Virus record (IMG/VR): IMGVR_UViG_3300032516_000016
Location: 1-64,000 of that record
DNA: 64,000 nucleotides
Source: a virus
Direction: 5' to 3' (one strand)
In this document: positions 1 through 64,000 of the stretch, piece after piece
How the letters are laid out: every line of letters starts with the position of its first letter
Position numbering within the stretch: position 1 is the first letter of the stretch
Position numbers and translations under genes: made by a program
Notes under the pieces: generated by a model
The model's input: only the letters and a program-made list of their open reading frames with translations
Database searches by the model: none
Told to the model about the DNA's origin: nothing

Positions 1-150
1 CGGTGGTTCAGGATACAGGCTCCATTGTATGACGATGTGTACGTTGGTGCCACTGCCATTGGCGAGATGAAATCCAATTGCGCTAATGCTACGAAAAGAC
101 TGGTGCTGTACTATCGTGCCCAGGACGAAACCGGGGAGGTGCCAGCATGA
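1..150 (+). CDS. Partial virion/surface-type protein, C-terminal end only
   Basis: The frame is open from base 1 to the TGA at 148-150 and encodes about 49 residues of a C-terminus. Its end (RWFRI near the start of the fragment, KRLVLYYRAQDETGEVPA at the end) matches the C-terminus of the next gene (RWFRI, KRLYLYYRAVDEMGETPA), so the two are tandem paralogues. The stop overlaps the next ATG in an ATGA junction, which suggests translational coupling. Function is unknown; small duplicated beta-rich proteins of this kind are common among virion or tail accessory proteins, which is an inference. The gene starts outside the window. Confidence 0.75.
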   Translation, partial: RWFRIQAPLYDDVYVGATAIGEMKSNCANATKRLVLYYRAQDETGEVPA

Positions 151-557
151 CGCTAGCCATTTGGGATATTACGACCATCACCAGCATTGCCGCGAATACT
201 CATTTCGGCATCATCGGTCGATGGGAAGAGATCCCGGATATGTTCCCTCCAATCGGGTTCATGTACACCTCGACGTTGCCTGCAACCAGAGCACAAGCCA
301 ATTCAATTGGCGGATATGGTCTCTACGTAGAGTACCAGAGAACCACATCGGCAGGTGCTCCTTTCTTTGGCAAGGGCACATCGCGTTACCAGCCGAGACA
401 GGTGCTGTCATACGTGAAGGGCACTAGGTGGTTCAGAATTGCAGCACAGATACAGGATGTTGGATTACCTGGATGTGTTCAGTTCGTTCCGTATCCAATC
501 AAGAGACTGTATTTGTACTACAGAGCGGTCGACGAAATGGGAGAAACGCCTGCATAA
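147..557 (+). CDS. Hypothetical virion/surface-type protein, paralogue of the upstream gene
   Basis: This gene encodes 136 residues and its ATG overlaps the upstream stop. The C-terminal part is clearly related to the upstream partial gene. There is no signal peptide or membrane segment, and the protein is rich in Gly, Thr and aromatic residues, as expected for a beta-rich structural protein. A hairpin with a T-run follows directly, so this is the last gene of its transcript. Another reading frame from 86 covers the same DNA but lacks the paralogue match and was not annotated. I do not recognise the family. Confidence 0.75.
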   Translation: MTLAIWDITTITSIAANTHFGIIGRWEEIPDMFPPIGFMYTSTLPATRAQANSIGGYGLYVEYQRTTSAGAPFFGKGTSRYQPRQVLSYVKGTRWFRIAAQIQDVGLPGCVQFVPYPIKRLYLYYRAVDEMGETPA

Positions 558-569
558 TGTTGTCAAAGT

Positions 570-604
570 GTGGACAAGTTTTCTTGTCCACCACACATTT
601 TTTT
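570..604 (+). terminator. Intrinsic-type terminator after the 147-557 gene
   Basis: A 9-bp perfect stem (570-578 with 583-591) with a TTTT loop is followed by a T-rich run (598-604), 13 bases after the stop codon at 557. Confidence 0.65.
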
Positions 605-653
605 CCAGATATTATATTTTCTTGTTAGTTTTGGTACATTCTCACCACCCTAT

Positions 654-679
654 GACTCCCGGCCCGCAGGCCGGGAGTC
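654..679 (-). terminator. GC-rich hairpin at the 3' end of the radical SAM gene
   Basis: An 11-bp perfect stem (654-664 with 669-679) abuts the stop codon at 680. Read on the minus strand the loop is TGCG closed by C-G, a cUNCGg tetraloop. No T-run follows, so it may act as an RNA 3'-end stabiliser rather than a classical terminator. Confidence 0.55.
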
Positions 680-1555
680 TTAAGGTTCGTATTTCAACCC
701 CATCGTTTTTTTCCATATCTGGCATCTAAAGCATCTCTTCAGTTCCTGGATGCACTCTCCTTCGAACCGTTCATGTGATGCCTCGCGAAGCGAGGTGTAA
801 CGTTGGTTGTTGAACACGCCTAGCACGCCTTCTTCAAATGCATTTCCCATCACGGTTTTCGCACTTATATCCTTGCAGCATGGCACGACATCCCCGTTCC
901 ACAGGATTCCGGCATATCCGTCAGGTGATGGGCAGTGGTTGTTCAGGTGTACAGGATCGAATAGGTTTTCCTGCTGAAAGGTCATGTCCTCGTTGATAGC
1001 TGGCAGTATCCTGATCATATCGACATGTGGTCCCATTTCAGTAAGCAGCGACATCGCATCTACTAGCTTGTGGTCATCTGTGAAGGCGCAGTTGATCCCC
1101 ACCTCTGGACAGCGCGAGTTCGTGGTATTTCGCATGGCTAAAAGGGTTAGTATATTGCGTTTTACGGTCTGGTAGTTCATGCCTACCCGGATCGCTTCGA
1201 CTTTCGGGCCTGTCGCATCTAGGCCCACGTCTACTCTGCCGACGTCTGTAGTGATGATTTTTTTGCATATCCTGGGTGTCAGGAGCATACCATTCGTGCT
1301 GAACCCTGTTATCCATCCGTGTCCCGCGATGAGTTCGAGCATTCGCTCGAACTCCGGGTGGAGAAGGGGTTCACCACCCACGTTTACTGATACGAAGCGC
1401 ACTGTGGGGATCGTCGCCAGTTCGGCGACGATTCGTTCGAAATTTGCCAGGCTCATGTCACCCTTAGCGCGACCGGATGTGTGTGAAAAGCACATTTTGC
1501 ATTGTAGGTTGCACCGATTCGTCGGTTCGATTGCTACGTAGGTCAATTCGTGCAT
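680..1555 (-). CDS. Radical SAM protein with SPASM-like C-terminus
   Basis: The 291-residue protein has the radical SAM cluster motif CNLQCKMC (C-x3-C-x2-C) near residue 16, which binds the [4Fe-4S] cluster that cleaves S-adenosylmethionine. A GGEPLLHPE glycine-rich motif follows near residue 60. The C-terminal third has further cysteines (CPSP, VPCC, RCFRC) resembling a SPASM/twitch auxiliary-cluster region. Family members modify peptides, proteins or small molecules; the substrate cannot be told from sequence. It is a single-gene minus-strand transcript between plus-strand structural-type genes. The ATG lies about 25 nt from the shared TATA box at 1575-1586, which supports leaderless translation from 1555. 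Confidence 0.85.
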   Translation of the reverse strand: MHELTYVAIEPTNRCNLQCKMCFSHTSGRAKGDMSLANFERIVAELATIPTVRFVSVNVGGEPLLHPEFERMLELIAGHGWITGFSTNGMLLTPRICKKIITTDVGRVDVGLDATGPKVEAIRVGMNYQTVKRNILTLLAMRNTTNSRCPEVGINCAFTDDHKLVDAMSLLTEMGPHVDMIRILPAINEDMTFQQENLFDPVHLNNHCPSPDGYAGILWNGDVVPCCKDISAKTVMGNAFEEGVLGVFNNQRYTSLREASHERFEGECIQELKRCFRCQIWKKTMGLKYEP

Positions 1556-1574
1556 AGGTGCTTTTACTGTCCAT

Positions 1575-1586
1575 AACTATTTATCT
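1575..1586. promoter_or_regulatory. Bidirectional TATA box (AACTATTTATCT)
   Basis: This AT-rich box sits midway between the divergent ATGs at 1555 (minus) and 1607 (plus), about 25 and 27 nt from each. That spacing fits archaeal TATA-to-start geometry on leaderless transcripts. The same arrangement, with AACTATTTAATC, recurs at 57063-57074. Confidence 0.6.
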
Positions 1587-1606
1587 CCGGCGGTGGTGTT
1601 TCTCTT

Positions 1607-2182
1607 ATGGCATTGATGGATGGCGTTGTCGGTCTTTTGCAAAGCATTGCTACCAGTGTTTCGTCCGTGGTCAGCGGCGGAAATATGGTTGCTGGATGGG
1701 ATATGCATAAAGCGAAGCTCACGTTCACGGCCATCGGAGCGTATACGGTTAACGATGTTGTCGGTGCCATGGTTGAGCTGCCCAATTTTGCCACGGTCGC
1801 CGGTCGCGGGGGGAGGGTGACGGAGTTGCGGATCGTATGTTCCAAGAAAACATGCCTACCGCAGTTCGAGGTTCATTTCTTCAACGCTATTCCCACGGTG
1901 TGGGCTGCGGATAATTTTGCTTACGACGCTCGGTTCGCCGATGAGAATGCTCGCTGCGGGTTCATAACGATGTCACCGCTGGTTACACCGGCAGGAGCGG
2001 CGGCTATCGACTATTCACGCATACAGCACGATGACCAGGGTTCGGCGTTATCCAAGGACATGGTCACGACACTTGGCACCTCTCTCTGGGTTGGACTTAA
2101 GCTCATCAACACCCCTGCCGTCGCGTTCGATGCAGCTCCTGGCAATACCATTTCTGTTCATCTGGGGTGGGAGAAGAGTTAA
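1607..2182 (+). CDS. Putative virion surface/decoration protein
   Basis: The 191-residue protein contains an AYTVNDVVGAMVELPNF stretch near residue 47. An AY..NDVVG motif followed by a beta-rich domain is one I associate with small structural proteins of tailed viruses, but the match is from memory. The N-terminus (about 25 residues) is hydrophobic and Ser-rich but not a clear signal peptide. It is the first gene of a plus-strand operon and its ATG is 27 nt from a TATA box. The following gene begins immediately after its TAA. Confidence 0.6.
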   Translation: MALMDGVVGLLQSIATSVSSVVSGGNMVAGWDMHKAKLTFTAIGAYTVNDVVGAMVELPNFATVAGRGGRVTELRIVCSKKTCLPQFEVHFFNAIPTVWAADNFAYDARFADENARCGFITMSPLVTPAGAAAIDYSRIQHDDQGSALSKDMVTTLGTSLWVGLKLINTPAVAFDAAPGNTISVHLGWEKS

Positions 2183-3109
2183 ATGCCTCTGCATCATAGG
2201 CATGGTGGTTCAACTAGAAATTTGCATCTCACCGCGACCACAGCAGCCCCAGGTGCGACAATTACGCTTGCCAGGCTAACCGTTCGTGCACCTACCAGGA
2301 TAAGTTGGGGCGATGGGGCAACGGCGGTGTTGCCAGCCAACAGCACAGTAGCTCTCGCCCATGTCTACGCCCTAGTAGGAGCCTATAGGATCACTGTTAA
2401 AAATGCGCGCCTCATCACGCAACTGAGGCTCGATTCAGCCAGCATCGGCGGATTGAATACATCCGAACTACGGTACAGCCCAATCACATATTTCATTGTA
2501 ACTCTGATAACAGGCAGCACAATTAAATCGAGTGACATGGTAGCCTGGCGACCGACGTATTGGGATCTCGACTTGATGCCCGCCGGGACATACAATATCG
2601 CGAGTGCCGACATGGTAGCCTGGCGACCGACGAATTGGTATTTCTACTCGATGCCCGCCGGGACATACAATATCGCGAGTGCCGACATGGTAGCCTGGCG
2701 ACCGACGTATTGGTATCTCCACACGATGCCCTCCGGGACATACAATATTGCGAGTGCTGACACGGTAGACTGGCGACCGGTGTATTGGGAACTCTACTCG
2801 ATGCCTGCTGCCGGATCGTCGTACACGTTCGCAGCTTCTTGTATGCGAAATTGGACAGCATTGTCAAAAATGTATATTACGTCTCTAGCACTTGATGCAG
2901 CCACGGTGGATTTGATTCTCACCGATCTCTATGCTGGCAGGATGGGCTATACCGTCTTAGCGCCGGTAGCATTGATGGCCGGAACAAATGCTGATCCGAC
3001 TGGTCTCTATCAGGCCATGGTCCCTCCAACGACAGGGCTTGAAACGAAATTCGAACTTGTGAACGACTCAGCGGCTCAAGGATTTAATAGGTGGGCGATA
3101 ACGACATGA
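2183..3109 (+). CDS. PKD-like protein with tandem 25-residue repeats
   Basis: The protein has 308 residues. The N-terminal ~90 residues resemble a PKD/Ig-like fold: a WGDG motif followed by HVYALVGAYRITV. About four 25-residue repeats follow (unit starts with S-A-D-M-V-A-W-R-P-T and ends near M-P-A-G-T-Y-N-I-A), encoded by a 75-bp DNA repeat. The repeats recall the leucine-rich-like solenoids of phage tail proteins, but Trp and Tyr occupy the expected Leu positions. The fold suggests a carbohydrate- or host-binding surface protein (inference). It is tightly coupled to its neighbours: the start follows the upstream stop at once and the end overlaps the next ATG. Confidence 0.7.
   Translation: MPLHHRHGGSTRNLHLTATTAAPGATITLARLTVRAPTRISWGDGATAVLPANSTVALAHVYALVGAYRITVKNARLITQLRLDSASIGGLNTSELRYSPITYFIVTLITGSTIKSSDMVAWRPTYWDLDLMPAGTYNIASADMVAWRPTNWYFYSMPAGTYNIASADMVAWRPTYWYLHTMPSGTYNIASADTVDWRPVYWELYSMPAAGSSYTFAASCMRNWTALSKMYITSLALDAATVDLILTDLYAGRMGYTVLAPVALMAGTNADPTGLYQAMVPPTTGLETKFELVNDSAAQGFNRWAITT
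2534..2833 (+). repeat. Four tandem 75-bp coding repeats
   Basis: The GACATGGTAG core recurs at 2534, 2609 and 2684 with exactly 75-bp spacing, and in diverged form at 2759. The third and fourth units carry more substitutions than the first two. Confidence 0.9.
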
Positions 3110-3303
3110 CGGCGGATATATACATCTATGGGGGCATATTGCAAGAATTTGAGAGAATGCCAGGAGACTTGACCGGCATCCCCCCAGAGGCATCACTCTA
3201 TTGTGCAGATATATGGCATGCTCTTGTCAAAGAGGCGGGCGGCGAGGCGGCACTTATCACCGCGCTTGGTGTGAAGGATATCCGGGAGGTGGCTTATGGC
3301 TAA
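3106..3303 (+). CDS. Small hypothetical protein, paralogue of the next gene
   Basis: The start is placed at the ATG (3106) that overlaps the upstream TGA in an ATGA junction, giving 65 residues. The C-terminal half (GGEAALITALGVKDIREV) matches the end of the next gene (KGEAAMIVSLKIEDLRSK), so the two form a tandem pair of small paralogues. There are no membrane segments or metal motifs. Function unknown. Confidence 0.7.
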   Translation: MTADIYIYGGILQEFERMPGDLTGIPPEASLYCADIWHALVKEAGGEAALITALGVKDIREVAYG

Positions 3304-3493
3304 TGAATCATTGAACATCAAGCTCAATAAGCTCACCAAAACAATAGGAGTGAGCCAGTTAGCTCATGGTGAATCCCGCATATCAAAAGAGCATTGGGAG
3401 AAGTGCGCCACGAAATGCAAAGGTGAGGCGGCTATGATCGTTTCATTAAAAATTGAAGATCTCAGATCAAAGTCTCTGTCCCAATTCGAGTAG
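3296..3493 (+). CDS. Small hypothetical protein, paralogue of the previous gene
   Basis: The protein has 65 residues and its ATG overlaps the previous gene by 8 nt. It shares the GEAA-x-I-x-x-L-x-x-x-D-[IL]-R pattern with that gene. The last 27 nt overlap the end of the convergent minus-strand gene at 3467, so the two operons meet tail to tail with no spacer. Function unknown. Confidence 0.7.
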   Translation: MANESLNIKLNKLTKTIGVSQLAHGESRISKEHWEKCATKCKGEAAMIVSLKIEDLRSKSLSQFE

Positions 3494-3808
3494 CATATCA
3501 CGGAGTTCACGTAACGTCGGTTCCTTCTTGTCAGCCGCCGTGGTCACGATCGTGAGTTCGGTGAGCTTGGGTGTGTGGAAGGTTACGTAGCCGTTCGCGT
3601 CGGTTACGCGAACGAGTGCTCGGTACGTTACGGGTATGAAGACCGAGTTCGGATATCTCGTAGATATTCGAGTTTGGTCGTTCTCGTCGAGCACATCTTC
3701 GGCTCGTTCCCCTGGTGCAAGGATGGTCACTATCGTGCCCATCATGGTTTGGTTTTTCTTCCTCCCATTCACCCATGTTACATCATCATTTTTCACGAAC
3801 CATGTCAT
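3467..3808 (-). CDS. Hypothetical protein, last gene of the sugar operon
   Basis: The 113-residue protein has a mixed alpha/beta composition and an acidic middle (EDVLDENDQ). Its start lies inside the epimerase C-terminus (22-nt overlap), so it is read in the same operon. Residues 25-90 could form a small beta-barrel (TIVTILAPGE...VFIPVTYRALVRV), but I do not recognise a family. Confidence 0.65.
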   Translation of the reverse strand: MTWFVKNDDVTWVNGRKKNQTMMGTIVTILAPGERAEDVLDENDQTRISTRYPNSVFIPVTYRALVRVTDANGYVTFHTPKLTELTIVTTAADKKEPTLRELRDMLLELGQRL

Positions 3809-4727
3809 TTTGATACCACTCCACTGTTCTCTTCACTGCCTCATGGATTGACACCTTCGGTGTCCATCCAGTCTGGTCTTTCAGTCTTCTGTTGTCTCCA
3901 ATGTGCCTTTGCACATCGGCTGTGCGGGCTGGTTTGCGAACTGGTCTGCCGTTGTATCCCATGTGCTTGCAGATTTCGTGGATCAGCCACTCTATCGTCG
4001 TTTCCCTGCCTGAGCAAGCGTTATAGCATCTGCCGCGCACTCCGTGCGCGGCAATTGCGGTGGCCGCTTCTGCGATGTCGGTTGAGTACGCGTAATCCCG
4101 GCTCTGCTGCCCGGTTCCATGTATCTCAGGTGCTTCTCCCCTCTGCAACTTGCGGATCGTCAACGGTATGACGCCAGCGTAGCTGGCGTCGTTTTGGCGT
4201 GGGCCTATGCAGTTGAATGGCCTGATGGTCACTGCATCCAGGTCGTAAGTGTACACCATCGAGTTGATCAGGTGATCACAAGCGGCCTTGCTCGCCGCGT
4301 AGGGCGTAGTCGGGTACAGCTCGTGGGACTCATCAATCAGCCCTTTCAGGGCTGTTCCGTAGACTTCGCTTGAACTGTATTGGATCATCCGGATCGATTT
4401 GTCTATGCAATAGTTCGCGATGGCCCAGGTTGAGTAGACGTTGTTGTCCCACACGGTTCGTGGCTGGTCGAAGCTTTTCGGCAGCGGGTCCACGGCCAGG
4501 TTGAAGATCGTGTCAGGGGCGAAGTCGTCTATTGCTTTTGCATGGACCCCGAATGCAATTTGCACTGACTTCTTCCAGAATGCGATATCGTGGTGCTCGA
4601 TGTTGTTTGTCTTGCCCAGGCGCAGGTCGTCGATGACGAGCAGTTTCGTGACACTGTCATCCACTAATTTGTCTACCAGTGTGCTGCCCAGGAATCCGGC
4701 GCCACCCGCCACGATTACGTTTTTCAC
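3786..4727 (-). CDS. NAD-dependent nucleotide-sugar epimerase/dehydratase (extended SDR)
   Basis: The 313-residue protein is a typical extended short-chain dehydrogenase. It has the NAD-binding GGAGFLG motif at residues 8-14, a Ser/YxxxK active site (SSSEVYG, then YAASK near residue 147) and the RPFNCIGPRQ loop of sugar-nucleotide enzymes. Relatives interconvert or dehydrate UDP- or dTDP-hexoses. The exact substrate cannot be read from sequence; UDP-glucose 4-epimerase-like and dTDP-glucose 4,6-dehydratase-like activities are both possible. With the DegT aminotransferase and glycosyltransferase-like genes in the same operon it probably supplies an activated sugar for glycan synthesis. Confidence 0.88.
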   Translation of the reverse strand: MKNVIVAGGAGFLGSTLVDKLVDDSVTKLLVIDDLRLGKTNNIEHHDIAFWKKSVQIAFGVHAKAIDDFAPDTIFNLAVDPLPKSFDQPRTVWDNNVYSTWAIANYCIDKSIRMIQYSSSEVYGTALKGLIDESHELYPTTPYAASKAACDHLINSMVYTYDLDAVTIRPFNCIGPRQNDASYAGVIPLTIRKLQRGEAPEIHGTGQQSRDYAYSTDIAEAATAIAAHGVRGRCYNACSGRETTIEWLIHEICKHMGYNGRPVRKPARTADVQRHIGDNRRLKDQTGWTPKVSIHEAVKRTVEWYQNDMVREK

Positions 4728-4972
4728 TTTTTCAACTCCTTGTCAGTCCTTTTCCATACAATTCTTGTCATTCCATTGGTGGTTAGCTTCTTCTCTGCCG
4801 GTGTCAATACTCTCATCGTTACGTAACCATGTTTTACCAGTTTCTTCAGATGCTTCTCTCCGGTGCCAGACGCAACTTTGGCTATCTTGAATATTTGGGT
4901 TGCTGACTGTTCCTTGTCGGATCGGCATGCATCAAGTACGCGCTTCACACCTGAGCCTGGTAGGACTATCAT
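4724..4972 (-). CDS. Small winged-helix protein
   Basis: The 82-residue basic protein has a pattern typical of a winged helix-turn-helix: an AT(Q)IFKIAKV helix, GTGEKHLKKLVKHGYV recognition helix and a basic wing. It overlaps the epimerase start by 4 nt. It may be a local transcription regulator, but DNA targets are unknown. Similar small wHTH proteins occur at 9357 and 54048. Confidence 0.65.
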   Translation of the reverse strand: MIVLPGSGVKRVLDACRSDKEQSATQIFKIAKVASGTGEKHLKKLVKHGYVTMRVLTPAEKKLTTNGMTRIVWKRTDKELKK

Positions 4973-5277
4973 CTCCTTTTCCTCTGTGATTTCTTGGCTT
5001 CTTTCATCTTATCATTGCTCACCTTCGGGCACGTAGCTAATGTGTAGACGGGCTTTAGCCCTTCTCTCAGTGCCCAGAAGTCAACATCCTCGTCGTGTTT
5101 CACTGAACAGTTGACCAGGCATTTGATGCACTCCGTCTTGTGCTCAACTCGTTTCAACAGTGTCGCCGACGTGGCTATCCGCTTCTTGTAGGCCGATGGT
5201 TTCTCACGCACTTTCCGGTTGGTCGCTATTATCATTTCCTGGCGAGCTTTCCCGGCTTCGTATGATAGGTCAACCAT
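4969..5277 (-). CDS. Basic cysteine-containing hypothetical protein
   Basis: The 102-residue lysine-rich protein has a C-x2-C-x3-C cluster (CIKCLVNC) near residues 54-61 and one later cysteine in TCPK, suggesting a small metal site. ATGA-type overlaps link it to both neighbours. Function unknown; a nucleic-acid-binding role would fit its charge (inference). Confidence 0.6.
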   Translation of the reverse strand: MVDLSYEAGKARQEMIIATNRKVREKPSAYKKRIATSATLLKRVEHKTECIKCLVNCSVKHDEDVDFWALREGLKPVYTLATCPKVSNDKMKEAKKSQRKRR

Positions 5278-6358
5278 GTATCGCCTCGTTGTTGATGCAT
5301 GTCTCTAGCTCCTTTACTATGTGTTCTATCATTTCCTCACTCATTCCTGCCCAAATGGGCAAGGCCAGAGCGGTTGCTGCTAATTCTTCACTAACCGGAC
5401 ATTCTTTCCCTCCCCAATTGTAGCTGCCAACTTGACATTGAACACCATTTTCCAACATCCGTTTCATTACTAAATCGCGGTCTACTCCCTGTAACCTAAT
5501 GACATATGACTGCCAATTGTGTCCTTCATGTGGTGCATCGGTTGGTAAAAAGATGTTGTTTTCATATAGTTGTGATTTTGTTATTAGATGGTCATAAGTC
5601 TTCGCGACTAAGGAGCGAAGACTTAGTATCTCATCCAATTTCTCCATTTGTGCTATTCCGATTGTTGCCTGTAAGTCTGATAGTTGAAAGTTTAGTCCGG
5701 AACTCACGAATTTACCAGTTTTATCCTTTCCAAACTGTCTTCCTTCAAGCACTTTTTCGTACAACTCCTCGTCGTCAGTACAAACCATGCCTCCGTGACC
5801 TGTCGTTACGATTTTTCGGCCATGGAAACTGAACACACACGTTCCCCGCCGTCCGACTTTCTCTCCCTTGTACTCTGATCCCAAAGCGCAGGCGGCATCT
5901 TCCAAAACGAACGCTTCGCGTTCGTTTGCAAGTTCCCGTACTTTATCCATGTCACATGAAAGGCCGAATTGATGGATTGGTATAATAGCATCTACATTGT
6001 GATCGATTGCTATTTTTGGTATCATATTATATGTGTTAATGTCTACATCTAAGTTAGATGAAAATATTCCATATCGTTTTTCTTGTAATTTTCTCATTAC
6101 CATTTGCACGGCAGGAAATGTAAATGCTGATGTATATACACTAAAGAATTCATATTTTTTTTGTATTTCATCTAATGCTAAATAGAGTCCCGCAGTGCAT
6201 GAGCTGACGGCTACTGCATACTTCGCGCCTACGTACTTACGCACGATCTCCTCAAACTCCTCAACCTTCTTCCCGCTGCTGACCATCCCGCTCCTGAGCA
6301 CCTCGCTTACTGCGAGGTGCTCTTGGTCGTTGAAGTACGGTTTGGCTAGTGGAATCAT
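5270..6358 (-). CDS. DegT/DnrJ/EryC1/StrS-family PLP aminotransferase
   Basis: The 362-residue protein starts with the family signature MIPLAKPYF...EVLRSG. The PLP-binding lysine is in SFHGRKIVTTGHGG, and the EDAACALGS motif supplies the acidic residue that contacts the cofactor pyridine nitrogen. Such enzymes transfer an amino group from glutamate to a keto-sugar nucleotide. The start at 6358 is chosen because its ATG overlaps the upstream stop and the protein then begins at the conserved N-terminus; a nine-residue longer frame is less likely. The middle of the gene is AT-rich while its 5' part is GC-rich and contains an 11-bp perfect palindrome at 6296-6322 within the conserved EVLRSG-coding region. 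Confidence 0.88.
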   Translation of the reverse strand: MIPLAKPYFNDQEHLAVSEVLRSGMVSSGKKVEEFEEIVRKYVGAKYAVAVSSCTAGLYLALDEIQKKYEFFSVYTSAFTFPAVQMVMRKLQEKRYGIFSSNLDVDINTYNMIPKIAIDHNVDAIIPIHQFGLSCDMDKVRELANEREAFVLEDAACALGSEYKGEKVGRRGTCVFSFHGRKIVTTGHGGMVCTDDEELYEKVLEGRQFGKDKTGKFVSSGLNFQLSDLQATIGIAQMEKLDEILSLRSLVAKTYDHLITKSQLYENNIFLPTDAPHEGHNWQSYVIRLQGVDRDLVMKRMLENGVQCQVGSYNWGGKECPVSEELAATALALPIWAGMSEEMIEHIVKELETCINNEAIHG

Positions 6359-6738
6359 TTTGACACATCCTCTACAAAGAAGCAACCTAGTATCGTGTGA
6401 TCATAAGCAGTTGCTGTGTCTATGTTTATTATGATTTCAATTTCACTACTTGATACTAATCCTTCGTGTAGTGGTGTCATTCCTTCTGCTAATTGTACAC
6501 TTTGTTCTAATAGTGTTTGTATCCTTCTTTTCGGCTCATCTGAATTTTTCCAACTGTGCATCACACGTATTGTTGCATTTACTCCTAATATGTTTACGTT
6601 TTTCAATTTCAACCATCTCAAAATGTCATAACTCCAATTTTCATCGACATTATCACCAATTGGTAATTTGAAGATGATGTTATGTTGTGCATGATTGCAT
6701 GCCGGTATTTCTATGTTGAATATATGTTGATACATCAT
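6355..6738 (-). CDS. Hypothetical protein in the sugar operon
   Basis: The 127-residue protein is AT-rich in base composition. It has an N-terminal beta-rich segment with two histidines (CNHAQHN) and a central helix. ATGA overlaps tie it to both neighbours. Its position directly upstream of the aminotransferase could suggest a sugar-processing role such as a cupin-like isomerase, but no cupin motif is convincing. Unrecognised. Confidence 0.6.
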   Translation of the reverse strand: MMYQHIFNIEIPACNHAQHNIIFKLPIGDNVDENWSYDILRWLKLKNVNILGVNATIRVMHSWKNSDEPKRRIQTLLEQSVQLAEGMTPLHEGLVSSSEIEIIINIDTATAYDHTILGCFFVEDVSK

Positions 6739-6911
6739 AGTCTTGACCCCATCGCAACCAACTGGTCCAGGGTGAACCCGCGCTTCTCGGCTTCTCGCAT
6801 TAGTTCCACCAGTCCTCGCGCCAAGCTCTCGATTGGCGCGTCTGGTAGGTCGAAATGGAAGCCTTGTGGGCCTTCGAAGGTAATCTCTGGTCTGTGGCAG
6901 GGTATTGTCAT
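6735..6911 (-). CDS. Small hypothetical protein (58 aa)
   Basis: This short gene was found by reading the gap between its neighbours. It runs from ATG at 6911 to TGA at 6735-6737, overlapping the stop of the upstream gene and the start of the downstream gene by 4 nt each, the same coupling used across this operon. The sequence begins MTIPCHRPEITFEGPQGF and has an amphipathic helix (SLARGLVELMREAEKRG) followed by FTLDQLVAMG. Function unknown. Confidence 0.75.
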   Translation of the reverse strand: MTIPCHRPEITFEGPQGFHFDLPDAPIESLARGLVELMREAEKRGFTLDQLVAMGSRL

Positions 6912-7240
6912 CGGTACATCACTTCCAAGGCACGTATATCCGTTGTCGTCGGTGGCTGTTTCCCCCTGCCTGGCATCTTCACGAAGCCATGTCTGGAGCG
7001 TACCAGCGTGACCTCACCATCTTCGATCATTTTGGCAACGATTCGTAGCCCTCTCACTACCACCCCGATCTCATCGACCGGGGTGAGGCGCAAACCCTCG
7101 GGACCGATTAGCACTTCGATGAAGTGCTCACAGGATTCACATTTTACGATGGATTTTTCTTCTTTCAGGTCTGTGTTGGTGTCCGGGGTTACAACGACGA
7201 TTTGCTTACCGCAAGTTGGGCATAATGCGTTTGTTAGCAT
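6908..7240 (-). CDS. Zinc-ribbon-like hypothetical protein
   Basis: The 110-residue protein has two CxxC pairs (CPTC near residue 8, CESC near residue 36), spaced as in a zinc ribbon. A beta-rich domain follows. Zinc ribbons often mediate protein or nucleic-acid contacts. The ATG overlaps the upstream stop by one base (TAATG). Confidence 0.65.
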   Translation of the reverse strand: MLTNALCPTCGKQIVVVTPDTNTDLKEEKSIVKCESCEHFIEVLIGPEGLRLTPVDEIGVVVRGLRIVAKMIEDGEVTLVRSRHGFVKMPGRGKQPPTTTDIRALEVMYR

Positions 7241-7620
7241 TACACGAACTCCACTATGACATCTTCCTCTAGTATGTGCTTCACTTCGTTCAGCGTGTCC
7301 TTGAGTTCTCCTTCATGTACAATCGTCTTCGTGAGTTTGTACCATGGATCGCCGGTGCCAGGAACGGTGTTTTCCAACTCCTTGTCAAACTTCTCCTTCT
7401 TGATGGCGAGCTCTACCCGGATTGTTACGATCACGTCGTTTGGGCAGATTTCGAATTTACCATCCTTCTTAATTGTCTCAATTGCCTCCTTCCCCAGTGA
7501 CTTCACCTCCAGTTTAAAGTCGCCCTTTTGGGCGACTTTGAGGTGGTGGGTGTATTCGGTGCCATCCTTCTTCTCTTTCTTCGTGTGCCCGAGGGCGGTT
7601 ACTAATCCTTTCAGTACCAT
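7240..7620 (-). CDS. Hypothetical beta-rich protein
   Basis: The 126-residue protein is rich in Lys, Glu and alternating hydrophobics, including KKEKKDGTEYTHHLKVAQKGDF and ICPNDVIVTIRVELAIKKEKF. An OB-like or small beta-barrel fold is possible but unproven. A 10-bp palindrome with a TTTT loop lies within it at 7516-7539. Function unknown. Confidence 0.6.
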   Translation of the reverse strand: MVLKGLVTALGHTKKEKKDGTEYTHHLKVAQKGDFKLEVKSLGKEAIETIKKDGKFEICPNDVIVTIRVELAIKKEKFDKELENTVPGTGDPWYKLTKTIVHEGELKDTLNEVKHILEEDVIVEFV

Positions 7621-7621
7621 G

Positions 7622-8350
7622 TTATTTCCTCCCGCAGAAGCAGAAATGCCTACCTAGGGTGCAAAGTTCCAGCATGTCATCGTACTCCAGTTGAAGTCGC
7701 TTCGCGACTTCTTTTGGATCTTGCATTTTGATCTGGGTGAGAACGCGGGTGATGAAGTAGTAGATGCCTAGCGTGGATTGATGGGTGTTGTTGTTGAACT
7801 TTTTCCACACATGATCTATCACATCTTCATCCAGGTCCAGATTCTCTTTCATCAAGGTTAAGGGGGCCACGTCGAACATGGCACGCATTTTATCCAGCTG
7901 TTCCGTTCCTTCCGCCCTCCCTTCGCAGCAGATGAAGTAACCACCCGGTGCTAATGCCTCCCAAATCGCATCTATTAATGCGATTTGATCGGCCTTTGTT
8001 GGCAGGTTGATCAGGCAGCGGGCTGAGATGATCATGTCGTAAGTGTTTCGTTTTTCCAGTTCTCTTACATCCATTTGAGCGAAATGCAACTCTTCTTGTT
8101 CCAGTTGTTTTGCAAGGGTTATCATCTCCTCGGATGAATCGATGCCCCATGTCATTGATGCATAATTCGCCCATCTTCTCGTTCTCCGTCCGTTCCCGCA
8201 TCCTACATCCAGTATGCGGTCAGGTTGGATCTGGTCAAGCGCACCCTCGATGAAATCATTCTCCAAATCGACCAGGGCATGGTCGGTGTGCGCACCGTAC
8301 TCCGAGTCTCCGAACTCAAGTGCTTTCTTGTCCCATGGATTTTCGGTCAT
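7622..8350 (-). CDS. Class I SAM-dependent methyltransferase
   Basis: The 242-residue protein has the canonical SAM-binding motif I (ILDVGCGNG), motif II acidic residue (TWGIDSSEEMI) and a LAPGGYFICCEG post-motif III strand. The fold resembles small-molecule or glycan methyltransferases. In a sugar operon it may O- or N-methylate a sugar or glycopeptide (inference). The start was set at 8350, directly after the upstream stop; a GTG-free alternative ATG at 8368 would add six residues and overlap the upstream gene. Confidence 0.8.
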   Translation of the reverse strand: MTENPWDKKALEFGDSEYGAHTDHALVDLENDFIEGALDQIQPDRILDVGCGNGRRTRRWANYASMTWGIDSSEEMITLAKQLEQEELHFAQMDVRELEKRNTYDMIISARCLINLPTKADQIALIDAIWEALAPGGYFICCEGRAEGTEQLDKMRAMFDVAPLTLMKENLDLDEDVIDHVWKKFNNNTHQSTLGIYYFITRVLTQIKMQDPKEVAKRLQLEYDDMLELCTLGRHFCFCGRK

Positions 8351-8354
8351 CGGC

Positions 8355-8786
8355 TTACCTTGGCACATCTCCCAGGATGGCTGGCTTTTTGCCAGACTTG
8401 TACTCAGCTATCTCGGGGTCTATGCCGAATTTCATCATGTATTCGTACTTGTTGAACAACCCTGAGCCATTGCCTGGGCGATAGAGCGTGGTACCAGCTT
8501 GCGTGACGTGTCCGGCGGGCATCACCGCTTGCGTATCATCCAGCATCGGCACACATCCTTCGAGCCACCCGCCTTCGGCATCCATGGTTGCAATGAATTC
8601 CTTGAACAGCTCCTCGGTCGAGATGATGTCCGGTAGGATCATCACGTGACTGCATTCTGGACATCCTATCAATGCTTGATTTCCAGTTTGTTTTTTCCTT
8701 AATACAGCACGCTTCATTTTCTCATCATCTAATACAACTTCTTTATCGCATCCCATGTTAGGGCAAAGTGTACGAATTGATTTCAT
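8355..8786 (-). CDS. Zinc-binding hypothetical protein
   Basis: The 143-residue protein has N-terminal cysteines spaced like a zinc ribbon (CPNMGC near residue 8, CPEC near residue 42). It then has an acidic helix and a Gly-rich tail. Its base composition changes from AT-rich at the 5' end to GC-rich at the 3' end. Function unknown. Confidence 0.6.
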   Translation of the reverse strand: MKSIRTLCPNMGCDKEVVLDDEKMKRAVLRKKQTGNQALIGCPECSHVMILPDIISTEELFKEFIATMDAEGGWLEGCVPMLDDTQAVMPAGHVTQAGTTLYRPGNGSGLFNKYEYMMKFGIDPEIAEYKSGKKPAILGDVPR

Positions 8787-9316
8787 ATCTCCACCATCTC
8801 CGTTCCTGACCAGGCATCATGTTCTTGCTTGTTGATCTTCGTTAGACGCGAACTAGCACGTTTCATCCATTTCACCATTTCCTGAAACATCTTCTCTTCT
8901 ACAAGTTCACCTATACGTATGATTAGTGTAACACTATCTGGTACTTTTAACAACACTTCGTTTCTATATGTTTTATGAAATGCTGGTTTATCATTTAGAT
9001 ATTTTTTTGGCAATTCCGTGATATCTAACACATTTTCGAATCCCAAAATCTTTCTCCACTTCACCTCATTCACCATAATCTTCTCAGTCAGTATCTTAGC
9101 AGATCTGGATTTCACAGGTTCCAAATCCTTCTCATCATACCACCACAAATCATGTTCTCCTTCTGCTTTAGGCACTTTTAGACCGATGGGTGATACTGGA
9201 TTGTCATTAATTTCCTTTATTTCATATATATTTCCTATCGTGTGTATCATTTCATGTACGTAATCGTTGTCATTCAAGGGAACACTTTTCACTCTGACCT
9301 TATCGCCTGCTTTCAT
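8783..9316 (-). CDS. Hypothetical protein with SH3/KOW-like N-terminus
   Basis: The 177-residue protein begins MKAGDKVRVKS, and a small beta-barrel of about 70 residues (ending WWYDEKDLEPV) resembles SH3-like or KOW-type domains. The rest is helical and basic. The gene is clearly AT-rich compared with its neighbours. Function unknown. Confidence 0.6.
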   Translation of the reverse strand: MKAGDKVRVKSVPLNDNDYVHEMIHTIGNIYEIKEINDNPVSPIGLKVPKAEGEHDLWWYDEKDLEPVKSRSAKILTEKIMVNEVKWRKILGFENVLDITELPKKYLNDKPAFHKTYRNEVLLKVPDSVTLIIRIGELVEEKMFQEMVKWMKRASSRLTKINKQEHDAWSGTEMVEI

Positions 9317-9326
9317 GTCATACCCC

Positions 9327-9356
9327 AGAGTCCCGGCCCCGCAGGGCCGGGACTCT
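9327..9356 (-). terminator. 13-bp GC hairpin with UGCG tetraloop between operon genes
   Basis: The stem pairs 9327-9339 with 9344-9356 perfectly. On the transcribed (minus) strand the loop is TGCG closed by C-G. It lies immediately after the stop of the 9357 gene and 11 nt before the start of the 8783 gene. There is no T-run, so it could be an internal attenuator or mRNA-processing and stability element. Confidence 0.55.
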
Positions 9357-9593
9357 CTAGGCCACCACGAAGTTCTGCTTGATCTTCTTCTCTTTTACCA
9401 GAGTCTTGATCGCTACCTTTGCGACCCTGTCGCTTACCCCCGCGTTCACCAATTCGTCAATGGTGCCCTTGCCACCCATGATCAGCTCGAATACCTGGAA
9501 CTTCTCGCTCCATGTTACGACGGGCGCTCTCTCTGTCGTTACCTTCGGTGCAGGTTGTGCAACCGGTTTCTTTGTCTCGAATTTAGCTTCCAT
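9357..9593 (-). CDS. Small winged-helix/DNA-binding-like protein
   Basis: The 78-residue protein has a Pro-rich N-terminal tail, then a helix-turn-helix-like segment (GKGTIDELVNAGVSDRVAKVAIKTLVKEKKI) similar to a winged-helix core. It overlaps the upstream glycosyltransferase-like gene by 11 nt. A regulatory role is an inference. Confidence 0.6.
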   Translation of the reverse strand: MEAKFETKKPVAQPAPKVTTERAPVVTWSEKFQVFELIMGGKGTIDELVNAGVSDRVAKVAIKTLVKEKKIKQNFVVA

Positions 9594-10578
9594 TTTCCAT
9601 CATCTCATTCCATCGCGCTAAGGCGTGCGTATAGTCATAGTACTTTACTGAGTCCTGCGCGTTATCTGCGCATAGTTGCATGAACTCCCCATCGTTCAAG
9701 AGCTTGCGTAACAAGTTCTCCATCGTTTGGTCATCCACTGGGTCGCACACGAGCAACGGGAACAATCGACGCATTGCGGAGATCGTGTTGCTCCCCACGG
9801 TCGGCACGCCGAGCGCGGCGGCATCAACGACGCCGCGTCCGTAGGTGTGCTGAGGTGTTACATCCATGTTAAGGTAGCTCTTTGCAAGTAGTTGCATGTA
9901 GTTAGGGTAATCCAACCGATCAACTATGTCATCGAAGTATCCATCTATTGCAACTGGTGGTCTGCCATCCAGATGGAAGTTCATCAGTACTGTTGATAGC
10001 TCGAACTCTTTGCGCAGTTTTCTTGTAGCGTAGAATCCATATTCCCATGTATTTAGGTATCTGTGATGTTGACACGAGATTACATGAGCTTCTGGTACAG
10101 GCTTGCGATAGCATTTGGCAATTGTCCATACATCCACCGGATGAGGGATACACCAAATTTTTCGGCCAGTATGTCTTTCTAATCTACTAGCAGCAAATTC
10201 TTCTACATGGAATATAAAGTCAGCGCTCAAAGCCATCTTCTCGAATATGAAGAAGTCCATTGTCGAGAACATGTCAACAGCGTGATCCACGTTCATCACG
10301 ATCTTGGTATCGGAGCTGCCCAGTACGTCGCGAATTGCCGCGACGTAGCTCGCGTTGCCAGGAGTGTAGTTGACGTGGATCACGTCATAGTGTTCCATGA
10401 ATTCGCGAGTTAGGTTCGACGAAAATGTTCCTTCGCCTTCAAATCGCTTGAACACTTCGGTCCATGCGAACAGACCGCTCATCATTAGCGGCCATTTCTT
10501 CTGGCCGTCGTTCTCCGGTATAGTCGGATGCATTACTCGACCTATTGGGTCGAGTCCTGAGAACAAGCAGTATTTCAT
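9583..10578 (-). CDS. Glycosyltransferase-like protein (GT-B type)
   Basis: The 331-residue protein has the outline of a GT-B glycosyltransferase: an N-terminal Rossmann half with DVIHVNYTPGN and NVDHAVDMFS, and a C-terminal half with TYGRGVVDAAALGVPTVGSN, which resembles the donor-binding region of GT1/GT4 enzymes. The usual EX7E motif is weak. It probably transfers a sugar from a nucleotide donor made by the neighbouring epimerase and aminotransferase pathway (inference). Confidence 0.72.
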   Translation of the reverse strand: MKYCLFSGLDPIGRVMHPTIPENDGQKKWPLMMSGLFAWTEVFKRFEGEGTFSSNLTREFMEHYDVIHVNYTPGNASYVAAIRDVLGSSDTKIVMNVDHAVDMFSTMDFFIFEKMALSADFIFHVEEFAASRLERHTGRKIWCIPHPVDVWTIAKCYRKPVPEAHVISCQHHRYLNTWEYGFYATRKLRKEFELSTVLMNFHLDGRPPVAIDGYFDDIVDRLDYPNYMQLLAKSYLNMDVTPQHTYGRGVVDAAALGVPTVGSNTISAMRRLFPLLVCDPVDDQTMENLLRKLLNDGEFMQLCADNAQDSVKYYDYTHALARWNEMMENGS

Positions 10579-11090
10579 TTAGTTCCTCCAAAATTCAGTC
10601 TAGCGAATTTTCCAAAGTGCAATGTTGCTGCTTCATCATACTTTTTTGCCGCGTCCAGTTCATTCTCGAAATATCCTAGATGAATTTTTTTATCATTTAC
10701 TCTGATTTGTGCTGTCCAGTTATTACCTCGTTTATACCATGTCACTCCTTTGTATATTGAAGATACATGTAATTGTTTTTTTACATTTGAGCAATTTTCT
10801 TGATGAGTTGATAGACGTAAATTCGATATCGTGTTATTTAATGGATTTCCATCTATGTGATCAATTTCTAGTTCATGTGGTATTTCTTTATTTGTTTTTT
10901 GTTCCCATATAACACGATGTAATTTTATCGTGGTCGGTCTATTTGTTTCACTTATTAACCGTCTCCTTCCTACATAATATGATCCTTGATCATGATGTTT
11001 CATTGCTTGCCATTTCCATTGTGATAGATAATCATATAATATATCATCTACCAATGTTGTTTTTTCTTGAGTTAATTTAATTTCCATCAT
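10575..11090 (-). CDS. HNH homing endonuclease with AP2 DNA-binding domain
   Basis: The 171-residue protein has an HNH core of the HNH_3 type (LHRVIWEQ, ELEIDHIDGNPLNN, NLRLSTHQENC) and a C-terminal AP2/ERF-like domain (YKGVTWYKRGNNWTAQIRV, LGYFENELDAAKKYDEAA). This combination is common in free-standing homing endonucleases of phages and archaeal elements. It cuts DNA and spreads by repair copying. The gene is AT-rich, unlike the adjoining GC-rich sequence, and is inserted in frame between two sugar genes, which fits recent arrival. The ATG at 11090 overlaps the upstream stop. Confidence 0.88.
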   Translation of the reverse strand: MMEIKLTQEKTTLVDDILYDYLSQWKWQAMKHHDQGSYYVGRRRLISETNRPTTIKLHRVIWEQKTNKEIPHELEIDHIDGNPLNNTISNLRLSTHQENCSNVKKQLHVSSIYKGVTWYKRGNNWTAQIRVNDKKIHLGYFENELDAAKKYDEAATLHFGKFARLNFGGTK

Positions 11091-12028
11091 CAAATCCTAC
11101 CTTTTAACGCCCAATTTATCCAATGCATCCAACGTTTGCATACCACCTCAGCTTTATAATATCTTAATATACACTCTTTTCTACTGGTGGTGAACTCATG
11201 AGTTTTGTTTTTCTCTATAGTTATTGCTTCACTTAATGCATCTTTTATTGATCCATTTGATCGTACATCCCCATTATATGATCTCGTGTAATCATATAAT
11301 TCAGGATGTATAGAATAATACCAGGAGCTATATGGTCCCACTGGCGTTGAATCCATATAACATCCTTCCGCAGTATTCATCCCTGGTGCTTTGTACGGGC
11401 TAGGGGGGTCCAGGATGATGTGCGCCCTGGCCTTCGCGGCAATCGTGTCACGCCACGATTTACCGGACACCACCTCGAACTTGATGCTTAGTTCATCTAT
11501 CTGCTTCTTGGCCTCTTCGATGAACTGTTGCTTCTTTGCGGTTACGGCGCAGCACACGGTAAGTTCCGAATTCTTCGGAATTCCTCGGGTCAAGGTATCG
11601 ATCTCATCCACGTCGATGATCAGGCTTTCGAAGAATGCGGTTGCTATCAGGTTCGGGGTTATCGTTTGATCCGTGGCCGGGGGCACTATGAGCGTGTGGC
11701 CTCGGAGCTGGTTTACCAGGTTGCTCCCGGTTGCTGCACGCAGTGGCGATCCCAGGCCGTGAATGCACGAGTTTCGTGCATTCACGTACTTACGCAACTC
11801 GCCCCCGCCCAGGTACTGATCCTGCATGATGAAGAAGTCGGTGTTCTTGGCGAAATCAATTACTTCGTCATCGCTTACGTGCCCTGCTACCCAATCCGTC
11901 TTGTACCCCAGGTAGCTCTCGGCCATCGTTAGTGACTTGGCATCCCACCCCAAGTGATCACGCATGGCCTTGGCGAGTAGATAGCCCTGCGCACCGGAAT
12001 CCATGCTTGAAATGTACAGTACCCTCAT
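11090..12028 (-). CDS. Glycosyltransferase-like protein
   Basis: The 312-residue protein starts MRVLYISSMDSGAQGYLLAKAMRDHLGW, a Rossmann-type start typical of GT-B enzymes, and contains FFIMQDQYLGGGELRKYV and ILDPPSPYKAPGMNTAEGCYMDSTPVG, comparable to the C-terminal donor site. Its start at 12028 overlaps the upstream TGA; a 21-residue longer frame is less likely. Base composition changes sharply near 11390, GC-rich upstream and AT-rich downstream, inside the one gene. It is the second transferase of the sugar operon. Confidence 0.65.
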   Translation of the reverse strand: MRVLYISSMDSGAQGYLLAKAMRDHLGWDAKSLTMAESYLGYKTDWVAGHVSDDEVIDFAKNTDFFIMQDQYLGGGELRKYVNARNSCIHGLGSPLRAATGSNLVNQLRGHTLIVPPATDQTITPNLIATAFFESLIIDVDEIDTLTRGIPKNSELTVCCAVTAKKQQFIEEAKKQIDELSIKFEVVSGKSWRDTIAAKARAHIILDPPSPYKAPGMNTAEGCYMDSTPVGPYSSWYYSIHPELYDYTRSYNGDVRSNGSIKDALSEAITIEKNKTHEFTTSRKECILRYYKAEVVCKRWMHWINWALKGRI

Positions 12029-12294
12029 GCCCAAGTCCATCCTTTTGCTTCCAGATCTTTGACCATCTGTATCTGTTCCGCGATTGACCATCTGTCCATG
12101 TCTATTTCACCGTGTGCAGTTCGTGTTTTGTACCCAGACCAATCTTGTAAGTCATACTTTATCATCACGCTCGGAACGTAGCCGGTTGGCCGTATAGTCT
12201 CGAACTCTTTCCACGCCTCATCTATCGGCAAGCCCACGATCTTTACCTTTAGCACCATTGGTGTCCAGGTAGTAATGTGTTTTCTCATCGTCAT
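12025..12294 (-). CDS. Hypothetical protein, second gene of the sugar operon
   Basis: The start is placed at 12294, where the ATG overlaps the upstream TGA, giving 89 residues. The sequence begins MTMRKHITTWTPMVLKVKIV and ends with an amphipathic helix (SIAEQIQMVKDLEAKGWTWA). Function unknown. Confidence 0.6.
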   Translation of the reverse strand: MTMRKHITTWTPMVLKVKIVGLPIDEAWKEFETIRPTGYVPSVMIKYDLQDWSGYKTRTAHGEIDMDRWSIAEQIQMVKDLEAKGWTWA

Positions 12295-12542
12295 GTTTTC
12301 CTCGCATTTCGGTTCCTGTAGCATACTTTGATCATCCTTCTCACGCACTCGAAGCTCTCCTCGATCTCCTCATCTTTAAGCTCGCGCGGCGGCAGTATCA
12401 CAAGCAAATCAGTCTCCAGGATCTCCATGTTCTGCCCCGGCGTCACGCCTTCAGTTCTCACCCACTCCAGGGGTAATGCTATTCGCATTGACCCGCCACT
12501 TTTCACTGCATCTCTCTCATGTATCCTCATTAGTGTACCCAT
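12291..12542 (-). CDS. SpoVT/AbrB-type DNA-binding regulator
   Basis: The 83-residue protein contains a swapped-hairpin AbrB domain (SGGSMRIALPLEWVRTEGV, then LLVILPP). AbrB dimers bind DNA and often act as transition-state regulators or antitoxins. It is the first gene of the long minus-strand operon, so autoregulation is plausible. The ATG at 12542 lies about 35 nt from the TATA box; the upstream in-frame ATG at 12563 sits too close to the box to be used. Confidence 0.8.
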   Translation of the reverse strand: MGTLMRIHERDAVKSGGSMRIALPLEWVRTEGVTPGQNMEILETDLLVILPPRELKDEEIEESFECVRRMIKVCYRNRNARKT

Positions 12543-12570
12543 AACTGTCTCCGCTTTACACACTACTTGT

Positions 12571-12583
12571 TAGTATATAATGG
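12571..12583. promoter_or_regulatory. Divergent TATA box (TAGTATATAATGG)
   Basis: A near-symmetrical TATA element lies between the AbrB gene start (12542, minus) and the first gene of the virion-type operon (12635, plus). It can serve both directions and would place the large operons on each side under linked control. Confidence 0.65.
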
Positions 12584-12634
12584 TGTTCCTCGGTGTACCA
12601 AATAGCTAAATTCTATCGATGTCAGTACACTTTT

Positions 12635-13660
12635 ATGTCTTTCGTAATGCCGCAACGGGCGAGGTACCCCCCAGAATCCGTCACGGAGGCCCAACGCACC
12701 ATTGCCGTAGGAGTTGGCGATAGCCAACTCGCATCGTATCTGGTTGACCCGTTTTATGCTCAGGTTGAGCAGCTTCACTTCGATACGCTTACTGGTCCCG
12801 CTGACGTGATGATTGGTACTGATGGGTATGCCGAGAAGTTACGTATCCGCAATAACGCGATATTCCCGAATTGGAATCGCGAGTTTCCCGCGAAGATCGT
12901 TGCACAACGCAGCATCGAGATCCGGGCCAGGGCGCAGCTCGCTGCGATTGCGAACTTCTACAGCAGGTATAACATCACGGTCAGGCGACCCTACATTATT
13001 GACAAGATCATCATGGGTCTGGATCTCACGGCTGAAGAAGAGGATATTGCGGTGAACTTGCTCGGTGACAAGGCTAACCCGATTGACCTGTACGACAGGT
13101 TGAATATTGGTGTACTGCCGAACCAATCGTGCTTCAACTACATGAGCCTCCTGGGTGACGAGATCCTGGATACCTTTGATGACCAGATCTTCTCTGTCAC
13201 GCGCACGATCGTGCCACTCGCTGCCTCCGATAAGCCTCACGCTGCTCCCAACGTGGTTGGAAATTTCCTCAATCCGCCTTACCAGAAAGAGGTATGGGTG
13301 CTGCTCGGTGTCTGGATCGATTGGCCGCATTTGCCGGTCGCGAACGACTCGTACATCACTATTGACAGAGACGACGACTCGGACTATATGAAGCTTGATG
13401 TCACGGCTCTGCCTAGGAATCACCTTGTGCGGTGCTACGTTCCCTTCATAGAGGAGCTGCGGGTGTACCTGGAATCCGCCACCGGCTCGGCCACCGAAGA
13501 CATAGGCGTAGGCTATGTTTACGGATGCCGCAACATGAGCATAATTGATCATGAGCTGTGGGATGTACCTTACAACTCGCAGGTTGAACGCAATGAGGCA
13601 CTCAAGCTCGTTGAGCGGTATGGCATGAAGAACATGATGAAGGCCGGTCTGGTGCTGTAA
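12635..13660 (+). CDS. Candidate virion structural protein, first gene of the fibre cassette
   Basis: The 341-residue protein has no signal peptide or membrane segment and a mixed alpha/beta composition with conserved-looking blocks such as RIRNNAIFPNWNREFP and VWVLLGVWIDWPHLPVANDSY. As the promoter-proximal gene of the structural-type operon it could be a capsid, baseplate or tail protein; I cannot assign it. The start at ATG 12635 is preferred, with 12647 also possible; the GTG at 12593 is too near the TATA box. Confidence 0.65.
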   Translation: MSFVMPQRARYPPESVTEAQRTIAVGVGDSQLASYLVDPFYAQVEQLHFDTLTGPADVMIGTDGYAEKLRIRNNAIFPNWNREFPAKIVAQRSIEIRARAQLAAIANFYSRYNITVRRPYIIDKIIMGLDLTAEEEDIAVNLLGDKANPIDLYDRLNIGVLPNQSCFNYMSLLGDEILDTFDDQIFSVTRTIVPLAASDKPHAAPNVVGNFLNPPYQKEVWVLLGVWIDWPHLPVANDSYITIDRDDDSDYMKLDVTALPRNHLVRCYVPFIEELRVYLESATGSATEDIGVGYVYGCRNMSIIDHELWDVPYNSQVERNEALKLVERYGMKNMMKAGLVL

Positions 13661-13662
13661 CT

Positions 13663-14115
13663 ATGGCTCTACCGCATCCAACTGCGAAGGAAGAGGCCAG
13701 CACCCCTCTTGTCGGCCATATTTTCTCTCGGTTTGATGTGATCCCTGCGTCTGGGGAAGTGTCATACTCGATCGCTAATGATAAGCGAGACGGGTTCGGT
13801 CGGCCTGGACGGACTGGGTATATCGTGAATGGGAGCATTGCGAATAATCTGTTCTTCCAAATCTCGTCGGATGGTGAGCAATTTTCCAACGAGATCACGT
13901 TGCCCGCGTTCGGTGCAGGGTTTCCGAATTTCGTTCGGATCATGTATGACGATGGTATCCTGATACACACGGTTCGATTCCGGGGCACCATCGGTCAGCC
14001 CTACGGGCTGGTCGTGGCACCTGGCCGGGAGCCGGAGGGGTTCATCCCGCAGTTCGCTCCGTCTCTTGGTGAAGCCGGGCCGCTTCGCAAGATGGGAAGG
14101 GGTAAAGTCAAGTGA
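13663..14115 (+). CDS. Small beta-rich structural-type protein
   Basis: The 150-residue protein starts 3 nt after the upstream stop. Residues 25-110 (including DKRDGFGRPGRTGYIVNG and MYDDGILIHTVRFRG) match the same region of the next gene (DDRKQGFGVPAKSLVIQN, PDDGVLISYAIVWSD), so they are tandem paralogues. The predicted fold is a beta-sandwich. It probably forms part of a fibre or adaptor (inference). Confidence 0.65.
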   Translation: MALPHPTAKEEASTPLVGHIFSRFDVIPASGEVSYSIANDKRDGFGRPGRTGYIVNGSIANNLFFQISSDGEQFSNEITLPAFGAGFPNFVRIMYDDGILIHTVRFRGTIGQPYGLVVAPGREPEGFIPQFAPSLGEAGPLRKMGRGKVK

Positions 14116-14543
14116 TCAAGAAGGTTGAATACAGGCACAACCCGTTTGTGATCAACCGATATGCATTCAAGCTAGGTGGCCCTAACGACCTGTACCAGAT
14201 CGATTTCATAGACGATCGCAAGCAGGGGTTTGGCGTGCCCGCCAAATCCCTTGTGATACAGAATATCGGAGGAGGGGTGGCAGGAGATTACCTTCACGTG
14301 CAGTATGCCGAGAAGAAGCAACACTTCAGCCCGGAAGTGTCCCTGTACGAAGGTGAGCGACTGATCATCAAGCCAGATGATGGCGTGCTGATAAGTTACG
14401 CCATCGTGTGGTCGGACAGCAGGGATCTCGCGTTCTCGCTCGTCGCGACTCCCGGCCTGTGGACCTGGAAGGAGCTGGTGGACTTGGGGTATATCAAGAC
14501 CAGGGAAGTCACCGTCGATCCACTTAACGAGGTGGCATTTTAG
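14112..14543 (+). CDS. Small beta-rich structural-type protein, paralogue of the previous gene
   Basis: The 143-residue protein overlaps both neighbours. It shares the D-x-R-x-G-F-G-x-P and DDG-[IV]-LI patterns with the preceding protein. The C-terminus (TWKELVDLGYIKTREVTVD) is different. A role as a tail or fibre adaptor is inferred from the cluster. Confidence 0.65.
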   Translation: MIKKVEYRHNPFVINRYAFKLGGPNDLYQIDFIDDRKQGFGVPAKSLVIQNIGGGVAGDYLHVQYAEKKQHFSPEVSLYEGERLIIKPDDGVLISYAIVWSDSRDLAFSLVATPGLWTWKELVDLGYIKTREVTVDPLNEVAF

Positions 14544-14935
14544 TGGTCGAACTTGACTACTCGCCTGTGCGTCATCAAATTGATTCATTTGTGCAAAAGC
14601 CTACGGTGCTCACTACTCATGTAATCGCTGCACCACTAGTTCACTCATTTACGTTGCCACTTGGTATCATACGTCATGTTCAAATAGTGTTTCCCATTGG
14701 ATGCAATCGAAATGTTGTTATGCAAATATTTCATCACGGCAACCAATGGCTTCCTGGCAATTTGGCAAGCACATTTAGTGAGATGGGTCATAGTCATCCA
14801 ATTGAATTGGACGTGTACCGAGATGTGTGGGAAGGTCAGACAGATTTTGAAATTCGTGCGTGGGGAAATGGTGCATGTTATTGCAATCATGCTATACATG
14901 TATATTTCACATGTGAATTATCCGAGGTGCTATAA
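14543..14935 (+). CDS. Fibre-type protein, basic IGILRR domain without propeller
   Basis: The 130-residue protein carries the domain repeated in the next three genes: a TLPLGIIRHVQIVFPIGC strand set, an HHG loop, and a C-terminal WGNGACYCNHAIHVYF segment. It is AT-rich, in contrast to the GC-rich genes before it. It lacks the DLPD N-terminal tag. It is probably a small virion surface protein. Confidence 0.68.
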   Translation: MVELDYSPVRHQIDSFVQKPTVLTTHVIAAPLVHSFTLPLGIIRHVQIVFPIGCNRNVVMQIFHHGNQWLPGNLASTFSEMGHSHPIELDVYRDVWEGQTDFEIRAWGNGACYCNHAIHVYFTCELSEVL

Positions 14936-15336
14936 TGGTACTCGATTTGCCGGATGGATATGTGCGTGGTAATAATGAAGTTGATAAGTATGCTAAGGTT
15001 CTTCAAGTACTTACTACTAATGTCGTCGGGTTAAAAGCTACTTCTACATTTGATCTACCAATTGGTATTCTTCGCCGGATTGAAATTTATTTTCCATATG
15101 GCTGCCTTTACCATTTGTTTGCTACTGTCCATCAAGGCGCAACACTCGTTGTTCCTAATGCATTAAGTCCAGATATTTATGTAATTGGTAATGATAAATT
15201 ATTTGTTTTTGATATGTTTAAGTATATCACTCCTGCAACGGTTTCATATACCATCAGTGGTTGGAATGATGGCACATGTAATTGGAATCATAATATAAAT
15301 GTTAACATTTTGATTGAAAAAGTGGTGGTGCCGTAA
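14935..15336 (+). CDS. Fibre-type protein, DLPD tag plus IGILRR domain
   Basis: The 133-residue protein begins MVLDLPDGYVRGNNEVDKY, the N-terminal tag shared by later genes, and then has the domain FDLPIGILRRIEIYFPYGC...GWNDGTCNWNHNINVNILIEKVVV. In the next two genes a seven-bladed propeller is placed between exactly these two parts, so this gene shows the ancestral uninserted arrangement. One-base overlaps (TAATG-like) link it to its neighbours. Confidence 0.7.
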   Translation: MVLDLPDGYVRGNNEVDKYAKVLQVLTTNVVGLKATSTFDLPIGILRRIEIYFPYGCLYHLFATVHQGATLVVPNALSPDIYVIGNDKLFVFDMFKYITPATVSYTISGWNDGTCNWNHNINVNILIEKVVVP

Positions 15337-16631
15337 TGGTAAGTGACTTGCCAGATGGATATACACCGTTGAATAACCCAGTGGACAACTACGATTTCAA
15401 CATTTCCGTTGCTCCCTCCGATGCCCTCGGCATCAATTGGACTATTCGGGTGAGTGCCGCTGACAACTACTGGGCTTGCGTTTGCTACGGCAACGGCCTC
15501 TTCGTGGCCGTTTCGGTAACAGGCGTGGGTAACAGGGTGATGACATCACCCGATGGCATCGTTTGGACAATACGGGTGAGCGCAGCCGATAATGATTGGT
15601 ACAGCGTTTGCTATGGCAACGGCTTGTTCGTGGCAGTGGCGACGACCGGTGGTGCGAATCACGTGATGACCAGTGTGAATGGCATTGCTTGGACGTTGCA
15701 GGCTAGTGCAGCAGATATCGAGTGGCGGAGTGTCTGTTACGGAGGGGGGTTGTTTGTAGCTGTGGCACAGACCGGCGTAGGAAACCGTGTGATGACATCA
15801 CCGGATGGGATCATCTGGACCATAGGTGTCAGCGCTGCTAACAACAATTGGGTCAGTGTCTGCTATGGGAACGGGATGTTCGTTGCAGTAGCGACGTCTG
15901 GTGCAGGCAACCGGGTTATGACCAGCACTAACGGCTTGGCGTGGGTCATTCGTACCAGTGCCGCAAATAATGCCTGGCGCAGTGTCTGCTATGGCAATTG
16001 CCTGTTCGTCGCTGTCTCGACCACGGGAACTGCGCTTGTCGCAGATCGTGTGATGACATCTCCGGACGGCGTGTTGTGGACATTGCGTCTATGTGCTTCA
16101 ACTAATCAATGGATAAGTGTCTGCTACGCCAATGGCCTCTTCGTGGCTGTTGCGGGATCGGGTGTTGGCAATCGGGTGATGACATCTCCAGATGGTATCA
16201 CGTGGACAACACGTGTCAACCCAGTTGATAATGATTGGTATTTTGTCTGTTACGGCAATGGCGTGTTCGTGTCCGTTGCCAGCAATGGTGCTGGCAACAG
16301 GGCTATGTCTTCGAATATCAAGGTGCTTGCGATCACCTTGCCAATTGGCATACTCAGACGGGTGATGATAGACTTCCCGGATGGATGCAACAACCGGATA
16401 AGGGTAAACGTGCTACATGGTGCTGTGCAGATCATTCCGATTGATGTTGGTGGCGTGGGCACGTCGTATCACAGCTTTAACGATTTCATGCTCGACTTTA
16501 ACACGTTCCGTGTCATCGGGCCAAGTGGCACAGCGTTCACCCTCAACGGGTGGAATGACGGAGAAGCAGGAATCGATTGGTCACATGTGATATCGTTCAC
16601 GTTCATGATTGAGAGGGTGTCAGTTCCGTGA
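15336..16631 (+). CDS. Seven-bladed beta-propeller fibre protein
   Basis: The 431-residue protein has the DLPD tag (MVSDLPDGYTPLNN), then seven 42-residue units of the form WTIRVSAADNxW-x-x-VCYGNGLFVAVA-x-TGVGNRVMTSPDG, and then the IGILRR domain (TLPIGILRRVMIDFP...GWNDGEAGIDWSHVISFTFMIERV). Seven units of this length are the classic count for a closed propeller. The blades here are diverged from each other, so the array is old. Propellers at fibre tips often bind glycans or receptors; that role here is inferred. Confidence 0.82.
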   Translation: MVSDLPDGYTPLNNPVDNYDFNISVAPSDALGINWTIRVSAADNYWACVCYGNGLFVAVSVTGVGNRVMTSPDGIVWTIRVSAADNDWYSVCYGNGLFVAVATTGGANHVMTSVNGIAWTLQASAADIEWRSVCYGGGLFVAVAQTGVGNRVMTSPDGIIWTIGVSAANNNWVSVCYGNGMFVAVATSGAGNRVMTSTNGLAWVIRTSAANNAWRSVCYGNCLFVAVSTTGTALVADRVMTSPDGVLWTLRLCASTNQWISVCYANGLFVAVAGSGVGNRVMTSPDGITWTTRVNPVDNDWYFVCYGNGVFVSVASNGAGNRAMSSNIKVLAITLPIGILRRVMIDFPDGCNNRIRVNVLHGAVQIIPIDVGGVGTSYHSFNDFMLDFNTFRVIGPSGTAFTLNGWNDGEAGIDWSHVISFTFMIERVSVP

Positions 16632-16637
16632 GGTTTT

Positions 16638-17948
16638 ATGGTCCGAGATCTTCCTGACAATTATAAGCAGGGTAACAATCTGCTCGATGTGTACCACCAG
16701 TCAGTTCCTGTAGCCGTAGCCAACAGTCCAGGCATCGCCTGGACTATTCGGGTGAGTGCGGCTGATAACAATTGGTACAGCGTTTGCTACGGTAACGGCC
16801 TCTTCGTGGCCGTGGCCAATACTGGCGTCGGAAACCGCGTGATGACCAGTCCTGACGGAATTGTGTGGACCATTCGGGTGAGTGCGGCTGATAATGATTG
16901 GCACCGTGTTTGCTACGGTAACGGCCTCTTCGTGGCCGTTGCTTACTCGGGCGTCGGAAACCGGGTGATGACCAGTCCTGACGGAATTGTGTGGACTCTT
17001 CGGGTGAGTGCAGCTGATAACAGTTGGCTCGGCGTATGCTACGGTAACGGCCTCTTTGTGGCCGTTGCCATTACTGGTGTCGGAAACCGCGTGATGACCA
17101 GTCCTGACGGAATTGTGTGGACTATTCGTGTGAGTGCGGCTGATAACAGTTGGTACAGCGTTTGCTACGGCAATGGCCTCTTCGTGGCCGTTGCTTACAC
17201 GGGCGTCGGAAACCGGGTGATGACCAGTCCTGACGGAATTGTGTGGACTCTTCGGGTGAGTGCGGCTGATAACAATTGGCGGAGTGTTTGCTACGGTAAC
17301 GGCCTCTTCGTGGCCGTGGCCAATACTGGCGTCGGAAACCGCGTGATGACCAGTCCTGACGGAATTGTGTGGACTCTTCGGGTGAGTGCGGCTGATAACA
17401 GTTGGCAGAGTGTTTGCTACGGTAACGGCCTCTTCGTGGCCGTTGCTTACTCGGGCGTCGGAAACCGCGTGATGACCAGTCCTGACGGAATTGTGTGGAC
17501 TATTCGTGTGAGTGCGGCTGATAATGATTGGTTGGGTGTTTGCTACGGCAATGGCCTCTTCGTGGCCGTTGCTTACTCGGGCGTCGGAAACCGCGTGATG
17601 ACCTCTAATTGCAAGAGTGTTACATTCACTCTACCAGTTGGCATCCTCCGGCATATCCTGGTATTCTTCCCTTCTGGTTGTCATGCGCAGGTGCAAGCAT
17701 GTATCTACCATGGTGTGAACCAGATCTTACCGGTTGATTCGTTTCTCAATGGATCGAATACGAATTACTTAATGGGCGACGATCGATGGTGGGATGTTAA
17801 AGGGTTGTTCGAAGTGGTTAAGACTGGGAGCACGACATTTACGATACATGCTTGGAACATTAACTACGCGAATGTGCTCGCGTGGATGACATATTATCAA
17901 CATGTTATTGAGGTCTACTTCATGGTCGAGCGGGTGGTGGTTGTATGA
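16638..17948 (+). CDS. Seven-bladed beta-propeller fibre protein, homogenised copy
   Basis: The 436-residue protein has the same three-part build as the previous gene: DLPD tag (MVRDLPDNYKQGNN), seven 42-residue blades and the IGILRR domain (TLPVGILRHILVFFPSGC). Its blades are nearly identical at DNA level, differing mainly at the residues after the NxW position (YSV, HRV, LGV, RSV, QSV). That pattern points to recent homogenisation or expansion while a few surface positions vary. It may be a receptor-binding protein with changeable specificity (inference). Confidence 0.82.
   Translation: MVRDLPDNYKQGNNLLDVYHQSVPVAVANSPGIAWTIRVSAADNNWYSVCYGNGLFVAVANTGVGNRVMTSPDGIVWTIRVSAADNDWHRVCYGNGLFVAVAYSGVGNRVMTSPDGIVWTLRVSAADNSWLGVCYGNGLFVAVAITGVGNRVMTSPDGIVWTIRVSAADNSWYSVCYGNGLFVAVAYTGVGNRVMTSPDGIVWTLRVSAADNNWRSVCYGNGLFVAVANTGVGNRVMTSPDGIVWTLRVSAADNSWQSVCYGNGLFVAVAYSGVGNRVMTSPDGIVWTIRVSAADNDWLGVCYGNGLFVAVAYSGVGNRVMTSNCKSVTFTLPVGILRHILVFFPSGCHAQVQACIYHGVNQILPVDSFLNGSNTNYLMGDDRWWDVKGLFEVVKTGSTTFTIHAWNINYANVLAWMTYYQHVIEVYFMVERVVVV
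16735..17600 (+). repeat. Seven tandem 126-bp near-identical propeller repeats
   Basis: The GTTTGCTAC core occurs at 16782 and 16908 and continues with a 126-bp period through the gene. Copies are almost identical in DNA, unlike the diverged 126-bp units of the gene at 15336. Confidence 0.9.
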
Positions 17949-18384
17949 GTGACCTACCGGATTTTATCAAGGCACCTCACCGGGCTTCGGTATGGCTCGA
18001 ACCGGTCAGGTGCTAACAAGGGTGTATTATGATGCGGATATCGCCACAGGTGTCACGCAGGTTAACACCACGGTTGTTAACCTGCTAGGCTACCTGTTCA
18101 CGATTGATACGGTTCACCTGATGTCCAGGCGCATAGCCACGGCGTGGTTGAACAATGCACCATGGCGGTACATGATTGAGATCAACACTGTGTTCCCCCC
18201 CGCAGCGGCGGTGTGGAACACGTATTGGGCCGGCTATGTCGAAGGGTCGAAAACCCTTCGCCTGTCACACGTGACAGGCGCAGGGATACCTGATGTTTAC
18301 TCGTTCAGGGAGACTATTATCAACGATACGTGGCAGACCAGGAATTTCAGGTCGATGCTGTACTACCTCTACAACGAGCGGTGA
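17945..18384 (+). pseudogene. Fibre-type protein with an N-terminal frameshift
   Basis: The ATG at 17945 starts MSDLPDFIK, the tag of its paralogues, but the expected continuation G-T-S-P-G-F-G lies in another frame from 17971. A single missing base around 17968-17972 would join them. The body (from ATG 17992, 130 residues) is intact and resembles the genes at 18387 and 19072 (ending YSFRETIINDTWQTRNF). It may be a real mutation, a programmed shift, or a sequencing error; alternatively translation starts at 17992. The body contains a 10-bp palindrome at 18259-18280. Confidence 0.7.
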
Positions 18385-18386
18385 CG

Positions 18387-19079
18387 ATGAGCGATTTGCC
18401 CGACTTCTACCACGGAGTTTCCCCGGGGTACCCTGTTAGCCGAAGTGGAATGCATCTTGAGCAGGTGTCATGGGCAGGAAATATCGCAGCCAGCTCGTAC
18501 CAGTGCTTCACCTGGTTCCCGTTCGTGGCGTACCGGATCACGACGACAGGAGCCACAACTGTCACCATAGGTGACGGTTTTGGGCCGTACTTTGTTGGCG
18601 CGTGCGCCGGGGCCGGGGTGTGGAACTTTGCGTTCACGCAGCCCAGGACTGGGTACCTGCGCTTGTCGTGGCTGGACTTTGCAGCCACGGTCGCAGGCAC
18701 GTACCTCAAGGTCGAAGCGCTTCGGCGCAATGGCACTACGTTTACAGTTATCTACGAAGGATTTGGGGGCGTGGGCTTTGGTATGGCAGGAGTGTACTAC
18801 GCTGATGCCATGGGTATGGATTGGGGGCCGGATAGTGTGCTCGTTCGCACTGATGCGCGTGGGCCTCAGAGGTATGAGACGTTCTTCGGCCTCGCGGGTC
18901 TCGTGTCGTACTACTCGAGTTTCCGGTATGAGTTGGAACGTGACCATTCGTTCGCGTTCAACACGAGTATAGGGTGTCCGAACTATGGGTTCAACGAGTG
19001 GATATATAACGATAACTGGAAGGCCAGGGCGTTTTCGCGCGTTTTCCGCTACACCTGGGATGAGGTGATGAATGTCTGA
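18387..19079 (+). CDS. Fibre-type protein with DLPD tag
   Basis: The start is set at 18387 so that the 230-residue protein begins MSDLPDFYHGVSPGYP, like its paralogues. Residues 30-140 are a unique beta-rich insertion (VAYRITTTGATTVTIGDGFG and LRLSWLDFAATVAGTYLKV). The C-terminal third (TDARGPQRYETFF...FNEWIYNDNWKARAF) aligns with the 19072 protein. It probably belongs to a set of alternative or stacked fibre proteins. Confidence 0.72.
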   Translation: MSDLPDFYHGVSPGYPVSRSGMHLEQVSWAGNIAASSYQCFTWFPFVAYRITTTGATTVTIGDGFGPYFVGACAGAGVWNFAFTQPRTGYLRLSWLDFAATVAGTYLKVEALRRNGTTFTVIYEGFGGVGFGMAGVYYADAMGMDWGPDSVLVRTDARGPQRYETFFGLAGLVSYYSSFRYELERDHSFAFNTSIGCPNYGFNEWIYNDNWKARAFSRVFRYTWDEVMNV

Positions 19080-19503
19080 TCTTTCGGATTTTCTGGGTGG
19101 CACCTCCCCAGGGTTTGGCAGGTTGAGGCAAGGGCAAGTTGTGACCATAAATGGTCAAATTGACCCTGTTTTCGGCTGGTCAGGGATCATCGCGCCTGGT
19201 GCTTCTGCGACTAACACTTTTCCGGTTGCTGCCGGGGTGCTTTTTCAGATCGATTCCGTCCAGCTCTGGACCGATGCAAAGGGGCCGCAGAGGTACGCGA
19301 TCGAGGTCGAGTTCCTGGCTGCGCCAGGAACGTGGCTGGTTTACTACTACGGGATCTACGAGTCCGACGCGGTAGTTCGCATCCAGCATGTCATGGGTTC
19401 ATGGCTTGCCGGGGTGTCGCAGTGGCGAGAGATTGTTTACAATGATAACTATGTTGACCGAAACTTTATATGTATTCGGACTGTAGTAACTAATGAGGCT
19501 TGA
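19072..19503 (+). CDS. Fibre-type protein with DLSD/DLPD tag
   Basis: The 143-residue protein begins MSDLSDFLGGTSPGFG and has TDAKGPQRYAIEVEFL and REIVYNDNYVDRNF, matching the two upstream genes. It appears to be the minimal version of the family. Its ATG overlaps the upstream gene by 8 nt. Confidence 0.72.
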   Translation: MSDLSDFLGGTSPGFGRLRQGQVVTINGQIDPVFGWSGIIAPGASATNTFPVAAGVLFQIDSVQLWTDAKGPQRYAIEVEFLAAPGTWLVYYYGIYESDAVVRIQHVMGSWLAGVSQWREIVYNDNYVDRNFICIRTVVTNEA

Positions 19504-19505
19504 AG

Positions 19506-19724
19506 ATGAAGAAGATGGTCAGGATTTCGGACACGTCGGGTAAGGAATTGCCCGATGGGAGCGGGTATTTGAACATCACGATCGAGCGCAAAGGATATAT
19601 GCTCGTGCGGGATGAGGGGAAGAATTTCATCGGCGGGCCTGTGGTGTTTCACATTGAGGCGGGTGATGAGGATAAGCTTGTGAAGTCACTGGTTTGGCAA
19701 CAGATGGAGTCGATGCCTAGATGA
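19506..19724 (+). CDS. Small hypothetical protein in the fibre operon
   Basis: The 72-residue protein starts at ATG 19506, 3 nt after the upstream stop. It contains SGKELPDGSGYLNITIERKGY, a beta-hairpin-rich segment with an ELPDG echo of the DLPD tag. The stop overlaps the next ATG. Function unknown. Confidence 0.65.
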   Translation: MKKMVRISDTSGKELPDGSGYLNITIERKGYMLVRDEGKNFIGGPVVFHIEAGDEDKLVKSLVWQQMESMPR

Positions 19725-20143
19725 CGCAAGAATTCTTGCGTCGAGTTGATGGATATAATTTCCCGTTTATTTGTTCTGTGAGTGCAAATGTTGCTAGAAA
19801 TGCGTCATTAGTTAATAATGCACCTGCTGGTCCTGGTCGGATTGAGTCATTCACTATTGTAGTTGTGGATGTTGGTGATGCTACTACAAATAATAATAAT
19901 TTGATCATTACTATTGATGGTGTTGTGGTGTTTGCGGGTGGTATTGGAGGGGTGGTACCTAAATATAGTAAACCCTATTGGTTTGGACCATTTACAGCAG
20001 GAAGAATTGGTACTGCTGATACAGCATTTGAAATATTGCTTAATCTGGATTATGAGTCATCAGCATCAGTTGCAATTCAGAATACCACATCTCCTGATCC
20101 ATGTATATTTTATAGTACTATATTTGGTCGCCGGGGGTTGTAG
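19721..20143 (+). CDS. Small beta-rich structural-type protein
   Basis: The 140-residue protein is AT-rich in base composition. It has alternating beta segments (ESFTIVVVDVGDATTNNNNLIITIDGVVVFAGG) and ends with FGRRGL. The arrangement fits a small jelly-roll or Ig-like virion protein, but I cannot assign a family. Confidence 0.6.
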   Translation: MTQEFLRRVDGYNFPFICSVSANVARNASLVNNAPAGPGRIESFTIVVVDVGDATTNNNNLIITIDGVVVFAGGIGGVVPKYSKPYWFGPFTAGRIGTADTAFEILLNLDYESSASVAIQNTTSPDPCIFYSTIFGRRGL

Positions 20144-20566
20144 ATGTCTACGATACGTGATGAGACACGAGATATGAGTGATCGGGACTTGTTGCTTTCG
20201 TTATATTCTTCTCAGCGGGAGGCTGAGGCCAAGTTTGATGAATTGTTTCGGCGAATGCTTGCTATTGAGGAGTTGGGGGCGGCGTTTGTGGAATTCAAGC
20301 ATGATGCGCCAATGCTTGCTGCATTGGTGCATAAGGAGATGCAGGATGAGATACGGGTCAGTGATGACCAGGTGTTTGAAGAGATTAAGAAGATTAATGA
20401 TAGGCTTGCGATTTTCGACCTATCCGTGTGCTCAGTCCGGTGGTTGTGGGATAATAAGAAAATGGTAACCACGGTTATGATGTTCGTCTCTCTGTGGTTC
20501 TATGGTGTTGACGTGATTGCCCGATGGTCTCAGTGGACATTCTTTCCACCGGGGGTGGGGCCTTAG
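20144..20566 (+). CDS. Coiled-coil protein with C-terminal membrane segment
   Basis: The 140-residue protein has an N-terminal helical, charged region of about 90 residues (AEAKFDELFRRMLAIEELGAA) predicted as a coiled coil. One transmembrane segment near residues 108-125 (MVTTVMMFVSLWFYGVDVIA) is followed by a short tail. As the last gene of a structural operon it could be a spanin-, holin- or membrane-anchor-like protein; sequence alone does not decide. Its stop overlaps the stop of the convergent helicase gene. Confidence 0.65.
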   Translation: MSTIRDETRDMSDRDLLLSLYSSQREAEAKFDELFRRMLAIEELGAAFVEFKHDAPMLAALVHKEMQDEIRVSDDQVFEEIKKINDRLAIFDLSVCSVRWLWDNKKMVTTVMMFVSLWFYGVDVIARWSQWTFFPPGVGP

Positions 20567-21927
20567 AGGATCACCAACTCCTCCTCGGGGAACATCTCCT
20601 TGATGATCTCCATGCGTCTCTGGCTATGGTCTCTGTGCCATCTGTGGCCGTAGTCGAGGAAATCGATGACAAGTGCTTCGCACTTGTCGTTGGATGCCGT
20701 CAAAACTCTTCCTAGCCTCTGCACGTAACTTGTCCAGCTCTGACCTCCCGCCGCGTTGATGATTACGTCCATGGTAGGGATGTCGACACCCTCGGAAAGT
20801 AGCGTCGATATGCAAATTTGTATTTTACCCGATTTGAAATCCGCAAGCACGTGTTCACGTTTCGCAGATGTATCCTTTCCACATACGAAAACTGATCCGC
20901 TGATCAGTTTTGCTAGTTGCTTGCCATGTGAGATTCGGGTGACGTGGATGTAAATTTGTTTTCCTTCGGTTCGATATCCGTCTGCCACAAATGCTATCAT
21001 CTGGTTCCGATCTTCATTTTGTACGATGCCTTTTGAGTATGCCTTTTCCCATTGTTCATAACCAGTGCCTTGTGTCACCTGGCATTTGAAGAATTTGAAT
21101 ATTGGTTTCACCAATATTCCACGGGTTATCAGTTCACGGATGCTGACGGGGTGTATGATTTGCCCTAGGGCACCAATGAATTTCTTGTCATCCCCGTCCT
21201 CTCGTCGAGGCGTCGCCGAGAGACCTAGGCGGTAGTGACTGTTGAGTTTCATCGCCACGGAGTTGAACATTTTTGAGCTGTAGTGATGGACTTCGTCCAC
21301 CACCAAGAAGTCAAAGTTGAATTTCTCTCCTTTCTTGATCGCGTTGCTCAAGGTTTGGATCATTCCCACTGTGACATCTTTGATGTTACGTTCGGATTCC
21401 TTGATCCTTCCTGGTGTCACGCCGAGCTTTCTCCGGATCTCTTCTTCCCATTGCTTCATTAGCTCTTCGTTATGTACAACGATCAACGTCTTCACTCGAA
21501 GCTCGCTCGCGAGCTTCAGGGCTACGAAGGTTTTGCCACCACGTGTCGGTATGTGCAGGATGGTGCCCATGCCCTGGCGAAATGTTTGTAACACCTCCGT
21601 CACGGCGCGTCTCTGGTGCTCCCATGGCTCGGGTCCGAGCCATTTTAGGGGTACGGTTGGTGCTGGTGCTCGCTGGCCTGGGACATAGATGACCTCGTAA
21701 CCAAGGTCATCAAGGATCTCAAGGGCTTCAGAAGTGAGTCCAACTGGGAAAAAGTAACTGCCGGATTTCTCATGAAGTTTGAATAGGTTTATGGTGTAAG
21801 GCGGGTTATTGTAACTTTCCATGGTGTAGCTCATCGTCTTATCCAATGAAGCTATCGCCACCGGCGATAGCTTGGTGTTGATCCAACAAAATGGCAAATT
21901 CCTAGATCCTTGTAATATCACTTTCAT
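20563..21927 (-). CDS. SF2 DNA/RNA helicase (DEAH-like, XPB/UvsW type)
   Basis: The 454-residue protein has all core SF2 motifs: Q-like region, Walker A (PTRGGKT near residue 128), motif Ia, Walker B DEVH (VVDEVHHYSS), motif III (SATPRR), and motif VI (QRLGRVLTAS). The N-terminal ~90 residues before the helicase core are of the kind seen in phage UvsW and archaeal XPB/Rad25-like proteins. It unwinds or remodels DNA, likely in replication, recombination or repair. It is the promoter-distal gene of a long minus-strand operon and overlaps the end of the convergent fibre operon by 4 nt. Confidence 0.85.
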   Translation of the reverse strand: MKVILQGSRNLPFCWINTKLSPVAIASLDKTMSYTMESYNNPPYTINLFKLHEKSGSYFFPVGLTSEALEILDDLGYEVIYVPGQRAPAPTVPLKWLGPEPWEHQRRAVTEVLQTFRQGMGTILHIPTRGGKTFVALKLASELRVKTLIVVHNEELMKQWEEEIRRKLGVTPGRIKESERNIKDVTVGMIQTLSNAIKKGEKFNFDFLVVDEVHHYSSKMFNSVAMKLNSHYRLGLSATPRREDGDDKKFIGALGQIIHPVSIRELITRGILVKPIFKFFKCQVTQGTGYEQWEKAYSKGIVQNEDRNQMIAFVADGYRTEGKQIYIHVTRISHGKQLAKLISGSVFVCGKDTSAKREHVLADFKSGKIQICISTLLSEGVDIPTMDVIINAAGGQSWTSYVQRLGRVLTASNDKCEALVIDFLDYGHRWHRDHSQRRMEIIKEMFPEEELVIL

Positions 21928-21945
21928 GTTCCCTCCAAATACTTA

Positions 21946-22030
21946 AGCGCGTCTCGCCGCAGCGAGACGCGCTAGAGACGCGCTAGGTCAATGCCTCGAT
22001 CAATTCGAGTTGCAATGCGATTGCAACTCG
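21946..22030 (-). repeat. Two perfect hairpins in the 128-nt intergenic gap
   Basis: The first is a 12-bp stem (21946-21957 with 21962-21973) with a TGCG loop closed by C-G on the minus strand. One arm's GAGACGCGCT is repeated just after it. The second is an 11-bp stem (22006-22016 with 22020-22030) with a 3-nt loop. They lie between the stop of the 22056 gene and the helicase start, so they may attenuate or process the transcript. Confidence 0.7.
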
Positions 22031-22055
22031 TGCTGATCGTTGTTCACATGAGTCA

Positions 22056-22601
22056 TCAGGCAGGGACTTTAACCTTTCTTCTAGGATTTCTATGTGCTTT
22101 AGCAACTTCAGGTTTTGGTTCATCTTTTGGTTCCTCCTGTTTCAACGGTTCGTAAGCCCTGCTCTGGAACTCGTATGAGTACGTGACATCTGTTGCACAG
22201 ATGGCATTGGTCTTGGCTTTGCCGATCTCTGCCTCTACGATGCCCACTGGTATCTTGATCTTGCCTGTCTCGATCATCACATTGGCCTCCAGTGGGTATT
22301 GGTCAATGAACATCTTGGGCAGGATGGTTCTCACGGTTCTCTTGCTACGCAAGAGAACATTGGTGCCATCACGCACCATGTCCTTGGTGCCTTTGCTGAA
22401 GCGATCTGGCATCCAGGTGTTGATGGTTTCTGCAAGTGCAGTGGTGTTCGCCTTCAGATCTGCTTGTTCCTTTGCCAGCTCATCAGTCAATTCAAGGTAT
22501 GCTTGAATTGCTTTGGATTGCTGTTGCATCGAGTCGAGATTGCGTTGCATTTTGGTAATTAGCTCGTGCTGTTTGCCTAGTTCTTTCATGGTTGGTGTCA
22601 T
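22056..22601 (-). CDS. Hypothetical coiled-coil protein
   Basis: The 181-residue protein has an N-terminal coiled coil (ELGKQHELITKMQRNLDSMQ and following heptads to about residue 60), then a basic domain (RFSKGTKDMVRDGTNVLLRS). The C-terminus is Lys/Arg/Pro-rich. It overlaps the next gene and may be an accessory recombination factor (inference from neighbours only). Confidence 0.6.
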   Translation of the reverse strand: MTPTMKELGKQHELITKMQRNLDSMQQQSKAIQAYLELTDELAKEQADLKANTTALAETINTWMPDRFSKGTKDMVRDGTNVLLRSKRTVRTILPKMFIDQYPLEANVMIETGKIKIPVGIVEAEIGKAKTNAICATDVTYSYEFQSRAYEPLKQEEPKDEPKPEVAKAHRNPRRKVKVPA

Positions 22602-23131
22602 TTCATCAGCCCTTTCATCTTCTCGCGCATAGCAGTTTGCTTTATGCGGATTTCTTCGTCCGTTTCTGCGGGTGCGGTTTCCTCCGGTGCATCTGGTTCA
22701 GGGTTGTTGTCACTATCATCGTATGTAATGCCTTTCAGGATTGCTTGTGGGCCACCCAGATGTTCTACTATCATATCGATGTCATGTTCAGTTATGAACA
22801 TGGCTCGGTCTACGGCTGCGTTCAGTGCTCTTGTACCTGCGAGTTGTGCAAAATGCTCTTGGCCTCCTTCGTGCATTTTGGTTGAAACGGATGCATATGC
22901 CGTGTGCTCCTTGCCATTGCGTGTTACAGTTGCTTTTGCTGCAACCAATACTTTGCCTGTTGGTGTCAGTGGTACTATGTGTGTTAGTTCAATGTTGTAA
23001 GTTAGATCGTATATCCTAATTGCATCAGTTGCAAAGTTCTTGTTGGTCGAGAATTTTTTGCTGGTCTTTGGTTTGTATAAATGATAGACTTCCCAAGGGA
23101 AGTCTACTAGATGGTCGGGTATTTTTGTCAC
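22598..23131 (-). CDS. Possible Rad52/ERF-like single-strand annealing protein
   Basis: The 177-residue protein begins IPDHLVDFPWEVYHLYKPKT. A central segment (VAAKATVTRNGKEHTAYASVSTK...EHFAQLAGTRALNAAVDRAM) resembles the beta-hairpin plus A-x-T-R-A-x-x-R-A-[LM] helix seen in Rad52-like or archaeal single-strand annealing and ssDNA-binding proteins. The match is a pattern resemblance only. The tail is acidic with a run of Glu/Asp/Pro. Its place between helicase-type and possible OB-fold genes supports a recombination role. Confidence 0.5.
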   Translation of the reverse strand: MTKIPDHLVDFPWEVYHLYKPKTSKKFSTNKNFATDAIRIYDLTYNIELTHIVPLTPTGKVLVAAKATVTRNGKEHTAYASVSTKMHEGGQEHFAQLAGTRALNAAVDRAMFITEHDIDMIVEHLGGPQAILKGITYDDSDNNPEPDAPEETAPAETDEEIRIKQTAMREKMKGLMK

Positions 23132-23132
23132 T

Positions 23133-24446
23133 TTATCCCTTCCTCATATCCTCTATGATGCTTTCTACGATCTCCTTTTTCACCTTCTTTTTCTTCCCGT
23201 TGAGCATGATGTCACCCACTTTGAAGTTCTCTACCATGTCCTTAGTGGTGATCCCGTCTCGAAGGAACGCTGCGCGTTCCTTCTCGGAAAGGGCTTTCTG
23301 GGCACGCATGTTCACGAGCGTGATGATGTTCTCACGCACCGCGCTCTCTACTGGAGATAACTCATCGCTTTGCGATGAGTTTTCTGGTGTTGGTTTTTCT
23401 GGTGCTGGTTCGTTTGTCGCTGGTTCTACATCGAGTGTCTGCTGCTCCTTGACCTTGGTGGACTTGATTTTTAGGTTCGAGGGGATGAGGAACACGCCGA
23501 AGGCTGACATCATTATCATGCCATTGTTCCTTTCCGTAGGCTCCTTGTCGATGGCAAAGATTCGTCCGACTACGACTACGTCGCGGTTGCGCAACATGCC
23601 TTCCAGGTATAGGGCTTGCTCCTCGGGTTCTGCGGATTCCTCGACCGCGCTCTTGCAAAGCTCGTCGATTTGAGGAATTGCAAGGGTTTTGCGTTGCAGA
23701 TGCGATGCACCGATGTATACACGAATTGCTATACCGTCCTCGGAGACGCCGTCGATGGTGAAAGTTGGCGCGAACTTTGGGGGCACTGCTTTCTTGTCAT
23801 CATCCTGTTGCCAGATTGGTGTTGGTATCTTTTCTTCTCCTCCGTTGACCTTCTTCGAAGGGTTGTAGATGCGGCGGATTGGGAATTTCATGACCACGAC
23901 CGAATCCTTGCGCGAATGCGCAAGGACATCTACGGGTTCACGGATGATGCCCATTTCGGCCAGTTGCTCTAGGAACTCGGTCGGGTCAAGCTTCGCTTGA
24001 CTCGTGACGTCGATGAGCCACCATTGCTTGCCGTATTCGTTTTCCTTCTCTGCGATCAAGCCCTCCATCATTGCCAGGTTCTCCAGTTTCGTGCTTCCGG
24101 AGTCATCAAGTTTTTTGATGGCCGGTGACCAGCCTACACGGATCTCCTTGTTACCCTCCGGTGTCACCAGGGCCATGGAGATGGGTATGTTCTTGCCCTT
24201 GACATCGGCGAAGCCAACGGTAAAACCGATGAACGGCTTGGCAGACTTCTGTTCCAGAAGTCTTTCGATCCAGTTCTTGACCTTTGGGATGGTGTATTCG
24301 ATTTCCCAACCTGCATTCTTGTTGTAGACCGTGTTAATGATCTCCGCGACGTTGATGCCAAGGTTTGCGGCTTTCTCGACCTGGTCGTGGTACTGCTCCA
24401 GGACTTCGGCTTCGAAGTCCTGGTACGTGTACTCCTGGGTCTTCAT
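23133..24446 (-). CDS. Large hypothetical protein, possible OB-fold replication factor
   Basis: The 437-residue protein has a helical N-terminal region, then several beta-rich blocks (KPFIGFTVGFADVKGKNIPISMALVTPEGNK; RDVVVVGRIFAIDKEPTERNNGMIMM) that could be OB folds. The linker is acidic and Pro/Ser-rich near residues 350-375 and the C-terminal domain is Lys-rich. Archaeal RPA-type proteins combine such parts, but no zinc motif is present. The gene holds several perfect palindromes (23261-23283, 23359-23381, 24243-24263, 24398-24423). Confidence 0.55.
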   Translation of the reverse strand: MKTQEYTYQDFEAEVLEQYHDQVEKAANLGINVAEIINTVYNKNAGWEIEYTIPKVKNWIERLLEQKSAKPFIGFTVGFADVKGKNIPISMALVTPEGNKEIRVGWSPAIKKLDDSGSTKLENLAMMEGLIAEKENEYGKQWWLIDVTSQAKLDPTEFLEQLAEMGIIREPVDVLAHSRKDSVVVMKFPIRRIYNPSKKVNGGEEKIPTPIWQQDDDKKAVPPKFAPTFTIDGVSEDGIAIRVYIGASHLQRKTLAIPQIDELCKSAVEESAEPEEQALYLEGMLRNRDVVVVGRIFAIDKEPTERNNGMIMMSAFGVFLIPSNLKIKSTKVKEQQTLDVEPATNEPAPEKPTPENSSQSDELSPVESAVRENIITLVNMRAQKALSEKERAAFLRDGITTKDMVENFKVGDIMLNGKKKKVKKEIVESIIEDMRKG

Positions 24447-24703
24447 TTTTTCACCTTCTTTGTCTTTAGTTTTGCTTTTGCGTGTTTCTCCTTTGCAATC
24501 CGCGCCTTCGCCTCGGACTTGGGTCGTGGCGTTTTGCTGTATGGCATCCAGGGATGGACGGGACAGTTCCGATTGTTGCAGTCTTCTTTGCCGTCCGTGT
24601 AGTTCCCTTGGCAGTCACAGCACTTCGCACGCAGCGTGCGCGATGGCGTTAATTGTTTGCCTGCGAGGTATCTCGCCAGGTCTGCTGATCCTATTCCAGT
24701 CAT
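24443..24703 (-). CDS. Small cysteine-rich phage-type protein
   Basis: The 86-residue protein has a CCDCQGNYTDGKEDCNNRNCPVHPW region. Spaced cysteines followed by a C-P-[LV] motif are a pattern I associate with phage and plasmid ORFans. The C-terminus is very basic (Lys/Ala-rich). It probably binds zinc and perhaps nucleic acid (inference). It overlaps the 23133 gene start by 4 nt. Confidence 0.65.
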   Translation of the reverse strand: MTGIGSADLARYLAGKQLTPSRTLRAKCCDCQGNYTDGKEDCNNRNCPVHPWMPYSKTPRPKSEAKARIAKEKHAKAKLKTKKVKK

Positions 24704-24742
24704 TAATTTATCTCCATGTCAGTGTTTTATCTGTGCTTGTAT

Positions 24743-25291
24743 TTATTGCTGTTGGTTGTACAGGTCTAAGGTGAGTGCGATCGCCTTGAATTCGTCACTC
24801 TTTTTCAGCCAGATAATTGCGTCCGCGTGTCTGGCTAGATGCCATCCGATCATGAAAGCGTAGAGTGCGTCGTCGGACATCTCGCTAGTCAGAAGCTCTA
24901 TCACGGCCACTGGGTTTGAGGTGGTCACGATGTTCTCCATGGCGCTCGTGACTCGGTGAGCCAGCTCCTCGGATAATGTGATGGTCGGTTCGTAGTGTTT
25001 GTTCTTCTTTGCGCGAGCTGCGTTTACTCGATCGACTTCGTCTCGGGGAGTTTTGGGCGGCGGTGATGGTGGTTCGTGTACTATTTTCCAGAGCTTGTCC
25101 CTGGTGTTGATGCTGATGTAGTTGTAGTAGTCGTCATTGATTCTTAGTACTGGTAGTAGGTCAGATTGTGAGTTTATTTCATCTGACGGGTTGTCACATA
25201 TCGATTCCACAAATTCTATTTTCCATGTCTTTAGATGTGACCGAATGCTATCACATCGCTGGCTTTTCGGTATCGTAAAAAGTTCGATCAT
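24743..25291 (-). CDS. Hypothetical protein with possible thioredoxin-fold N-terminus
   Basis: The protein has 182 residues from ATG 25291, placed after the upstream stop at 25294. The N-terminus (MIELFTIPKSQRCDSIRSHLKTWKIEFVE, then DLLPVLRINDDYY) resembles a glutaredoxin/ArsC-like beta-alpha-beta arrangement with a single cysteine. A Pro-rich linker (EPPSPPPKTP) and a helical domain follow. The redox idea is tentative. Confidence 0.55.
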   Translation of the reverse strand: MIELFTIPKSQRCDSIRSHLKTWKIEFVESICDNPSDEINSQSDLLPVLRINDDYYNYISINTRDKLWKIVHEPPSPPPKTPRDEVDRVNAARAKKNKHYEPTITLSEELAHRVTSAMENIVTTSNPVAVIELLTSEMSDDALYAFMIGWHLARHADAIIWLKKSDEFKAIALTLDLYNQQQ

Positions 25292-25293
25292 AA

Positions 25294-25437
25294 CTATCTC
25301 CATACGTTGAAGAATTCAAATTTTGCTCCACCTTCAAAAAGTGTCGCGATCACGCGACACTTTCCGAGAGGCTGACCGCAACGCTTGCAGGTTGGTGGCT
25401 CGGGGTGTGCGTAATAGCGGCCACATTGACAGTACAT
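25294..25437 (-). CDS. Small zinc-ribbon protein (47 aa)
   Basis: This short gene was found in the gap between two longer genes, from ATG 25437 to TAG at 25294-25296. It has two cysteine pairs (CQC near residue 3 and CKRC near residue 17) with a third cysteine, fitting a small zinc ribbon. It begins 11 nt after the upstream stop (25448) and the next gene's ATG is 3 nt beyond its stop. It includes an 11-bp palindrome at 25338-25363. Confidence 0.72.
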   Translation of the reverse strand: MYCQCGRYYAHPEPPTCKRCGQPLGKCRVIATLFEGGAKFEFFNVWR

Positions 25438-25447
25438 TTACGCCTCT

Positions 25448-26068
25448 CTAATCGATCCCCGCCGTAGCGGGGATCGCATTCTTTACTTTCTCCTCTCCGA
25501 AATGTTTGGTGAGGAAGGTCATTGCTAGTTCTCTGTCGCCTCCTGTCAACTCCACGTATTCTTCGAGGGTTGCTTGGATTTCCATCTTCTCGCTTTTTGC
25601 ATCCTTCGCCTTCTGCCAGCTCTCCCATATGCGAGCGGTGATCGAGTTTCGTGAGGAGATGTAGCTGTCGTACCTCCGTTTCCGGATGTCCCACTCCTGG
25701 TGCTTCTTGTTCCATTCGATCAGTTCGATGCCCTTTTCATTCACCTCGTCTTGGTGACACAGTTTTACCAGTACTACCCGATCTTCGATGTCCTCTGCGT
25801 ATCGGATCTCCGATCCGACGCGCCAATCGTAGTTGTCTTTTTTCGGTTGCAAGGCGATGAACTGTTCAGCCTGCTTTTGCGTCTTGAAGTACACTGATCC
25901 GACGTTGTAGTACGTGGTCATGTGCATCTTTGGCATCGCCAGGTCGAAATCCCCGGGATGATCGGCTTTTCGTGTGCCGATTTCCATCAGTTCGATTTCA
26001 ACCTGGTGTTGTATTTGCTCTTCTGTCATGCTGGCTTTTTCGTTGTCCGGTATTTCTTCAAATTTCAT
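25448..26068 (-). CDS. Hypothetical protein
   Basis: The 206-residue protein is mainly helical, with a central YNVGSVYFKTQKQAEQFIALQ segment and a C-terminal EYVELTGGDRELAMTFLTKHFGEE motif. I recognise no family. A 10-bp hairpin with a UACG loop on the minus strand (25453-25476) lies just inside its 3' end. Confidence 0.6.
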   Translation of the reverse strand: MKFEEIPDNEKASMTEEQIQHQVEIELMEIGTRKADHPGDFDLAMPKMHMTTYYNVGSVYFKTQKQAEQFIALQPKKDNYDWRVGSEIRYAEDIEDRVVLVKLCHQDEVNEKGIELIEWNKKHQEWDIRKRRYDSYISSRNSITARIWESWQKAKDAKSEKMEIQATLEEYVELTGGDRELAMTFLTKHFGEEKVKNAIPATAGID

Positions 26069-26587
26069 TCAAATCTCCCCCACTTGCGACATCGCAGCGG
26101 CGATGTCGCTATCTGTGAATCCCCAATTCTTTAGTTGCTTTGTGACCTCAGATTTTAGGTCTGTGATGATTTCTTGTTTGTACTCCTCCGATACGTCCGA
26201 CTCGATTCCCCATAGTGAGTCCGTGATTTCGTGTTGTGCCCAATGATCGCCATCTTCTGAGATGGCGATCTTTGCGGTTACGATTACTCCTGTCATGCAC
26301 CAATAACCGGCGTAGTAGTCAGCCAGGCGTTTCATGTCTTGGAGTACGTAGTGATAGTCAGCGCTTTTCAGAGAATCGTACTGAGCAAGAACTTCGTTCT
26401 TGCTCTCCGGAGTTACGTGTTCCCATGCTTTTGGGTTGTGGGGCCAGTGTTGTCCTGGGGTAAACCAATTGTCACCGTACTGGATGTCGAATGGTCTACG
26501 CGGGCCTTCGTGGAACTCGCCTAGCCAGGAGAGATCGGGGTCTTGGTCGAGTTTGGTTCGGATGGTTATCGAGTTAATGCGTTTCAT
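26069..26587 (-). CDS. Hypothetical acidic protein
   Basis: The 172-residue protein starts MKRINSITIRTKLDQD and has acidic loops, aromatic-rich segments (YHYVLQDMKRLADYYAGYWCMTG) and a helical tail. It belongs to a series of acidic ORFans in the same operon. No family recognised. Confidence 0.6.
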   Translation of the reverse strand: MKRINSITIRTKLDQDPDLSWLGEFHEGPRRPFDIQYGDNWFTPGQHWPHNPKAWEHVTPESKNEVLAQYDSLKSADYHYVLQDMKRLADYYAGYWCMTGVIVTAKIAISEDGDHWAQHEITDSLWGIESDVSEEYKQEIITDLKSEVTKQLKNWGFTDSDIAAAMSQVGEI

Positions 26588-27288
26588 AGCGCCTCCAAAA
26601 CCGAAGCTCGAAGCGCGGCTTCGAGCTTTGTGTTGAATTCCTCCTCGTGATGCTCCTGGGCGTATTCCACTATCTCGGAGTCGTCCATGTCATCCATTCC
26701 AACTGGACTTCGTTCGTCTACCAGTATGTCCAGGGCAACATCCAGTTCTACATCGTCTATCATGATGCCGTTGATCTGCTTGATGAGATATGACCACTCG
26801 GAGTACACGATGTTGCCATAGGTATAGGCTGCTTTGGCGGCTAGGGCACGATCCCACTCTAGACCATGCCATATGCCCGAGTCGGTTTCTTCGTGTCTGT
26901 AGAGGTCACTGAGGAGCTTTGTGGCTTCTTCGGTGCTGTAGCTGCGGTCCACGATGTTCTCGTGGAAGATGCTGTCGCCGTCCGTGTAGTCATTGTTCAG
27001 GTCATTGCTGGCTTCACCATCGTCGATGAGCTGCTGGACGATTTCGTCCATGAAGTAGTCTGTGATGAGCTCCTTGGCGTCATTATGGGCCTCGGTCTCG
27101 TAGTCGGTTTCCGGTTCTGGGGGTTCGTAGATGGTGGCGCTCATGCGGTCGATGAAGTTGTGTAGTTTTTCGGCATCGTTTATTAATGTAGCAATGTCTG
27201 CCTCGAATTGCCATTTTGCATTTTGTTTTGCGTCCCATGATCTAAGTCCATCAGGGACTTGGATTTCGGTTTGTAGTATTACAATCAT
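26584..27288 (-). CDS. Hypothetical strongly acidic protein
   Basis: The 234-residue protein is rich in Asp and Glu (for example EPETDYETEAHNDAKELI and DMDDSEIVEYAQEHHEEEF). Strongly acidic small proteins are frequent among anti-defence or DNA-mimic factors in viruses, but that is only a possibility here. An 11-bp palindrome lies near its 3' end at 26604-26628. Confidence 0.6.
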   Translation of the reverse strand: MIVILQTEIQVPDGLRSWDAKQNAKWQFEADIATLINDAEKLHNFIDRMSATIYEPPEPETDYETEAHNDAKELITDYFMDEIVQQLIDDGEASNDLNNDYTDGDSIFHENIVDRSYSTEEATKLLSDLYRHEETDSGIWHGLEWDRALAAKAAYTYGNIVYSEWSYLIKQINGIMIDDVELDVALDILVDERSPVGMDDMDDSEIVEYAQEHHEEEFNTKLEAALRASVLEAL

Positions 27289-27289
27289 T

Positions 27290-27946
27290 CTAAATCCACC
27301 ACCTATTCTTTACTTCAGGATTCTTTTCTTCGTATTTCTTTCGTTTCTCGTAGTTTGAGCATTTGTCGTCTCGTTCGTAGTATTCATTTGGTATGTTTGG
27401 TTTGTCTACGGTTCCGAATTGTTCTTTGAAACAACCACATGCCCAAATTCGTCCAAGTGGATCTATCATCATGTCGTCACAAACACATTCGTATTTGCGA
27501 TAAGATTCTCCAACTTGGGTGCGTATTGCACGCCCTTGTGGGATTGGTATATTAATGTTTCTGATCCACTTATTTTCTGCGAATACTTTGTACACACTAT
27601 GGTCTACCATGTGGTTATCATGCCAATCATCTTGTGATAATTGGGCTGTGATTACTTCCTTTTTAGCCAATTTGGCTAATAATAGTGAATGTGATTTGAT
27701 CGAGCCATTTGTGATGACATGTGGTCCCATGTCGTCTTGTGCTGCAATTACTTGCATCAGTATGTGTAGAAAATCTGGATGTAATGTTGGTTCACCGCCT
27801 CCAATTGTGTAATATTCTCCGGTGTCTTCTCCTAATTTCAGTGCTTTTAGTATGGTTTCTGTGGTTGCGTGTTTTCCACGTGGCCCACATGAGTAACAGC
27901 AATGTGCGCATCGCATGTTACATTTCGTGGTTATCTGAATATACAT
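27290..27946 (-). CDS. Radical SAM protein
   Basis: The 218-residue protein has the radical SAM motif CNMRCAHC (C-x3-C-x2-C) near residue 9, then CYSCGP, and a TIGGGEPTLHPDF glycine motif near residue 50. C-terminal cysteines (CVCDD, CGCF) could bind an auxiliary cluster. It is compact, similar to 7-cyano-deazaguanine- or peptide-modifying enzymes, but the substrate is unknown. It follows the acidic 26584 gene with one intervening base and may modify an element-encoded or host molecule. Confidence 0.8.
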   Translation of the reverse strand: MYIQITTKCNMRCAHCCYSCGPRGKHATTETILKALKLGEDTGEYYTIGGGEPTLHPDFLHILMQVIAAQDDMGPHVITNGSIKSHSLLLAKLAKKEVITAQLSQDDWHDNHMVDHSVYKVFAENKWIRNINIPIPQGRAIRTQVGESYRKYECVCDDMMIDPLGRIWACGCFKEQFGTVDKPNIPNEYYERDDKCSNYEKRKKYEEKNPEVKNRWWI

Positions 27947-27970
27947 GGTTTCCTCCGCTCTTGCAATTGT

Positions 27971-28678
27971 TCATGTTTCCTCCTTTTTCACCCATACCCA
28001 AAAGTTTATGTCGAACTGGCCTACTTCGTAGGTGAATAGCAGGTCGCCTTGATCGCGGTATTTGTTGAACACGTCCTTGGGGTTGTCGGTCTGGCCGAGG
28101 TGCATGCCACTCTCGTACCTTTCGGCCTGCTTGATCCAGCCTAGTTCCGCTAGTCTGGATTCGGGTATGATGTTTGTGTTTACGGCCTTGGTGTATCGGT
28201 AGATGCATGAGTCGATGTACTCTTTCTCGAAGTCGGTTGCTATGCAGTTGCCGCATAGCGACTCGTTGTTGAGGATTGCGTACCTGGTCTTGTCGTTGTA
28301 GCTTGTGGGTGTTGTTCTGACCGCGTTGCCACATGCTCCGCATGTGGTGAATTCGTCACTGAATCCCCAATCTAGGACGTCGTCGAGTTCGAAGAGGCCC
28401 TCAGGGACTGGGTAAAGGTGATATGCTTCCAGGCGCATATTTTGGAATGCATTTCGTCCTTGCAGGTTGTAGTAGGTGATTGCATTCTGGTAGTATGCCT
28501 CCGGTGCAATGGCTCGATTCAACTCGCGTTGAATCGTGGCGAGTTCTTGCCACGACTCGACGATCAGGAAGGGTTCGCCGGTTTCGGCGTCTTCGGTGAG
28601 GGTTGAGTTCAAGTTGTGTTGTTGCAGGATGTTGAATAGTTCTTGTCGTGCCATTAATTTGGTGTCATCATCTAACAT
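27971..28678 (-). CDS. Hypothetical protein with central zinc-ribbon motif
   Basis: The start at 28678 is supported by a GGAGG Shine-Dalgarno 10 nt upstream, giving 235 residues. The middle has TTCGACGNAVRTTPTSY followed about 20 residues on by LCGNC, the spacing of a zinc ribbon. It is rich in aromatic and acidic residues elsewhere. Function unknown. Confidence 0.62.
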   Translation of the reverse strand: MLDDDTKLMARQELFNILQQHNLNSTLTEDAETGEPFLIVESWQELATIQRELNRAIAPEAYYQNAITYYNLQGRNAFQNMRLEAYHLYPVPEGLFELDDVLDWGFSDEFTTCGACGNAVRTTPTSYNDKTRYAILNNESLCGNCIATDFEKEYIDSCIYRYTKAVNTNIIPESRLAELGWIKQAERYESGMHLGQTDNPKDVFNKYRDQGDLLFTYEVGQFDINFWVWVKKEET

Positions 28679-28764
28679 TCTGGTGATTCCTCCTTGTTTG
28701 GCTCCATCAGATAACATTTTTGGCTGAGGTTGACCGATGTGCTTGATACAGTTGGAAGTATCAT
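28672..28764 (-). CDS. Possible 30-residue peptide overlapping the next start
   Basis: This short frame starts at an ATG overlapping the stop of the 28761 gene and ends 4 nt inside the start of the 27971 gene (ATGTTAG). The tight coupling on both sides is the main evidence. It could instead be a spacer; composition is unremarkable. Confidence 0.35.
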   Translation of the reverse strand: MILPTVSSTSVNLSQKCYLMEPNKEESPEC

Positions 28765-28922
28765 TGCATTTCCCTCAGTTGGGCAAGTAGATCTTGCATT
28801 CTTAGGATTGCATCGGGGTTTGTGAATTCGCCTCGCTCGTTTTTATTTGAGGTTGCGGTCACAGCTCGCATTGACTCCCGAATTTCATCAATTCTCATCA
28901 GATCATCTTGATTATTGTTCAT
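28761..28922 (-). CDS. Small helical protein (53 aa)
   Basis: The gene runs from ATG 28922 to TGA 28761-28763 in a stretch between longer genes. The sequence begins MNNNQDDLMRIDEIRESMRAV and ends in a helix (DAILRMQDLLAQLREMQ), so a small helical protein. Its ATG overlaps the upstream stop by 4 nt. Function unknown. Confidence 0.68.
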   Translation of the reverse strand: MNNNQDDLMRIDEIRESMRAVTATSNKNERGEFTNPDAILRMQDLLAQLREMQ

Positions 28923-29143
28923 CTTATTTCCCACCACCCTCGTATCTCCTCGTCATAGTAGAGACTGTTCAATTCACCAGCACGAATATCGTTTGAAATG
29001 CACTCCCTGGCACGGTTTTCGCCTTGTTCTTGTAGTGTCGTTTTTAATTCATCATCGATTTCGGACTTAAATCCCCAATATCTAAGTTCAACTTCATGGC
29101 AACAAACATCTACTATAAATTCAATTGAGTTTTCTTCGGGCAT
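28919..29143 (-). CDS. Small acidic hypothetical protein
   Basis: The 74-residue protein includes IVDVCCHEVELRYWGFKSEIDDEL and ends YYDEEIRGWWEIR. It is coupled to its neighbours by very short spacing. No recognised family. Confidence 0.6.
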   Translation of the reverse strand: MPEENSIEFIVDVCCHEVELRYWGFKSEIDDELKTTLQEQGENRARECISNDIRAGELNSLYYDEEIRGWWEIR

Positions 29144-29145
29144 AT

Positions 29146-29367
29146 TTACTCCTCATCAATTGATTCGGCGTCGGTCAGCTCGCCTTCATCATCGGACTCA
29201 TCATCTTTTGAGGATAAGTCCAGCTCTTCGGTCTTTAGCCGTGCTTTTTCGTAAGCCTCATCATAACTGTCAGCTTCAACCACTTGTGTTGTTACTTTTG
29301 TTGTTGGGTCTAGGCATTCGCCATAGGTCAAGTTTGCGTTGTTGTTGGGATTAAATTTGATTGTCAT
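29146..29367 (-). CDS. Small acidic hypothetical protein
   Basis: The start at 29367 is chosen because a GGAGGT Shine-Dalgarno lies 6 nt upstream; 73 residues result. The C-terminal third is nearly all acidic (SKDDESDDEGELTDAESIDEE). DNA-mimic or chaperone-like roles are possible but unsupported. Confidence 0.6.
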   Translation of the reverse strand: MTIKFNPNNNANLTYGECLDPTTKVTTQVVEADSYDEAYEKARLKTEELDLSSKDDESDDEGELTDAESIDEE

Positions 29368-29719
29368 TAAAATACCTCCATAAAATCGCCAGGTTTGGCG
29401 GTTCAAGGTGACGGGTTAGCATGTTCACGAAGCGTTCAACCGAGGTTAACCAGGCTTGGTGCTGTTGTTTGTGATAGTAGATGTGTAGACGGGATGAGTA
29501 GGCGTTTCTACAACACCAATCGTTCGTATCTAGGGGGCAATAGTATATACAATTCATTGATATACAATTCATTGGTCTTCGGTGCTCGGCCAGGTAGTGA
29601 CACAGGGCGCATGGTTGCCAATATCGAGGGTCCCATTCTCCGAGTGCCAAGATGCGTTTCCATTTGTCCAGCACTTCGTGCAGGACATGTTTTGGTATTT
29701 TGTCCAGGGTTAGATGCAT
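29351..29719 (-). CDS. Cysteine-rich hypothetical protein
   Basis: The 122-residue protein has several cysteines (PCALCHYL, MNCISMNCIYYCPLD, WCCRN) in its middle, enough for one or two metal sites, and is rich in His and Tyr. A GGAGG Shine-Dalgarno precedes the ATG. Function unknown. Confidence 0.6.
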   Translation of the reverse strand: MHLTLDKIPKHVLHEVLDKWKRILALGEWDPRYWQPCALCHYLAEHRRPMNCISMNCIYYCPLDTNDWCCRNAYSSRLHIYYHKQQHQAWLTSVERFVNMLTRHLEPPNLAILWRYFNDNQI

Positions 29720-29758
29720 GTTTCCTCCTTTAATCGTCCCGGCATAATTTCCATATTC

Positions 29759-29965
29759 TCACTTCTGCAATTTCTTACCTATTTGAAGAGAAAGCTCTTT
29801 CATGATTTTGCAACCAACTCTGATCGTTTCAAGCTTCGGCGGATTACAGTTTTTGGGAGCTTTTAAGAAGTTATCGACTGTAGCTGTATGCTGGTTTAAC
29901 ATCTGCTGAACTATGAGAGCTTGCTGTTTGGACATTTCGATTTGCATTTTGACATTAGCTTCCAT
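29759..29965 (-). CDS. Small helical protein
   Basis: The 68-residue protein is predicted almost wholly alpha-helical (MEANVKMQIEMSKQQALIVQQML). Its start overlaps the end of the upstream gene by 11 nt. Function unknown. Confidence 0.6.
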   Translation of the reverse strand: MEANVKMQIEMSKQQALIVQQMLNQHTATVDNFLKAPKNCNPPKLETIRVGCKIMKELSLQIGKKLQK

Positions 29966-30458
29966 GATTTTCTACCTCCAAATATGTATATGGGCAAGGA
30001 TTTTCCTCGTCAAACCAATCATCGTCGAGACAGTAGGTTTTGTACGGATGATTTGGGCCATCTGGGTTTATTTTTGTAGCACTCATCAGGTAACCTGCGC
30101 CTGGTGCGCAAGGAGAACATGGCGGGGCGAAAGTATAGAATGGTGATTTGATGACAAATAGATCCGGATCATCACAATCACCTTGAATGATGTAACCATC
30201 TTTTTCATATAACATTCTGGCATTGTCGTTTTCGTAATGATCGTTAAAATTTTCAGTTGCTGTTTTAATCAAATCCTCAATTGTACCCTCATCCAGATAG
30301 TCTGAGAGATTGGATATGGCTTCTGTTATCTCGTCGATAACTCCCTCATATGTCATGTCTTTTGCGTTCTCGTAAAACTCTTCAGCGTGGTTGAAGAGGT
30401 CGCGTTTTGGGATTACGCCGTAGTGTATTCCCTTTTCATCTTGATTGGATAGGATCAT
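29955..30458 (-). CDS. Hypothetical protein with C-terminal PCSPCAPG motif
   Basis: The 167-residue protein has an acidic helical N-terminal half and a C-terminal half with YTFAPPCSPCAPGAGYL, a proline-cysteine motif that could bind metal or form a disulfide. ATGA overlap couples it to the upstream gene. Function unknown. Confidence 0.6.
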   Translation of the reverse strand: MILSNQDEKGIHYGVIPKRDLFNHAEEFYENAKDMTYEGVIDEITEAISNLSDYLDEGTIEDLIKTATENFNDHYENDNARMLYEKDGYIIQGDCDDPDLFVIKSPFYTFAPPCSPCAPGAGYLMSATKINPDGPNHPYKTYCLDDDWFDEENPCPYTYLEVENHGS

Positions 30459-30724
30459 CTTAATTCCTCATTGGATTTTAATTTCCTTATGCTTATTCTT
30501 TTGAAAGATGGATCATCAAACAGATCTACCTCAACATGATGCCATTTTTGTAGGTTTCGAACACGATGATCAAGGTCATCTGGCCAGGTGCCACCCCAAC
30601 AAGTGATTTTGATTTCGTTATCAAAAAATTGGATTTCAGATTCATCTGGTGCTATCCACCCGATAATTTTATTGACGAGATTCAGCTCATCACTGGTAAT
30701 GGTCGTTTTTACTTCAATTCTCAT
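30455..30724 (-). CDS. Small hypothetical protein
   Basis: The 89-residue protein has an alpha/beta pattern starting MRIEVKTTITSDELNLVNKIIGW and a basic C-terminus. Function unknown; it belongs to the same operon of small ORFans. Confidence 0.6.
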   Translation of the reverse strand: MRIEVKTTITSDELNLVNKIIGWIAPDESEIQFFDNEIKITCWGGTWPDDLDHRVRNLQKWHHVEVDLFDDPSFKRISIRKLKSNEELR

Positions 30725-30741
30725 TTTGGTAACCTCTTCAT

Positions 30742-31053
30742 TTAGTTCGCGAGTGTGGTGTATCCGAGGGTGCTGTTTTTGAATAGGACATCTCGGCGGT
30801 AGAACTGGCCGTTTAACCAGGTGTCACTGTACCAGGCTTCGGCATCTTCCCATTGGTGGGTGCCGCTTACAATCTCACCATTTATGGTGAGGGTGTCTGC
30901 CATGGTCAACCCTTCAGATATGATGGTGACGTCACCATCATAGCTGATGTCGATGTCTATTGCGCTGGTGGCGTGTAGGTAGATCACCAGGATTACGAAG
31001 AGACCTACGCACCAGGCGGCGAAATTCAACATGTCCTTTATCCAGGGGTTCAT
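30742..31053 (-). CDS. Membrane-anchored hypothetical protein
   Basis: The protein has 103 residues from ATG 31053 and one N-terminal transmembrane helix (FAAWCVGLFVILVIYL near residues 10-28). An extracytoplasmic beta-rich domain follows. It comes directly after another small membrane gene, so the pair may form a complex. Function unknown. Confidence 0.65.
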   Translation of the reverse strand: MNPWIKDMLNFAAWCVGLFVILVIYLHATSAIDIDISYDGDVTIISEGLTMADTLTINGEIVSGTHQWEDAEAWYSDTWLNGQFYRRDVLFKNSTLGYTTLAN

Positions 31054-31057
31054 AGTT

Positions 31058-31189
31058 TCACTTCCGTTTTTCATTGTATTTCCGATAAATGTCGATTGCT
31101 ATAAGGGCGGCGATTGCAACGACTGTCCAACCCGTTGCGATAAGTATTCCCATAGTACATACCTCGATTATCTCGTAGCATTGATTCAT
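31058..31189 (-). CDS. Single-pass membrane microprotein (43 aa)
   Basis: The gene runs from ATG 31189 to TGA 31058-31060. A textbook GGTGAT Shine-Dalgarno lies 4 nt before the ATG, which strongly supports translation. The sequence has one transmembrane helix (ILIATGWTVVAIAALIAIDIY). It ends 4 nt before the next gene's ATG. Small membrane proteins of viruses often act as lysis or superinfection factors; that is an inference. Confidence 0.75.
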   Translation of the reverse strand: MNQCYEIIEVCTMGILIATGWTVVAIAALIAIDIYRKYNEKRK

Positions 31190-31209
31190 TTTATCACCTT
31201 CTATTATTC

Positions 31210-31248
31210 CCGTCAATCACCAGGGGGTGAGGTTGGTGACTGACGGGG
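31210..31248 (-). terminator. Interrupted hairpin below the GC-rich gene trio
   Basis: CCCGTCA and TCACCA on the left arm pair with TGGTGA and TGACGGG on the right, with one mismatch. It lies 3' of the 31270 gene and upstream of the microprotein Shine-Dalgarno, and may end the GC-rich transcript. Confidence 0.4.
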
Positions 31249-31269
31249 GAATTGGAGGCATTATTATAA

Positions 31270-31623
31270 TTATTGTAGGGCTTTTTGCGGGCCTTCGCGC
31301 CACCGAAGGCCCTGTTGGTCAACGGCTGCGGCCAAATCGGCCCAGGTGGCGAAACGGGCCTGTGGGAGAGGCAGTTGGGCCGCGCCGTACAATGCGCCAA
31401 TGCTCTGATTGCCCACCTCTAGCCAAACGTGTCCGGCTCCCGCCCATGACAGGCAATAGGTCACATTGAGGCCGCGCGCTTCCAGCTCGACACCGAGGGC
31501 TTCGGTGTCGGCCATGCAGCTGCCGGGCTGAGGGGATGCGTGGGCGACGATCGAGGCAAGAAGGGCCAAAGCGCCGACAAGGGCGACGGCGAGGAGGGCC
31601 GACTCCCAGTCTAGGTGGATCAT
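31270..31623 (-). CDS. Secreted or membrane-anchored protein with Cys-His motif
   Basis: The 117-residue protein has an N-terminal hydrophobic stretch (ALLAVALVGALALLASIVAHA) fitting a signal peptide or anchor. The mature part has SCMADTEALGVELEARGLNV and GHVWLEVG; a Cys near a helix with a later GHVWLEV is the pattern of transglutaminase/papain-like domains, though the protein is short. The gene is GC-rich, unlike the rest of the operon, suggesting separate origin. Confidence 0.6.
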   Translation of the reverse strand: MIHLDWESALLAVALVGALALLASIVAHASPQPGSCMADTEALGVELEARGLNVTYCLSWAGAGHVWLEVGNQSIGALYGAAQLPLPQARFATWADLAAAVDQQGLRWREGPQKALQ

Positions 31624-31826
31624 ACGTTTAGACTCCTGGCAAGAGCGCGAAGCGCGGCGGTGCGGGCGGGGTTGGGCCGGGGGTAGAGAAGCTGCTCGGA
31701 CGGGTGTGGTAGGGCCGGTTCGATGGGGTAGGCGTATACGTCCGGATCTCCGCCACCGAGGGAGAGACGGCAGTTCGCCGGTGGGCTAGGGCGGGGCGGG
31801 GTGACGCGGTGAAAAGAGAGGGTCAT
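31620..31826 (-). CDS. Small Pro-rich hypothetical protein
   Basis: The 68-residue protein is GC-rich and Pro/Arg-rich. The ATG at 31826 overlaps the upstream TGA; a GTG at 31829 would add one residue. It has no recognised motif and its coding nature rests on its overlaps and on the match in composition with both neighbours. Confidence 0.5.
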   Translation of the reverse strand: MTLSFHRVTPPRPSPPANCRLSLGGGDPDVYAYPIEPALPHPSEQLLYPRPNPARTAALRALARSLNV

Positions 31827-32218
31827 CACTCCCCCTCCGCTACGTAAAGCTCGAACATCCGGGCCGGGTTTTGCCCTGGCCTGGCGGGCAGTTCGCCGGT
31901 GTACTCGATCATGAGCAATTTCCCTTGCGGATCGATGGCAGCGAGCTTGTTCCTGAGCACTGCACCGATGTTAAGTTTGAGGTGTTCGCCGGTCCTCTCG
32001 CCGGTATCCGTTGCAATGTCGAAACAGGCCAAATCGTACCGGTATTCCGTACCGTCCTCCTTCTTTTTCAGACCGGTGACGCGGGTCATAAGATACCCTA
32101 CGAGGGTGTCACCGGGTTGCGGGTTCCAAAATTCCGAGACCTTTTTAAAGGTCTTCTTGGCGGTCGCGATCTGTGTGGCGGGTGTTGGTTCCTCGATTCT
32201 GCTAAATTTCTTTGACAT
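31826..32218 (-). CDS. Possible ssDNA-binding (OB-fold-like) protein
   Basis: The 130-residue protein has KVSEFWNPQPGDTLVGYL, an LKKKEDGTEYRYDLACFDIA strand region, and GKLLMIEYTGELPARPGQNPARMFEL. This W-x-P-x-x-GD-x-x-G-x-[LV] plus late beta strand pattern is one I associate with phage/plasmid single-strand-binding-like proteins; the assignment is tentative. It is the first gene of the long minus-strand operon, with a TATA box at 32268-32276 and a GGAGAT Shine-Dalgarno. Confidence 0.55.
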   Translation of the reverse strand: MSKKFSRIEEPTPATQIATAKKTFKKVSEFWNPQPGDTLVGYLMTRVTGLKKKEDGTEYRYDLACFDIATDTGERTGEHLKLNIGAVLRNKLAAIDPQGKLLMIEYTGELPARPGQNPARMFELYVAEGE

Positions 32219-32267
32219 TTTCTTTCATCTCCTTCTGTTATCCTAGTCTATGCTTTGTTCAAGGTAG

Positions 32268-32276
32268 TATATATAT
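32268..32276 (-). promoter_or_regulatory. TATA box (TATATATAT) of the long minus-strand operon
   Basis: The box is centred about 26 nt upstream of a predicted start near 32246. The ATG at 32218 follows with a GGAGAT Shine-Dalgarno, so this mRNA probably has a short leader. Two further TATA-like sequences face the other way at 32535-32575. Confidence 0.6.
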
Positions 32277-32625
32277 GATGCATCCGCGCGATGTATGCGC
32301 GGTGCGAGAGGGTGGCACGCGGGTAGGGAATCGGTAGCAGTGACGCAGCGGGCGGAGGGGATGCGCGAAGAAAAGGACGAAATTGAAGGGAAAAGGCACA
32401 GATGCACCTTTCCGGTGCGGCGCGTCGCTGCATTGCGGTTTGCGGTCGGGCGGCGGGCCTGGGCGGGCGGCGGGCCTGGGCGGGTCGGAGGCGGGCCTAA
32501 TATAGCCGCCCTTCGTGGCCATAGATACCGTCCGGGATGTCTCAAAATGTGATTAGATATATAAAGACTACAATATATACAAACCAATCCTGAGCGCGTC
32601 GCAACGCGCCGTCGGCGCCGCAGCG

Positions 32626-32659
32626 CTAGAAAAAATGCCGTATTCCAGGCATTTTTTCT
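32626..32659. repeat. 13-bp perfect hairpin with 8-nt loop
   Basis: TAGAAAAAATGCC (32626-32638) pairs with 32647-32659. It ends in an A/T-rich flank in both directions and could act as a terminator for either strand or as a structural element of a small RNA starting near the TATA-like motifs upstream. Confidence 0.65.
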
Positions 32660-32945
32660 ATACGAACCCGGACGGTTACTTGTGGGTCAAGGGCTTCACG
32701 CCCTTGAGATGTTTCAGGGTCACTCTACAGTCAACTGGCTGCCGGCGGCGCTTTAGTGCGCCGCTACCACGTGCGTAGGCACGTATGCGTGAGGCACGTT
32801 GTTTTTTAGCCCGCGCGGCGAGTGAGCGCGCCCCCACCATAACGCGCGTTTCACCGCGCGCGGTCCCCCAACAGCATCGTAAGAGGAAAGTAGTAGTGAT
32901 GATATAACTAGCGGCGGGGCGGCCCGCAGGGCCGACACGCCGACT

Positions 32946-33119
32946 ATCTATATGCATCATCCTCTTCATATCTACATCTTCACCTTAATCTCTCCATCCC
33001 TTTCTGCATCTTGTCATCATATCTTATCTCATTCTTCTATATCTTTCTCTTATCTCCTCACTCATCCTACATTTTAACAAAAACAATTTCTATTTACTTA
33101 CTCTTACCACTATTTTAGG
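32946..33119 (+). other. G-depleted, pyrimidine-rich tract
   Basis: Over about 170 bases the plus strand has only a few G residues and is mainly T and C with some A. Such strand asymmetry is known near origins and unwinding elements and in structured leader regions. It precedes the HNH gene and its TATA-like box. Confidence 0.6.
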
Positions 33120-33198
33120 GCAGGGGCAATTCTAACACCCCAGTTTCTATAATATAACCACCGACACCTTTATGTATTATAGAAACCTATCATATATC

Positions 33199-33648
33199 AT
33201 GACATTTAAAGACCCTGAAGCAAAACGAGCATATGCAAGAAAATACTACAAAGAACACCAAAAACATATAGATGCAACATTTAAAAAATGGAGACAAGGA
33301 CCAGGCAAAACCACATTCACGGCATCTGTCATAAAATGTCAAACTAGAAAAAGAACCAGAGTGAAAAAAGAAATATTCGAACACTACGGAGGGACACCAC
33401 CAAAATGTGCATGTTGCGGTGAAACTATAACAGGATTTTTAACACTTGATCACATAAACGGAGGAGGAACTAAACACAAAGCAAACGTTATGAAAATAAA
33501 AGGAGGTGGTAACGATTCACTCAAATATTACAACTGGATTATTGATAACAAATTTCCAGCCATATATCAAATTTTATGCATGAACTGTAATTGGGGAAGA
33601 AGATTAGACGGTATTTGCCCACACAAAAAAGAACACCCTCCACTGTAA
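33199..33648 (+). CDS. Free-standing HNH endonuclease
   Basis: The 149-residue protein has two CxxC-type pairs (CACC near residue 73, CMNC near 129) enclosing the HNH core (LTLDHINGGGTKHK and YQILCMNCNWGRR), a form common in phage and archaeal virus homing endonucleases. It cleaves DNA and is probably selfish. ATG 33199 is chosen over an upstream ATG because TTTATGTA at 33169-33176 gives a good TATA distance for a leaderless start. It stands alone on the plus strand in an otherwise non-coding region, and its composition is very A-rich. Confidence 0.85.
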   Translation: MTFKDPEAKRAYARKYYKEHQKHIDATFKKWRQGPGKTTFTASVIKCQTRKRTRVKKEIFEHYGGTPPKCACCGETITGFLTLDHINGGGTKHKANVMKIKGGGNDSLKYYNWIIDNKFPAIYQILCMNCNWGRRLDGICPHKKEHPPL

Positions 33649-34460
33649 CCAACAACCATTTATCCTAGCACAGCACAGCACAGATTGCCGGGAGTTTCAC
33701 CACCGTTTCGTTCATACACGTGGATCACCTCCGTGTCAAGCATTGGTCCCGGCAACTTCTCTTCTTCACCCAGATGCTCAACAGCACCAGGTCATACGTC
33801 AACCAACATCAGGCGACGTGAAACCACGCATGGTTTCACGTTGCCTTGGAGCCTCCTTAAACTCCCGTTATACACTAGAACACAGGTCTAACATTCTTAC
33901 CGTATTTTTGGTCCATCAATTCATTCGGATCACGCATCTCGGACCACGTCGTCAACAATTATCAATCGTCGTTTCAACTGCGTATAACCCTTTCATATGC
34001 AACGTCAACAATTCTATTACCGATCCCATGCAACTAACTCCGACACGTACCCTTTCCCCTTCTCAAATCTCAACCCATGTTCATATTCTTATAGTCTTGA
34101 CAACGATTTTCAAAAACGCGACATACAACACAGCGTTTTAGTTCGTAGCAAATTGTTTAAGTATGCCCCCATAAAAAGTCAACACTTCCTGCTCGCACCT
34201 AGCCGCTATTGAAAAAAGAGCGGGCATAGCGATTTTGGTACATGTAACTCGCAAAAAACGATATCAGCAAAAATGCAAAACGCCAAAGCCCAAAAGATTC
34301 GTATAGAAGAGAAGATTATTCAAAACGGGCCAAAACGCCTCAGAAACCACAATCGTAGATCCGTATCTGGAGGCGTCATCATGCGATGCAAGGTGTCATA
34401 TAATTGTGTCAAAATCGCTATGCCCGCTCTTTTTTGGCATACAGGAGACCTCGACCGACA
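33649..34460. other. Intergenic region with no convincing gene; inverted repeats
   Basis: About 800 bases have no gene I can support. A 10-bp hairpin with CGCA loop (33817-33840) and a 26-bp perfect inverted repeat (34212-34237 with 34410-34435) are the main features, and the first half is poor in G. It lies just 3' of the primase-helicase gene. Confidence 0.5.
34212..34435. repeat. 26-bp perfect inverted repeat with 172-nt spacer
   Basis: The left arm AAAAAAGAGCGGGCATAGCG continues with ATTTTG to 34237 and the right arm at 34410-34435 is its exact reverse complement. The right arm ends 25 nt before the primase stop codon at 34461. There is no ORF between. It could be a MITE-like element, an RNA with a long closing stem, or a replication/termination site. 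Confidence 0.85.
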
Positions 34461-37400
34461 TCAGTTGCCATCGTTTTTTGGTGCCTTTTTGTGCTTTAAT
34501 TTCACGATTCCCTTCGAAATTGTCGTGTCTGCCATCTTCCCAAACGCAATTGCAGTCACTGCTTTTGAAATTACGTTCATCTTCTCTCGCATCTTGTCTT
34601 TTATTTCGGTCGTGTCTATCCAACGCTTTGGCGCATCTCTCAACAGGTTTAGTATCATTTTCACGTTCGTGTCTATAGTTTCTTCATCAACTTCGTCATC
34701 AACAGTCATCATCGCGCTAAATATTTTTTCGTATGCTTTATCCTTCGTCGTTCCATGTTTCGTTATTTTTAACTCCGTTCCTGCTATCCTTGATTCACCT
34801 GCTATCCCAAGTTTTCGCAGTGTTCTCACAATTCCTTTTGCGCTTGTCGTTGTTTTAATCATTCTTGCTTGCAAGTACTTTACTTTCCATTCTTCTCCTT
34901 CGGGTATCACTATCACCTTAGCGCGGTCGTCTCCTTGCTTCCTCGTCGGACTAATTCGCAACAACGAATTAGTTATCTCGTCTATGGTAATGCGTCTCTC
35001 TGTGTACTGGTCAACTACTGAGTAGAATGGCTGCGCAAAGTCGGTTCCAACCGCAATCATGACGTTGAACTGATCGACATCAAGTCCACGACTTATTTTT
35101 GACCCTGCGTAAAACACTGCAACCAATCCTGAAACGTGTATACGTTTTAATGCATGCTCTCCTTCAGATACACATTTGAATGTTCCATTTCCTATCGCTT
35201 TCATCATCACATCTTGTTCGTCTTCACTTCCTGTCAGTACCATCATAGGCACCATTATTTCTCCCTCGGAGCCACCTGAAAGTAGCTTCGCTACTTCAAC
35301 GAGCTTGCGCTTCAACCTCCCTTTCTTCCCTCTCCCGTCCTGTTCTCCTTCCTCTCCTACCACAATTACTGTAAAATTGTCTTCGAATCCGAATTTTTCA
35401 ATCTCTTTTATCTCTCCGCCCATCGTGTTGATAAACAACTCGGCCCTGGCTGCTCCAATGATTACAACTTTCTCTGCCTTTTCCCACCATTTCATGTTCA
35501 TCGTCGGTTTTCGTTCATCTGCCATCATGTATATTTTCGACTTGAACCCGCGCGTCTTCACAGAAACTCGCTGATCCATGTACGGATACATCATGCATTT
35601 TACAACATCTCCAAACTTTATGTTGTCGTTGTCTCCGTATTCCTCGTCGTCTACGTTTGCATGTGTTGGTATCCAATCTTTCAAAATCGCGTCAATTCTT
35701 GACGCGATCTCGCTTATGGTGATTTTCTCGCCATCCAGATCTGCTATTGTATTCTGTAGTTCTGTTATTTTTAGTGCATATTGTGTCAATCGTGTTTTCT
35801 TTTGCCCTAGTATTTCTGCAACTCGTGTTTTGATGTCATTGGAATCAAGTGCTGTTTTAATGTGCGCTTTCCCATGTTCCATCGTTACTGTTGCAATTTC
35901 AATTGTTTGTGGATAAAAAAATGCCATGCACGTGTCTTCATCTATCACGGTTAGTGCTCGGTCCCGGGCTTCCCCAATTCCATTGCTGTTTATGTTGTTT
36001 ATTACAGTGAACTTGAATTTTGCAAATTCTTCCGCGAATTGTAATGTAAAGTACGGACACATAGTGTTTGGAACATTTTCTTTTGTTAGTATATTTTTTT
36101 CTTTCATCAGTTCACGTGTCTTTTTCTTTAGTCCGGACCACGTTTCCCCGATGTCATCTTTCTCTCGTGTTTGTATCGGTTTCATTATGCAGTGATTGCA
36201 TTGCAGGTAGTCTTCTCCTTGCATTCTGCAAATTCCTGGTTGCCTCTTTCCTTCTACATGTACGCACAATCGTGCTCCCATCTTAACTGCATTCGATAGC
36301 GCGTGTCTCACTATTTCGTGGTTTGGTGCGTAATAATTGCCTTCTCCTGTTTTGACCAAAAGTGCTGCTGCATCGTGTGTCTTTCCCGTTCTTGGTGACG
36401 CTATCCACAGTTCTGCCTTCCCTTCGGGAAGCGTTGTCGGAAGTTTATCTACGATTGTTCGTTTCTCTTGGGAAATCGTCGAGTGCGTTCGGGATGCGAT
36501 AAGCCCTCTCCTCTCGGCTTCCCTGTAGATCTGCCTGTACTCGTCCTTCGTCAGTTTCCGTGATCCTGCTTCTTCGCATCTTAGAATCCCTATTTCCAGT
36601 GCTATCCATTCTCTCCAACCTCCTCCTGAATCGTTATGTGCTCTACAGCACCACACGCCTCGCGACGGGTTTATGCTGAAGTTTCTGCTCGTTCCTCTGT
36701 CCTCCGCATGTGTCGCTCCGTGTAGTGGGTGCTCGCCCACGATCTCGTTTCCTTCCCGTTGCCCATGATCCGGTTTACAGATTTGTGCAAGATCTACGTC
36801 GTCTCCGTGATCTCGCTTCGCGAGATCACCGAGCGTGGCTTCTCGCACCTTAGGTTCTTTCTTCCTGAATACCACCCCGCATCCCGTAAGGATCTCTATG
36901 AGATCCTTTTCGGAGAGCTCGGTGACCGGGGCATCGTCGATAACCTGATACCGTTTGCCGCTCCTGTGCATAGAGCCTGGACCCACGGCGAACTGCCCCT
37001 GCGACAGCACCTCTCCGAGATGTAGTCGCTCGGTCGGATCGTGCATCAGTATTTTCTTCTTCATCCCGCGCACTATGTACCACCAGTGTTGCCCCTTCCC
37101 GGTTGCGATCGTGAAGGTCTTGGGCAACCGCTCCAGTACGCCTAGCTCCGCTAGGCGTGCCGGGTCATCGGCATCAAAACAGTGTAGGTCTCCAAATCCC
37201 GTCGCGACACCGTAGTCATTCCCTCCGCGCAGCCATCCCTTGATGGCTGCGTGTGTGGCAGGGTAGTTCGATTCGGTTGTCCATTTGGAGTCCAGTGGTT
37301 TTTTCCGTTCCTTTGCGGTCGTCGTCAGTCTAATGAACCTCGCACCGGGCAAGTTTGCAAGTTGGGGTGGAATTACTATAGGGGCGCAATCTTTAAGTAT

Positions 37401-37481
37401 AATGGGCGAGAAAGTGTCTGTTGTCATACCGTCCTGGGTCGAGTCGTTCCTCTTCTCGGCCCTATCTTCTCCTTTCGTCAT
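34461..37481 (-). CDS. Archaeo-eukaryotic-type primase-polymerase fused to helicase
   Basis: The 1006-residue protein has an N-terminal PrimPol domain: FDADD catalytic DxD (residues 103-105), H132 in GKGQHWWY, and GEVLSQGQFAVGPGSMHRSG near 156-175. Then follows a zinc/CHC2-like part (HPLHGATH at 251-258, NFSINPSRGVWCCRAHNDSGG near 267-287), a pattern of archaeal plasmid/virus primases. The helicase half has Walker A ASPRTGKT (361-368) and an acidic VIDED box near residue 525. Four cysteines in GIC...CNHC just after Walker A could hold an iron-sulphur cluster. It would prime and unwind DNA for element replication. A GAGG Shine-Dalgarno precedes the ATG. Confidence 0.88.
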   Translation of the reverse strand: MTKGEDRAEKRNDSTQDGMTTDTFSPIILKDCAPIVIPPQLANLPGARFIRLTTTAKERKKPLDSKWTTESNYPATHAAIKGWLRGGNDYGVATGFGDLHCFDADDPARLAELGVLERLPKTFTIATGKGQHWWYIVRGMKKKILMHDPTERLHLGEVLSQGQFAVGPGSMHRSGKRYQVIDDAPVTELSEKDLIEILTGCGVVFRKKEPKVREATLGDLAKRDHGDDVDLAQICKPDHGQREGNEIVGEHPLHGATHAEDRGTSRNFSINPSRGVWCCRAHNDSGGGWREWIALEIGILRCEEAGSRKLTKDEYRQIYREAERRGLIASRTHSTISQEKRTIVDKLPTTLPEGKAELWIASPRTGKTHDAAALLVKTGEGNYYAPNHEIVRHALSNAVKMGARLCVHVEGKRQPGICRMQGEDYLQCNHCIMKPIQTREKDDIGETWSGLKKKTRELMKEKNILTKENVPNTMCPYFTLQFAEEFAKFKFTVINNINSNGIGEARDRALTVIDEDTCMAFFYPQTIEIATVTMEHGKAHIKTALDSNDIKTRVAEILGQKKTRLTQYALKITELQNTIADLDGEKITISEIASRIDAILKDWIPTHANVDDEEYGDNDNIKFGDVVKCMMYPYMDQRVSVKTRGFKSKIYMMADERKPTMNMKWWEKAEKVVIIGAARAELFINTMGGEIKEIEKFGFEDNFTVIVVGEEGEQDGRGKKGRLKRKLVEVAKLLSGGSEGEIMVPMMVLTGSEDEQDVMMKAIGNGTFKCVSEGEHALKRIHVSGLVAVFYAGSKISRGLDVDQFNVMIAVGTDFAQPFYSVVDQYTERRITIDEITNSLLRISPTRKQGDDRAKVIVIPEGEEWKVKYLQARMIKTTTSAKGIVRTLRKLGIAGESRIAGTELKITKHGTTKDKAYEKIFSAMMTVDDEVDEETIDTNVKMILNLLRDAPKRWIDTTEIKDKMREKMNVISKAVTAIAFGKMADTTISKGIVKLKHKKAPKNDGN

Positions 37482-37519
37482 ACCTTATCCTCTTGCAACT
37501 TCTTCCTTAAATCTTTACC

Positions 37520-37612
37520 CTAGCGCATCAGCAGGTACACCACGAAGGTGAACACTGCCGCCCAAAGCAGCCACCATGCTGCCAGGAATATGTTGCATGC
37601 ACGTCGTGTCAT
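37520..37612 (-). CDS. 30-residue membrane peptide upstream of the primase
   Basis: ATG 37612 overlaps the stop of the nuclease gene (ATGA) and a GGAGGTG Shine-Dalgarno lies 11 nt upstream; TAG is at 37520-37522. The peptide has basic residues (MTRRAC) and then one hydrophobic helix (IFLAAWWLLWAAVFTFVVYL). The regulatory signals make translation likely despite its size. It may anchor the replication proteins to the membrane or be a toxin-like peptide; neither is shown. Confidence 0.72.
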   Translation of the reverse strand: MTRRACNIFLAAWWLLWAAVFTFVVYLLMR

Positions 37613-38220
37613 TCCTTGTGCCACCTCCTTGACAGCTCCAGGAACTTTGCTCCTTCGTCGCGAAGTTCCTCGTCATCCAGCTCAAGCACCTCGCGCTCGT
37701 CCCTCTGGAGCCTTATCACGAAACCTCGCTCCGCCTCGAAGCCTTCGCGAAGGCTTCCGACGTAGTACGCACCGAGCTGGAGTCGGTACTCCGGTCGCAT
37801 GCGTTTTGATCCTTTGTAATCCCAAATTGCTTTGTACCCGTTCACATCTCCTCGTCCATCAAGTGTCCCTGCGAAAAACTCCCCTGGTTCATCGTGATGT
37901 ATAACGTGCTCTAGCACCGGGTTAGGTGCGATCGCGAGTCTCAGGCACTTGAACTGGTTCATCCTCCCTGACAGTTCGGCCATGGCATCCTTGGGCCAGT
38001 CGCACATCGGTAGTTCCTTGTCAAGCTCAATCGGTACAGGTGACAGCTCGTTTGCCATGCACCAATGCATTAGTGATCCTAGCGTTTTCGCTCGGGTCGA
38101 GATGGCTTCGTGATCTGGTGTTCTGTTTCTCCACCCTTGCAAGCCTTCGGTGTCTTCCACCAACCTCAGAATCTCGGTAACGCGGGGGTAAGTCTTGCCG
38201 TTAAAAACGTAGAATGCCAT
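37609..38220 (-). CDS. PD-(D/E)XK nuclease (RecB/Cas4-like)
   Basis: The 203-residue protein has the PD-(D/E)XK pattern: VTEILRLVEDTEGL, GSLMHWCM (the histidine-containing helix), GTLDGRGDVNGYKAIWDYKGSK (D...D-x-K) and YRLQLGAYYVG (the QxxxY helix). Cas4/RecB-type enzymes resect or cut DNA ends; here the partner is probably the primase-helicase next to it. Cysteines for a Cas4 iron-sulphur cluster are not evident. A perfect 20-bp palindrome occurs at 37738-37757. Confidence 0.8.
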   Translation of the reverse strand: MAFYVFNGKTYPRVTEILRLVEDTEGLQGWRNRTPDHEAISTRAKTLGSLMHWCMANELSPVPIELDKELPMCDWPKDAMAELSGRMNQFKCLRLAIAPNPVLEHVIHHDEPGEFFAGTLDGRGDVNGYKAIWDYKGSKRMRPEYRLQLGAYYVGSLREGFEAERGFVIRLQRDEREVLELDDEELRDEGAKFLELSRRWHKE

Positions 38221-38373
38221 CTATCCTCTGCGAAACTCGTCTTCCTCTTCATCCCACCGCACGTCTATTCCCTCGTCAGCTAGTTCGGTTGTGATCAGCT
38301 TTCTCAGGTCTTCCTTTCCAGCGGGTAATTTCCATATCAGCTTGTTCAGTGCTGTCAGCAGCTCGTCTTCCAT
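38221..38373 (-). CDS. Small acidic protein (50 aa)
   Basis: The gene runs from ATG 38373 to TAG 38221-38223 in a gap, directly before the nuclease gene. It is helical and acidic (MEDELLTALNKLIWKLP; DVRWDEEEDEFRRG). It starts 1 nt after the stop of the upstream zinc-ribbon gene, so the operon is continuous. Function unknown. Confidence 0.7.
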   Translation of the reverse strand: MEDELLTALNKLIWKLPAGKEDLRKLITTELADEGIDVRWDEEEDEFRRG

Positions 38374-38374
38374 G

Positions 38375-38491
38375 TCAAACAGCCTTCTTCGCCTTTCTCC
38401 ACGTTCTCGATTTGCAATCTGGGCAGGCCACTGGCGTTTTCACCCTCGGCGACCACTTGTAGCCGCATCGTTGGCATTCACATATCTTCAT
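38375..38491 (-). CDS. Zinc-ribbon microprotein (38 aa)
   Basis: The gene runs from ATG 38491 to TGA 38375-38377. Two CxxC pairs (CQRC near residue 6, CPDC near residue 23) with a basic Arg/Lys-rich tail define a zinc ribbon. It is strikingly similar in length and layout to the gene at 51505 (CKRCGHKWHPR...CPNLKC), so the two are probably paralogues. It is the first gene of the replication operon; the ATG is about 29 nt from a TATA-like CTATTAATAC. Confidence 0.75.
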   Translation of the reverse strand: MKICECQRCGYKWSPRVKTPVACPDCKSRTWRKAKKAV

Positions 38492-38512
38492 GCATATCTG
38501 GATGATCGTCGT

Positions 38513-38559
38513 CGTATTAATAGTTGTTTATCAGTTGTGGCGACAGGGTTAAGTATTTG
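38513..38559. promoter_or_regulatory. Divergent promoter region
   Basis: GTATTAATAG-type sequence near 38513-38524 fits a TATA box for the minus-strand operon starting at 38491, and TTAAGTATTT at 38550-38559 fits one for the plus-strand gene at 38578. Both starts are then leaderless. Confidence 0.5.
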
Positions 38560-38577
38560 CCGCGCGTAGGTCGTCTT

Positions 38578-38973
38578 ATGTCAGATGTTAGTATTAGTGT
38601 CGATGTAGACAAGTACATACGCAGCTGCGTTGCGTATGTCCGGGTTGTGAAGATAAATTCGCCTCTACTCAATGAGAATGCTTGGCGCGGAGAGTGGAAT
38701 TTTGAGCCGGTTCCCGGAAAACCTAATGTTCGCGTCGTGTTGAGGAGGGCTACAGATATTCTCCTAAAAACCAAGATATTACATGCGTATTTTAATCAGT
38801 TTGAGTGTCATTCCATCGAAGAAGGCGACGAGTATCCTCGTCGTTATTTCGAGTCTACGATGAGACTTGCGGGTGAGGGACTCAAAAATTATAATGATTG
38901 GGAGAGGGAGCACGTTGGTCAACGCGAGGCGTTGCTCGCTGCTTGGCATGGCAGGGATACTGTTACTATCTGA
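38578..38973 (+). CDS. Hypothetical protein
   Basis: The start at 38578 gives 131 residues beginning MSDVSISVDVDKYIRSCVAYVRVV, placed by TATA spacing rather than the longer upstream frame. It is an alpha/beta protein with a C-terminal helical part (RRYFESTMRLAGEGLKNYNDW). It stands alone on the plus strand and its end overlaps the convergent PEGA gene by 8 nt. Function unknown. Confidence 0.62.
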   Translation: MSDVSISVDVDKYIRSCVAYVRVVKINSPLLNENAWRGEWNFEPVPGKPNVRVVLRRATDILLKTKILHAYFNQFECHSIEEGDEYPRRYFESTMRLAGEGLKNYNDWEREHVGQREALLAAWHGRDTVTI

Positions 38974-39970
38974 ACCCCCTCAGTAGCATCGTTATTGCGA
39001 TCGTTCCTTCTAGCCCTGCGCTCTCCGGTATCGTCGCTTGTGTCTTGATCGTCTTCGACTCGCCTGCTGCCACGGTGGTGGCGAATTGTCGGTTCGGTTC
39101 GTGTGTCCAGGTGTTGCCATCGGCATCTGTGAATTTTACGCCGCAATACCCTTTCCACGGCGTTGTTTGCTCGTTCTTCACCATTATGCCGAACCATTGC
39201 GCCACCCCGACTTGAACGGTCGTTGGGCGTGCTGTTATCGGATTCCCAAGTCCGTCTCTCACGATCGTGATGCTCAGCGGCACGCCACCCTCTCCCTCTG
39301 GGGTTTCGGGGGTTTCGGTGGCGATTGCGTACAAGGTGTACGTCTTGTTCAGTATCCCTCCCGCAGTCACGGTCTCCGTGACTGCGCGAGTGGTGTAGCC
39401 GGGCTTGCGCAGTTCGAAGGTCTTCAGGCCTGGGGATACTTCGATGAACGAGCTTGTTGCTCCGATCAAGGCCCCGTTCAGGTATACGCTTGCCGGTACG
39501 TTTGTCGAGAAGTTCACCCCTGTTATTCCCGGTTCCACTGGCTCGGTTGGCGTGATTGGCTCAGTGGAGGCGTATAGGGTGTACGACCTGTTCATGATGC
39601 TTCCTTCCACCAGTGTCTCGGTGACTGTGCGCGTCGTGTACCCTGTCTTGCGTAGTTCGAAGGTCTTCAGCCCAGGCGTGAGTTCGATGAATGAGTTCGT
39701 GGCTCCGATCTTCGCGCCGTCTAGGTACACGTCAGCAGTGACGTTCGTGGAGAAGTTTATGCCGGTCTTGGACGTTGTAGTCGTCGTTACATCACAGCTT
39801 GGCATCTCCACTCCGCTTGCTTTCATTATCCAATCCATGTCATCGAAATACAGGGTGAACGTGCCTGCGAGGTCGTCATCCATTGCCCGTACCCAGGAAT
39901 ATTCTGTGATCTTGCACCCAGTCCCAAATCTGCGCGCTAGCGCAGATTTGCGAGCTTCAGTTATCGTCAT
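38966..39970 (-). CDS. Double-PEGA surface-type protein
   Basis: The 334-residue protein has two PEGA domains (TGINFSTNVTADVYLDGAKIG...GLKTFELRKTGYTTRTV; TGVNFSTNVPASVYLNGALIG...GLKTFELRKPGYTTRAV), which are small beta-sandwich modules typical of surface proteins. Its C-terminal domain (VQVGVAQWFGIMVKNEQ... GYCGVKFTDADGNTW) resembles the CARDB/Ig-like C-termini of the genes at 59452 and 61635. No signal peptide is seen, which fits a virion protein better than a secreted one (inference). Confidence 0.78.
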   Translation of the reverse strand: MTITEARKSALARRFGTGCKITEYSWVRAMDDDLAGTFTLYFDDMDWIMKASGVEMPSCDVTTTTTSKTGINFSTNVTADVYLDGAKIGATNSFIELTPGLKTFELRKTGYTTRTVTETLVEGSIMNRSYTLYASTEPITPTEPVEPGITGVNFSTNVPASVYLNGALIGATSSFIEVSPGLKTFELRKPGYTTRAVTETVTAGGILNKTYTLYAIATETPETPEGEGGVPLSITIVRDGLGNPITARPTTVQVGVAQWFGIMVKNEQTTPWKGYCGVKFTDADGNTWTHEPNRQFATTVAAGESKTIKTQATIPESAGLEGTIAITMLLRGFR

Positions 39971-41571
39971 AGCACCACCGTTCCCTGATCTACCATAAGC
40001 TTGGCACCTACAGTATCCCCGAGCACCAGTTTGCGTAGGTACTGCACATCTGCCTTAGAAGGTCTCTCGATCATGGTCTTGATCTCTGGCGTAGGCATCC
40101 TTCCGAGCGTTCTCCATGACGAATCCCCGGTGATGGTCTCCTTCACGGCGCAGTAAACGTACATGACGTGCGCATTGGTCAGGTTTGCCACTCCTCCGAT
40201 CCCCGCAAGGAATGCGTTGATCTTGGTTGGCAATTTCGTTAGCGTCACCTGTTTCGTCACCGGGTACTTGTCAATTGCTACCACGAAGCTCTCTGTCTGG
40301 TACCCTGCCTTGTTCACCGTGATTACGTACTCTCCGAGCTTCATCGTGATCTTCTCGTTCGACTTGCCTACCTGCTTGCCATCTGCTACGATGTCAGCAT
40401 CCTTCACGGCTCCGGTGTCTATGAATAGGGTGTTCTCGGTGATGCTTTCGTCTTCCCTACCGCCTCCGCCTCCGCCGCCCCCGCCGCCCCCGCCGCCGCC
40501 ACCTCCGCCTCCTTCCTCGGCCACCGGGTTGCATTCACTTCCTTCACATGACCATAGCGGGTTTCCTGATATTGCGGGTGCTATATCGGTTAGGAATTGG
40601 TTTCTTAATGCTTCTTCTTCGGCAGAGCCTGGTACCGCGTTTTGTGTATCTTCGGCTAACTTTAGTAACAATTTTGCATATGCTTCCTTGTTTAATCTCA
40701 ATTTTGACCCATATTTTCCGAAAGGAATAACTTGTTGTATGTATCCATCTTCTTCTGCTCCTGTTCTCATCTTCATTGTTACCAAGTCGAATACTGCTCC
40801 GTTGAAGTCACTGGTCGGCTGTGTGTGTACTTTTCCCATGCCATCTGTCCACATGATGTCGGTGCCTCCGGCTTGTATTGACCATTTGCTAGAGTCTACG
40901 TTTCTCATATCCCCGTAGAATTTGTTGTAGGGTTCGTTGCCAGGAGTTGATCCAGGTATCTTGTCAAGTTCGAATTGTGTCATCCCTCCCAGTCCCAGGG
41001 TGTCACGCATCGCCACCAGCATCAAGTTGTCATCTTTTACTGCCTGCTCGTACTCTGCTGTCCCTGGTGTCAGCAGTTTCCCATTTGCGTCCTTTTTCAC
41101 CGGGTTATTTGCTTGTGCTGTCACATCTGCTACGAATTGTTTTGCATTAGGGTTTCCTTGTGTTAGCGAGTCTTTGAATGCTTTTGCTCCTTCTGGTGTT
41201 TCGAAGTTTACTTTCGAGTTTGGTCCTCCGAATGGCGTTGTCATATCACGTAGGTTTACACCTTGTTTTGCAAATGCATCGCTTAGTTTTTGGATTGTGT
41301 TCAGCCCTGTTCTCACCAGCTCGTCAACTCCGAATGGTGAATTTGGTTCCGCAGATTTTTGCACGATGCTGCTTGCGGCAGCATCGGCTGTTTCGAAGCT
41401 GCTTATGCCCAGGGCACCGACGAGTGCGGTGTCGCTCACGGTTCCTGCTACAATGTCTTCTTTTATGTCAGTCGGTGGCAGCAGCTCCATTGCACCAGCG
41501 TCGCTGTATCCTAGTGCTTTCATGTCAGCCATGTATTTATCGTATCCAGCTCTGGTCAGTTTACACGCCAT
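39967..41571 (-). CDS. PEGA-domain protein with poly-Gly hinge
   Basis: The start at 41571 follows the upstream TAA; 534 residues. The N-terminal ~350 residues are helical and Asp/Ala-rich. An uninterrupted run of about twenty glycines separates them from a PEGA domain (TLFIDTGAVKDADIVADGKQVG...LGEYVITVNKAGYQT) and a C-terminal domain. Poly-Gly hinges of this length are unusual and prone to slippage in the GGC/GGN repeats. It is probably a virion or surface protein. Confidence 0.72.
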   Translation of the reverse strand: MACKLTRAGYDKYMADMKALGYSDAGAMELLPPTDIKEDIVAGTVSDTALVGALGISSFETADAAASSIVQKSAEPNSPFGVDELVRTGLNTIQKLSDAFAKQGVNLRDMTTPFGGPNSKVNFETPEGAKAFKDSLTQGNPNAKQFVADVTAQANNPVKKDANGKLLTPGTAEYEQAVKDDNLMLVAMRDTLGLGGMTQFELDKIPGSTPGNEPYNKFYGDMRNVDSSKWSIQAGGTDIMWTDGMGKVHTQPTSDFNGAVFDLVTMKMRTGAEEDGYIQQVIPFGKYGSKLRLNKEAYAKLLLKLAEDTQNAVPGSAEEEALRNQFLTDIAPAISGNPLWSCEGSECNPVAEEGGGGGGGGGGGGGGGGGGREDESITENTLFIDTGAVKDADIVADGKQVGKSNEKITMKLGEYVITVNKAGYQTESFVVAIDKYPVTKQVTLTKLPTKINAFLAGIGGVANLTNAHVMYVYCAVKETITGDSSWRTLGRMPTPEIKTMIERPSKADVQYLRKLVLGDTVGAKLMVDQGTVVL

Positions 41572-41572
41572 T

Positions 41573-44449
41573 TTAAGCACCTTCGCAGTAAGCTTCGTAT
41601 AATGCTCGTTGAGTTGTCGGTTTGTCTACAGTTGCGGCATTATCGATATCTTGTCTAGTTATCGTTTTGTCTTGAACTCCTTGTGCTATGTATGGTTTCA
41701 GTTTTTCCTTGAATCGGCTCTCGTCTTGTCCTTTTATATCGGACATTGATTGCCCGGTATCTAACATTTCTTTGACATATGTGTCTCTTTGTGCTGCTTC
41801 CGTGTTTATGTCTCTTAACTCTTGGTAGGATGGTACGTAGTTTTCGGTTTTCATTTTTTCTTTTATTTTCTCTACATACGGATCGCCTGTTGCTACTGTT
41901 GTGCTTCCCCCGCCCCCGCCGCCCCCGCCTGTGGGCGTGGGCGATCCGGCTCCGGTCCCTTTTGTGTATGTCCATCTCCCGGTCACTGGATCTTGTGTCA
42001 TTGTGCTTCCTATTTTTTCATTTTCTGCTATTTGGGCGTCGTCTAAGCCCATGTTTTTTAGTGCCGCTTTTTGCGCGTCGGAGTATTTTACGGTGGTCGG
42101 TGTTCTTGTTCCCGCTGGTGTGGTTGGTTTGTTCAGGTGTGTGTCACCCCATTTAAGTATATCCTCGCGTGTTGATTTTCCTTCTTGTCCGATGTATTTT
42201 TGTAAAACTTCCAGTCCTATTCCTGACAGATTTGCAGTTGTTAAATCGTCTAGGGTTCCTATCGTTTTATCATTCTTTATTCTGTAATATAGTATTGCTG
42301 CTTGTTGCGGTGTTAGCTCTTTCCCCGTTGCCGGGTCTATTACCCCGGTTGGTTCAGTGCCGAATATCTTGTCTCCCCATTTCTCTATCCATGCTCGGTC
42401 TTTTGATTTTAGTAAGTTGTATGGGTTGTTCAGGTAATCGGCTTCTAGTTCGATGTCAGTTTTTGCTCTCCATCCCCGCCTATCCTTGTCGTCCCAAACG
42501 ATTAACCCTTTCGCGTCCAGTGCTACGCCGATGTCTTTTAGTCTCATTTCTTTTCCGAATGATAGGATTATAGCGTATCCTGCACCTCCTCCCATCATGT
42601 TAAACCACGTTCCGTAGTATGGTATGGATAGTATGAATTCGTATACTTCTTTGTTTTTGTCTAAAATATTCATTATTAATTCCATTGTTGCTTTTGACGT
42701 TGGGTCTAAGTCTTTTAGGAATGCTGCTTTAAGTTGTTCTATAGTTAGTTTATCTTGTGTTATTGAACTGTATCCGAACATGTTTTCAAATATTTGTTGT
42801 AATCCTGCTGTTGCATACATGTAGCCTAGCATTGGTAATGTCAGTCCAAGCACTGTTCCCCATTTCAGTCCTGTTTTTGTGTATGATCTCCATCTACTTT
42901 GAGTTACTATTCTCATTGCGTCTTCGGTTTTCAGTGCATTTATTGGAGAGACTGCGTTTCGTATTTTGCTCCATCCTTCTACTGACACCTTGTCAAGTAG
43001 TTTCCCTAGTTGTTCAATGTTTTCTGGTGTTATTTGTTTTCCTGCTGTTATATCGTCCATGAATTTGGTTTCATCATCATTTGGTAGGTTTCGCCAAAAT
43101 TTACTTCCTTTCTCACTTGCTATTTTGTCTACTTCTGCTAAGTTGTTTTCTGCTTTTCTTTTTATTACTGCATCTGCTACATCTCTGCCACCAAGTTTGT
43201 CAGTTTTTATCCGGTCGAATTCCGCTACTGCGTTCTTTTCACTTAGTGTTGTGTAGTCATATGTTTTTACGTACTTCGCTTCTCTCTCTGCGGTTGCAAC
43301 GGTTTCGCCGTTTATCTTCTTGTTAATCAGTTGATCACTCAGTTTTCTTTGCGTTGCTGGTGGCACGAATTCGTCGTCTTTGAGTGTTGCTGCTTTTGCA
43401 AGGTTTTCTTCTTCTTTCGTCAGGACTCCGGTGGAGTCCAAGAGGTTGTTTGCGATCTGTTTGTCTTTGGGGTCCAGGTTTGCGAGCAAGCGTTCCGCTT
43501 GCTCTGCGGTTTTTTCAAGTCCTGGTCTGTCTGCGGCTTTTGCGATTGTTGTTTCAAGCATTTGCTTGGTTGCTTGGGTGTTGGTGAAGATCTCCTGGGC
43601 TTTTTCCAGGTCTTCTGTTGTTACTGGGTGTCTTCCTAGTTTCTTTTTCATTATGTCATAAATTGGTCTATCATTTAGCATTGACATAAGCCGTACATCG
43701 TTGTCTGCAATCATTTCCCAATGGTCAAGGTTGCTTATGTCTGCGCGTATCAGTATACCTTCTGATAAGATTGTATCAATTTCTTGTTTTAAGTTTGTTC
43801 CTTCCATGGTTGTTGCGTGTTGTAGTTTTGCTTGTATCTTTCCAAGTCGTTCAGTTTTGTACGTGTTTTCTATTATTCTTGCTGCGTCACCCGTTACTCC
43901 TGTTCCTGCCAGTCGATCTCTCACGAAGTCTCGTATTTCTGCAAATTCGCTCGTGTCCAGGTTTCTCACGTATGTCCTCACGTATCCATCGTTCATGTAG
44001 TACATGAATTCGGCATATGGTGAGCTTGGGTCGGTTGCAGTTTTTATTTTGTTCAGTTTTTTAGTTGCTGCTGCTTGTAGTACATCATTCATTTCAGTGG
44101 CTGCTATTCGTTGTGTGTTTACTTGTTCTCGTATCGGGTCAAGTATCTGGTCCAATATGCTTTTTCCTCTGTCATTTGGTGTGCTTCCTGATCCTGTTAT
44201 GGTGCGCTTTGGTGGTTCTATTGGTTCTCCTCCTGTGGATGATACTTTTTTAAATGTTTTTGCTTTTTTCTGTTCTAGTTTTTCGGTGGCGATGGCTTTT
44301 TTTTCCGTTGTTGTCATTCTGGTAGCATCTGCTGTTTTTGGTATATCTTGTGTAACTTCTCTTGCTGCTGGCGTCGTTGCCTGTTCTCCTATGTTTGCTA
44401 CCTTTTCTCCTATCGCCCTCCATGTATCACATGCTTTATTGTCAGCCAT
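41573..44449 (-). CDS. Giant hypothetical membrane protein (958 aa)
   Basis: The protein is Lys/Glu-rich and mainly helical. It has two hydrophobic stretches near residues 540-565 (WGTVLGLTLPMLGYMYATAGLQQI) and 610-640 (YEFILSIPYYGTWFNMMGGGAGYAIIL), which suggest membrane insertion or a fusion-type segment. The C-terminus is Gly/Thr-rich with a GGGGGGG run. It might be a tape-measure-like or membrane-delivery protein; no known domain is evident. It follows the 45-residue gene by one base. Confidence 0.62.
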   Translation of the reverse strand: MADNKACDTWRAIGEKVANIGEQATTPAAREVTQDIPKTADATRMTTTEKKAIATEKLEQKKAKTFKKVSSTGGEPIEPPKRTITGSGSTPNDRGKSILDQILDPIREQVNTQRIAATEMNDVLQAAATKKLNKIKTATDPSSPYAEFMYYMNDGYVRTYVRNLDTSEFAEIRDFVRDRLAGTGVTGDAARIIENTYKTERLGKIQAKLQHATTMEGTNLKQEIDTILSEGILIRADISNLDHWEMIADNDVRLMSMLNDRPIYDIMKKKLGRHPVTTEDLEKAQEIFTNTQATKQMLETTIAKAADRPGLEKTAEQAERLLANLDPKDKQIANNLLDSTGVLTKEEENLAKAATLKDDEFVPPATQRKLSDQLINKKINGETVATAEREAKYVKTYDYTTLSEKNAVAEFDRIKTDKLGGRDVADAVIKRKAENNLAEVDKIASEKGSKFWRNLPNDDETKFMDDITAGKQITPENIEQLGKLLDKVSVEGWSKIRNAVSPINALKTEDAMRIVTQSRWRSYTKTGLKWGTVLGLTLPMLGYMYATAGLQQIFENMFGYSSITQDKLTIEQLKAAFLKDLDPTSKATMELIMNILDKNKEVYEFILSIPYYGTWFNMMGGGAGYAIILSFGKEMRLKDIGVALDAKGLIVWDDKDRRGWRAKTDIELEADYLNNPYNLLKSKDRAWIEKWGDKIFGTEPTGVIDPATGKELTPQQAAILYYRIKNDKTIGTLDDLTTANLSGIGLEVLQKYIGQEGKSTREDILKWGDTHLNKPTTPAGTRTPTTVKYSDAQKAALKNMGLDDAQIAENEKIGSTMTQDPVTGRWTYTKGTGAGSPTPTGGGGGGGGSTTVATGDPYVEKIKEKMKTENYVPSYQELRDINTEAAQRDTYVKEMLDTGQSMSDIKGQDESRFKEKLKPYIAQGVQDKTITRQDIDNAATVDKPTTQRALYEAYCEGA

Positions 44450-44450
44450 C

Positions 44451-44588
44451 TCATTTCACCATCCCAATCGTCATCACAGGCAACTCCTGAGCCTGCCCCG
44501 AAGGGGCAGGCTCAAAAGGCTCGTGGGTCATCTTCTTCTTCAGCTCGTTCAGGCGTCTGCCGTAGGCCAGGAAATCAATTTTCTTCAT
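44451..44588 (-). CDS. Small hypothetical protein between two giant genes (45 aa)
   Basis: The gene runs from ATG 44588 to TGA 44451-44453. It lies 2 nt after the stop of the 1676-residue gene and 1 nt before the 958-residue gene's ATG, so the three genes form a compact operon. The sequence begins MKKIDFLAYGRRLNELKKKM and has a Pro-rich centre. A 12-bp perfect palindrome with a GAA loop on the plus strand (44488-44514) lies within it. Function unknown. Confidence 0.75.
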   Translation of the reverse strand: MKKIDFLAYGRRLNELKKKMTHEPFEPAPSGQAQELPVMTIGMVK

Positions 44589-44590
44589 GG

Positions 44591-47500
44591 TCAGGCTCCC
44601 AGGTTCATTGTGGGTAGCACTTTTGGTTTTGCCCCCGTTGTCCAGAATGGGTCTACTCGCCCCGTTGCTAGTACCGATTCATTTGCACCAAGTGCGGCTG
44701 CTTTTGATATTGATGTGTTCAGCCCTGGCGTTGGTCCTTCGAATATGGTTGTTATCGTTGTGCTTGTTGGTACTGTTGTTACCAGTTTTTTGCCTAAGTC
44801 GTATTGCATTATCAGTTGCTGTTCACCGGTTTTCATTTCTTGCATTGCTTCAATGGTGTATTCGTATTTTCCTAATTTCATCGATGTTCCTGTTATGTCT
44901 GTTCCTGTCTCTCCTGTTTGACCTGTCTGTGGTTCTACTAGTGTGCTTTCGTATATCGGTGTCGTTTTTCCTGTCTTTGGGTCAACATAACTTCCTATCT
45001 GTTTATTCGTATTTTCCACTTTTATTAATGCGTGCCCTAGTGGATCCCCCGGTTGCAAGGCTGCACCTGTCGGTGCTTTGGTTATTGTTGCTATTACTGT
45101 CACGATTTTTGCTTGCAACCCTTTGTTGTTTAGTGTGCTATCCGAGTTTATCAGGTTTGCTCCTTTTATTGCGAAGTCTTGGCAGTTGTTTTGATTGGTG
45201 GTTAGTGATTCCAGGTCTCCTTCCACGTATGCTTGTCCTGGTATGTTGCTTTCCATTAATTTGTCATAAGCCGGTAAAATGTTTATGTTTATAAATTCGT
45301 ATCCTTCTTCGGTTCGTCTTTTTTCTCCTACAACTGGTACTGTTTTTGGTCCTACTGGTACGATTTCCATCCAGGTGTCGTCTCCTTTGTCGTATAGGTA
45401 TTTCTTTCCCTCTGCGGTTTGTGTTGATGCCAGTAATGCACCTGCCGCGAGCGCGCCTACGCCGACGGCAGCTATCTTCGCTCCACTGCCGCCACCTCCT
45501 GACGCGAACCCTGCGCATCCTCCGGTTAGTGGTGTCTCGTCGGCGCATTTCGTCATTTCATCTTCGATGTTCTTTCGGAAGGCATCTCGTTCAGCTTTCA
45601 GTGCCGCTCGTTCGGCGTCCGTTCCGTGTAGAGCGACTTCGTCGCTCTGCTTCATCAGCATGTTTGCGTATTCGTCGTATATTCGTGTCTTTCGTGCCAC
45701 GTCGTCGGTTAGGCCCAGGGCATCTTCGACTAGTGCTCGGTCTGCGAAGAGCTTCTTGGTGTCTGCTGGTGACAGCATTTTGCCTGTTTCCAGGTTTGTG
45801 AGTGCCCCCCGTAACCCTTTCTGTTCTAGCTGACGCATTGCGTCAGCTCGTCGGGCATCTTTCATCCCATCAATCACGTTCTGGGGTACGCCATGTGCCT
45901 TCAGCTCGTCAAGTTGCCTGATTGGTATGTCCGGCGTCGCTGCTCGTGCGCGGGTCACTTCTACGTTCTTTAGCTTGCTCGCCGCAGTCTGGTAATCCAG
46001 CTTCTTCACCGATGTCATCGCATCTGCGATGACTCGTTCCTCTACCTTGGCGGCGACGGCAGTATTTGTCCACGCTTTCACTGGGGCGGGCACGTTTTTC
46101 CAAGCCTGGCTTTCGGTTATTGCTTTCACGACGGTTGGGTTATCAGCGTTATCCATCATCCGTTTCACGGCATTGGCGCTTTCCGGGTTCACACGTTGCA
46201 GGGTCGCCATATCCGTGGATTCAAGTGTCACCTTCTCCAGTCTGCTCGCAGTAGCCCGTTGTGCCACTGCCGAAGGCAGTGGCACTGAGGTTGCTGGTTT
46301 GGTCACTGCTTTGACTTCTGCTTCTACAATGTCGATGTTTTGGTCAATTTTTGTTGGTGTTATTAGCTCATCTTGCTTGATGATTGCTTTTAGGTCTTTT
46401 ATTTGGGTGTCAATTGCTTTTATAGTATTGACGTTGGTTGCGGAGGTGGGTAGTTGTCGTTTTGTGTTTTCGAGTGTTGCAATTTCTTCGTTTATCGTCG
46501 TCTTAATCTCTGGTCCTAGTGACTTTTGGTTCACGTAGTCGATTGTGAATTTCTTTGATGCGTCGGTTTGCTCGATCATTGTCGCAGGTCTTATCGTGAT
46601 TGTGTCTTTTCCTACAGTTTCGATCTTTACTGTTCCTGCTCCTGGCAAGGTGTAGATCTTGTTTGTGTTCACGTATTTTTGCAAGTCTGCTGCATCTGCT
46701 TGTGGCACTTTTATCGTAGTTTGCGCTGTATCTCCTATTCGTATGGTGTTTTTGAACTTTTCGACATCTATTGGGTCTGCGGTTTTGATTACTGGCAGTA
46801 TCTCTGAGGTTGTCTTCGCTGGCTTTATCCATATATTTTCCAGTTCCTGGACAATCTTGGGTCTGATTACTGGATCTGCTGCTAATGCGATGGTTTTCAC
46901 TTCTGCTCTGGTAACTGGTATTTTTCCTGTTCCCACTATGGCATCTAGCTTTATTGCAATCAGTTTTGGCTCATTCTTGCTTTCTTTTGCTACAATTGCC
47001 ATCGCTTCTGTTGCAATGTTTTGATTTGTTGTACCGAGGTTGATAATTGTTTTTGGTTGTATTATGGCTCCTGCACTTATTGGTGTTTTCCTGAGTAGTG
47101 CTGCTGCGACCGATTCACCTATTGATATTTCTCCAAAGTTAACATTTACTGGTAATTTTATGTTTACTGATGCTAATTCTTTTGCTACCAAGTCGGCGAA
47201 TTTTGCACTTTTTGCAACTTTTCCCAGTGCTGCAAATTCTTTAATTATTAATCTGGCTGCATCAGTCTCGAAACCTAATATTCCACCTGATCCTATTGCG
47301 ATCAAGCCGTCCACTAGTGGGTTTCCTGTGATTTTAGTATTTAGTATCTCTTTCGATCCACCTACAATTTTTTCCCATGTTTGCCCATCGTAGATGGTAG
47401 CCATGTTTGCTCTGACTGTTGGGTCAGTTAGTACGTTTGCTATTCCGTTCTCACCAATGGTGTTTGCTACAACTCCTCCCCAATGTCCGTTCAGGTCTCG

Positions 47501-49621
47501 TGCGAGTATTTGTTTATTGAAGGTTGGTATATTTTTTATTCCTTCATCTGTCGTGTACACCAGGTAGTCCATCGTTGTTGGTGTTACTATTCCGTTCTTC
47601 TTGTCTTTAACTATTTTATTTACTGTTGCTACTCCGGCGTCAGTTAGTCTCAGCACTGGCATTGTTACCACTTGTGTCTGTGCAGTTTGTCCGGTTGGTA
47701 TTTCTATTCCAGTTTTTTTCTGTATTCCTATCGTTGTTGTAACTTCGTCTTGTTGCAATAGTCCATTTCTCAAGTTTATGTCCTTGTCCATGTCATATAC
47801 GTTGTTCTGATACCATGCTAATGCTTGGTTTATGAATGAATCTTTTGGTAGTAGTGATGTTCTCATATCTTCGTTGGTGATGGGCTTTACTACTGTGCTG
47901 CTATATTCGTTTGCAAAAGTTCCTTCTTTGATTTTTCCTGTCCATGTTGTTTCTCGTTGTAGTTGCTGTGGTGCTACTTTTTTTGCCTCGTTTATGTATT
48001 GCTCCGTTGATACTTGTTTTGCTGTTTTTCCTGCTAACATCGGATTTATTATGTCTTGAATGTTTTGTGGTAATATGTTTATGTTTTGTGGTGTCGTCGT
48101 GTCCCGTCCTTGTGGTGCCATCATCTTTTGTTGTGTTGGTGTCAGTTGTGCGATATTGTCTTCGAATTTGATTGTTCCTAATCCTTCTATTGTTTTCGAT
48201 GTGTATGTTGGTGTTCTTAATGGTGTTTCTGTTCCTCCTATTGCTTTTATTCCGTATTCGCTTGTGTATGGATCACCGTCAGCGTCCACTCCGGTTACTA
48301 TTTCTGATAATCTTATTCTGCTTTCTGGTTGTTGTGCATGTAATATGTTAAATGCTTTCTGCGCGTCTTCCCTTGTTACGTATTTGAATGCTTGTTGTTT
48401 GCTATAGGGATCGGTTAGTTCTACTCTAAATTGTCCGGTTGGTGTTTGTGCTGGTAGTGCTACTGGTGTTACTGGCGTGCTTCCCTTCATCTGTATATCT
48501 GCATCGAACGTGAGCATTCGCACAGGGGTCGGTTTGGTTGGTGCTGGCGCAGGTTTCGTTATCGCTTGTGTCCCGATCACGCCTTCCTTGAGCATTGGTG
48601 TGGGTATCTTCGCCGTCACCTTTGGGTTCTCCATCTTATACTCAAGCATTGCCTGAACTACGGTCTTGCCGTCCACTTTTTTCTCACTCACCAGCTCTCC
48701 GGTGTCGCGCTCTGTGGTGCCTATGAACTTTTTATCTGTGAGCCACGCTTTCATGCCAGGGTCAATTTTCGTGGTGTCATACACCATGCGCGAAGCTGGT
48801 GTAATGGTTTGTGCAACCGTCGGCATGAAGGTCTCTACCTTGAACCCTTTGTCTATCACCATCGTCTTCATCAGGTCTTTTGTCGCGATGGCTGAAGCGT
48901 CGAATCGCAGGTTCAGTGGGTTCATCAGGTTTTCATCGATCTTCATTATCTTGTTCATCGGATTTTCCCATTTCAGGTTCAGCATGCTTGATAGCACGAC
49001 TCGGTCGTTCTGGTTTGTGATTCCTGTTAGTTGTGCTACGTTGGCTCCCATGTTCTCAAGTGCGGCTGATTTGATGGTAAGCTTGATGTCCTGGCCCGCC
49101 CTGTCCAGTCCTTCGAAGGAGTTATTTTTAATTATGTTCCCCATGTCATGTGCAATTTGTATTCCTTGAAATTGTTTGCCTGCTAGTGCATTTGTGATGC
49201 TTGATGCCAGGTTTAGTTTTGCTGTTTTCAGTGGCGTGTCTATGTCAGTGGTCAGTATTGTCTTGAAATTGCCTAGTGTTGTTTCTATCAGTTTTGTCAT
49301 TGCTGGAGAGGTAATTTTTGTGGCACCTATCTTCTTCAGTTCCGTGTTCAGCTTCAAGCCTTCAAGTTCTATCTTCGGGAACGTTACGTTCAGTATCTTG
49401 TTGTCCCATCCTTTTGCAACATTTGCTAGATTGTTGCCTATGTTTGTGAATACTGGTGTTATTGCTTTCACTGTTGGCGCGCTTATCTTAGGTGAAGAGG
49501 ATATGTTTTTCCATACGGTGGTGTCGTTTTTGAAGTTGATGGTTGTGTAATTAGTGAATTTCGGCGCTGTATATGGTACGTTGGGCTTGAACTTGATCGA
49601 ACTCAAATTTGGTAGGGCCAT
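44591..49621 (-). CDS. Giant hypothetical protein with C-terminal Cys-His protease-like domain (1676 aa)
   Basis: The start at ATG 49621 has a GGTGAT Shine-Dalgarno 10 nt upstream. The protein is Thr/Lys/Ile-rich, with long helical stretches and a hydrophobic anchor (AAVGVGALAAGALLAS) followed by a domain with NNCQDFAIKGANLI and GHALIKVE, a Cys...His pattern like transglutaminase or NlpC/papain enzymes. Such domains can cut or crosslink proteins or peptidoglycan. Its beginning (SIKFKPNVPYTAPKFTNYTTI) resembles the start of the gene at 63522. It may be a tail, injection or entry protein (inference). Confidence 0.62.
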   Translation of the reverse strand: MALPNLSSIKFKPNVPYTAPKFTNYTTINFKNDTTVWKNISSSPKISAPTVKAITPVFTNIGNNLANVAKGWDNKILNVTFPKIELEGLKLNTELKKIGATKITSPAMTKLIETTLGNFKTILTTDIDTPLKTAKLNLASSITNALAGKQFQGIQIAHDMGNIIKNNSFEGLDRAGQDIKLTIKSAALENMGANVAQLTGITNQNDRVVLSSMLNLKWENPMNKIMKIDENLMNPLNLRFDASAIATKDLMKTMVIDKGFKVETFMPTVAQTITPASRMVYDTTKIDPGMKAWLTDKKFIGTTERDTGELVSEKKVDGKTVVQAMLEYKMENPKVTAKIPTPMLKEGVIGTQAITKPAPAPTKPTPVRMLTFDADIQMKGSTPVTPVALPAQTPTGQFRVELTDPYSKQQAFKYVTREDAQKAFNILHAQQPESRIRLSEIVTGVDADGDPYTSEYGIKAIGGTETPLRTPTYTSKTIEGLGTIKFEDNIAQLTPTQQKMMAPQGRDTTTPQNINILPQNIQDIINPMLAGKTAKQVSTEQYINEAKKVAPQQLQRETTWTGKIKEGTFANEYSSTVVKPITNEDMRTSLLPKDSFINQALAWYQNNVYDMDKDINLRNGLLQQDEVTTTIGIQKKTGIEIPTGQTAQTQVVTMPVLRLTDAGVATVNKIVKDKKNGIVTPTTMDYLVYTTDEGIKNIPTFNKQILARDLNGHWGGVVANTIGENGIANVLTDPTVRANMATIYDGQTWEKIVGGSKEILNTKITGNPLVDGLIAIGSGGILGFETDAARLIIKEFAALGKVAKSAKFADLVAKELASVNIKLPVNVNFGEISIGESVAAALLRKTPISAGAIIQPKTIINLGTTNQNIATEAMAIVAKESKNEPKLIAIKLDAIVGTGKIPVTRAEVKTIALAADPVIRPKIVQELENIWIKPAKTTSEILPVIKTADPIDVEKFKNTIRIGDTAQTTIKVPQADAADLQKYVNTNKIYTLPGAGTVKIETVGKDTITIRPATMIEQTDASKKFTIDYVNQKSLGPEIKTTINEEIATLENTKRQLPTSATNVNTIKAIDTQIKDLKAIIKQDELITPTKIDQNIDIVEAEVKAVTKPATSVPLPSAVAQRATASRLEKVTLESTDMATLQRVNPESANAVKRMMDNADNPTVVKAITESQAWKNVPAPVKAWTNTAVAAKVEERVIADAMTSVKKLDYQTAASKLKNVEVTRARAATPDIPIRQLDELKAHGVPQNVIDGMKDARRADAMRQLEQKGLRGALTNLETGKMLSPADTKKLFADRALVEDALGLTDDVARKTRIYDEYANMLMKQSDEVALHGTDAERAALKAERDAFRKNIEDEMTKCADETPLTGGCAGFASGGGGSGAKIAAVGVGALAAGALLASTQTAEGKKYLYDKGDDTWMEIVPVGPKTVPVVGEKRRTEEGYEFININILPAYDKLMESNIPGQAYVEGDLESLTTNQNNCQDFAIKGANLINSDSTLNNKGLQAKIVTVIATITKAPTGAALQPGDPLGHALIKVENTNKQIGSYVDPKTGKTTPIYESTLVEPQTGQTGETGTDITGTSMKLGKYEYTIEAMQEMKTGEQQLIMQYDLGKKLVTTVPTSTTITTIFEGPTPGLNTSISKAAALGANESVLATGRVDPFWTTGAKPKVLPTMNLGA

Positions 49622-49627
49622 ACCAAC

Positions 49628-49652
49628 ATTTATCACCTGGAAGGTGATAAAT
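49628..49652. promoter_or_regulatory. Divergent 11-bp dyad carrying mirrored Shine-Dalgarno sites
   Basis: ATTTATCACCT (49628-49638) pairs with 49642-49652. Each half contains GGTGAT, a Shine-Dalgarno, about 10 nt from the ATG at 49621 (minus) or 49659 (plus). Only 37 nt separate the two ATGs, so promoters must lie within the opposing genes or within this dyad. Confidence 0.7.
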
Positions 49653-49658
49653 ATTCGC

Positions 49659-50840
49659 ATGGTTACTGGATATGTTGATCCGGTCGTTGCAGAGGGCCAT
49701 CAGCGTCTGAGGGACATCGAGGGTGATATAAAAGAGGTCACTGGTATCCTTACTATGGCTCAGGTTGATGAGCAGTACAATAAACCGGTGATGGATTATT
49801 ACCTCGCGGCCAAGGAGCGCATCCAGGCAATCCGTGGATATCTCAAGGCATTTGAGGATTACTACGAGCTTAACAAGGTTAAGCTCGTTGAAGAGGTTTA
49901 TTTCGTAAACATCATCAATTCCATCGAACTCCAGCTCGATGCTATGGAGAACAATCTGGTTATTCCGGCGATAACGTTTGCTGGTGTTGAAGAAGCTATG
50001 CGCGATTCAGTGGATTCGACTGGATTTGAGCGGCGCGTCGTTGTCTCCAAGGTTGATGACGGTGACACATTCTGGTTCAAGGATGAGGATGATAAGGAAG
50101 TTCCTGTCAGGATGGCTGGCATTGATGCTGCGGAGGGTGGAACTGAACGTGGCAAGATCGCGAAGAAGTTCCTTAGTGATTTGATTCTCGGCAAGGAAGT
50201 TGTTCTCAAGCTTGACAAGCATACTCCGGTTGAGACGTTTGGCAGGTTGCTTGCGGTTGTGTTCCTTGGTTCGTTGGACGTTAACGTCCATATGGTCGCT
50301 TCGTGTATGGCAGCGCCGCTCACCAAGTTTGGCAGGCATCACTACCTTGACATGGATCAGCTCAAGCTTGCGGGCGAGAAGTGCTCCATGGGTTGGCCCG
50401 AGGAAGCGATGCTTCACGTTTTCACCAAGCCTGAGCGGTGCATGGTGTTTATCGATGGCAAGGACACTGGACAGCTCACCGGGCGCGGTGAGCTGCGGGT
50501 GCCGGTGGGCAGGCATCGGTTGACGTTTGTGAAGATAGGGTTTGGTGCTTTGAATGTCGATGTGGACTTCGAGGTTTATAAGATTTATGATCTTACTTAT
50601 GAGCTTCAGAAACTCGGCGCGACTGATGGTCTTGTTCGTGTTAGTGCTGTTTCGGATGGTTGTGATGTCTCTGCGATAGTGCTCGTGGATGAGGTGCCGC
50701 AGGGGTTGTCTCCGGTTATTCTCACGTTGCCCGTTGATGTCGCGACGCGCGTTGGCATTGTCACGTCTTCGCGAGATCCTGTGTATCGCGAGGTTACTGC
50801 GAAGTTGGGTGAGATTGTGCAAGTTGATGTTGAGTTCTAG
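49659..50840 (+). CDS. SNase-like nuclease with coiled coil and C-terminal PEGA modules
   Basis: The 393-residue protein has an N-terminal coiled coil (about residues 1-115), then a staphylococcal-nuclease (SNc) fold: VDDGDTFWF, VRMAGIDAAEGG and TFGRLLAVV carry equivalents of the catalytic Asp, Arg, Asp, Glu and Arg residues. The motif is DGD plus ID-A-A-E, where the usual Thr is Ala. A PEGA domain follows (CMVFIDGKDTGQLTG...VGRHRLTFVKIGFG), then a related domain. Fusions of SNase with PEGA suggest a surface-displayed DNA-cutting or DNA-binding protein. Confidence 0.82.
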   Translation: MVTGYVDPVVAEGHQRLRDIEGDIKEVTGILTMAQVDEQYNKPVMDYYLAAKERIQAIRGYLKAFEDYYELNKVKLVEEVYFVNIINSIELQLDAMENNLVIPAITFAGVEEAMRDSVDSTGFERRVVVSKVDDGDTFWFKDEDDKEVPVRMAGIDAAEGGTERGKIAKKFLSDLILGKEVVLKLDKHTPVETFGRLLAVVFLGSLDVNVHMVASCMAAPLTKFGRHHYLDMDQLKLAGEKCSMGWPEEAMLHVFTKPERCMVFIDGKDTGQLTGRGELRVPVGRHRLTFVKIGFGALNVDVDFEVYKIYDLTYELQKLGATDGLVRVSAVSDGCDVSAIVLVDEVPQGLSPVILTLPVDVATRVGIVTSSRDPVYREVTAKLGEIVQVDVEF

Positions 50841-50851
50841 GATGTGTTAAT

Positions 50852-51205
50852 ATGGTAAATCATGACGCGACGGCGGTAATAAACGTCATAAATTCTGGTA
50901 TCGGTAACTTTACCAGCAAGAATAGCGAGTTGATCACCAAGCTCTTGTCTGATCAGGCGGAGCTTCTGTCGGACATTGACAAGATGCAGAGTCATAACAT
51001 TAAGGCCGGGTTCCTGCCTGATGATGGTGATGATATCAAGAAGTTCGTGGCCGAGATACTTGAAGAGGTTACTGTCAACCTTGGCGAGCTTCAGAATAGC
51101 ATTGCTGCGTGGGCCGGATCGGTTAACGTTGTCGTTGATGCGCCTGGCATAATGCGTGTGGACAAGAGTATGGAGCCTGATAAGGAGATGGTAAAGAGTG
51201 GTTGA
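50852..51205 (+). CDS. Coiled-coil hypothetical protein
   Basis: The 117-residue protein is mostly helical with heptad-like spacing (LLSDQAELLSDIDKMQSHNI, FVAEILEEVTVNLGELQNSI). It is 11 nt from the nuclease gene and overlaps the membrane gene. It might be an adaptor or regulator for a membrane complex (inference). Confidence 0.62.
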   Translation: MVNHDATAVINVINSGIGNFTSKNSELITKLLSDQAELLSDIDKMQSHNIKAGFLPDDGDDIKKFVAEILEEVTVNLGELQNSIAAWAGSVNVVVDAPGIMRVDKSMEPDKEMVKSG

Positions 51206-51425
51206 TGAGGTTGTTGATGGGTCTGAGCGCAATGAGTTTATATCACTCATTGATAAGCTCGATGGGTTTAAGCGATATACGCTTGTCATTCCGATGGAGC
51301 TGTGTTTCATTTTCGTCGTTTTGATCATGGTTTTGCAGGGTAAGGTTACGGAAGCGTTAGCAGCGGCTTCGGGGGTTTTTGGGGTAATGGTGGGGTACTA
51401 CTTTGGTGTGCAAAAAAATATGTAA
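51198..51425 (+). CDS. Holin-like small membrane protein
   Basis: The 75-residue protein has two hydrophobic segments (MELCFIFVVLIMVLQ, then AAASGVFGVMVGYYFGV) separated by a short charged turn and preceded by a charged N-terminus. Two-segment small membrane proteins at operon ends often act as holins or pores; this is an inference. A strong terminator follows at once. Confidence 0.6.
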   Translation: MVDEVVDGSERNEFISLIDKLDGFKRYTLVIPMELCFIFVVLIMVLQGKVTEALAAASGVFGVMVGYYFGVQKNM

Positions 51426-51428
51426 GTG

Positions 51429-51464
51429 AGTTTCCCGCTGCGGCGGGAAACTTATTAGTTTTTT
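51429..51464 (+). terminator. Strong terminator with cUGCGg loop
   Basis: A 10-bp stem (51429-51438 with 51443-51452) has a TGCG loop closed by C-G in the sense of the upstream gene, followed by TTTTTT at 51459-51464. Confidence 0.75.
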
Positions 51465-51473
51465 AGCGTGTTC

Positions 51474-51482
51474 TTTATATAC
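51474..51482 (+). promoter_or_regulatory. TATA box (TTTATATAC)
   Basis: It is centred about 27 nt before the ATG at 51505, fitting a leaderless transcript. Confidence 0.6.
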
Positions 51483-51504
51483 TTGTAAGTACATGCTATT
51501 AGGT

Positions 51505-51651
51505 ATGGAACTACCTACTTTAGAATGTAAGCGTTGTGGTCATAAATGGCATCCTCGTCGCGATCAGTTGCCTGCTGTTTGTCCTAATCTTAAGTGCAAG
51601 TCTTCGTATTGGAATAGAGAGCGTCGTGTTCCTCGTAAGGTTGTGGTGTGA
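51505..51651 (+). CDS. Zinc-ribbon microprotein (48 aa)
   Basis: From ATG 51505 the protein has CKRC near residue 7 and CPNLKC near residue 24, with a basic C-terminus. The layout matches the 38-residue gene at 38375. A leaderless start is supported by the TATA box; an in-frame ATG four codons upstream is closer to the box and less likely. Confidence 0.72.
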   Translation: MELPTLECKRCGHKWHPRRDQLPAVCPNLKCKSSYWNRERRVPRKVVV

Positions 51652-51653
51652 AT

Positions 51654-52127
51654 ATGGTATGTGTTGGTTTTCATCATAGTGAAGAGTCTAAAGCAAAAAT
51701 ATCTGCTTCCAAGCGTGGTGAAAATTGTACTGCTTCTACTAGGGCTAAGTTGTCTGTTGCTGCTCGTGGTCGATTATGTTCTGATGAAACTCGTGCTAAG
51801 ATATCAGCGTCTGAAAGTGGTGAAAACCATTATAATTATGGTAAGCATAGGTCAGATGATACTAAAGCTAAGTTGTCTGTTGCTAATAAGGGTAAACATA
51901 TATCTGATGAACATAAGGCCAAGATAGTAGCCGCGCTTGTTGGAAGACCGTGTTCTGATGAGACCAAAGCTAAAATGGCGTCTACTAAAGTAGGTGATAA
52001 AAATCCTAATTATGGTAAACGTTTATCGGATGAAACTTGTCATAAGATGTCTGTTGCTCGTACAGGTTATAAAAATCCACAGTGGCGTGGTGGTATTAGT
52101 TTTGAACCTTATTGTCCTAAATTTAAC
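51654..52127 (+). pseudogene. NUMOD-type homing endonuclease gene truncated by a transposon
   Basis: The frame encodes six or so NUMOD3-like repeats (such as SEESKAKISASKRGEN, SDETRAKISASESGENHYNYGKH, SDETKAKMASTKVGDKNPNYGK), modules that bind DNA in homing endonucleases. It reaches WRGGISFEPYCPKFN, normally followed by an HNH nuclease domain. The frame then turns into unrelated sequence with the transposon end at 52128 and reaches a stop at 52269-52271. The nuclease domain is missing, and it does not reappear after the transposon, so that part is lost. Confidence 0.8.
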
Positions 52128-52157
52128 TCTTGGGATTGCGAAGGGCAAAGCGGGAAG

Positions 52158-52179
52158 TCCCTATCCTTTAGGGTAGGGA
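52158..52179 (+). repeat. Left-end subterminal hairpin
   Basis: A 9-bp stem with one G-T pair and a TTTA loop; it is nearly the same as the right-end hairpin. Confidence 0.75.
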
Positions 52180-52219
52180 TGAAAGCGAAGCCCTTTGCGC
52201 ATGTTTCTGCTAACGGAAA

Positions 52220-52230
52220 TCTATTTATAC
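52220..52230 (+). promoter_or_regulatory. TATA box inside the transposon left end
   Basis: CTATTTATACT lies about 45 nt before the methyltransferase ATG. A GGTGAT Shine-Dalgarno at 52254-52259 then precedes the ATG at 52265 (and 52271). Confidence 0.6.
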
Positions 52231-52264
52231 TTAGCAATAGGTTATGTATATTTGGTGATAACCT

Positions 52265-53221
52265 ATGCTAATGGTGGGATCATTGTTTGCGGGGATCGGT
52301 GGATTCGAACTTGGATTAGAACGGACCGGGGGATTCGAAACCAAATGGCAATGTGAAATAGATCCCTTCTGTCAGAAGGTATTAGCAAAGCATTGGCCCA
52401 ACGTGACGCGATTCGCGGATATCAAAGAGATGAATGAGGTTCCTTATGTTGATGTCATTTGCGGGGGATTCCCATGCCAGCCCGTCTCCTGTGCGGGTAA
52501 AAGGAAAGGCTCGGAAGACAAAAGATGGCTCTGGCCGGAATTCTACAGAATCGTTTGCGAAGTTAGGCCAGAATGGGTCTTGGTTGAAAACGTGCCCGGA
52601 TTGCTTAGTGCAAAAGACGCTGATGGAATCAAAGGAAGACTTTTTGCCGGAATACTGCGAGACCTGGCCGCAAGCGGGTATGATGCGGAATGGAATATCG
52701 TATCGGCGACCAGTGTTGGAGCACCGCACCTCAGGAGAAGAGTGTTCATCATCGGGCGAAAAATGGACAACGCCCTGCGCGGGGGATACCAGGTCAGTGA
52801 CAGGAGCACTCAGGCCAAGCAGGATAGCGACTGGCAGGAAGACAGATTATTTTGCGCGGCAGGTTCTGATGTGGCCCACACCCAATGTACCGAACGGTGG
52901 CCGGAAGGTTCCAGACGATGCGAAATGGCACGGCAAGACGACCGCTTACAAGGGCGGGAAGAAGATTCAGGTGGGTTTGAACTCAGCAGTCAAGATGTGG
53001 CCAACACCATGCAGCCGAGATTGGAAGAGCGGAGCCGGATCTTCTCCGAGAGAGGGACACGCACCACCATTAACGGATGTGATTGGTGGGCAGTTGAACC
53101 CGGCATGGGTCGAGTGGCTCATGGGGTTCCCGCCAGGGTGGACCGACTTAGAAGCCTCGGAAACGCCATAGTTCCTCAATGCGCGGAGTTCGTTGGTAGA
53201 TGTGTGTTGGGGTGCTATTGA
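52265..53221 (+). CDS. DNA (cytosine-5) methyltransferase, Dcm-like
   Basis: The 318-residue protein has the ordered motifs of C5 methyltransferases: I (SLFAGIGGFELGLERTGG), IV with the catalytic Pro-Cys (GGFPCQPVSCAGKRKG), VI (VLVENVPGL), VIII (RRRVFIIGRK) and X (RLRSLGNAIVPQ). The target-recognition region is short. The enzyme would methylate cytosine at a specific sequence; no matching restriction enzyme is nearby, so it may act as a solo or protective methylase. The stop shares one base with the TnpA ATG (TGATG), linking the two. Another frame overlaps most of it. Confidence 0.88.
   Translation: MLMVGSLFAGIGGFELGLERTGGFETKWQCEIDPFCQKVLAKHWPNVTRFADIKEMNEVPYVDVICGGFPCQPVSCAGKRKGSEDKRWLWPEFYRIVCEVRPEWVLVENVPGLLSAKDADGIKGRLFAGILRDLAASGYDAEWNIVSATSVGAPHLRRRVFIIGRKMDNALRGGYQVSDRSTQAKQDSDWQEDRLFCAAGSDVAHTQCTERWPEGSRRCEMARQDDRLQGREEDSGGFELSSQDVANTMQPRLEERSRIFSERGTRTTINGCDWWAVEPGMGRVAHGVPARVDRLRSLGNAIVPQCAEFVGRCVLGCY
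52434..53171 (+). CDS. Overprinted protein in the +1 frame of the methyltransferase gene
   Basis: The 245-residue frame lies wholly inside the methyltransferase gene, shifted +1. Its segments SFAGDSHASPSPVRVKGKA, FLPEYCETWPQAGMMRNGISY, EKWTTPCA, WPTPCSRDW and LNPAWVEWLMGFPPGWTDLE match a family I know from phage proteins with WP-x-[AS]-GM-x-RNG and LNP-x-[FW]-VEWLMG-[FWY]-P motifs, often listed next to or overlapping Dcm genes. That conservation of an alternative frame supports a real protein. The exact start is uncertain (ATGs at 52434, 52446, 52452). Function unknown. Confidence 0.6.
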   Translation: MRFLMLMSFAGDSHASPSPVRVKGKARKTKDGSGRNSTESFAKLGQNGSWLKTCPDCLVQKTLMESKEDFLPEYCETWPQAGMMRNGISYRRPVLEHRTSGEECSSSGEKWTTPCAGDTRSVTGALRPSRIATGRKTDYFARQVLMWPTPNVPNGGRKVPDDAKWHGKTTAYKGGKKIQVGLNSAVKMWPTPCSRDWKSGAGSSPREGHAPPLTDVIGGQLNPAWVEWLMGFPPGWTDLEASETP

Positions 53222-53658
53222 TGAAATATAAATTGGATCGCGGCGCGCATTCCGTCTATTCACTACATTACCATCTGGTAATTGTGGTGAAGTACAGACG
53301 AAAAGCCCTGTATGACGAGGTTATCAGGGAGCGTCTCAAGAATATTATTTGGGAAATGTCAGACGCTCTTGGTATTGAGATCCTGGCACAAGAACCAGCG
53401 GAGGATCACATGCATATCCTCTTCAAATGTGCTCCCACCACAGACCTAACCAAAGTCGTAAACAGCATCAAGGGTGCGAGTTCGCGCCGGATCAGGCAGG
53501 AATTTCCCCAAACCAAGCAATTCCTTTGGGGCGATTCTTTCTGGTCAGATAGCTACTTCATAGCTTCAACTGGCCAGGTATCTCTCGATGTACTGATGCG
53601 GTATGTAGAGGGCCAGATGGAAAAGGTAGAACAGGAGAAACGAATCCCTACCCTTTAG
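53221..53658 (+). CDS. tnpA: IS200/IS605 transposase TnpA (HUH Y1)
   Basis: The 145-residue protein has the HUH motif (DHMHILF, HxH) and the catalytic tyrosine in VLMRYVEGQ near residue 127, with the usual TnpA length and VVNSIKGASSRRI helix. It cuts and joins single-stranded transposon ends. All key residues are present, so it looks active. The stop lies inside the right-end hairpin, as often seen in IS200. No TnpB gene is in the element. Confidence 0.9.
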   Translation: MKYKLDRGAHSVYSLHYHLVIVVKYRRKALYDEVIRERLKNIIWEMSDALGIEILAQEPAEDHMHILFKCAPTTDLTKVVNSIKGASSRRIRQEFPQTKQFLWGDSFWSDSYFIASTGQVSLDVLMRYVEGQMEKVEQEKRIPTL

Positions 53659-53665
53659 GGTAGGG
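53646..53665 (+). repeat. Right-end subterminal hairpin
   Basis: An 8-bp perfect stem with a TTTA loop overlaps the TnpA stop codon. GAAT immediately precedes it and TCAA follows 5 nt after. Confidence 0.8.
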
Positions 53666-53674
53666 TTGTTCAAG

Positions 53675-53707
53675 TGAGGAGCATTAGCTCCTCATTATGT
53701 CAAGTTT
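53675..53707 (+). terminator. Terminator after the transposon
   Basis: An 8-bp stem (53675-53682 with 53687-53694) with an ATTA loop precedes TTTTTT at about 53705-53710. It may originally have served the truncated homing-endonuclease gene. Confidence 0.55.
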
Positions 53708-53708
53708 T

Positions 53709-53948
53709 TTACTTCTTTCGTTTCTGGGCGAGGCATCCATTCATGCTGACTACTCTGGCGTTGCCCTTAAGACCCACAGTGGCTGAAGCGCAAGCCCGGG
53801 CGTCAGCTCCCATAGTTCCTGCATAAGTTTCCAGGTGGCGGGGTGTTACACCAGGCGGAAAAGAGCGTCTGGCGAAGTAGATACTACCTTTGCGGGGCGA
53901 TTTCTTTATAATTATATTTCCCATTTCACTCAAAGTTGGTGCTGGCAT
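53709..53948 (-). CDS. Small hypothetical protein
   Basis: The 79-residue protein starts at ATG 53948 with a GGAGG Shine-Dalgarno and a TATA-like GTATTTATATG about 45 nt upstream, so expression looks real. It contains NIIIKKSPRKGSIYFARRSFPPGV and a C-terminal GLKGNARVV segment. The C-terminus loosely recalls the end of TnpB transposases; given the nearby IS end it may be a remnant, but that is weak. Confidence 0.5.
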   Translation of the reverse strand: MPAPTLSEMGNIIIKKSPRKGSIYFARRSFPPGVTPRHLETYAGTMGADARACASATVGLKGNARVVSMNGCLAQKRKK

Positions 53949-54003
53949 TTATATCAATCCTCCAAACGTATCATTCACACCAACATATAAATACAGTTTG
54001 TCT

Positions 54004-54045
54004 AAAAAAGTTATCCTAGGCGTGATCGCCGCAGCGATCACGCCT
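54004..54045 (-). terminator. Terminator of the 57042-54048 operon
   Basis: A 12-bp perfect stem (54018-54029 with 54034-54045) has a TGCG loop closed by C-G on the minus strand and is followed by a T-run (54004-54009 as A on the plus strand). It begins 3 nt after the last stop codon. Confidence 0.75.
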
Positions 54046-54047
54046 CT

Positions 54048-54395
54048 CTATTCGATCGATTCCATGAATATTGTGCCGAATAAGCTGTCAATTTCAGTTA
54101 TTATTGTTGTTCCCAACTCAAGTATCTCTTCGCCGTCCTCGGTCTGTAGGTGTAGCGTTCCGTTGCCGATTATCGTATTTTCAAGTGCATATTTTTTGGT
54201 TTTTCGATTGTGCGTTATATACCCTTCAGTTGACATATTGCCAAGGCGATAGCGTATTTTGTTGCAAAATTTGCGCATTTGCTGATCTGTCACCTTTGTG
54301 TTTGCTTCCTTGTGTATCTGCTCCGCGATCTCCCACGTAGTCTTTGGGTTATCGATCAAGCACCAAAGTATGGCCTTATCCAGTACGTCTTGCAT
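54048..54395 (-). CDS. Winged-helix protein
   Basis: The 115-residue protein starts MQDVLDKAILWCLIDNPKTTWEIAEQIHKEAN, a helix-turn-helix start, then a recognition-type helix (TDQQMRKFCNKIRYRLGNM) and a basic wing (GYITHNRKTKKYAL). It is likely a DNA-binding regulator. Last gene of its operon. Confidence 0.65.
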   Translation of the reverse strand: MQDVLDKAILWCLIDNPKTTWEIAEQIHKEANTKVTDQQMRKFCNKIRYRLGNMSTEGYITHNRKTKKYALENTIIGNGTLHLQTEDGEEILELGTTIITEIDSLFGTIFMESIE

Positions 54396-54609
54396 TTTTT
54401 CTCCGTTTTGCTAGGTGCTCTCTCACCATATCAGCGCATTGGGGGTGATCGTGCTCTTCAAGCTTCTCTGCCAGGGCTTCCGCCGATTTGTGCAGTTGCG
54501 GGATCACGGCGGCTGGCATTTTCGGGTTGTTCAGCATCTCGATCATGGCGCGTCTCCGCTTTGACCAGTTGCTGATGTCCACGTCAAATGACCAGTCACG
54601 GCAGTTCAC
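54376..54609 (-). CDS. Small helical basic protein
   Basis: The 77-residue protein is predicted wholly helical with a basic end (LAKRRKNARRTG). It has DHPQCADMVREHLAKRRKN near the end. ATGA-type overlap links it to the upstream gene. Function unknown. Confidence 0.6.
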   Translation of the reverse strand: MNCRDWSFDVDISNWSKRRRAMIEMLNNPKMPAAVIPQLHKSAEALAEKLEEHDHPQCADMVREHLAKRRKNARRTG

Positions 54610-54920
54610 CCTACCTCAGCTCCGTGGTTAGGTTCTTGTTTGCTGTTCATTATGTCGCGCATTGCGGTCTGCATCTCTGTCTCTTTCTTCATGTACTTGT
54701 CGTGGTCAGTTTGCACGTCCCGATGCTTCACCTCACCCATGAAGAAGTTGGCTGGAAATGCGAGTTCTTCGCAAAATGTTCCGTCGTCACCTAGCTTTCT
54801 GCAAACGAGCACGCCGGTCAGTGGATCGAATGCGCGATAGTCACATTCGTAGGATTGGCATGCTTCAAAATCTGTTGCCTCTCCACCGAGCATGTAGTAT
54901 ATTGTGTACTTATGTTGCAT
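54606..54920 (-). CDS. Cysteine-containing hypothetical protein
   Basis: The start at ATG 54920 (TAATG overlap with the upstream stop) gives 104 residues instead of a longer frame. It contains DFEACQSYECDYRAFDPLTGVLVC, suggesting a metal or disulfide site. The next gene upstream is a redox-type protein. Function unknown. Confidence 0.6.
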   Translation of the reverse strand: MQHKYTIYYMLGGEATDFEACQSYECDYRAFDPLTGVLVCRKLGDDGTFCEELAFPANFFMGEVKHRDVQTDHDKYMKKETEMQTAMRDIMNSKQEPNHGAEVG

Positions 54921-55783
54921 TACTCTTTCCTCACAAACATGTTCGGGTTTTCGAATTTGTAATGCGCCAGCTCCTCCTCGAATGTGGTCGGTATCCCCTT
55001 GCCTTCCTTCGCGCACATCTTGGATGCAATGGCGAAGCGCACGCGCACTTCGTGCTCTGGCAGTGCGCCGACGGGCAAGGCGGTCGCCGGGATCGTCTTC
55101 AAGCATGTGTGGTATGCATCGGATTTGCGAGGTGGTGGCTCAGCAGGTTCGTCGGTTGGTTCCTGGCCGTCGATTTGGCCTGTTGCCGAGTACTCGTCAA
55201 CCTTTTGGATGAACTTCTCGATTCTCTTGGTCCTTTCTTTCGCTTTCTGTTTCTCCAGTTCGCATTCGTCAGCATCAATTTCGCAAAGCTTCCCCAGGTA
55301 GTCCATGCGCAGTCGCTCGGTTGCGAGCAAGTTCTGGCACATTTCGCATTCGCTTTCATTTGCCTTGGTCGTGAGCACTTCTGCGGCATCCTCGATCTTG
55401 CCCTTTTCCATCAGCTTCTCAGCTTTCTTGAATACTCCCATCAGTTCTAGAAGCATTGGATTCTGGATCTCCCAACTCGAAGAGTTCGCCTTCTGTGAGT
55501 TCGCCGGAGGCGAACTCGTGTTGACCTTCAGCTTCCATGCTGTGATGTACTCTGGGGTGACGAAAAGGTGACATGTGCATGCGGCTTCTTTGTGTCTGTC
55601 TTCCTGGATGGCTCGCTGCGCTTCGCCGGTGGCTTGCGAGCATGGGCATATGCGGTAGTCGTCACAGGGGCATTTGCCTCCACGTGAGTTCAGAAGGCTC
55701 ACGAAATGGTCGATGTCGCGATCTGGGTGTAGGTAGAATCCGTTTGTTACTGCGAACAGTTCCAGGTCTTCGCGAGTTGTCAC
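54920..55783 (-). CDS. Ferredoxin-thioredoxin reductase catalytic-subunit-like protein
   Basis: Residues 15-80 of the 287 show the FTR beta-subunit pattern: FYLHPDRDIDHFV, then CPC, CPC and CTC (six cysteines) ending in HLFVTPEY. In FTR four cysteines hold a [4Fe-4S] cluster and two form the active disulfide that reduces thioredoxins. The remaining ~200 residues form a new helical region with its own CEMC. FTR-like proteins are common in methanogens; on a mobile element it may modulate host redox control (inference). Confidence 0.75.
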   Translation of the reverse strand: MTTREDLELFAVTNGFYLHPDRDIDHFVSLLNSRGGKCPCDDYRICPCSQATGEAQRAIQEDRHKEAACTCHLFVTPEYITAWKLKVNTSSPPANSQKANSSSWEIQNPMLLELMGVFKKAEKLMEKGKIEDAAEVLTTKANESECEMCQNLLATERLRMDYLGKLCEIDADECELEKQKAKERTKRIEKFIQKVDEYSATGQIDGQEPTDEPAEPPPRKSDAYHTCLKTIPATALPVGALPEHEVRVRFAIASKMCAKEGKGIPTTFEEELAHYKFENPNMFVRKE

Positions 55784-55785
55784 GG

Positions 55786-56178
55786 TTATACCTTCCGTTC
55801 CTCGACCGCTTGTCTGAACATTCCCATCAAATCTTCGGGTATTTCTCTGCCTTCAGCCATCATTTCTTCGACCAGTTCGATGGTTGCACGCTTGGTTATT
55901 ACGTTGAAGTTAATTGCATGTTTCTTCAGCGCGCCTGGGCCGTCAGGGTATCTTAGTGTGTCCTTGATCAGTTCGACCTCTGATTCGATCTTCTCTGGAT
56001 CGAGTAGACTTGTCCATTCTTTGCAGCTTTTTTTCTGCTTTTCGTCTTCCATCAGCTCACAAGCAGTGATGGCAGCGCCATAGGCTGTGAGCAATCCTGC
56101 TGTCATTTCACATTTGTCACATTTTTCTTTTGGTGGTTCAGGTTTGTGTTCAGTTTTAATTATATCGTTTTCTTCCAT
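55786..56178 (-). CDS. Hypothetical Cys-containing protein
   Basis: The 130-residue protein has an N-terminal CDKC pair and a second Cys pair in ACELMEDEKQKKSC, perhaps binding a metal. It is otherwise helical and acidic. A TATA-like AAGATATAGA lies about 25 nt upstream, so transcription may also restart here. Confidence 0.6.
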   Translation of the reverse strand: MEENDIIKTEHKPEPPKEKCDKCEMTAGLLTAYGAAITACELMEDEKQKKSCKEWTSLLDPEKIESEVELIKDTLRYPDGPGALKKHAINFNVITKRATIELVEEMMAEGREIPEDLMGMFRQAVEERKV

Positions 56179-56226
56179 ATTGGTATTTGCAGTGTTTTTT
56201 CTATATCTTTCTGTTGGTTGAAATTG

Positions 56227-56517
56227 TCATAGTCTCACCTGTCCCGTCCTTATCATGTGCAACAGGATTGGGACACTTTCGGTTTTTCCGAAAGTGTCTG
56301 AGAGCTGATCGAGCAGTACGTGCAAAAATGCTGCTTCTCCGGCCATGATGTCACCAGTTGTGCGGGTTATCATTTGCACAGTTCGCATGTCGTGAAAGTA
56401 GATTCGGTGATTAGATTGTAAAAATGGTTGATAAGAATCCATGAAGTCATGAACTTGTGAAAACTTGCGGCCAAGCACGATCAGGTCGATGATCTCGTGC
56501 AGCTCATGAGACGGCAT
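56227..56517 (-). CDS. Hypothetical helical protein
   Basis: The 96-residue protein starts MPSHELHEIIDLIVLGRKFS and is helical. The upstream gene's stop abuts its ATG. Function unknown. Confidence 0.6.
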   Translation of the reverse strand: MPSHELHEIIDLIVLGRKFSQVHDFMDSYQPFLQSNHRIYFHDMRTVQMITRTTGDIMAGEAAFLHVLLDQLSDTFGKTESVPILLHMIRTGQVRL

Positions 56518-57042
56518 TCAAGTTGCTCCTAGCTGCCTTGAAATCTCAATGATCACTGAAGAACAGCAATAAGCCCACATATAGTAAGGAGTTGCACTTT
56601 TTATCATCTCCTTTTCCACGAGCAATGGTGCGTATTTTTCAGCGAGTTTTGCGATCTCTACCGGTATCACGCTTGATACCGGGATTGTCCTTTTCCCAGG
56701 GTAGTACTCCATCGTCTTTTTGTGCGTACTTGCCTGTTTCACCTTCTTCCGTCTAACCAGGAATCGCGTCAACTCCGGATTAGGGGCGGTACGCCCCTGA
56801 ATCGCCATGTCTAGTGCTATGATTTTGGCGATGATGCAGTACTGAAGGATGGAGTAACTTGTGTTCGCATTTATCAGCCCACGCGCCTCCATGATGGGAC
56901 CAACGGTCTCCATCATGTTGATTACGTCTTCTGGAAGTTCTGTTGATATTGCTATTGATCGTGTGCTACTTTTTGCCAGATCCCAAACTGAACGAGATTT
57001 GCCGGTTTTTTGAAATTTCTCCATATGCAATGAACTTCTCAT
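56518..57042 (-). CDS. Hypothetical protein, first gene of the operon
   Basis: The start at ATG 57042 gives 174 residues and a leaderless distance (about 27 nt) from the TATA box at 57063-57074; the longer frame would run into the divergent gene. It has two similar helical halves with PEDVINMMETVGPIMEARGLI and PVEIAKLAEKYAPLLVEKEMI, so an internal duplication is likely. Function unknown. Confidence 0.65.
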   Translation of the reverse strand: MRSSLHMEKFQKTGKSRSVWDLAKSSTRSIAISTELPEDVINMMETVGPIMEARGLINANTSYSILQYCIIAKIIALDMAIQGRTAPNPELTRFLVRRKKVKQASTHKKTMEYYPGKRTIPVSSVIPVEIAKLAEKYAPLLVEKEMIKSATPYYMWAYCCSSVIIEISRQLGAT

Positions 57043-57062
57043 GTTTCTATGTACCGCGAGGT

Positions 57063-57074
57063 AACTATTTAATC
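57063..57074. promoter_or_regulatory. Bidirectional TATA box (AACTATTTAATC)
   Basis: It lies between the divergent ATGs at 57042 (minus) and 57098 (plus), about 27 and 29 nt from each, matching the design at 1575-1586. Confidence 0.62.
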
Positions 57075-57097
57075 TTGTCGAGCGCAAATGTTCGTAC

Positions 57098-58321
57098 ATG
57101 GCAACAAAAGCAGCAACTCCTCCTGAAGCATCCGGCTCGTCGAAAGCTGTTCGTGATGCAGTAGCATTGTCAAAAGAGTCAAGCAGTGATTCTCCTGATG
57201 GATCGTTAGGTAAATTGAGTGAACAATTGATCAAGTCGATGGCAAATGATGTGGCGTTCATGCAGGTCCAATCTCAAAAGGATACGATAGAGGCTAATTC
57301 GTTAGAGGCCAAGAAGAAGAAGCTTGTTATGGAGCAGGAGATCGGGCAACTGGAGCAGAAATCGCGGATTTCTGCTCCTGTGGCGGGGTTGGGTGGTTTT
57401 GCGGGTGTCGGTCCCATTGGTATGCAGCAGCTACAGGGTGGTAATGCTGAGGTCATTAAGGCGGCGCTTAGTGCGTTGGAGAGTGATGAGGCCAGGCTCA
57501 AGTACCTCGATGCCAATAAGCACCTCCTCTACGGAGGTGCTCCTGGGATGGATGCTTTTGCATCTCTCGTACCCAAGAAGCCTGAGAATGGGGGTAGTGA
57601 GATTGCAGGCATTCTCGCCGGGTTGGCGCAGATGCAGCTTGCACAGGGTCAGGAGCAGCGTAACAGCTTGTACGCTGCATTCGATCTCCAGTCCAAACTC
57701 AAGCCGTCCACTCCTGTGGGCGGCAATGGTGGGGTTGGTCAGAGCGAAGACACCAAGCTCATGGTTGCAGCGATGCTCAAGTTGGCTGAATCGTTTGCGG
57801 GTGGGCAGAATCAGATGCAACAGCAGATAGCGCAGATCCGGGATGAGAAGGTTAAGAGTGAACAGATGTTGTGGGAGAAGTACTTCGAAGCTCAGAGGCA
57901 GGCTGATGATGAAAGGCGCAAGAATCAGGAAGAGCGGTATCTCGGCCAGATCGGTGGTCTTCAGGAGAAGCTTGAGAAGTTGGAGCGTTCTCGTCTTGAC
58001 GAGGGCGGGGTCCGGGGTGAGCTGGCGCAGCTTCGCAACTTGATGGAGAAGGGCAAGGAGTTCGGGTTGAATCTGACGAATAAAACGCCAGACGAGGATC
58101 GTGCGCAGAGGGAGTACGACCTGGAGCTTGCAAGGCTTAACATGCAAAAGGAGATGATGGTTCATCAGCAGGAATCGGATAAGGAGAGGATGATGCTGTT
58201 TAATAACAAGGTTACAGCATTTGGTTCTATTCTCGCGCTTGGGTATGATGCAATGCAGGCTAAAAAGAAATTGCAGAAGGCGAATCCGCAAACAGTTAAC
58301 AGTCTCGGGGCGGGCATATGA
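57098..58321 (+). CDS. Coiled-coil structural-type protein
   Basis: The 407-residue protein has a Ser-rich start and long coiled coils (residues about 45-90 and 235-385, e.g. IGGLQEKLEKLERSRLDEGG). Ala/Gly-rich middle segments separate them. As first gene of a structural-type operon it could be a scaffold, tail-tube chaperone or membrane-associated filament protein (inference). Confidence 0.65.
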   Translation: MATKAATPPEASGSSKAVRDAVALSKESSSDSPDGSLGKLSEQLIKSMANDVAFMQVQSQKDTIEANSLEAKKKKLVMEQEIGQLEQKSRISAPVAGLGGFAGVGPIGMQQLQGGNAEVIKAALSALESDEARLKYLDANKHLLYGGAPGMDAFASLVPKKPENGGSEIAGILAGLAQMQLAQGQEQRNSLYAAFDLQSKLKPSTPVGGNGGVGQSEDTKLMVAAMLKLAESFAGGQNQMQQQIAQIRDEKVKSEQMLWEKYFEAQRQADDERRKNQEERYLGQIGGLQEKLEKLERSRLDEGGVRGELAQLRNLMEKGKEFGLNLTNKTPDEDRAQREYDLELARLNMQKEMMVHQQESDKERMMLFNNKVTAFGSILALGYDAMQAKKKLQKANPQTVNSLGAGI

Positions 58322-58653
58322 GCGAAGCTTTCTACTCGCTGCTCGGCCAGGTTGATTCTCACTTCCCTCCGACTGAGGTTGCTCGGTCATTCGTTGATAA
58401 GTATGTCATGATGGATGCGCCTGCTATTCATTCTACGCTCGTGCGTCTTCCCATGGTCAAGCATACGCTTCCTATGCTACGCGATTTCGTTTCTGATATG
58501 GAGCGTGGGGAGATTGCAAAAGAATTAATAGCATCATTGGACATACATTACCATGAGTTGCTTGAGGAGATAAACAAAGATGAAAAGAAGCGTGCATTGT
58601 TCCGGGGAACATTGTCTCTTGTTCTCGATGATCTCACCGGGGTGGCAAGATGA
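58318..58653 (+). CDS. Hypothetical helical protein
   Basis: The 111-residue protein is mainly helical (FVSDMERGEIAKELIASLDIHYH). ATGA overlaps join it to both neighbours. Function unknown. Confidence 0.6.
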   Translation: MSEAFYSLLGQVDSHFPPTEVARSFVDKYVMMDAPAIHSTLVRLPMVKHTLPMLRDFVSDMERGEIAKELIASLDIHYHELLEEINKDEKKRALFRGTLSLVLDDLTGVAR

Positions 58654-59444
58654 TTACTAGACCATCTGGACGCGACCCTGGGAGTTACAAGTTTAATGTT
58701 GTTGATGCCGGAAGTATGTGGCGTGTGTTGGTTCGTCCTGATATTACTGATTATAAAGAGATGAAATATCCTGGTTTTAATTGTGCTTTCGGCATTGATC
58801 TCAATACTGGAGCGCATGTTGTCGTGTACTTGGATTACTACAAGGCGGCATATGACAAAGCTGATCTCGAAGATCCCACCAGTCCTATTGGTCAGTCAAT
58901 TAAGGCGAAGATTGATAAATGCCTTATCTGCAACACCATGGACCAGATGAGTGACGATATCCAGCCACCCACTAAGGCACTGGCTCCACGGGCACCGGCG
59001 AGCGCGCCGGTGCCTGTGCCTGCGGTGTCCTCGGGTGATTTCGTTATGCCCAGGTACATCCCCGCGCTCACGTCCATAGGGCAGAAGGTTTTTTGCACCA
59101 AGTTTGGTGGCGTTGCCTCGTCCGTCGTTCTCTCCATGGTCGCGGATCTCCTTGCCGGGTGGAGTAGTGACCCCGGCCAGAAATCTGCTTTCAGGCAGAT
59201 CTCTGACCAGTACGTCGAGCAGATGGGATTGTGCGATGAGAAGGATATTGCGTTGCTTAAGGGGGATATCGGGAGGTTGTATGACACCTGGCAGAAGGAT
59301 GGGGATATCTTCAAGGCTGTTAAGCAGGGCATGTTCAAGGATGTTGCCGAGGCTCTGAAGGACCAGGGTGTACAGGTCAATGCGATGAAGAATACCACGT
59401 ATTCGTTGTCAGCTCGCCCATTCCGCAGATCATCAGCAGATTGA
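58650..59444 (+). CDS. Hypothetical structural-type protein
   Basis: The 264-residue protein has a beta-rich N-terminal domain (GSYKFNVVDAGSMWRVLVRPDIT), an Ala/Pro-rich linker (LAPRAPASAPVPVPAVSS) and a C-terminal helical domain. The linker points to a two-part virion or surface protein. Confidence 0.6.
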   Translation: MITRPSGRDPGSYKFNVVDAGSMWRVLVRPDITDYKEMKYPGFNCAFGIDLNTGAHVVVYLDYYKAAYDKADLEDPTSPIGQSIKAKIDKCLICNTMDQMSDDIQPPTKALAPRAPASAPVPVPAVSSGDFVMPRYIPALTSIGQKVFCTKFGGVASSVVLSMVADLLAGWSSDPGQKSAFRQISDQYVEQMGLCDEKDIALLKGDIGRLYDTWQKDGDIFKAVKQGMFKDVAEALKDQGVQVNAMKNTTYSLSARPFRRSSAD

Positions 59445-59451
59445 GGTGTCT

Positions 59452-61635
59452 ATGGCTTGGACACCTCCAAATTCTACGGTTTGGTTATTGTATGGTAGTA
59501 CTCATTTTTATCCAGGCGTATTGTATCCTCCTATATCGTATTGGCAGGATGGTGTTCTAAGGATTTGGCCTGCAGAATGTGGATCGGATGGTTTTGGTGT
59601 TAAGTGTATTCAAAAAACCTGGCCCAATGGTTATGTTGAATGCATTGGTAAACGTCCCATTTTACCGTTTATTGTTGGCGGTTACACGTTATCGGCGTCA
59701 TTTCCATATTATTTGATTTATGCGTATGCTAATCAGTTGTATAATGTTCAAATTGAAATTGCTAAAACAGTGTTTCGTGATTATATTAATTTGAAAACGG
59801 TTGAAACGGTCAATTATATTAATTCATTGGTTGCTCCTGTTGATATTCAGTCGAATCTTGATAACTTTGATAGTAAACTTGCTGAGAGATTTGCTTTATA
59901 TAAGTCATTAGTTGCAACGTCTGATTCGTCTGATAATTGGTCATATTCAGATGCTGCTAAGTCGGTGTATACGCCTATTCTCGATGATGCTAATGCTATG
60001 TGGTTATGGTGGGTTAATGGACCCACGCGGGATCAGTATTGTTATGGAAGTCTTGGATGTACTTATGTTACTGATGATCCCACTGCTGCTGGTGATATTC
60101 GGTTTGAAGGCGTTGTAATACCAAGGCGTGTATTTTCGGCTTATAACACTGAAATGAGTCAATTGTATAATGGGTTTTTTTCGTATATTAATACATTATT
60201 GTCTTCATCAATTACATCTGTTATAAATGCGATGAATGCGGCGTCAGCCGCTATCGCGGCTGCCAAGAGCGCACGCTGCATCACCCGCGTCGCTGCTGCG
60301 ATGCGGGTGATGGATGCGGATTTGGCTACGTTTAGCCCCTACGTTGACTCGGCCACGTCCGAGGCGACCAGCGCAATTAATGCGCTGGTCGCGCCTGGTG
60401 TTATCGAGTCGCATCTTGGTGATTATGATTCTCTTTCCGCAGGTATCCTTGCTACGTACCACTTTAAGGTGGCGCTTCCGGATGCTACGGGCAACTGGGG
60501 ATACTCCGCAGAGGCCACTGCCAGGTACACCAGGATTGTGACCGAGTCACAATCTCGGGTACTTGGGTCGATTAACGCTGCCGGGTGTCAGACACAGGCT
60601 GAGATTGATGCCGCCAGCTCATCAGTTACCAAAAAGGTAACTGATGCTTTTGCCTCGTGGGGCACATTGCTCACGTCATCGGTCACTGCACTCTCCCAGG
60701 CACTCAACGCCGCTACTGCGGCGTTGATTGTGGCAGTCAACGCCGCTGCGGCGGCGTTGATTGTGGCAGGATCTGGTGCGTTGCGTGTTCGGGTGGACTC
60801 GGCCAAGCGGGTGTATAAGGCTGCGGTGGACTTGTTCATTGATTCGACTATTGCTAATGACATGAATGCGAAGGTGACTGCACAGGTTGATCCGGTGCTC
60901 GCCCGAGTTCCTTTGCTCGTTGACTCGTACACTGCGCAGGTGGTATCGATAAGTTTCATGGATTCACCGAATTTTCGAAACCAAATTCGCACCATCAGCT
61001 CTGATGGTGTGAAGGTTGTGGATGATGGTGTTGCGGCTGCGGAAACCGTGTTCAATGGTATCTCAAGCTACTGGCTCGAAGGTGAGCCTAGCCTGGCGGA
61101 TAGCCGTTTGTCCTCTGCGTTCACTGAGTTCAGTAACACTATCGGCTCGTACCCGGATACTGTTGACAACCGTGCCTACGTCACCTCAGCCGTTGACGAA
61201 GTCAACGGCTACGCGGGGGGTAAGATAAGGCAGCTTGAGACGTTTATCGAATCTGCGAACCTTGCATTCAAGCAGAAGGTGTATGATGTTCGCGTTGCTG
61301 CTTACAAAAAGATAAATGATTATATAATGGGACGGCCTATTGTACGGTTGACAGGCAAGTTTTCGATCCCGGTTATCAACTGGTCGGGCACGAGTCGTCT
61401 TGGTGTTGAGGTCAAGAATGTTGGAAAGGTTGCGTGGCATGGATGGTTTGGGTGGAAGTTCATTGATTCGAGTAACAAGGTGTACGTGTACGACCCTACG
61501 CCGACCATCGCGCCGATGGTCGGAGCGGGGGAGACTGTGATGATAACCGTTGATGTGCCTTTTGGCACGTTGTTCCCCTATGGCCCGCCTGGTGATCTGC
61601 GTGCGCGGTTGATACCTACGGCTGGTGGTGGCTGA
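59452..61635 (+). CDS. Large helical fibre-type protein with C-terminal CARDB-like domain
   Basis: The start at ATG 59452 gives 727 residues. Two similar ~60-residue segments recur (INSLVAPVDIQSNLDNFDSK...NWSYSDAA and INALVAPGVIESHLGDYDSL...NWGYSAEA), so an internal duplication exists. Long Ala-rich helices follow. The end (MGRPIVRLTGKFSIPV...VGKVAWHGWFGWKFIDSSN) is an Ig/CARDB-like domain shared with 61635 and 38966. The first ~260 codons are AT-rich; near 60240 the DNA becomes GC-rich and palindrome-laden within the same gene. Confidence 0.72.
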   Translation: MAWTPPNSTVWLLYGSTHFYPGVLYPPISYWQDGVLRIWPAECGSDGFGVKCIQKTWPNGYVECIGKRPILPFIVGGYTLSASFPYYLIYAYANQLYNVQIEIAKTVFRDYINLKTVETVNYINSLVAPVDIQSNLDNFDSKLAERFALYKSLVATSDSSDNWSYSDAAKSVYTPILDDANAMWLWWVNGPTRDQYCYGSLGCTYVTDDPTAAGDIRFEGVVIPRRVFSAYNTEMSQLYNGFFSYINTLLSSSITSVINAMNAASAAIAAAKSARCITRVAAAMRVMDADLATFSPYVDSATSEATSAINALVAPGVIESHLGDYDSLSAGILATYHFKVALPDATGNWGYSAEATARYTRIVTESQSRVLGSINAAGCQTQAEIDAASSSVTKKVTDAFASWGTLLTSSVTALSQALNAATAALIVAVNAAAAALIVAGSGALRVRVDSAKRVYKAAVDLFIDSTIANDMNAKVTAQVDPVLARVPLLVDSYTAQVVSISFMDSPNFRNQIRTISSDGVKVVDDGVAAAETVFNGISSYWLEGEPSLADSRLSSAFTEFSNTIGSYPDTVDNRAYVTSAVDEVNGYAGGKIRQLETFIESANLAFKQKVYDVRVAAYKKINDYIMGRPIVRLTGKFSIPVINWSGTSRLGVEVKNVGKVAWHGWFGWKFIDSSNKVYVYDPTPTIAPMVGAGETVMITVDVPFGTLFPYGPPGDLRARLIPTAGGG
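60704..60760 (+). repeat. Two tandem near-identical palindromes inside a coding repeat
   Basis: TCAACGCCGC pairs with GCGGCGTTGA at 60704-60727 (loop TACT) and again at 60737-60760 (loop TGCG). The pair sits in a 33-bp coding duplication (A-A-L-I-V-A). Confidence 0.85.
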
Positions 61636-62870
61636 TGCCAGTTGCTAAGGTTACCGAGTCTGGTCCGTTTCTCGCCGGATTGCTTACCGCGTTCCAGAAT
61701 GCCGTTAACGCGGCAAAGGCTAAGTACATCAGTGATTTTGCTTCTGCTCGGACTTTTTATGAAGAGAAGTTTGCGCTTGGGTTGCCAGCGGCTAATGCAT
61801 ACTTCACTGAGCATCCTGTGGGCGCTGTCGCGTACAGCCAGGATTTCCTAACGTTGCTTTCTGAGACCAAGGAAGCGGCGACGATGACGCTTGAGAACAT
61901 CGTGTCCGAGGGCACGGTTGGGTACAACACGATGGTTGCGAATGCGAACCTCGACTACTCGAATGCTCTTAACCAGGCTTATGAAGATTTTAACTTCGCT
62001 CTCAACAGCTCTTACATAGCTGATCCTACGTTCAACTTGCAGTATTTCCGCTACGCAGGTGCGACCGCCGTCGCGACTGCCAGGACGTTGGTGTCGATCA
62101 AGAATGCGTCTGGCAAGTACTTGGGCATCTCTCCGGTTGTGTGCTCAATGGATTCCACCGGAAAGAACGTATGCAGCTTCAGTCTCCCTGCGGTTGCATT
62201 ATTCGACGAGTTGTCGTACAAGACTATGTTCACAGTCGTTGACCTCGGCAGTGGCAAGTTCGCTTACAAGCATGTAAGTGGTCGGTATTTGGGTGTTGAT
62301 GCTGGCGCTCTGGTGCTCAAGAGCACTGGGATAGGTACAGGGGCAATCTTCACGGTAGTGGCTAATGGAGGTGACAGTTTCACGCTTGGCACATCAGGTA
62401 CGTTTACGATTTCAGGTGTTAGCTACAAGAGCTTGATGACGATCTTCATGGACACGGTGGCCGCAGATGTCGATAAGGTGTCACAGGATTCGATGGACGA
62501 GTTCACCGCGGCAGACAATGCGATAAAAATCGCATTGTCCGGGGTGCTGCGGTCATTCGTGTACAACCGGCCTATCGTCCGGTTCACTGGCGTGGGGCAC
62601 AAACCAGTTAACGGCATCGTTTTCGATGACGTTAACTCGTTTGGGTTCGAGATCGAGAACATTGGCAAGGTGCTGTGGCAGGGGAAGGTGTCTCTGAAGG
62701 TTAAGGATCAGTATCAAAAGTCTATCACTAGCTCTTCTGTGCAGGTGTCGTCGTTATTGCCTGGCGAGAAACGCATGATTAGCATGTCAGTCAGTATCCC
62801 CAAGGTTGATCCGGTTACTGGGTACAACTTTGGTTCTAAGATATCAACGCTTATCAAGTTTGAATCGTGA
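61635..62870 (+). CDS. Fibre-type protein with beta-trefoil-like middle and CARDB-like end
   Basis: The 411-residue protein has an N-terminal helical part, a middle with repeated beta segments (SIKNASGKYLGISP, YKHVSGRYLGVDAGALVLKS) in a pattern like ricin-type or fascin-type beta-trefoils, and a C-terminal IG/CARDB-like domain (YNRPIVRFTGVGHKPV...IGKVLWQGKVSLKV) matching the gene before it. The design suggests carbohydrate binding (inference). Its first base shares the upstream stop codon. Confidence 0.7.
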   Translation: MPVAKVTESGPFLAGLLTAFQNAVNAAKAKYISDFASARTFYEEKFALGLPAANAYFTEHPVGAVAYSQDFLTLLSETKEAATMTLENIVSEGTVGYNTMVANANLDYSNALNQAYEDFNFALNSSYIADPTFNLQYFRYAGATAVATARTLVSIKNASGKYLGISPVVCSMDSTGKNVCSFSLPAVALFDELSYKTMFTVVDLGSGKFAYKHVSGRYLGVDAGALVLKSTGIGTGAIFTVVANGGDSFTLGTSGTFTISGVSYKSLMTIFMDTVAADVDKVSQDSMDEFTAADNAIKIALSGVLRSFVYNRPIVRFTGVGHKPVNGIVFDDVNSFGFEIENIGKVLWQGKVSLKVKDQYQKSITSSSVQVSSLLPGEKRMISMSVSIPKVDPVTGYNFGSKISTLIKFES

Positions 62871-62878
62871 GGAATGTT

Positions 62879-63412
62879 ATGGTTGAAGAAGAGATTGAGT
62901 TGCCATCGTTTGGCTCAAAGGTTCCATCACCGTTGTCTGGTGATTCAGGCGAGGTGCTGGCTAATTTGGCATCAAATGTATTTGATTCTGGCGTCGTTCC
63001 ATCGGCTGAAGTGTCTGGTGGCGGGTTTGGTGCAGTTCCCACGCCCGGTGAAATTTCATCTGGCGACATAGGCATTGGTGAGACCACGGTACTTCCGTCG
63101 CTTGCGGGTGGCACGTTCTCCAAGGGTCTCTCTGCGTCTGCATCAGCGCAGACGCCTTCGGCGTCTGCGCTTAAGGGTGAACCCACCATGAGTCAGGTCG
63201 ATAAGGTTTATGATGCCACGAATACGTGTAGGAGCAATGCCGAGATCGTTAAGCTCACAGGTCTGGACCTCGCCACGGTAGCGACATGCGTAGCATGGCT
63301 CGTGAAGAAGGGTTGGATCGTGATGGATGACAATAAGCGCTCATGCTCCATCGAGGCTATGGGCAAGTTGAAGACGAAGCTTGCTAAGATTTGCGATTTG
63401 TGTGCTAGGTGA
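62879..63412 (+). CDS. Protein with Ser/Gly-rich N-terminus and winged-helix C-terminus
   Basis: The start at ATG 62879 gives 177 residues. The first ~100 residues are Ser/Gly/Pro-rich and low in structure; the end (MSQVDKVYDATNTCRSNAEIVKLTGLDLATVATCVAWLVKKGWI) is a clear winged-helix pattern. It may be a regulator or structural adaptor. A 12-bp palindrome is inside it (63145-63171). Confidence 0.62.
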   Translation: MVEEEIELPSFGSKVPSPLSGDSGEVLANLASNVFDSGVVPSAEVSGGGFGAVPTPGEISSGDIGIGETTVLPSLAGGTFSKGLSASASAQTPSASALKGEPTMSQVDKVYDATNTCRSNAEIVKLTGLDLATVATCVAWLVKKGWIVMDDNKRSCSIEAMGKLKTKLAKICDLCAR

Positions 63413-63415
63413 TTT

Positions 63416-63520
63416 ATGATGTCCGAAACTGAGTTATCCAGGAAACAGAAAGAACTTGATGAGGAACTGAGACGAGCTGCTGAGAATGCCATAAGAGAAG
63501 AACAACAGCGGAGGAAATGA
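63416..63520 (+). CDS. Small charged helical peptide (34 aa)
   Basis: ATG 63416 follows the upstream stop by 3 nt, and TGA at 63518-63520 is one base from the next ATG. The peptide (MMSETELSRKQKELDEELRR...) is a short charged helix. Its support is the tight operon spacing. Confidence 0.6.
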   Translation: MMSETELSRKQKELDEELRRAAENAIREEQQRRK

Positions 63521-63521
63521 T

Positions 63522-64000
63522 ATGGTATCTCAATTTTTTAAACCAACGACATATGCACCGATAACTTTTAAACAGTCGACTAATGTAACACCAGGAAAAC
63601 TCGGTTTCACAGTTCCAGGCATAACACCCAAAACGACCTACAATTATACCCCGTCAACAAAACCAATCAATATCACCAAGATGCCAACACTACAAATTTC
63701 TAAATACACCATTCCGACAGCAGTGAAATTGAAAACTGATCCAAATAAACTGATAGCAGATGTCAACAATATGCTAAACACGATAAGCAAAAATGTTATC
63801 ACTACGCATATACAAGCTCAGGACAATATACTGAAAGCAACGTTGAAATCTACCTCGTCCGAGGCCATAAAGATAAACGATACGTTGAAAACTGTGTTGG
63901 GTACATTGACACCAGGTGCGACGAACAATCAAATTAAGACTAATGTGAATGCGATACTGAATCTGCAAACTAACCTTGATAAGCTAACGGTAGCATCCTC
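63522..64000 (+). CDS. Partial Thr-rich protein, N-terminal end only
   Basis: The frame is open from ATG 63522 to the window end (about 159 residues). It is rich in Thr, Lys, Asn and Ile, with FKPTTYAPITFKQSTNV and TLQISKYTIPTAVKLKTDPNKL. The style and start resemble the 1676-residue gene at 44591 (SIKFKPNVPYTAPKFTNYTTI), so it may be a second member of that giant-protein family. Confidence 0.7.
   Translation, partial: MVSQFFKPTTYAPITFKQSTNVTPGKLGFTVPGITPKTTYNYTPSTKPINITKMPTLQISKYTIPTAVKLKTDPNKLIADVNNMLNTISKNVITTHIQAQDNILKATLKSTSSEAIKINDTLKTVLGTLTPGATNNQIKTNVNAILNLQTNLDKLTVAS

Follow-up and report, generated by a model that had tools for sequence, protein, structure and literature searches.

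Can a single-strand transposon of the IS200/IS605 family carry a DNA methyltransferase as cargo in an archaeal virus? This question is raised by a locus in IMG/VR record IMGVR_UViG_3300032516_000016 (67,631 bp in total), whose first 64,000 nucleotides, hereafter the window, were analyzed. At this locus, a gene for a C5-cytosine DNA methyltransferase (dcm) is followed directly by a gene for an IS200/IS605 transposase (tnpA). IS200/IS605 elements are described as the most minimal transposons and contain tnpA and often tnpB. According to Karvelis et al. (2021, PMC8612924), the family has no genes other than those that serve transposition or regulate it, and our limited search of the open-access literature uncovered no report of a methyltransferase in an IS200/IS605 element. 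An initial annotation of the window, made from the sequence alone, had interpreted the locus as a methylase-carrying IS200/IS605 element, and this interpretation was largely supported by the homology of the ends, the layout of related elements and the exact position of dcm.

The virus itself is of archaeal type. Its genes in the window code for a Prim-Pol primase, a helicase, radical-SAM proteins, sugar-metabolism enzymes and PEGA-domain proteins. No close relatives of the whole virus were found by database comparison; a host within Methanotrichaceae is weakly indicated because the relatives of the element reside in these archaea. For the last 3.6 kb of the record, repeats were searched with the TnpA query only.

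Features of the locus are listed in Table 1. Dcm was complete, as had been claimed, with matches to PF00145 (6.7e-49) and, over residues 2–312, to phrog_363 (1.7e-80), and motifs I, IV (PCQ), VI, VIII and X were all in place. TnpA was also intact, matching PF01797 (1.3e-41) and NF033573 (above cut-off), with the HUH motif (HMH) and the catalytic Tyr context (YVEGQ) present; its matches in PDB were ISDra2 (E 2e-24) and IS608 (E 5e-22). The dcm stop codon (53219–53221) overlaps the usable ATG of tnpA at 53221 by a single base, and the TATA box that had been placed in the left end was found as a TATA-like box (TATTTATA) within its leader. The GAAT, TCAA (53670–53673) and TTTAAC sequences that had been noted were all confirmed.

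Table 1. Features of the dcm-containing element and its left flank, with positions in the window.
Feature	Position	Strand	Description
Left flank, NUMOD3-repeat protein gene	51648–52127	+	PF07460 5.1e-37; cut by the element after ...YCPKFN
Target / left cleavage sequence TTTAAC	52122–52127	+	Kept in flank; precedes LE in most Methanotrichaceae copies
Whole element, LE-dcm-tnpA-RE	52128–53673	+	1546 bp; ends set by homology to identical duplicates (L002/L003) and to Methanotrichaceae copies
Left end (LE)	52128–52206	+	Guide GAAG-T 52154–52158; inner hairpin 52157–52180; outer stem 52141–52146/52190–52195
Leader	52207–52264	+	TATA-like box near 52222; homologous to tnpA promoter/leader of relatives
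dcm, C5-cytosine DNA methyltransferase	52265–53221	+	318 aa, complete; passenger
+1-frame ORF inside dcm	52434–53171	+	245 aa; phrog_1008 family; may encode a second, overprinted protein
tnpA, IS200/IS605 Y1 HUH transposase	53221–53658	+	145 aa; stop codon within RE hairpin
Right end (RE)	53642–53673	+	Guide GAAT (53642–53645), hairpin, cleavage TTCAA

The subterminal hairpins reported to bracket dcm and tnpA (52158–52181 and 53645–53668) form a 24-nt pair that is 92% identical, each member being palindromic. Both ends folded better as single-stranded DNA than their shuffled versions (z −2.31 for LE and −2.68 for RE), with equally good folding in 5/200 shuffles at either end. The left end proved larger than the initial annotation had it, as its outer stem encloses the hairpin. 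In keeping with the IS200/IS605 family, the element has subterminal imperfect palindromes and no terminal inverted repeats, lies 3' of a short specific target (TTTAAC before LE, as in most copies) and shows pairing of guide and cleavage sequences at both ends, as judged from co-variation at LE and RE. TTTAAC was also found before LE at two non-identical sites of one virus. The flanks of the element, TTTAAC and GTGAGG, contain no target duplication. Lacking tnpB, it does not have the gene content of the IS605 group (tnpA and tnpB), and with dcm between LE and tnpA it does not have that of the IS200 group (tnpA as the sole gene). A gene unrelated to transposition thus lies, as expected for a passenger, between two ends whose function is deduced from their conservation.

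When viral contigs were searched with TnpA, two identical 1743-bp IS605-type copies came to light in another virus of 70.7 kb (IMG/VR 3300029959_000009). These copies (L002/L003) occupy different insertion places, each right after TTAAC and ending in ...GGGTAGTTCAC, and as identical duplicates they fix both ends of the element. That they are identical points to transposition in a virus in the recent past. The two copies (L002/L003 3858–5600, IMGVR_UViG_3300029959_000009) are separated by approximately 10 kb in one virus genome. The LE and leader of the window (52122–52264) matched those of Methanotrichaceae IS605 elements with as much as 84% identity across 105 nt (E 1e-24), and a match to the window LE was present in 34 of 50 Methanotrichaceae genomes. 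Because of this homology, the left hairpin can be assigned to the left end of this element, upstream of dcm. That it might be part of a separate element, a possibility that the initial annotation had raised against itself, was ruled out by the LE and leader homology together with the lack of a second LE between dcm and tnpA in the window. We also considered the left hairpin as an RE remnant of a lost tnpB, its translation being similar to a TnpB C-terminus (SFRVG), and rejected this reading because the same GAAG-TCCC...GGGATGAAAGCG architecture is seen in copies whose LE immediately precedes tnpA. In a third virus, a solo LE (L211, about 4785–4859, reversed strand) was 87% identical to the window LE, and no adjoining tnpA or tnpB was found. 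Six LE-RE units of ~420–470 nt in Methanotrichaceae had no recognised genes and contained an internal hairpin of their own; they are probably non-autonomous derivatives.

Comparison of LE copies pointed to maintenance of the ends. The outer stem was paired in 44–47 of 47 copies, with a GC/AT exchange at 52145/52191, and the inner stem was paired in most of the 47, with T-A at 52162/52175 in the window versus C-G elsewhere. The base after the guide GAAG was T in copies with TTTAAC (28) and A in copies with TTTATC (12), and mismatched combinations (A/A or T/T) were never seen. The guide-following base appears to match the target as expected for pairing, and the co-variation may reflect few evolutionary events because the TTTATC copies form a subfamily. 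This TTTATC/GAAGA subfamily, in which target and guide co-vary, was represented by nine loci, several with a different TnpB. On the right, the guide GAAG occurred with TTCAC in 14 distinct relatives, whereas the window has GAAT with TTCAA, a paired change. Since stems and guide/cleavage pairs co-vary, including compensated changes of the window's own, its ends look maintained and functional.

How dcm came to lie between these ends is suggested by its boundaries. When exactly 52265–53220 (956 bp) was excised, LE-leader-tnpA aligned to the relatives without a gap across the junction (...GATAACCT/ATGAAATATAAATTGG in the window and ...TACAACCT/ATGAAATACAAGCTTG in L060, the slash marking the junction), and the LE and leader were homologous to those of relatives up to the tnpA ATG. 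For the 37 leader nucleotides next to the junction, the summed alignment score had p 0.0005 against dinucleotide shuffles and single pairs ranged from 0.0015 to 0.07, the homology of the leader appearing modest in individual pairs. Because removal of 52265–53220 restores a gap-free alignment, the inserted DNA is the dcm ORF itself, placed precisely at the tnpA start codon and without extra flanking DNA. The initial annotation had also held that relatives with LE directly before tnpA and without a methylase would speak against a passenger. Such a layout is indeed true of every close relative; however, it does not refute the passenger reading because the same LE sits upstream of dcm and removal of dcm restores the layout of the relatives.

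The window TnpA was 81% identical to that of L002 and 77–82% identical across close relatives, which occur in Methanothrix/Methanotrichaceae and in the other virus and are organized as TTTAAC followed by LE-leader-tnpA-tnpB-RE, with tnpB running into RE. The window element has no tnpB, and its tnpA stop codon falls within the RE hairpin, at the place where tnpB of the relatives terminates. The elements compared from Methanothrix/Methanotrichaceae and 3300029959_000009 thus have TTTAAC, LE, leader, TnpA and the RE hairpin in common with the window element, but differ from it in having tnpB, no methyltransferase and an RE of the GAAG/TTCAC type. A phylogenetic tree of TnpA placed the window protein beside a tnpB-bearing Methanotrichaceae/Methanofollis clade (93/88), and tnpB was present in all close relatives with enough sequence and in all outgroups with readable flanks. 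Based on this placement and on tnpB in the outgroups, parsimony assigns both the gain of dcm and the loss of tnpB to the window branch. That the ancestral element had tnpB, now lost, was overlooked by the initial annotation.

The best explanation, and in our view a probable one, is that an autonomous IS200/IS605 element from a lineage that resides in Methanotrichaceae gained a complete dcm of phage type at the tnpA start, lost tnpB and carries dcm as cargo. The IS promoter would drive dcm, and tnpA would be expressed by coupled translation, its start codon overlapping the dcm stop by one base. The hairpins of LE and RE in single-stranded form would be recognised by TnpA, which would cleave after TTTAAC and after TTCAA via the GAAG(T)/GAAT guides, and an LE-dcm-tnpA-RE circle would be excised and inserted. 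Dcm would then methylate the DNA of the virus (or of a plasmid) and so guard it from restriction by the host. Phage-borne orphan methylases protect viral DNA against host restriction, and by analogy with them an anti-restriction cargo is the likeliest role of dcm, more likely than the protection of single-stranded intermediates that had been proposed initially. As no cognate endonuclease gene lies within the element, dcm does not form part of a restriction-modification system there; no restriction endonuclease partner was found inside the element, and the NUMOD3 fragment belongs to the interrupted flank.

An alternative that is possible but rather unlikely is that a viral dcm lodged between LE and tnpA by local recombination after insertion of the element and that the unit has not moved since, in which case dcm would not be a passenger. 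It gains from the fact that only one copy of LE-dcm-tnpA-RE is known. The further copies with a methylase between the same hairpins that the initial annotation had envisaged did not appear in viral contigs, 53 genome loci, 50 Methanotrichaceae genomes or, at E <= 1e-30, 238 genomes of the class. None of the 53 TnpA-bearing genome loci examined contained dcm, and 60 Methanotrichaceae LE loci, many of them cut by contig ends, had no other passengers, only tnpA-tnpB, tnpB alone or no recognised gene. The closest relatives of Dcm, too, are phage-type genes without a link to this tnpA; they reach 39% identity in phages and viral contigs and, in parts, 49–62% in one Methanotrichaceae genome. On the other hand, dcm fits exactly at the tnpA start with no extra DNA and would use the IS promoter, LE and RE are intact and compensated, and the unit would still be mobilisable.

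The flanks also bear on this alternative, since the right one is rearranged. The alignment between the NUMOD3 gene and its intact NUMOD3-HNH counterpart in L003 stops exactly at YCPKFN (residue 210; 52127 in the window), and the HNH part does not resume to the right of the element. A clean insertion into the NUMOD gene is therefore not supported by the right flank. The idea that this gene should be found uninterrupted elsewhere held for the intact protein of L003, which aligns up to the insertion point, but not for an empty site, as the NUMOD3 relatives found were not close. No relatives of the right-flank protein were found. A GAGGAGC...GCTCCTC hairpin is located directly after the right end, within 53674–53700.

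It is less likely still that Dcm serves the element itself in place of TnpB, raising its retention or transposition by methylating the element, the donor site or host DNA. The gain of dcm and the loss of tnpB on the same branch would fit such a role, as would the work of Bao and Jurka (2013, PMC3627910), who found methyltransferases in Mariner elements of eukaryotic viruses, stated that these had previously been unreported in transposons, proposed that methylation could shield transposons from restriction and cited the increase of Tn3 transposition by Dcm. However, TnpB cuts empty donor sites, which an orphan methylase does not do, and the IS200/IS605 family has many copies that lack tnpB and are mobilised in trans. 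Finally, it is very improbable that metagenome assembly fused separate dcm and IS contigs: although the record comes from metagenomes, in which assemblies typically break at IS repeats, the junction coincides with the start codon, with stop and start coupled, and the window tnpA and LE form a divergent lineage (~80% to any known copy) and not a collapsed host repeat.

The dcm gene contained a second long ORF in the +1 frame, which matched phrog_1008 (4.5e-27). When codons of the window dcm and 11 divergent homologues were permuted so as to preserve Dcm, so long an open +1 frame was rarely obtained (p <= 0.005 for 10 of 12 genes; 0.016 and 0.037 for the remaining ones). Cross-species alignment scores of the +1 frame exceeded all 100 codon-shuffled controls in 11/11 comparisons (z 4–12). 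Scores of the +2 frame were much lower in most, not all, comparisons; z reached as high as 9 for the closest relative, whose score is inflated by common ancestry. Seven of seven +1 ORFs tested matched phrog_1008, and five of five frame-0 proteins tested matched phrog_363. The phrog_1008 frame is nested in phrog_363 dcm genes across very divergent phages and archaea and is conserved beyond the constraint of the Dcm frame. Apparently, dcm is a dual-coding gene, and phrog_363 and phrog_1008 share the same DNA in a widespread manner; no prior description of this overlap was found in the open-access literature searched. In a Paenibacillus phage, both frames are annotated as methyltransferases. A nested +1 ORF was also observed at L202 (972–2042 and 1174–1878). 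The phrog_1008 ORF has the motif SGMMRNG...WPTP...LNPxWVEWLMGFPxGWTDL.

Several known systems share parts of this organization. IS608 and ISDra2 have a Y1 HUH TnpA, subterminal hairpins and the same guide/cleavage logic, and the right end of IS608 also has GAAT with TCAA; however, these elements contain only tnpA and tnpB and no dcm. Transporter IS and compound transposons likewise hold a non-transposition gene between IS ends, but those with passengers are described mainly for DDE families, whereas the window element is of the single-strand Y1 type. Orphan Dcm proteins of phages (phrog_363) belong to the same family, match over the full length and have the nested phrog_1008 frame, but their genes are located in phage gene clusters and not between IS ends. 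Mariner-1_OLpv of algal/giant viruses (PMC3627910) is another virus-borne transposon with a C5-methyltransferase; it belongs to an unrelated transposon family of eukaryotic viruses and has a DDE transposase, terminal inverted repeats and an endonuclease.

A more far-reaching idea, which we consider doubtful at present, is that, in a single-strand transposon, the methyltransferase has assumed the accessory role of TnpB and shields new copies and the carrier virus from restriction. If true, IS200/IS605 elements could ferry anti-restriction genes from one archaeal virus to another. In the form of an element, a potential counter-defence gene would spread among these viruses. Since the junction is precise and the relatives provide controls for the states before and after, the capture of cargo by single-strand transposition can be tested directly. 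That an unrelated gene was gained precisely at the tnpA start codon shows that the IS200/IS605 family can acquire cargo.
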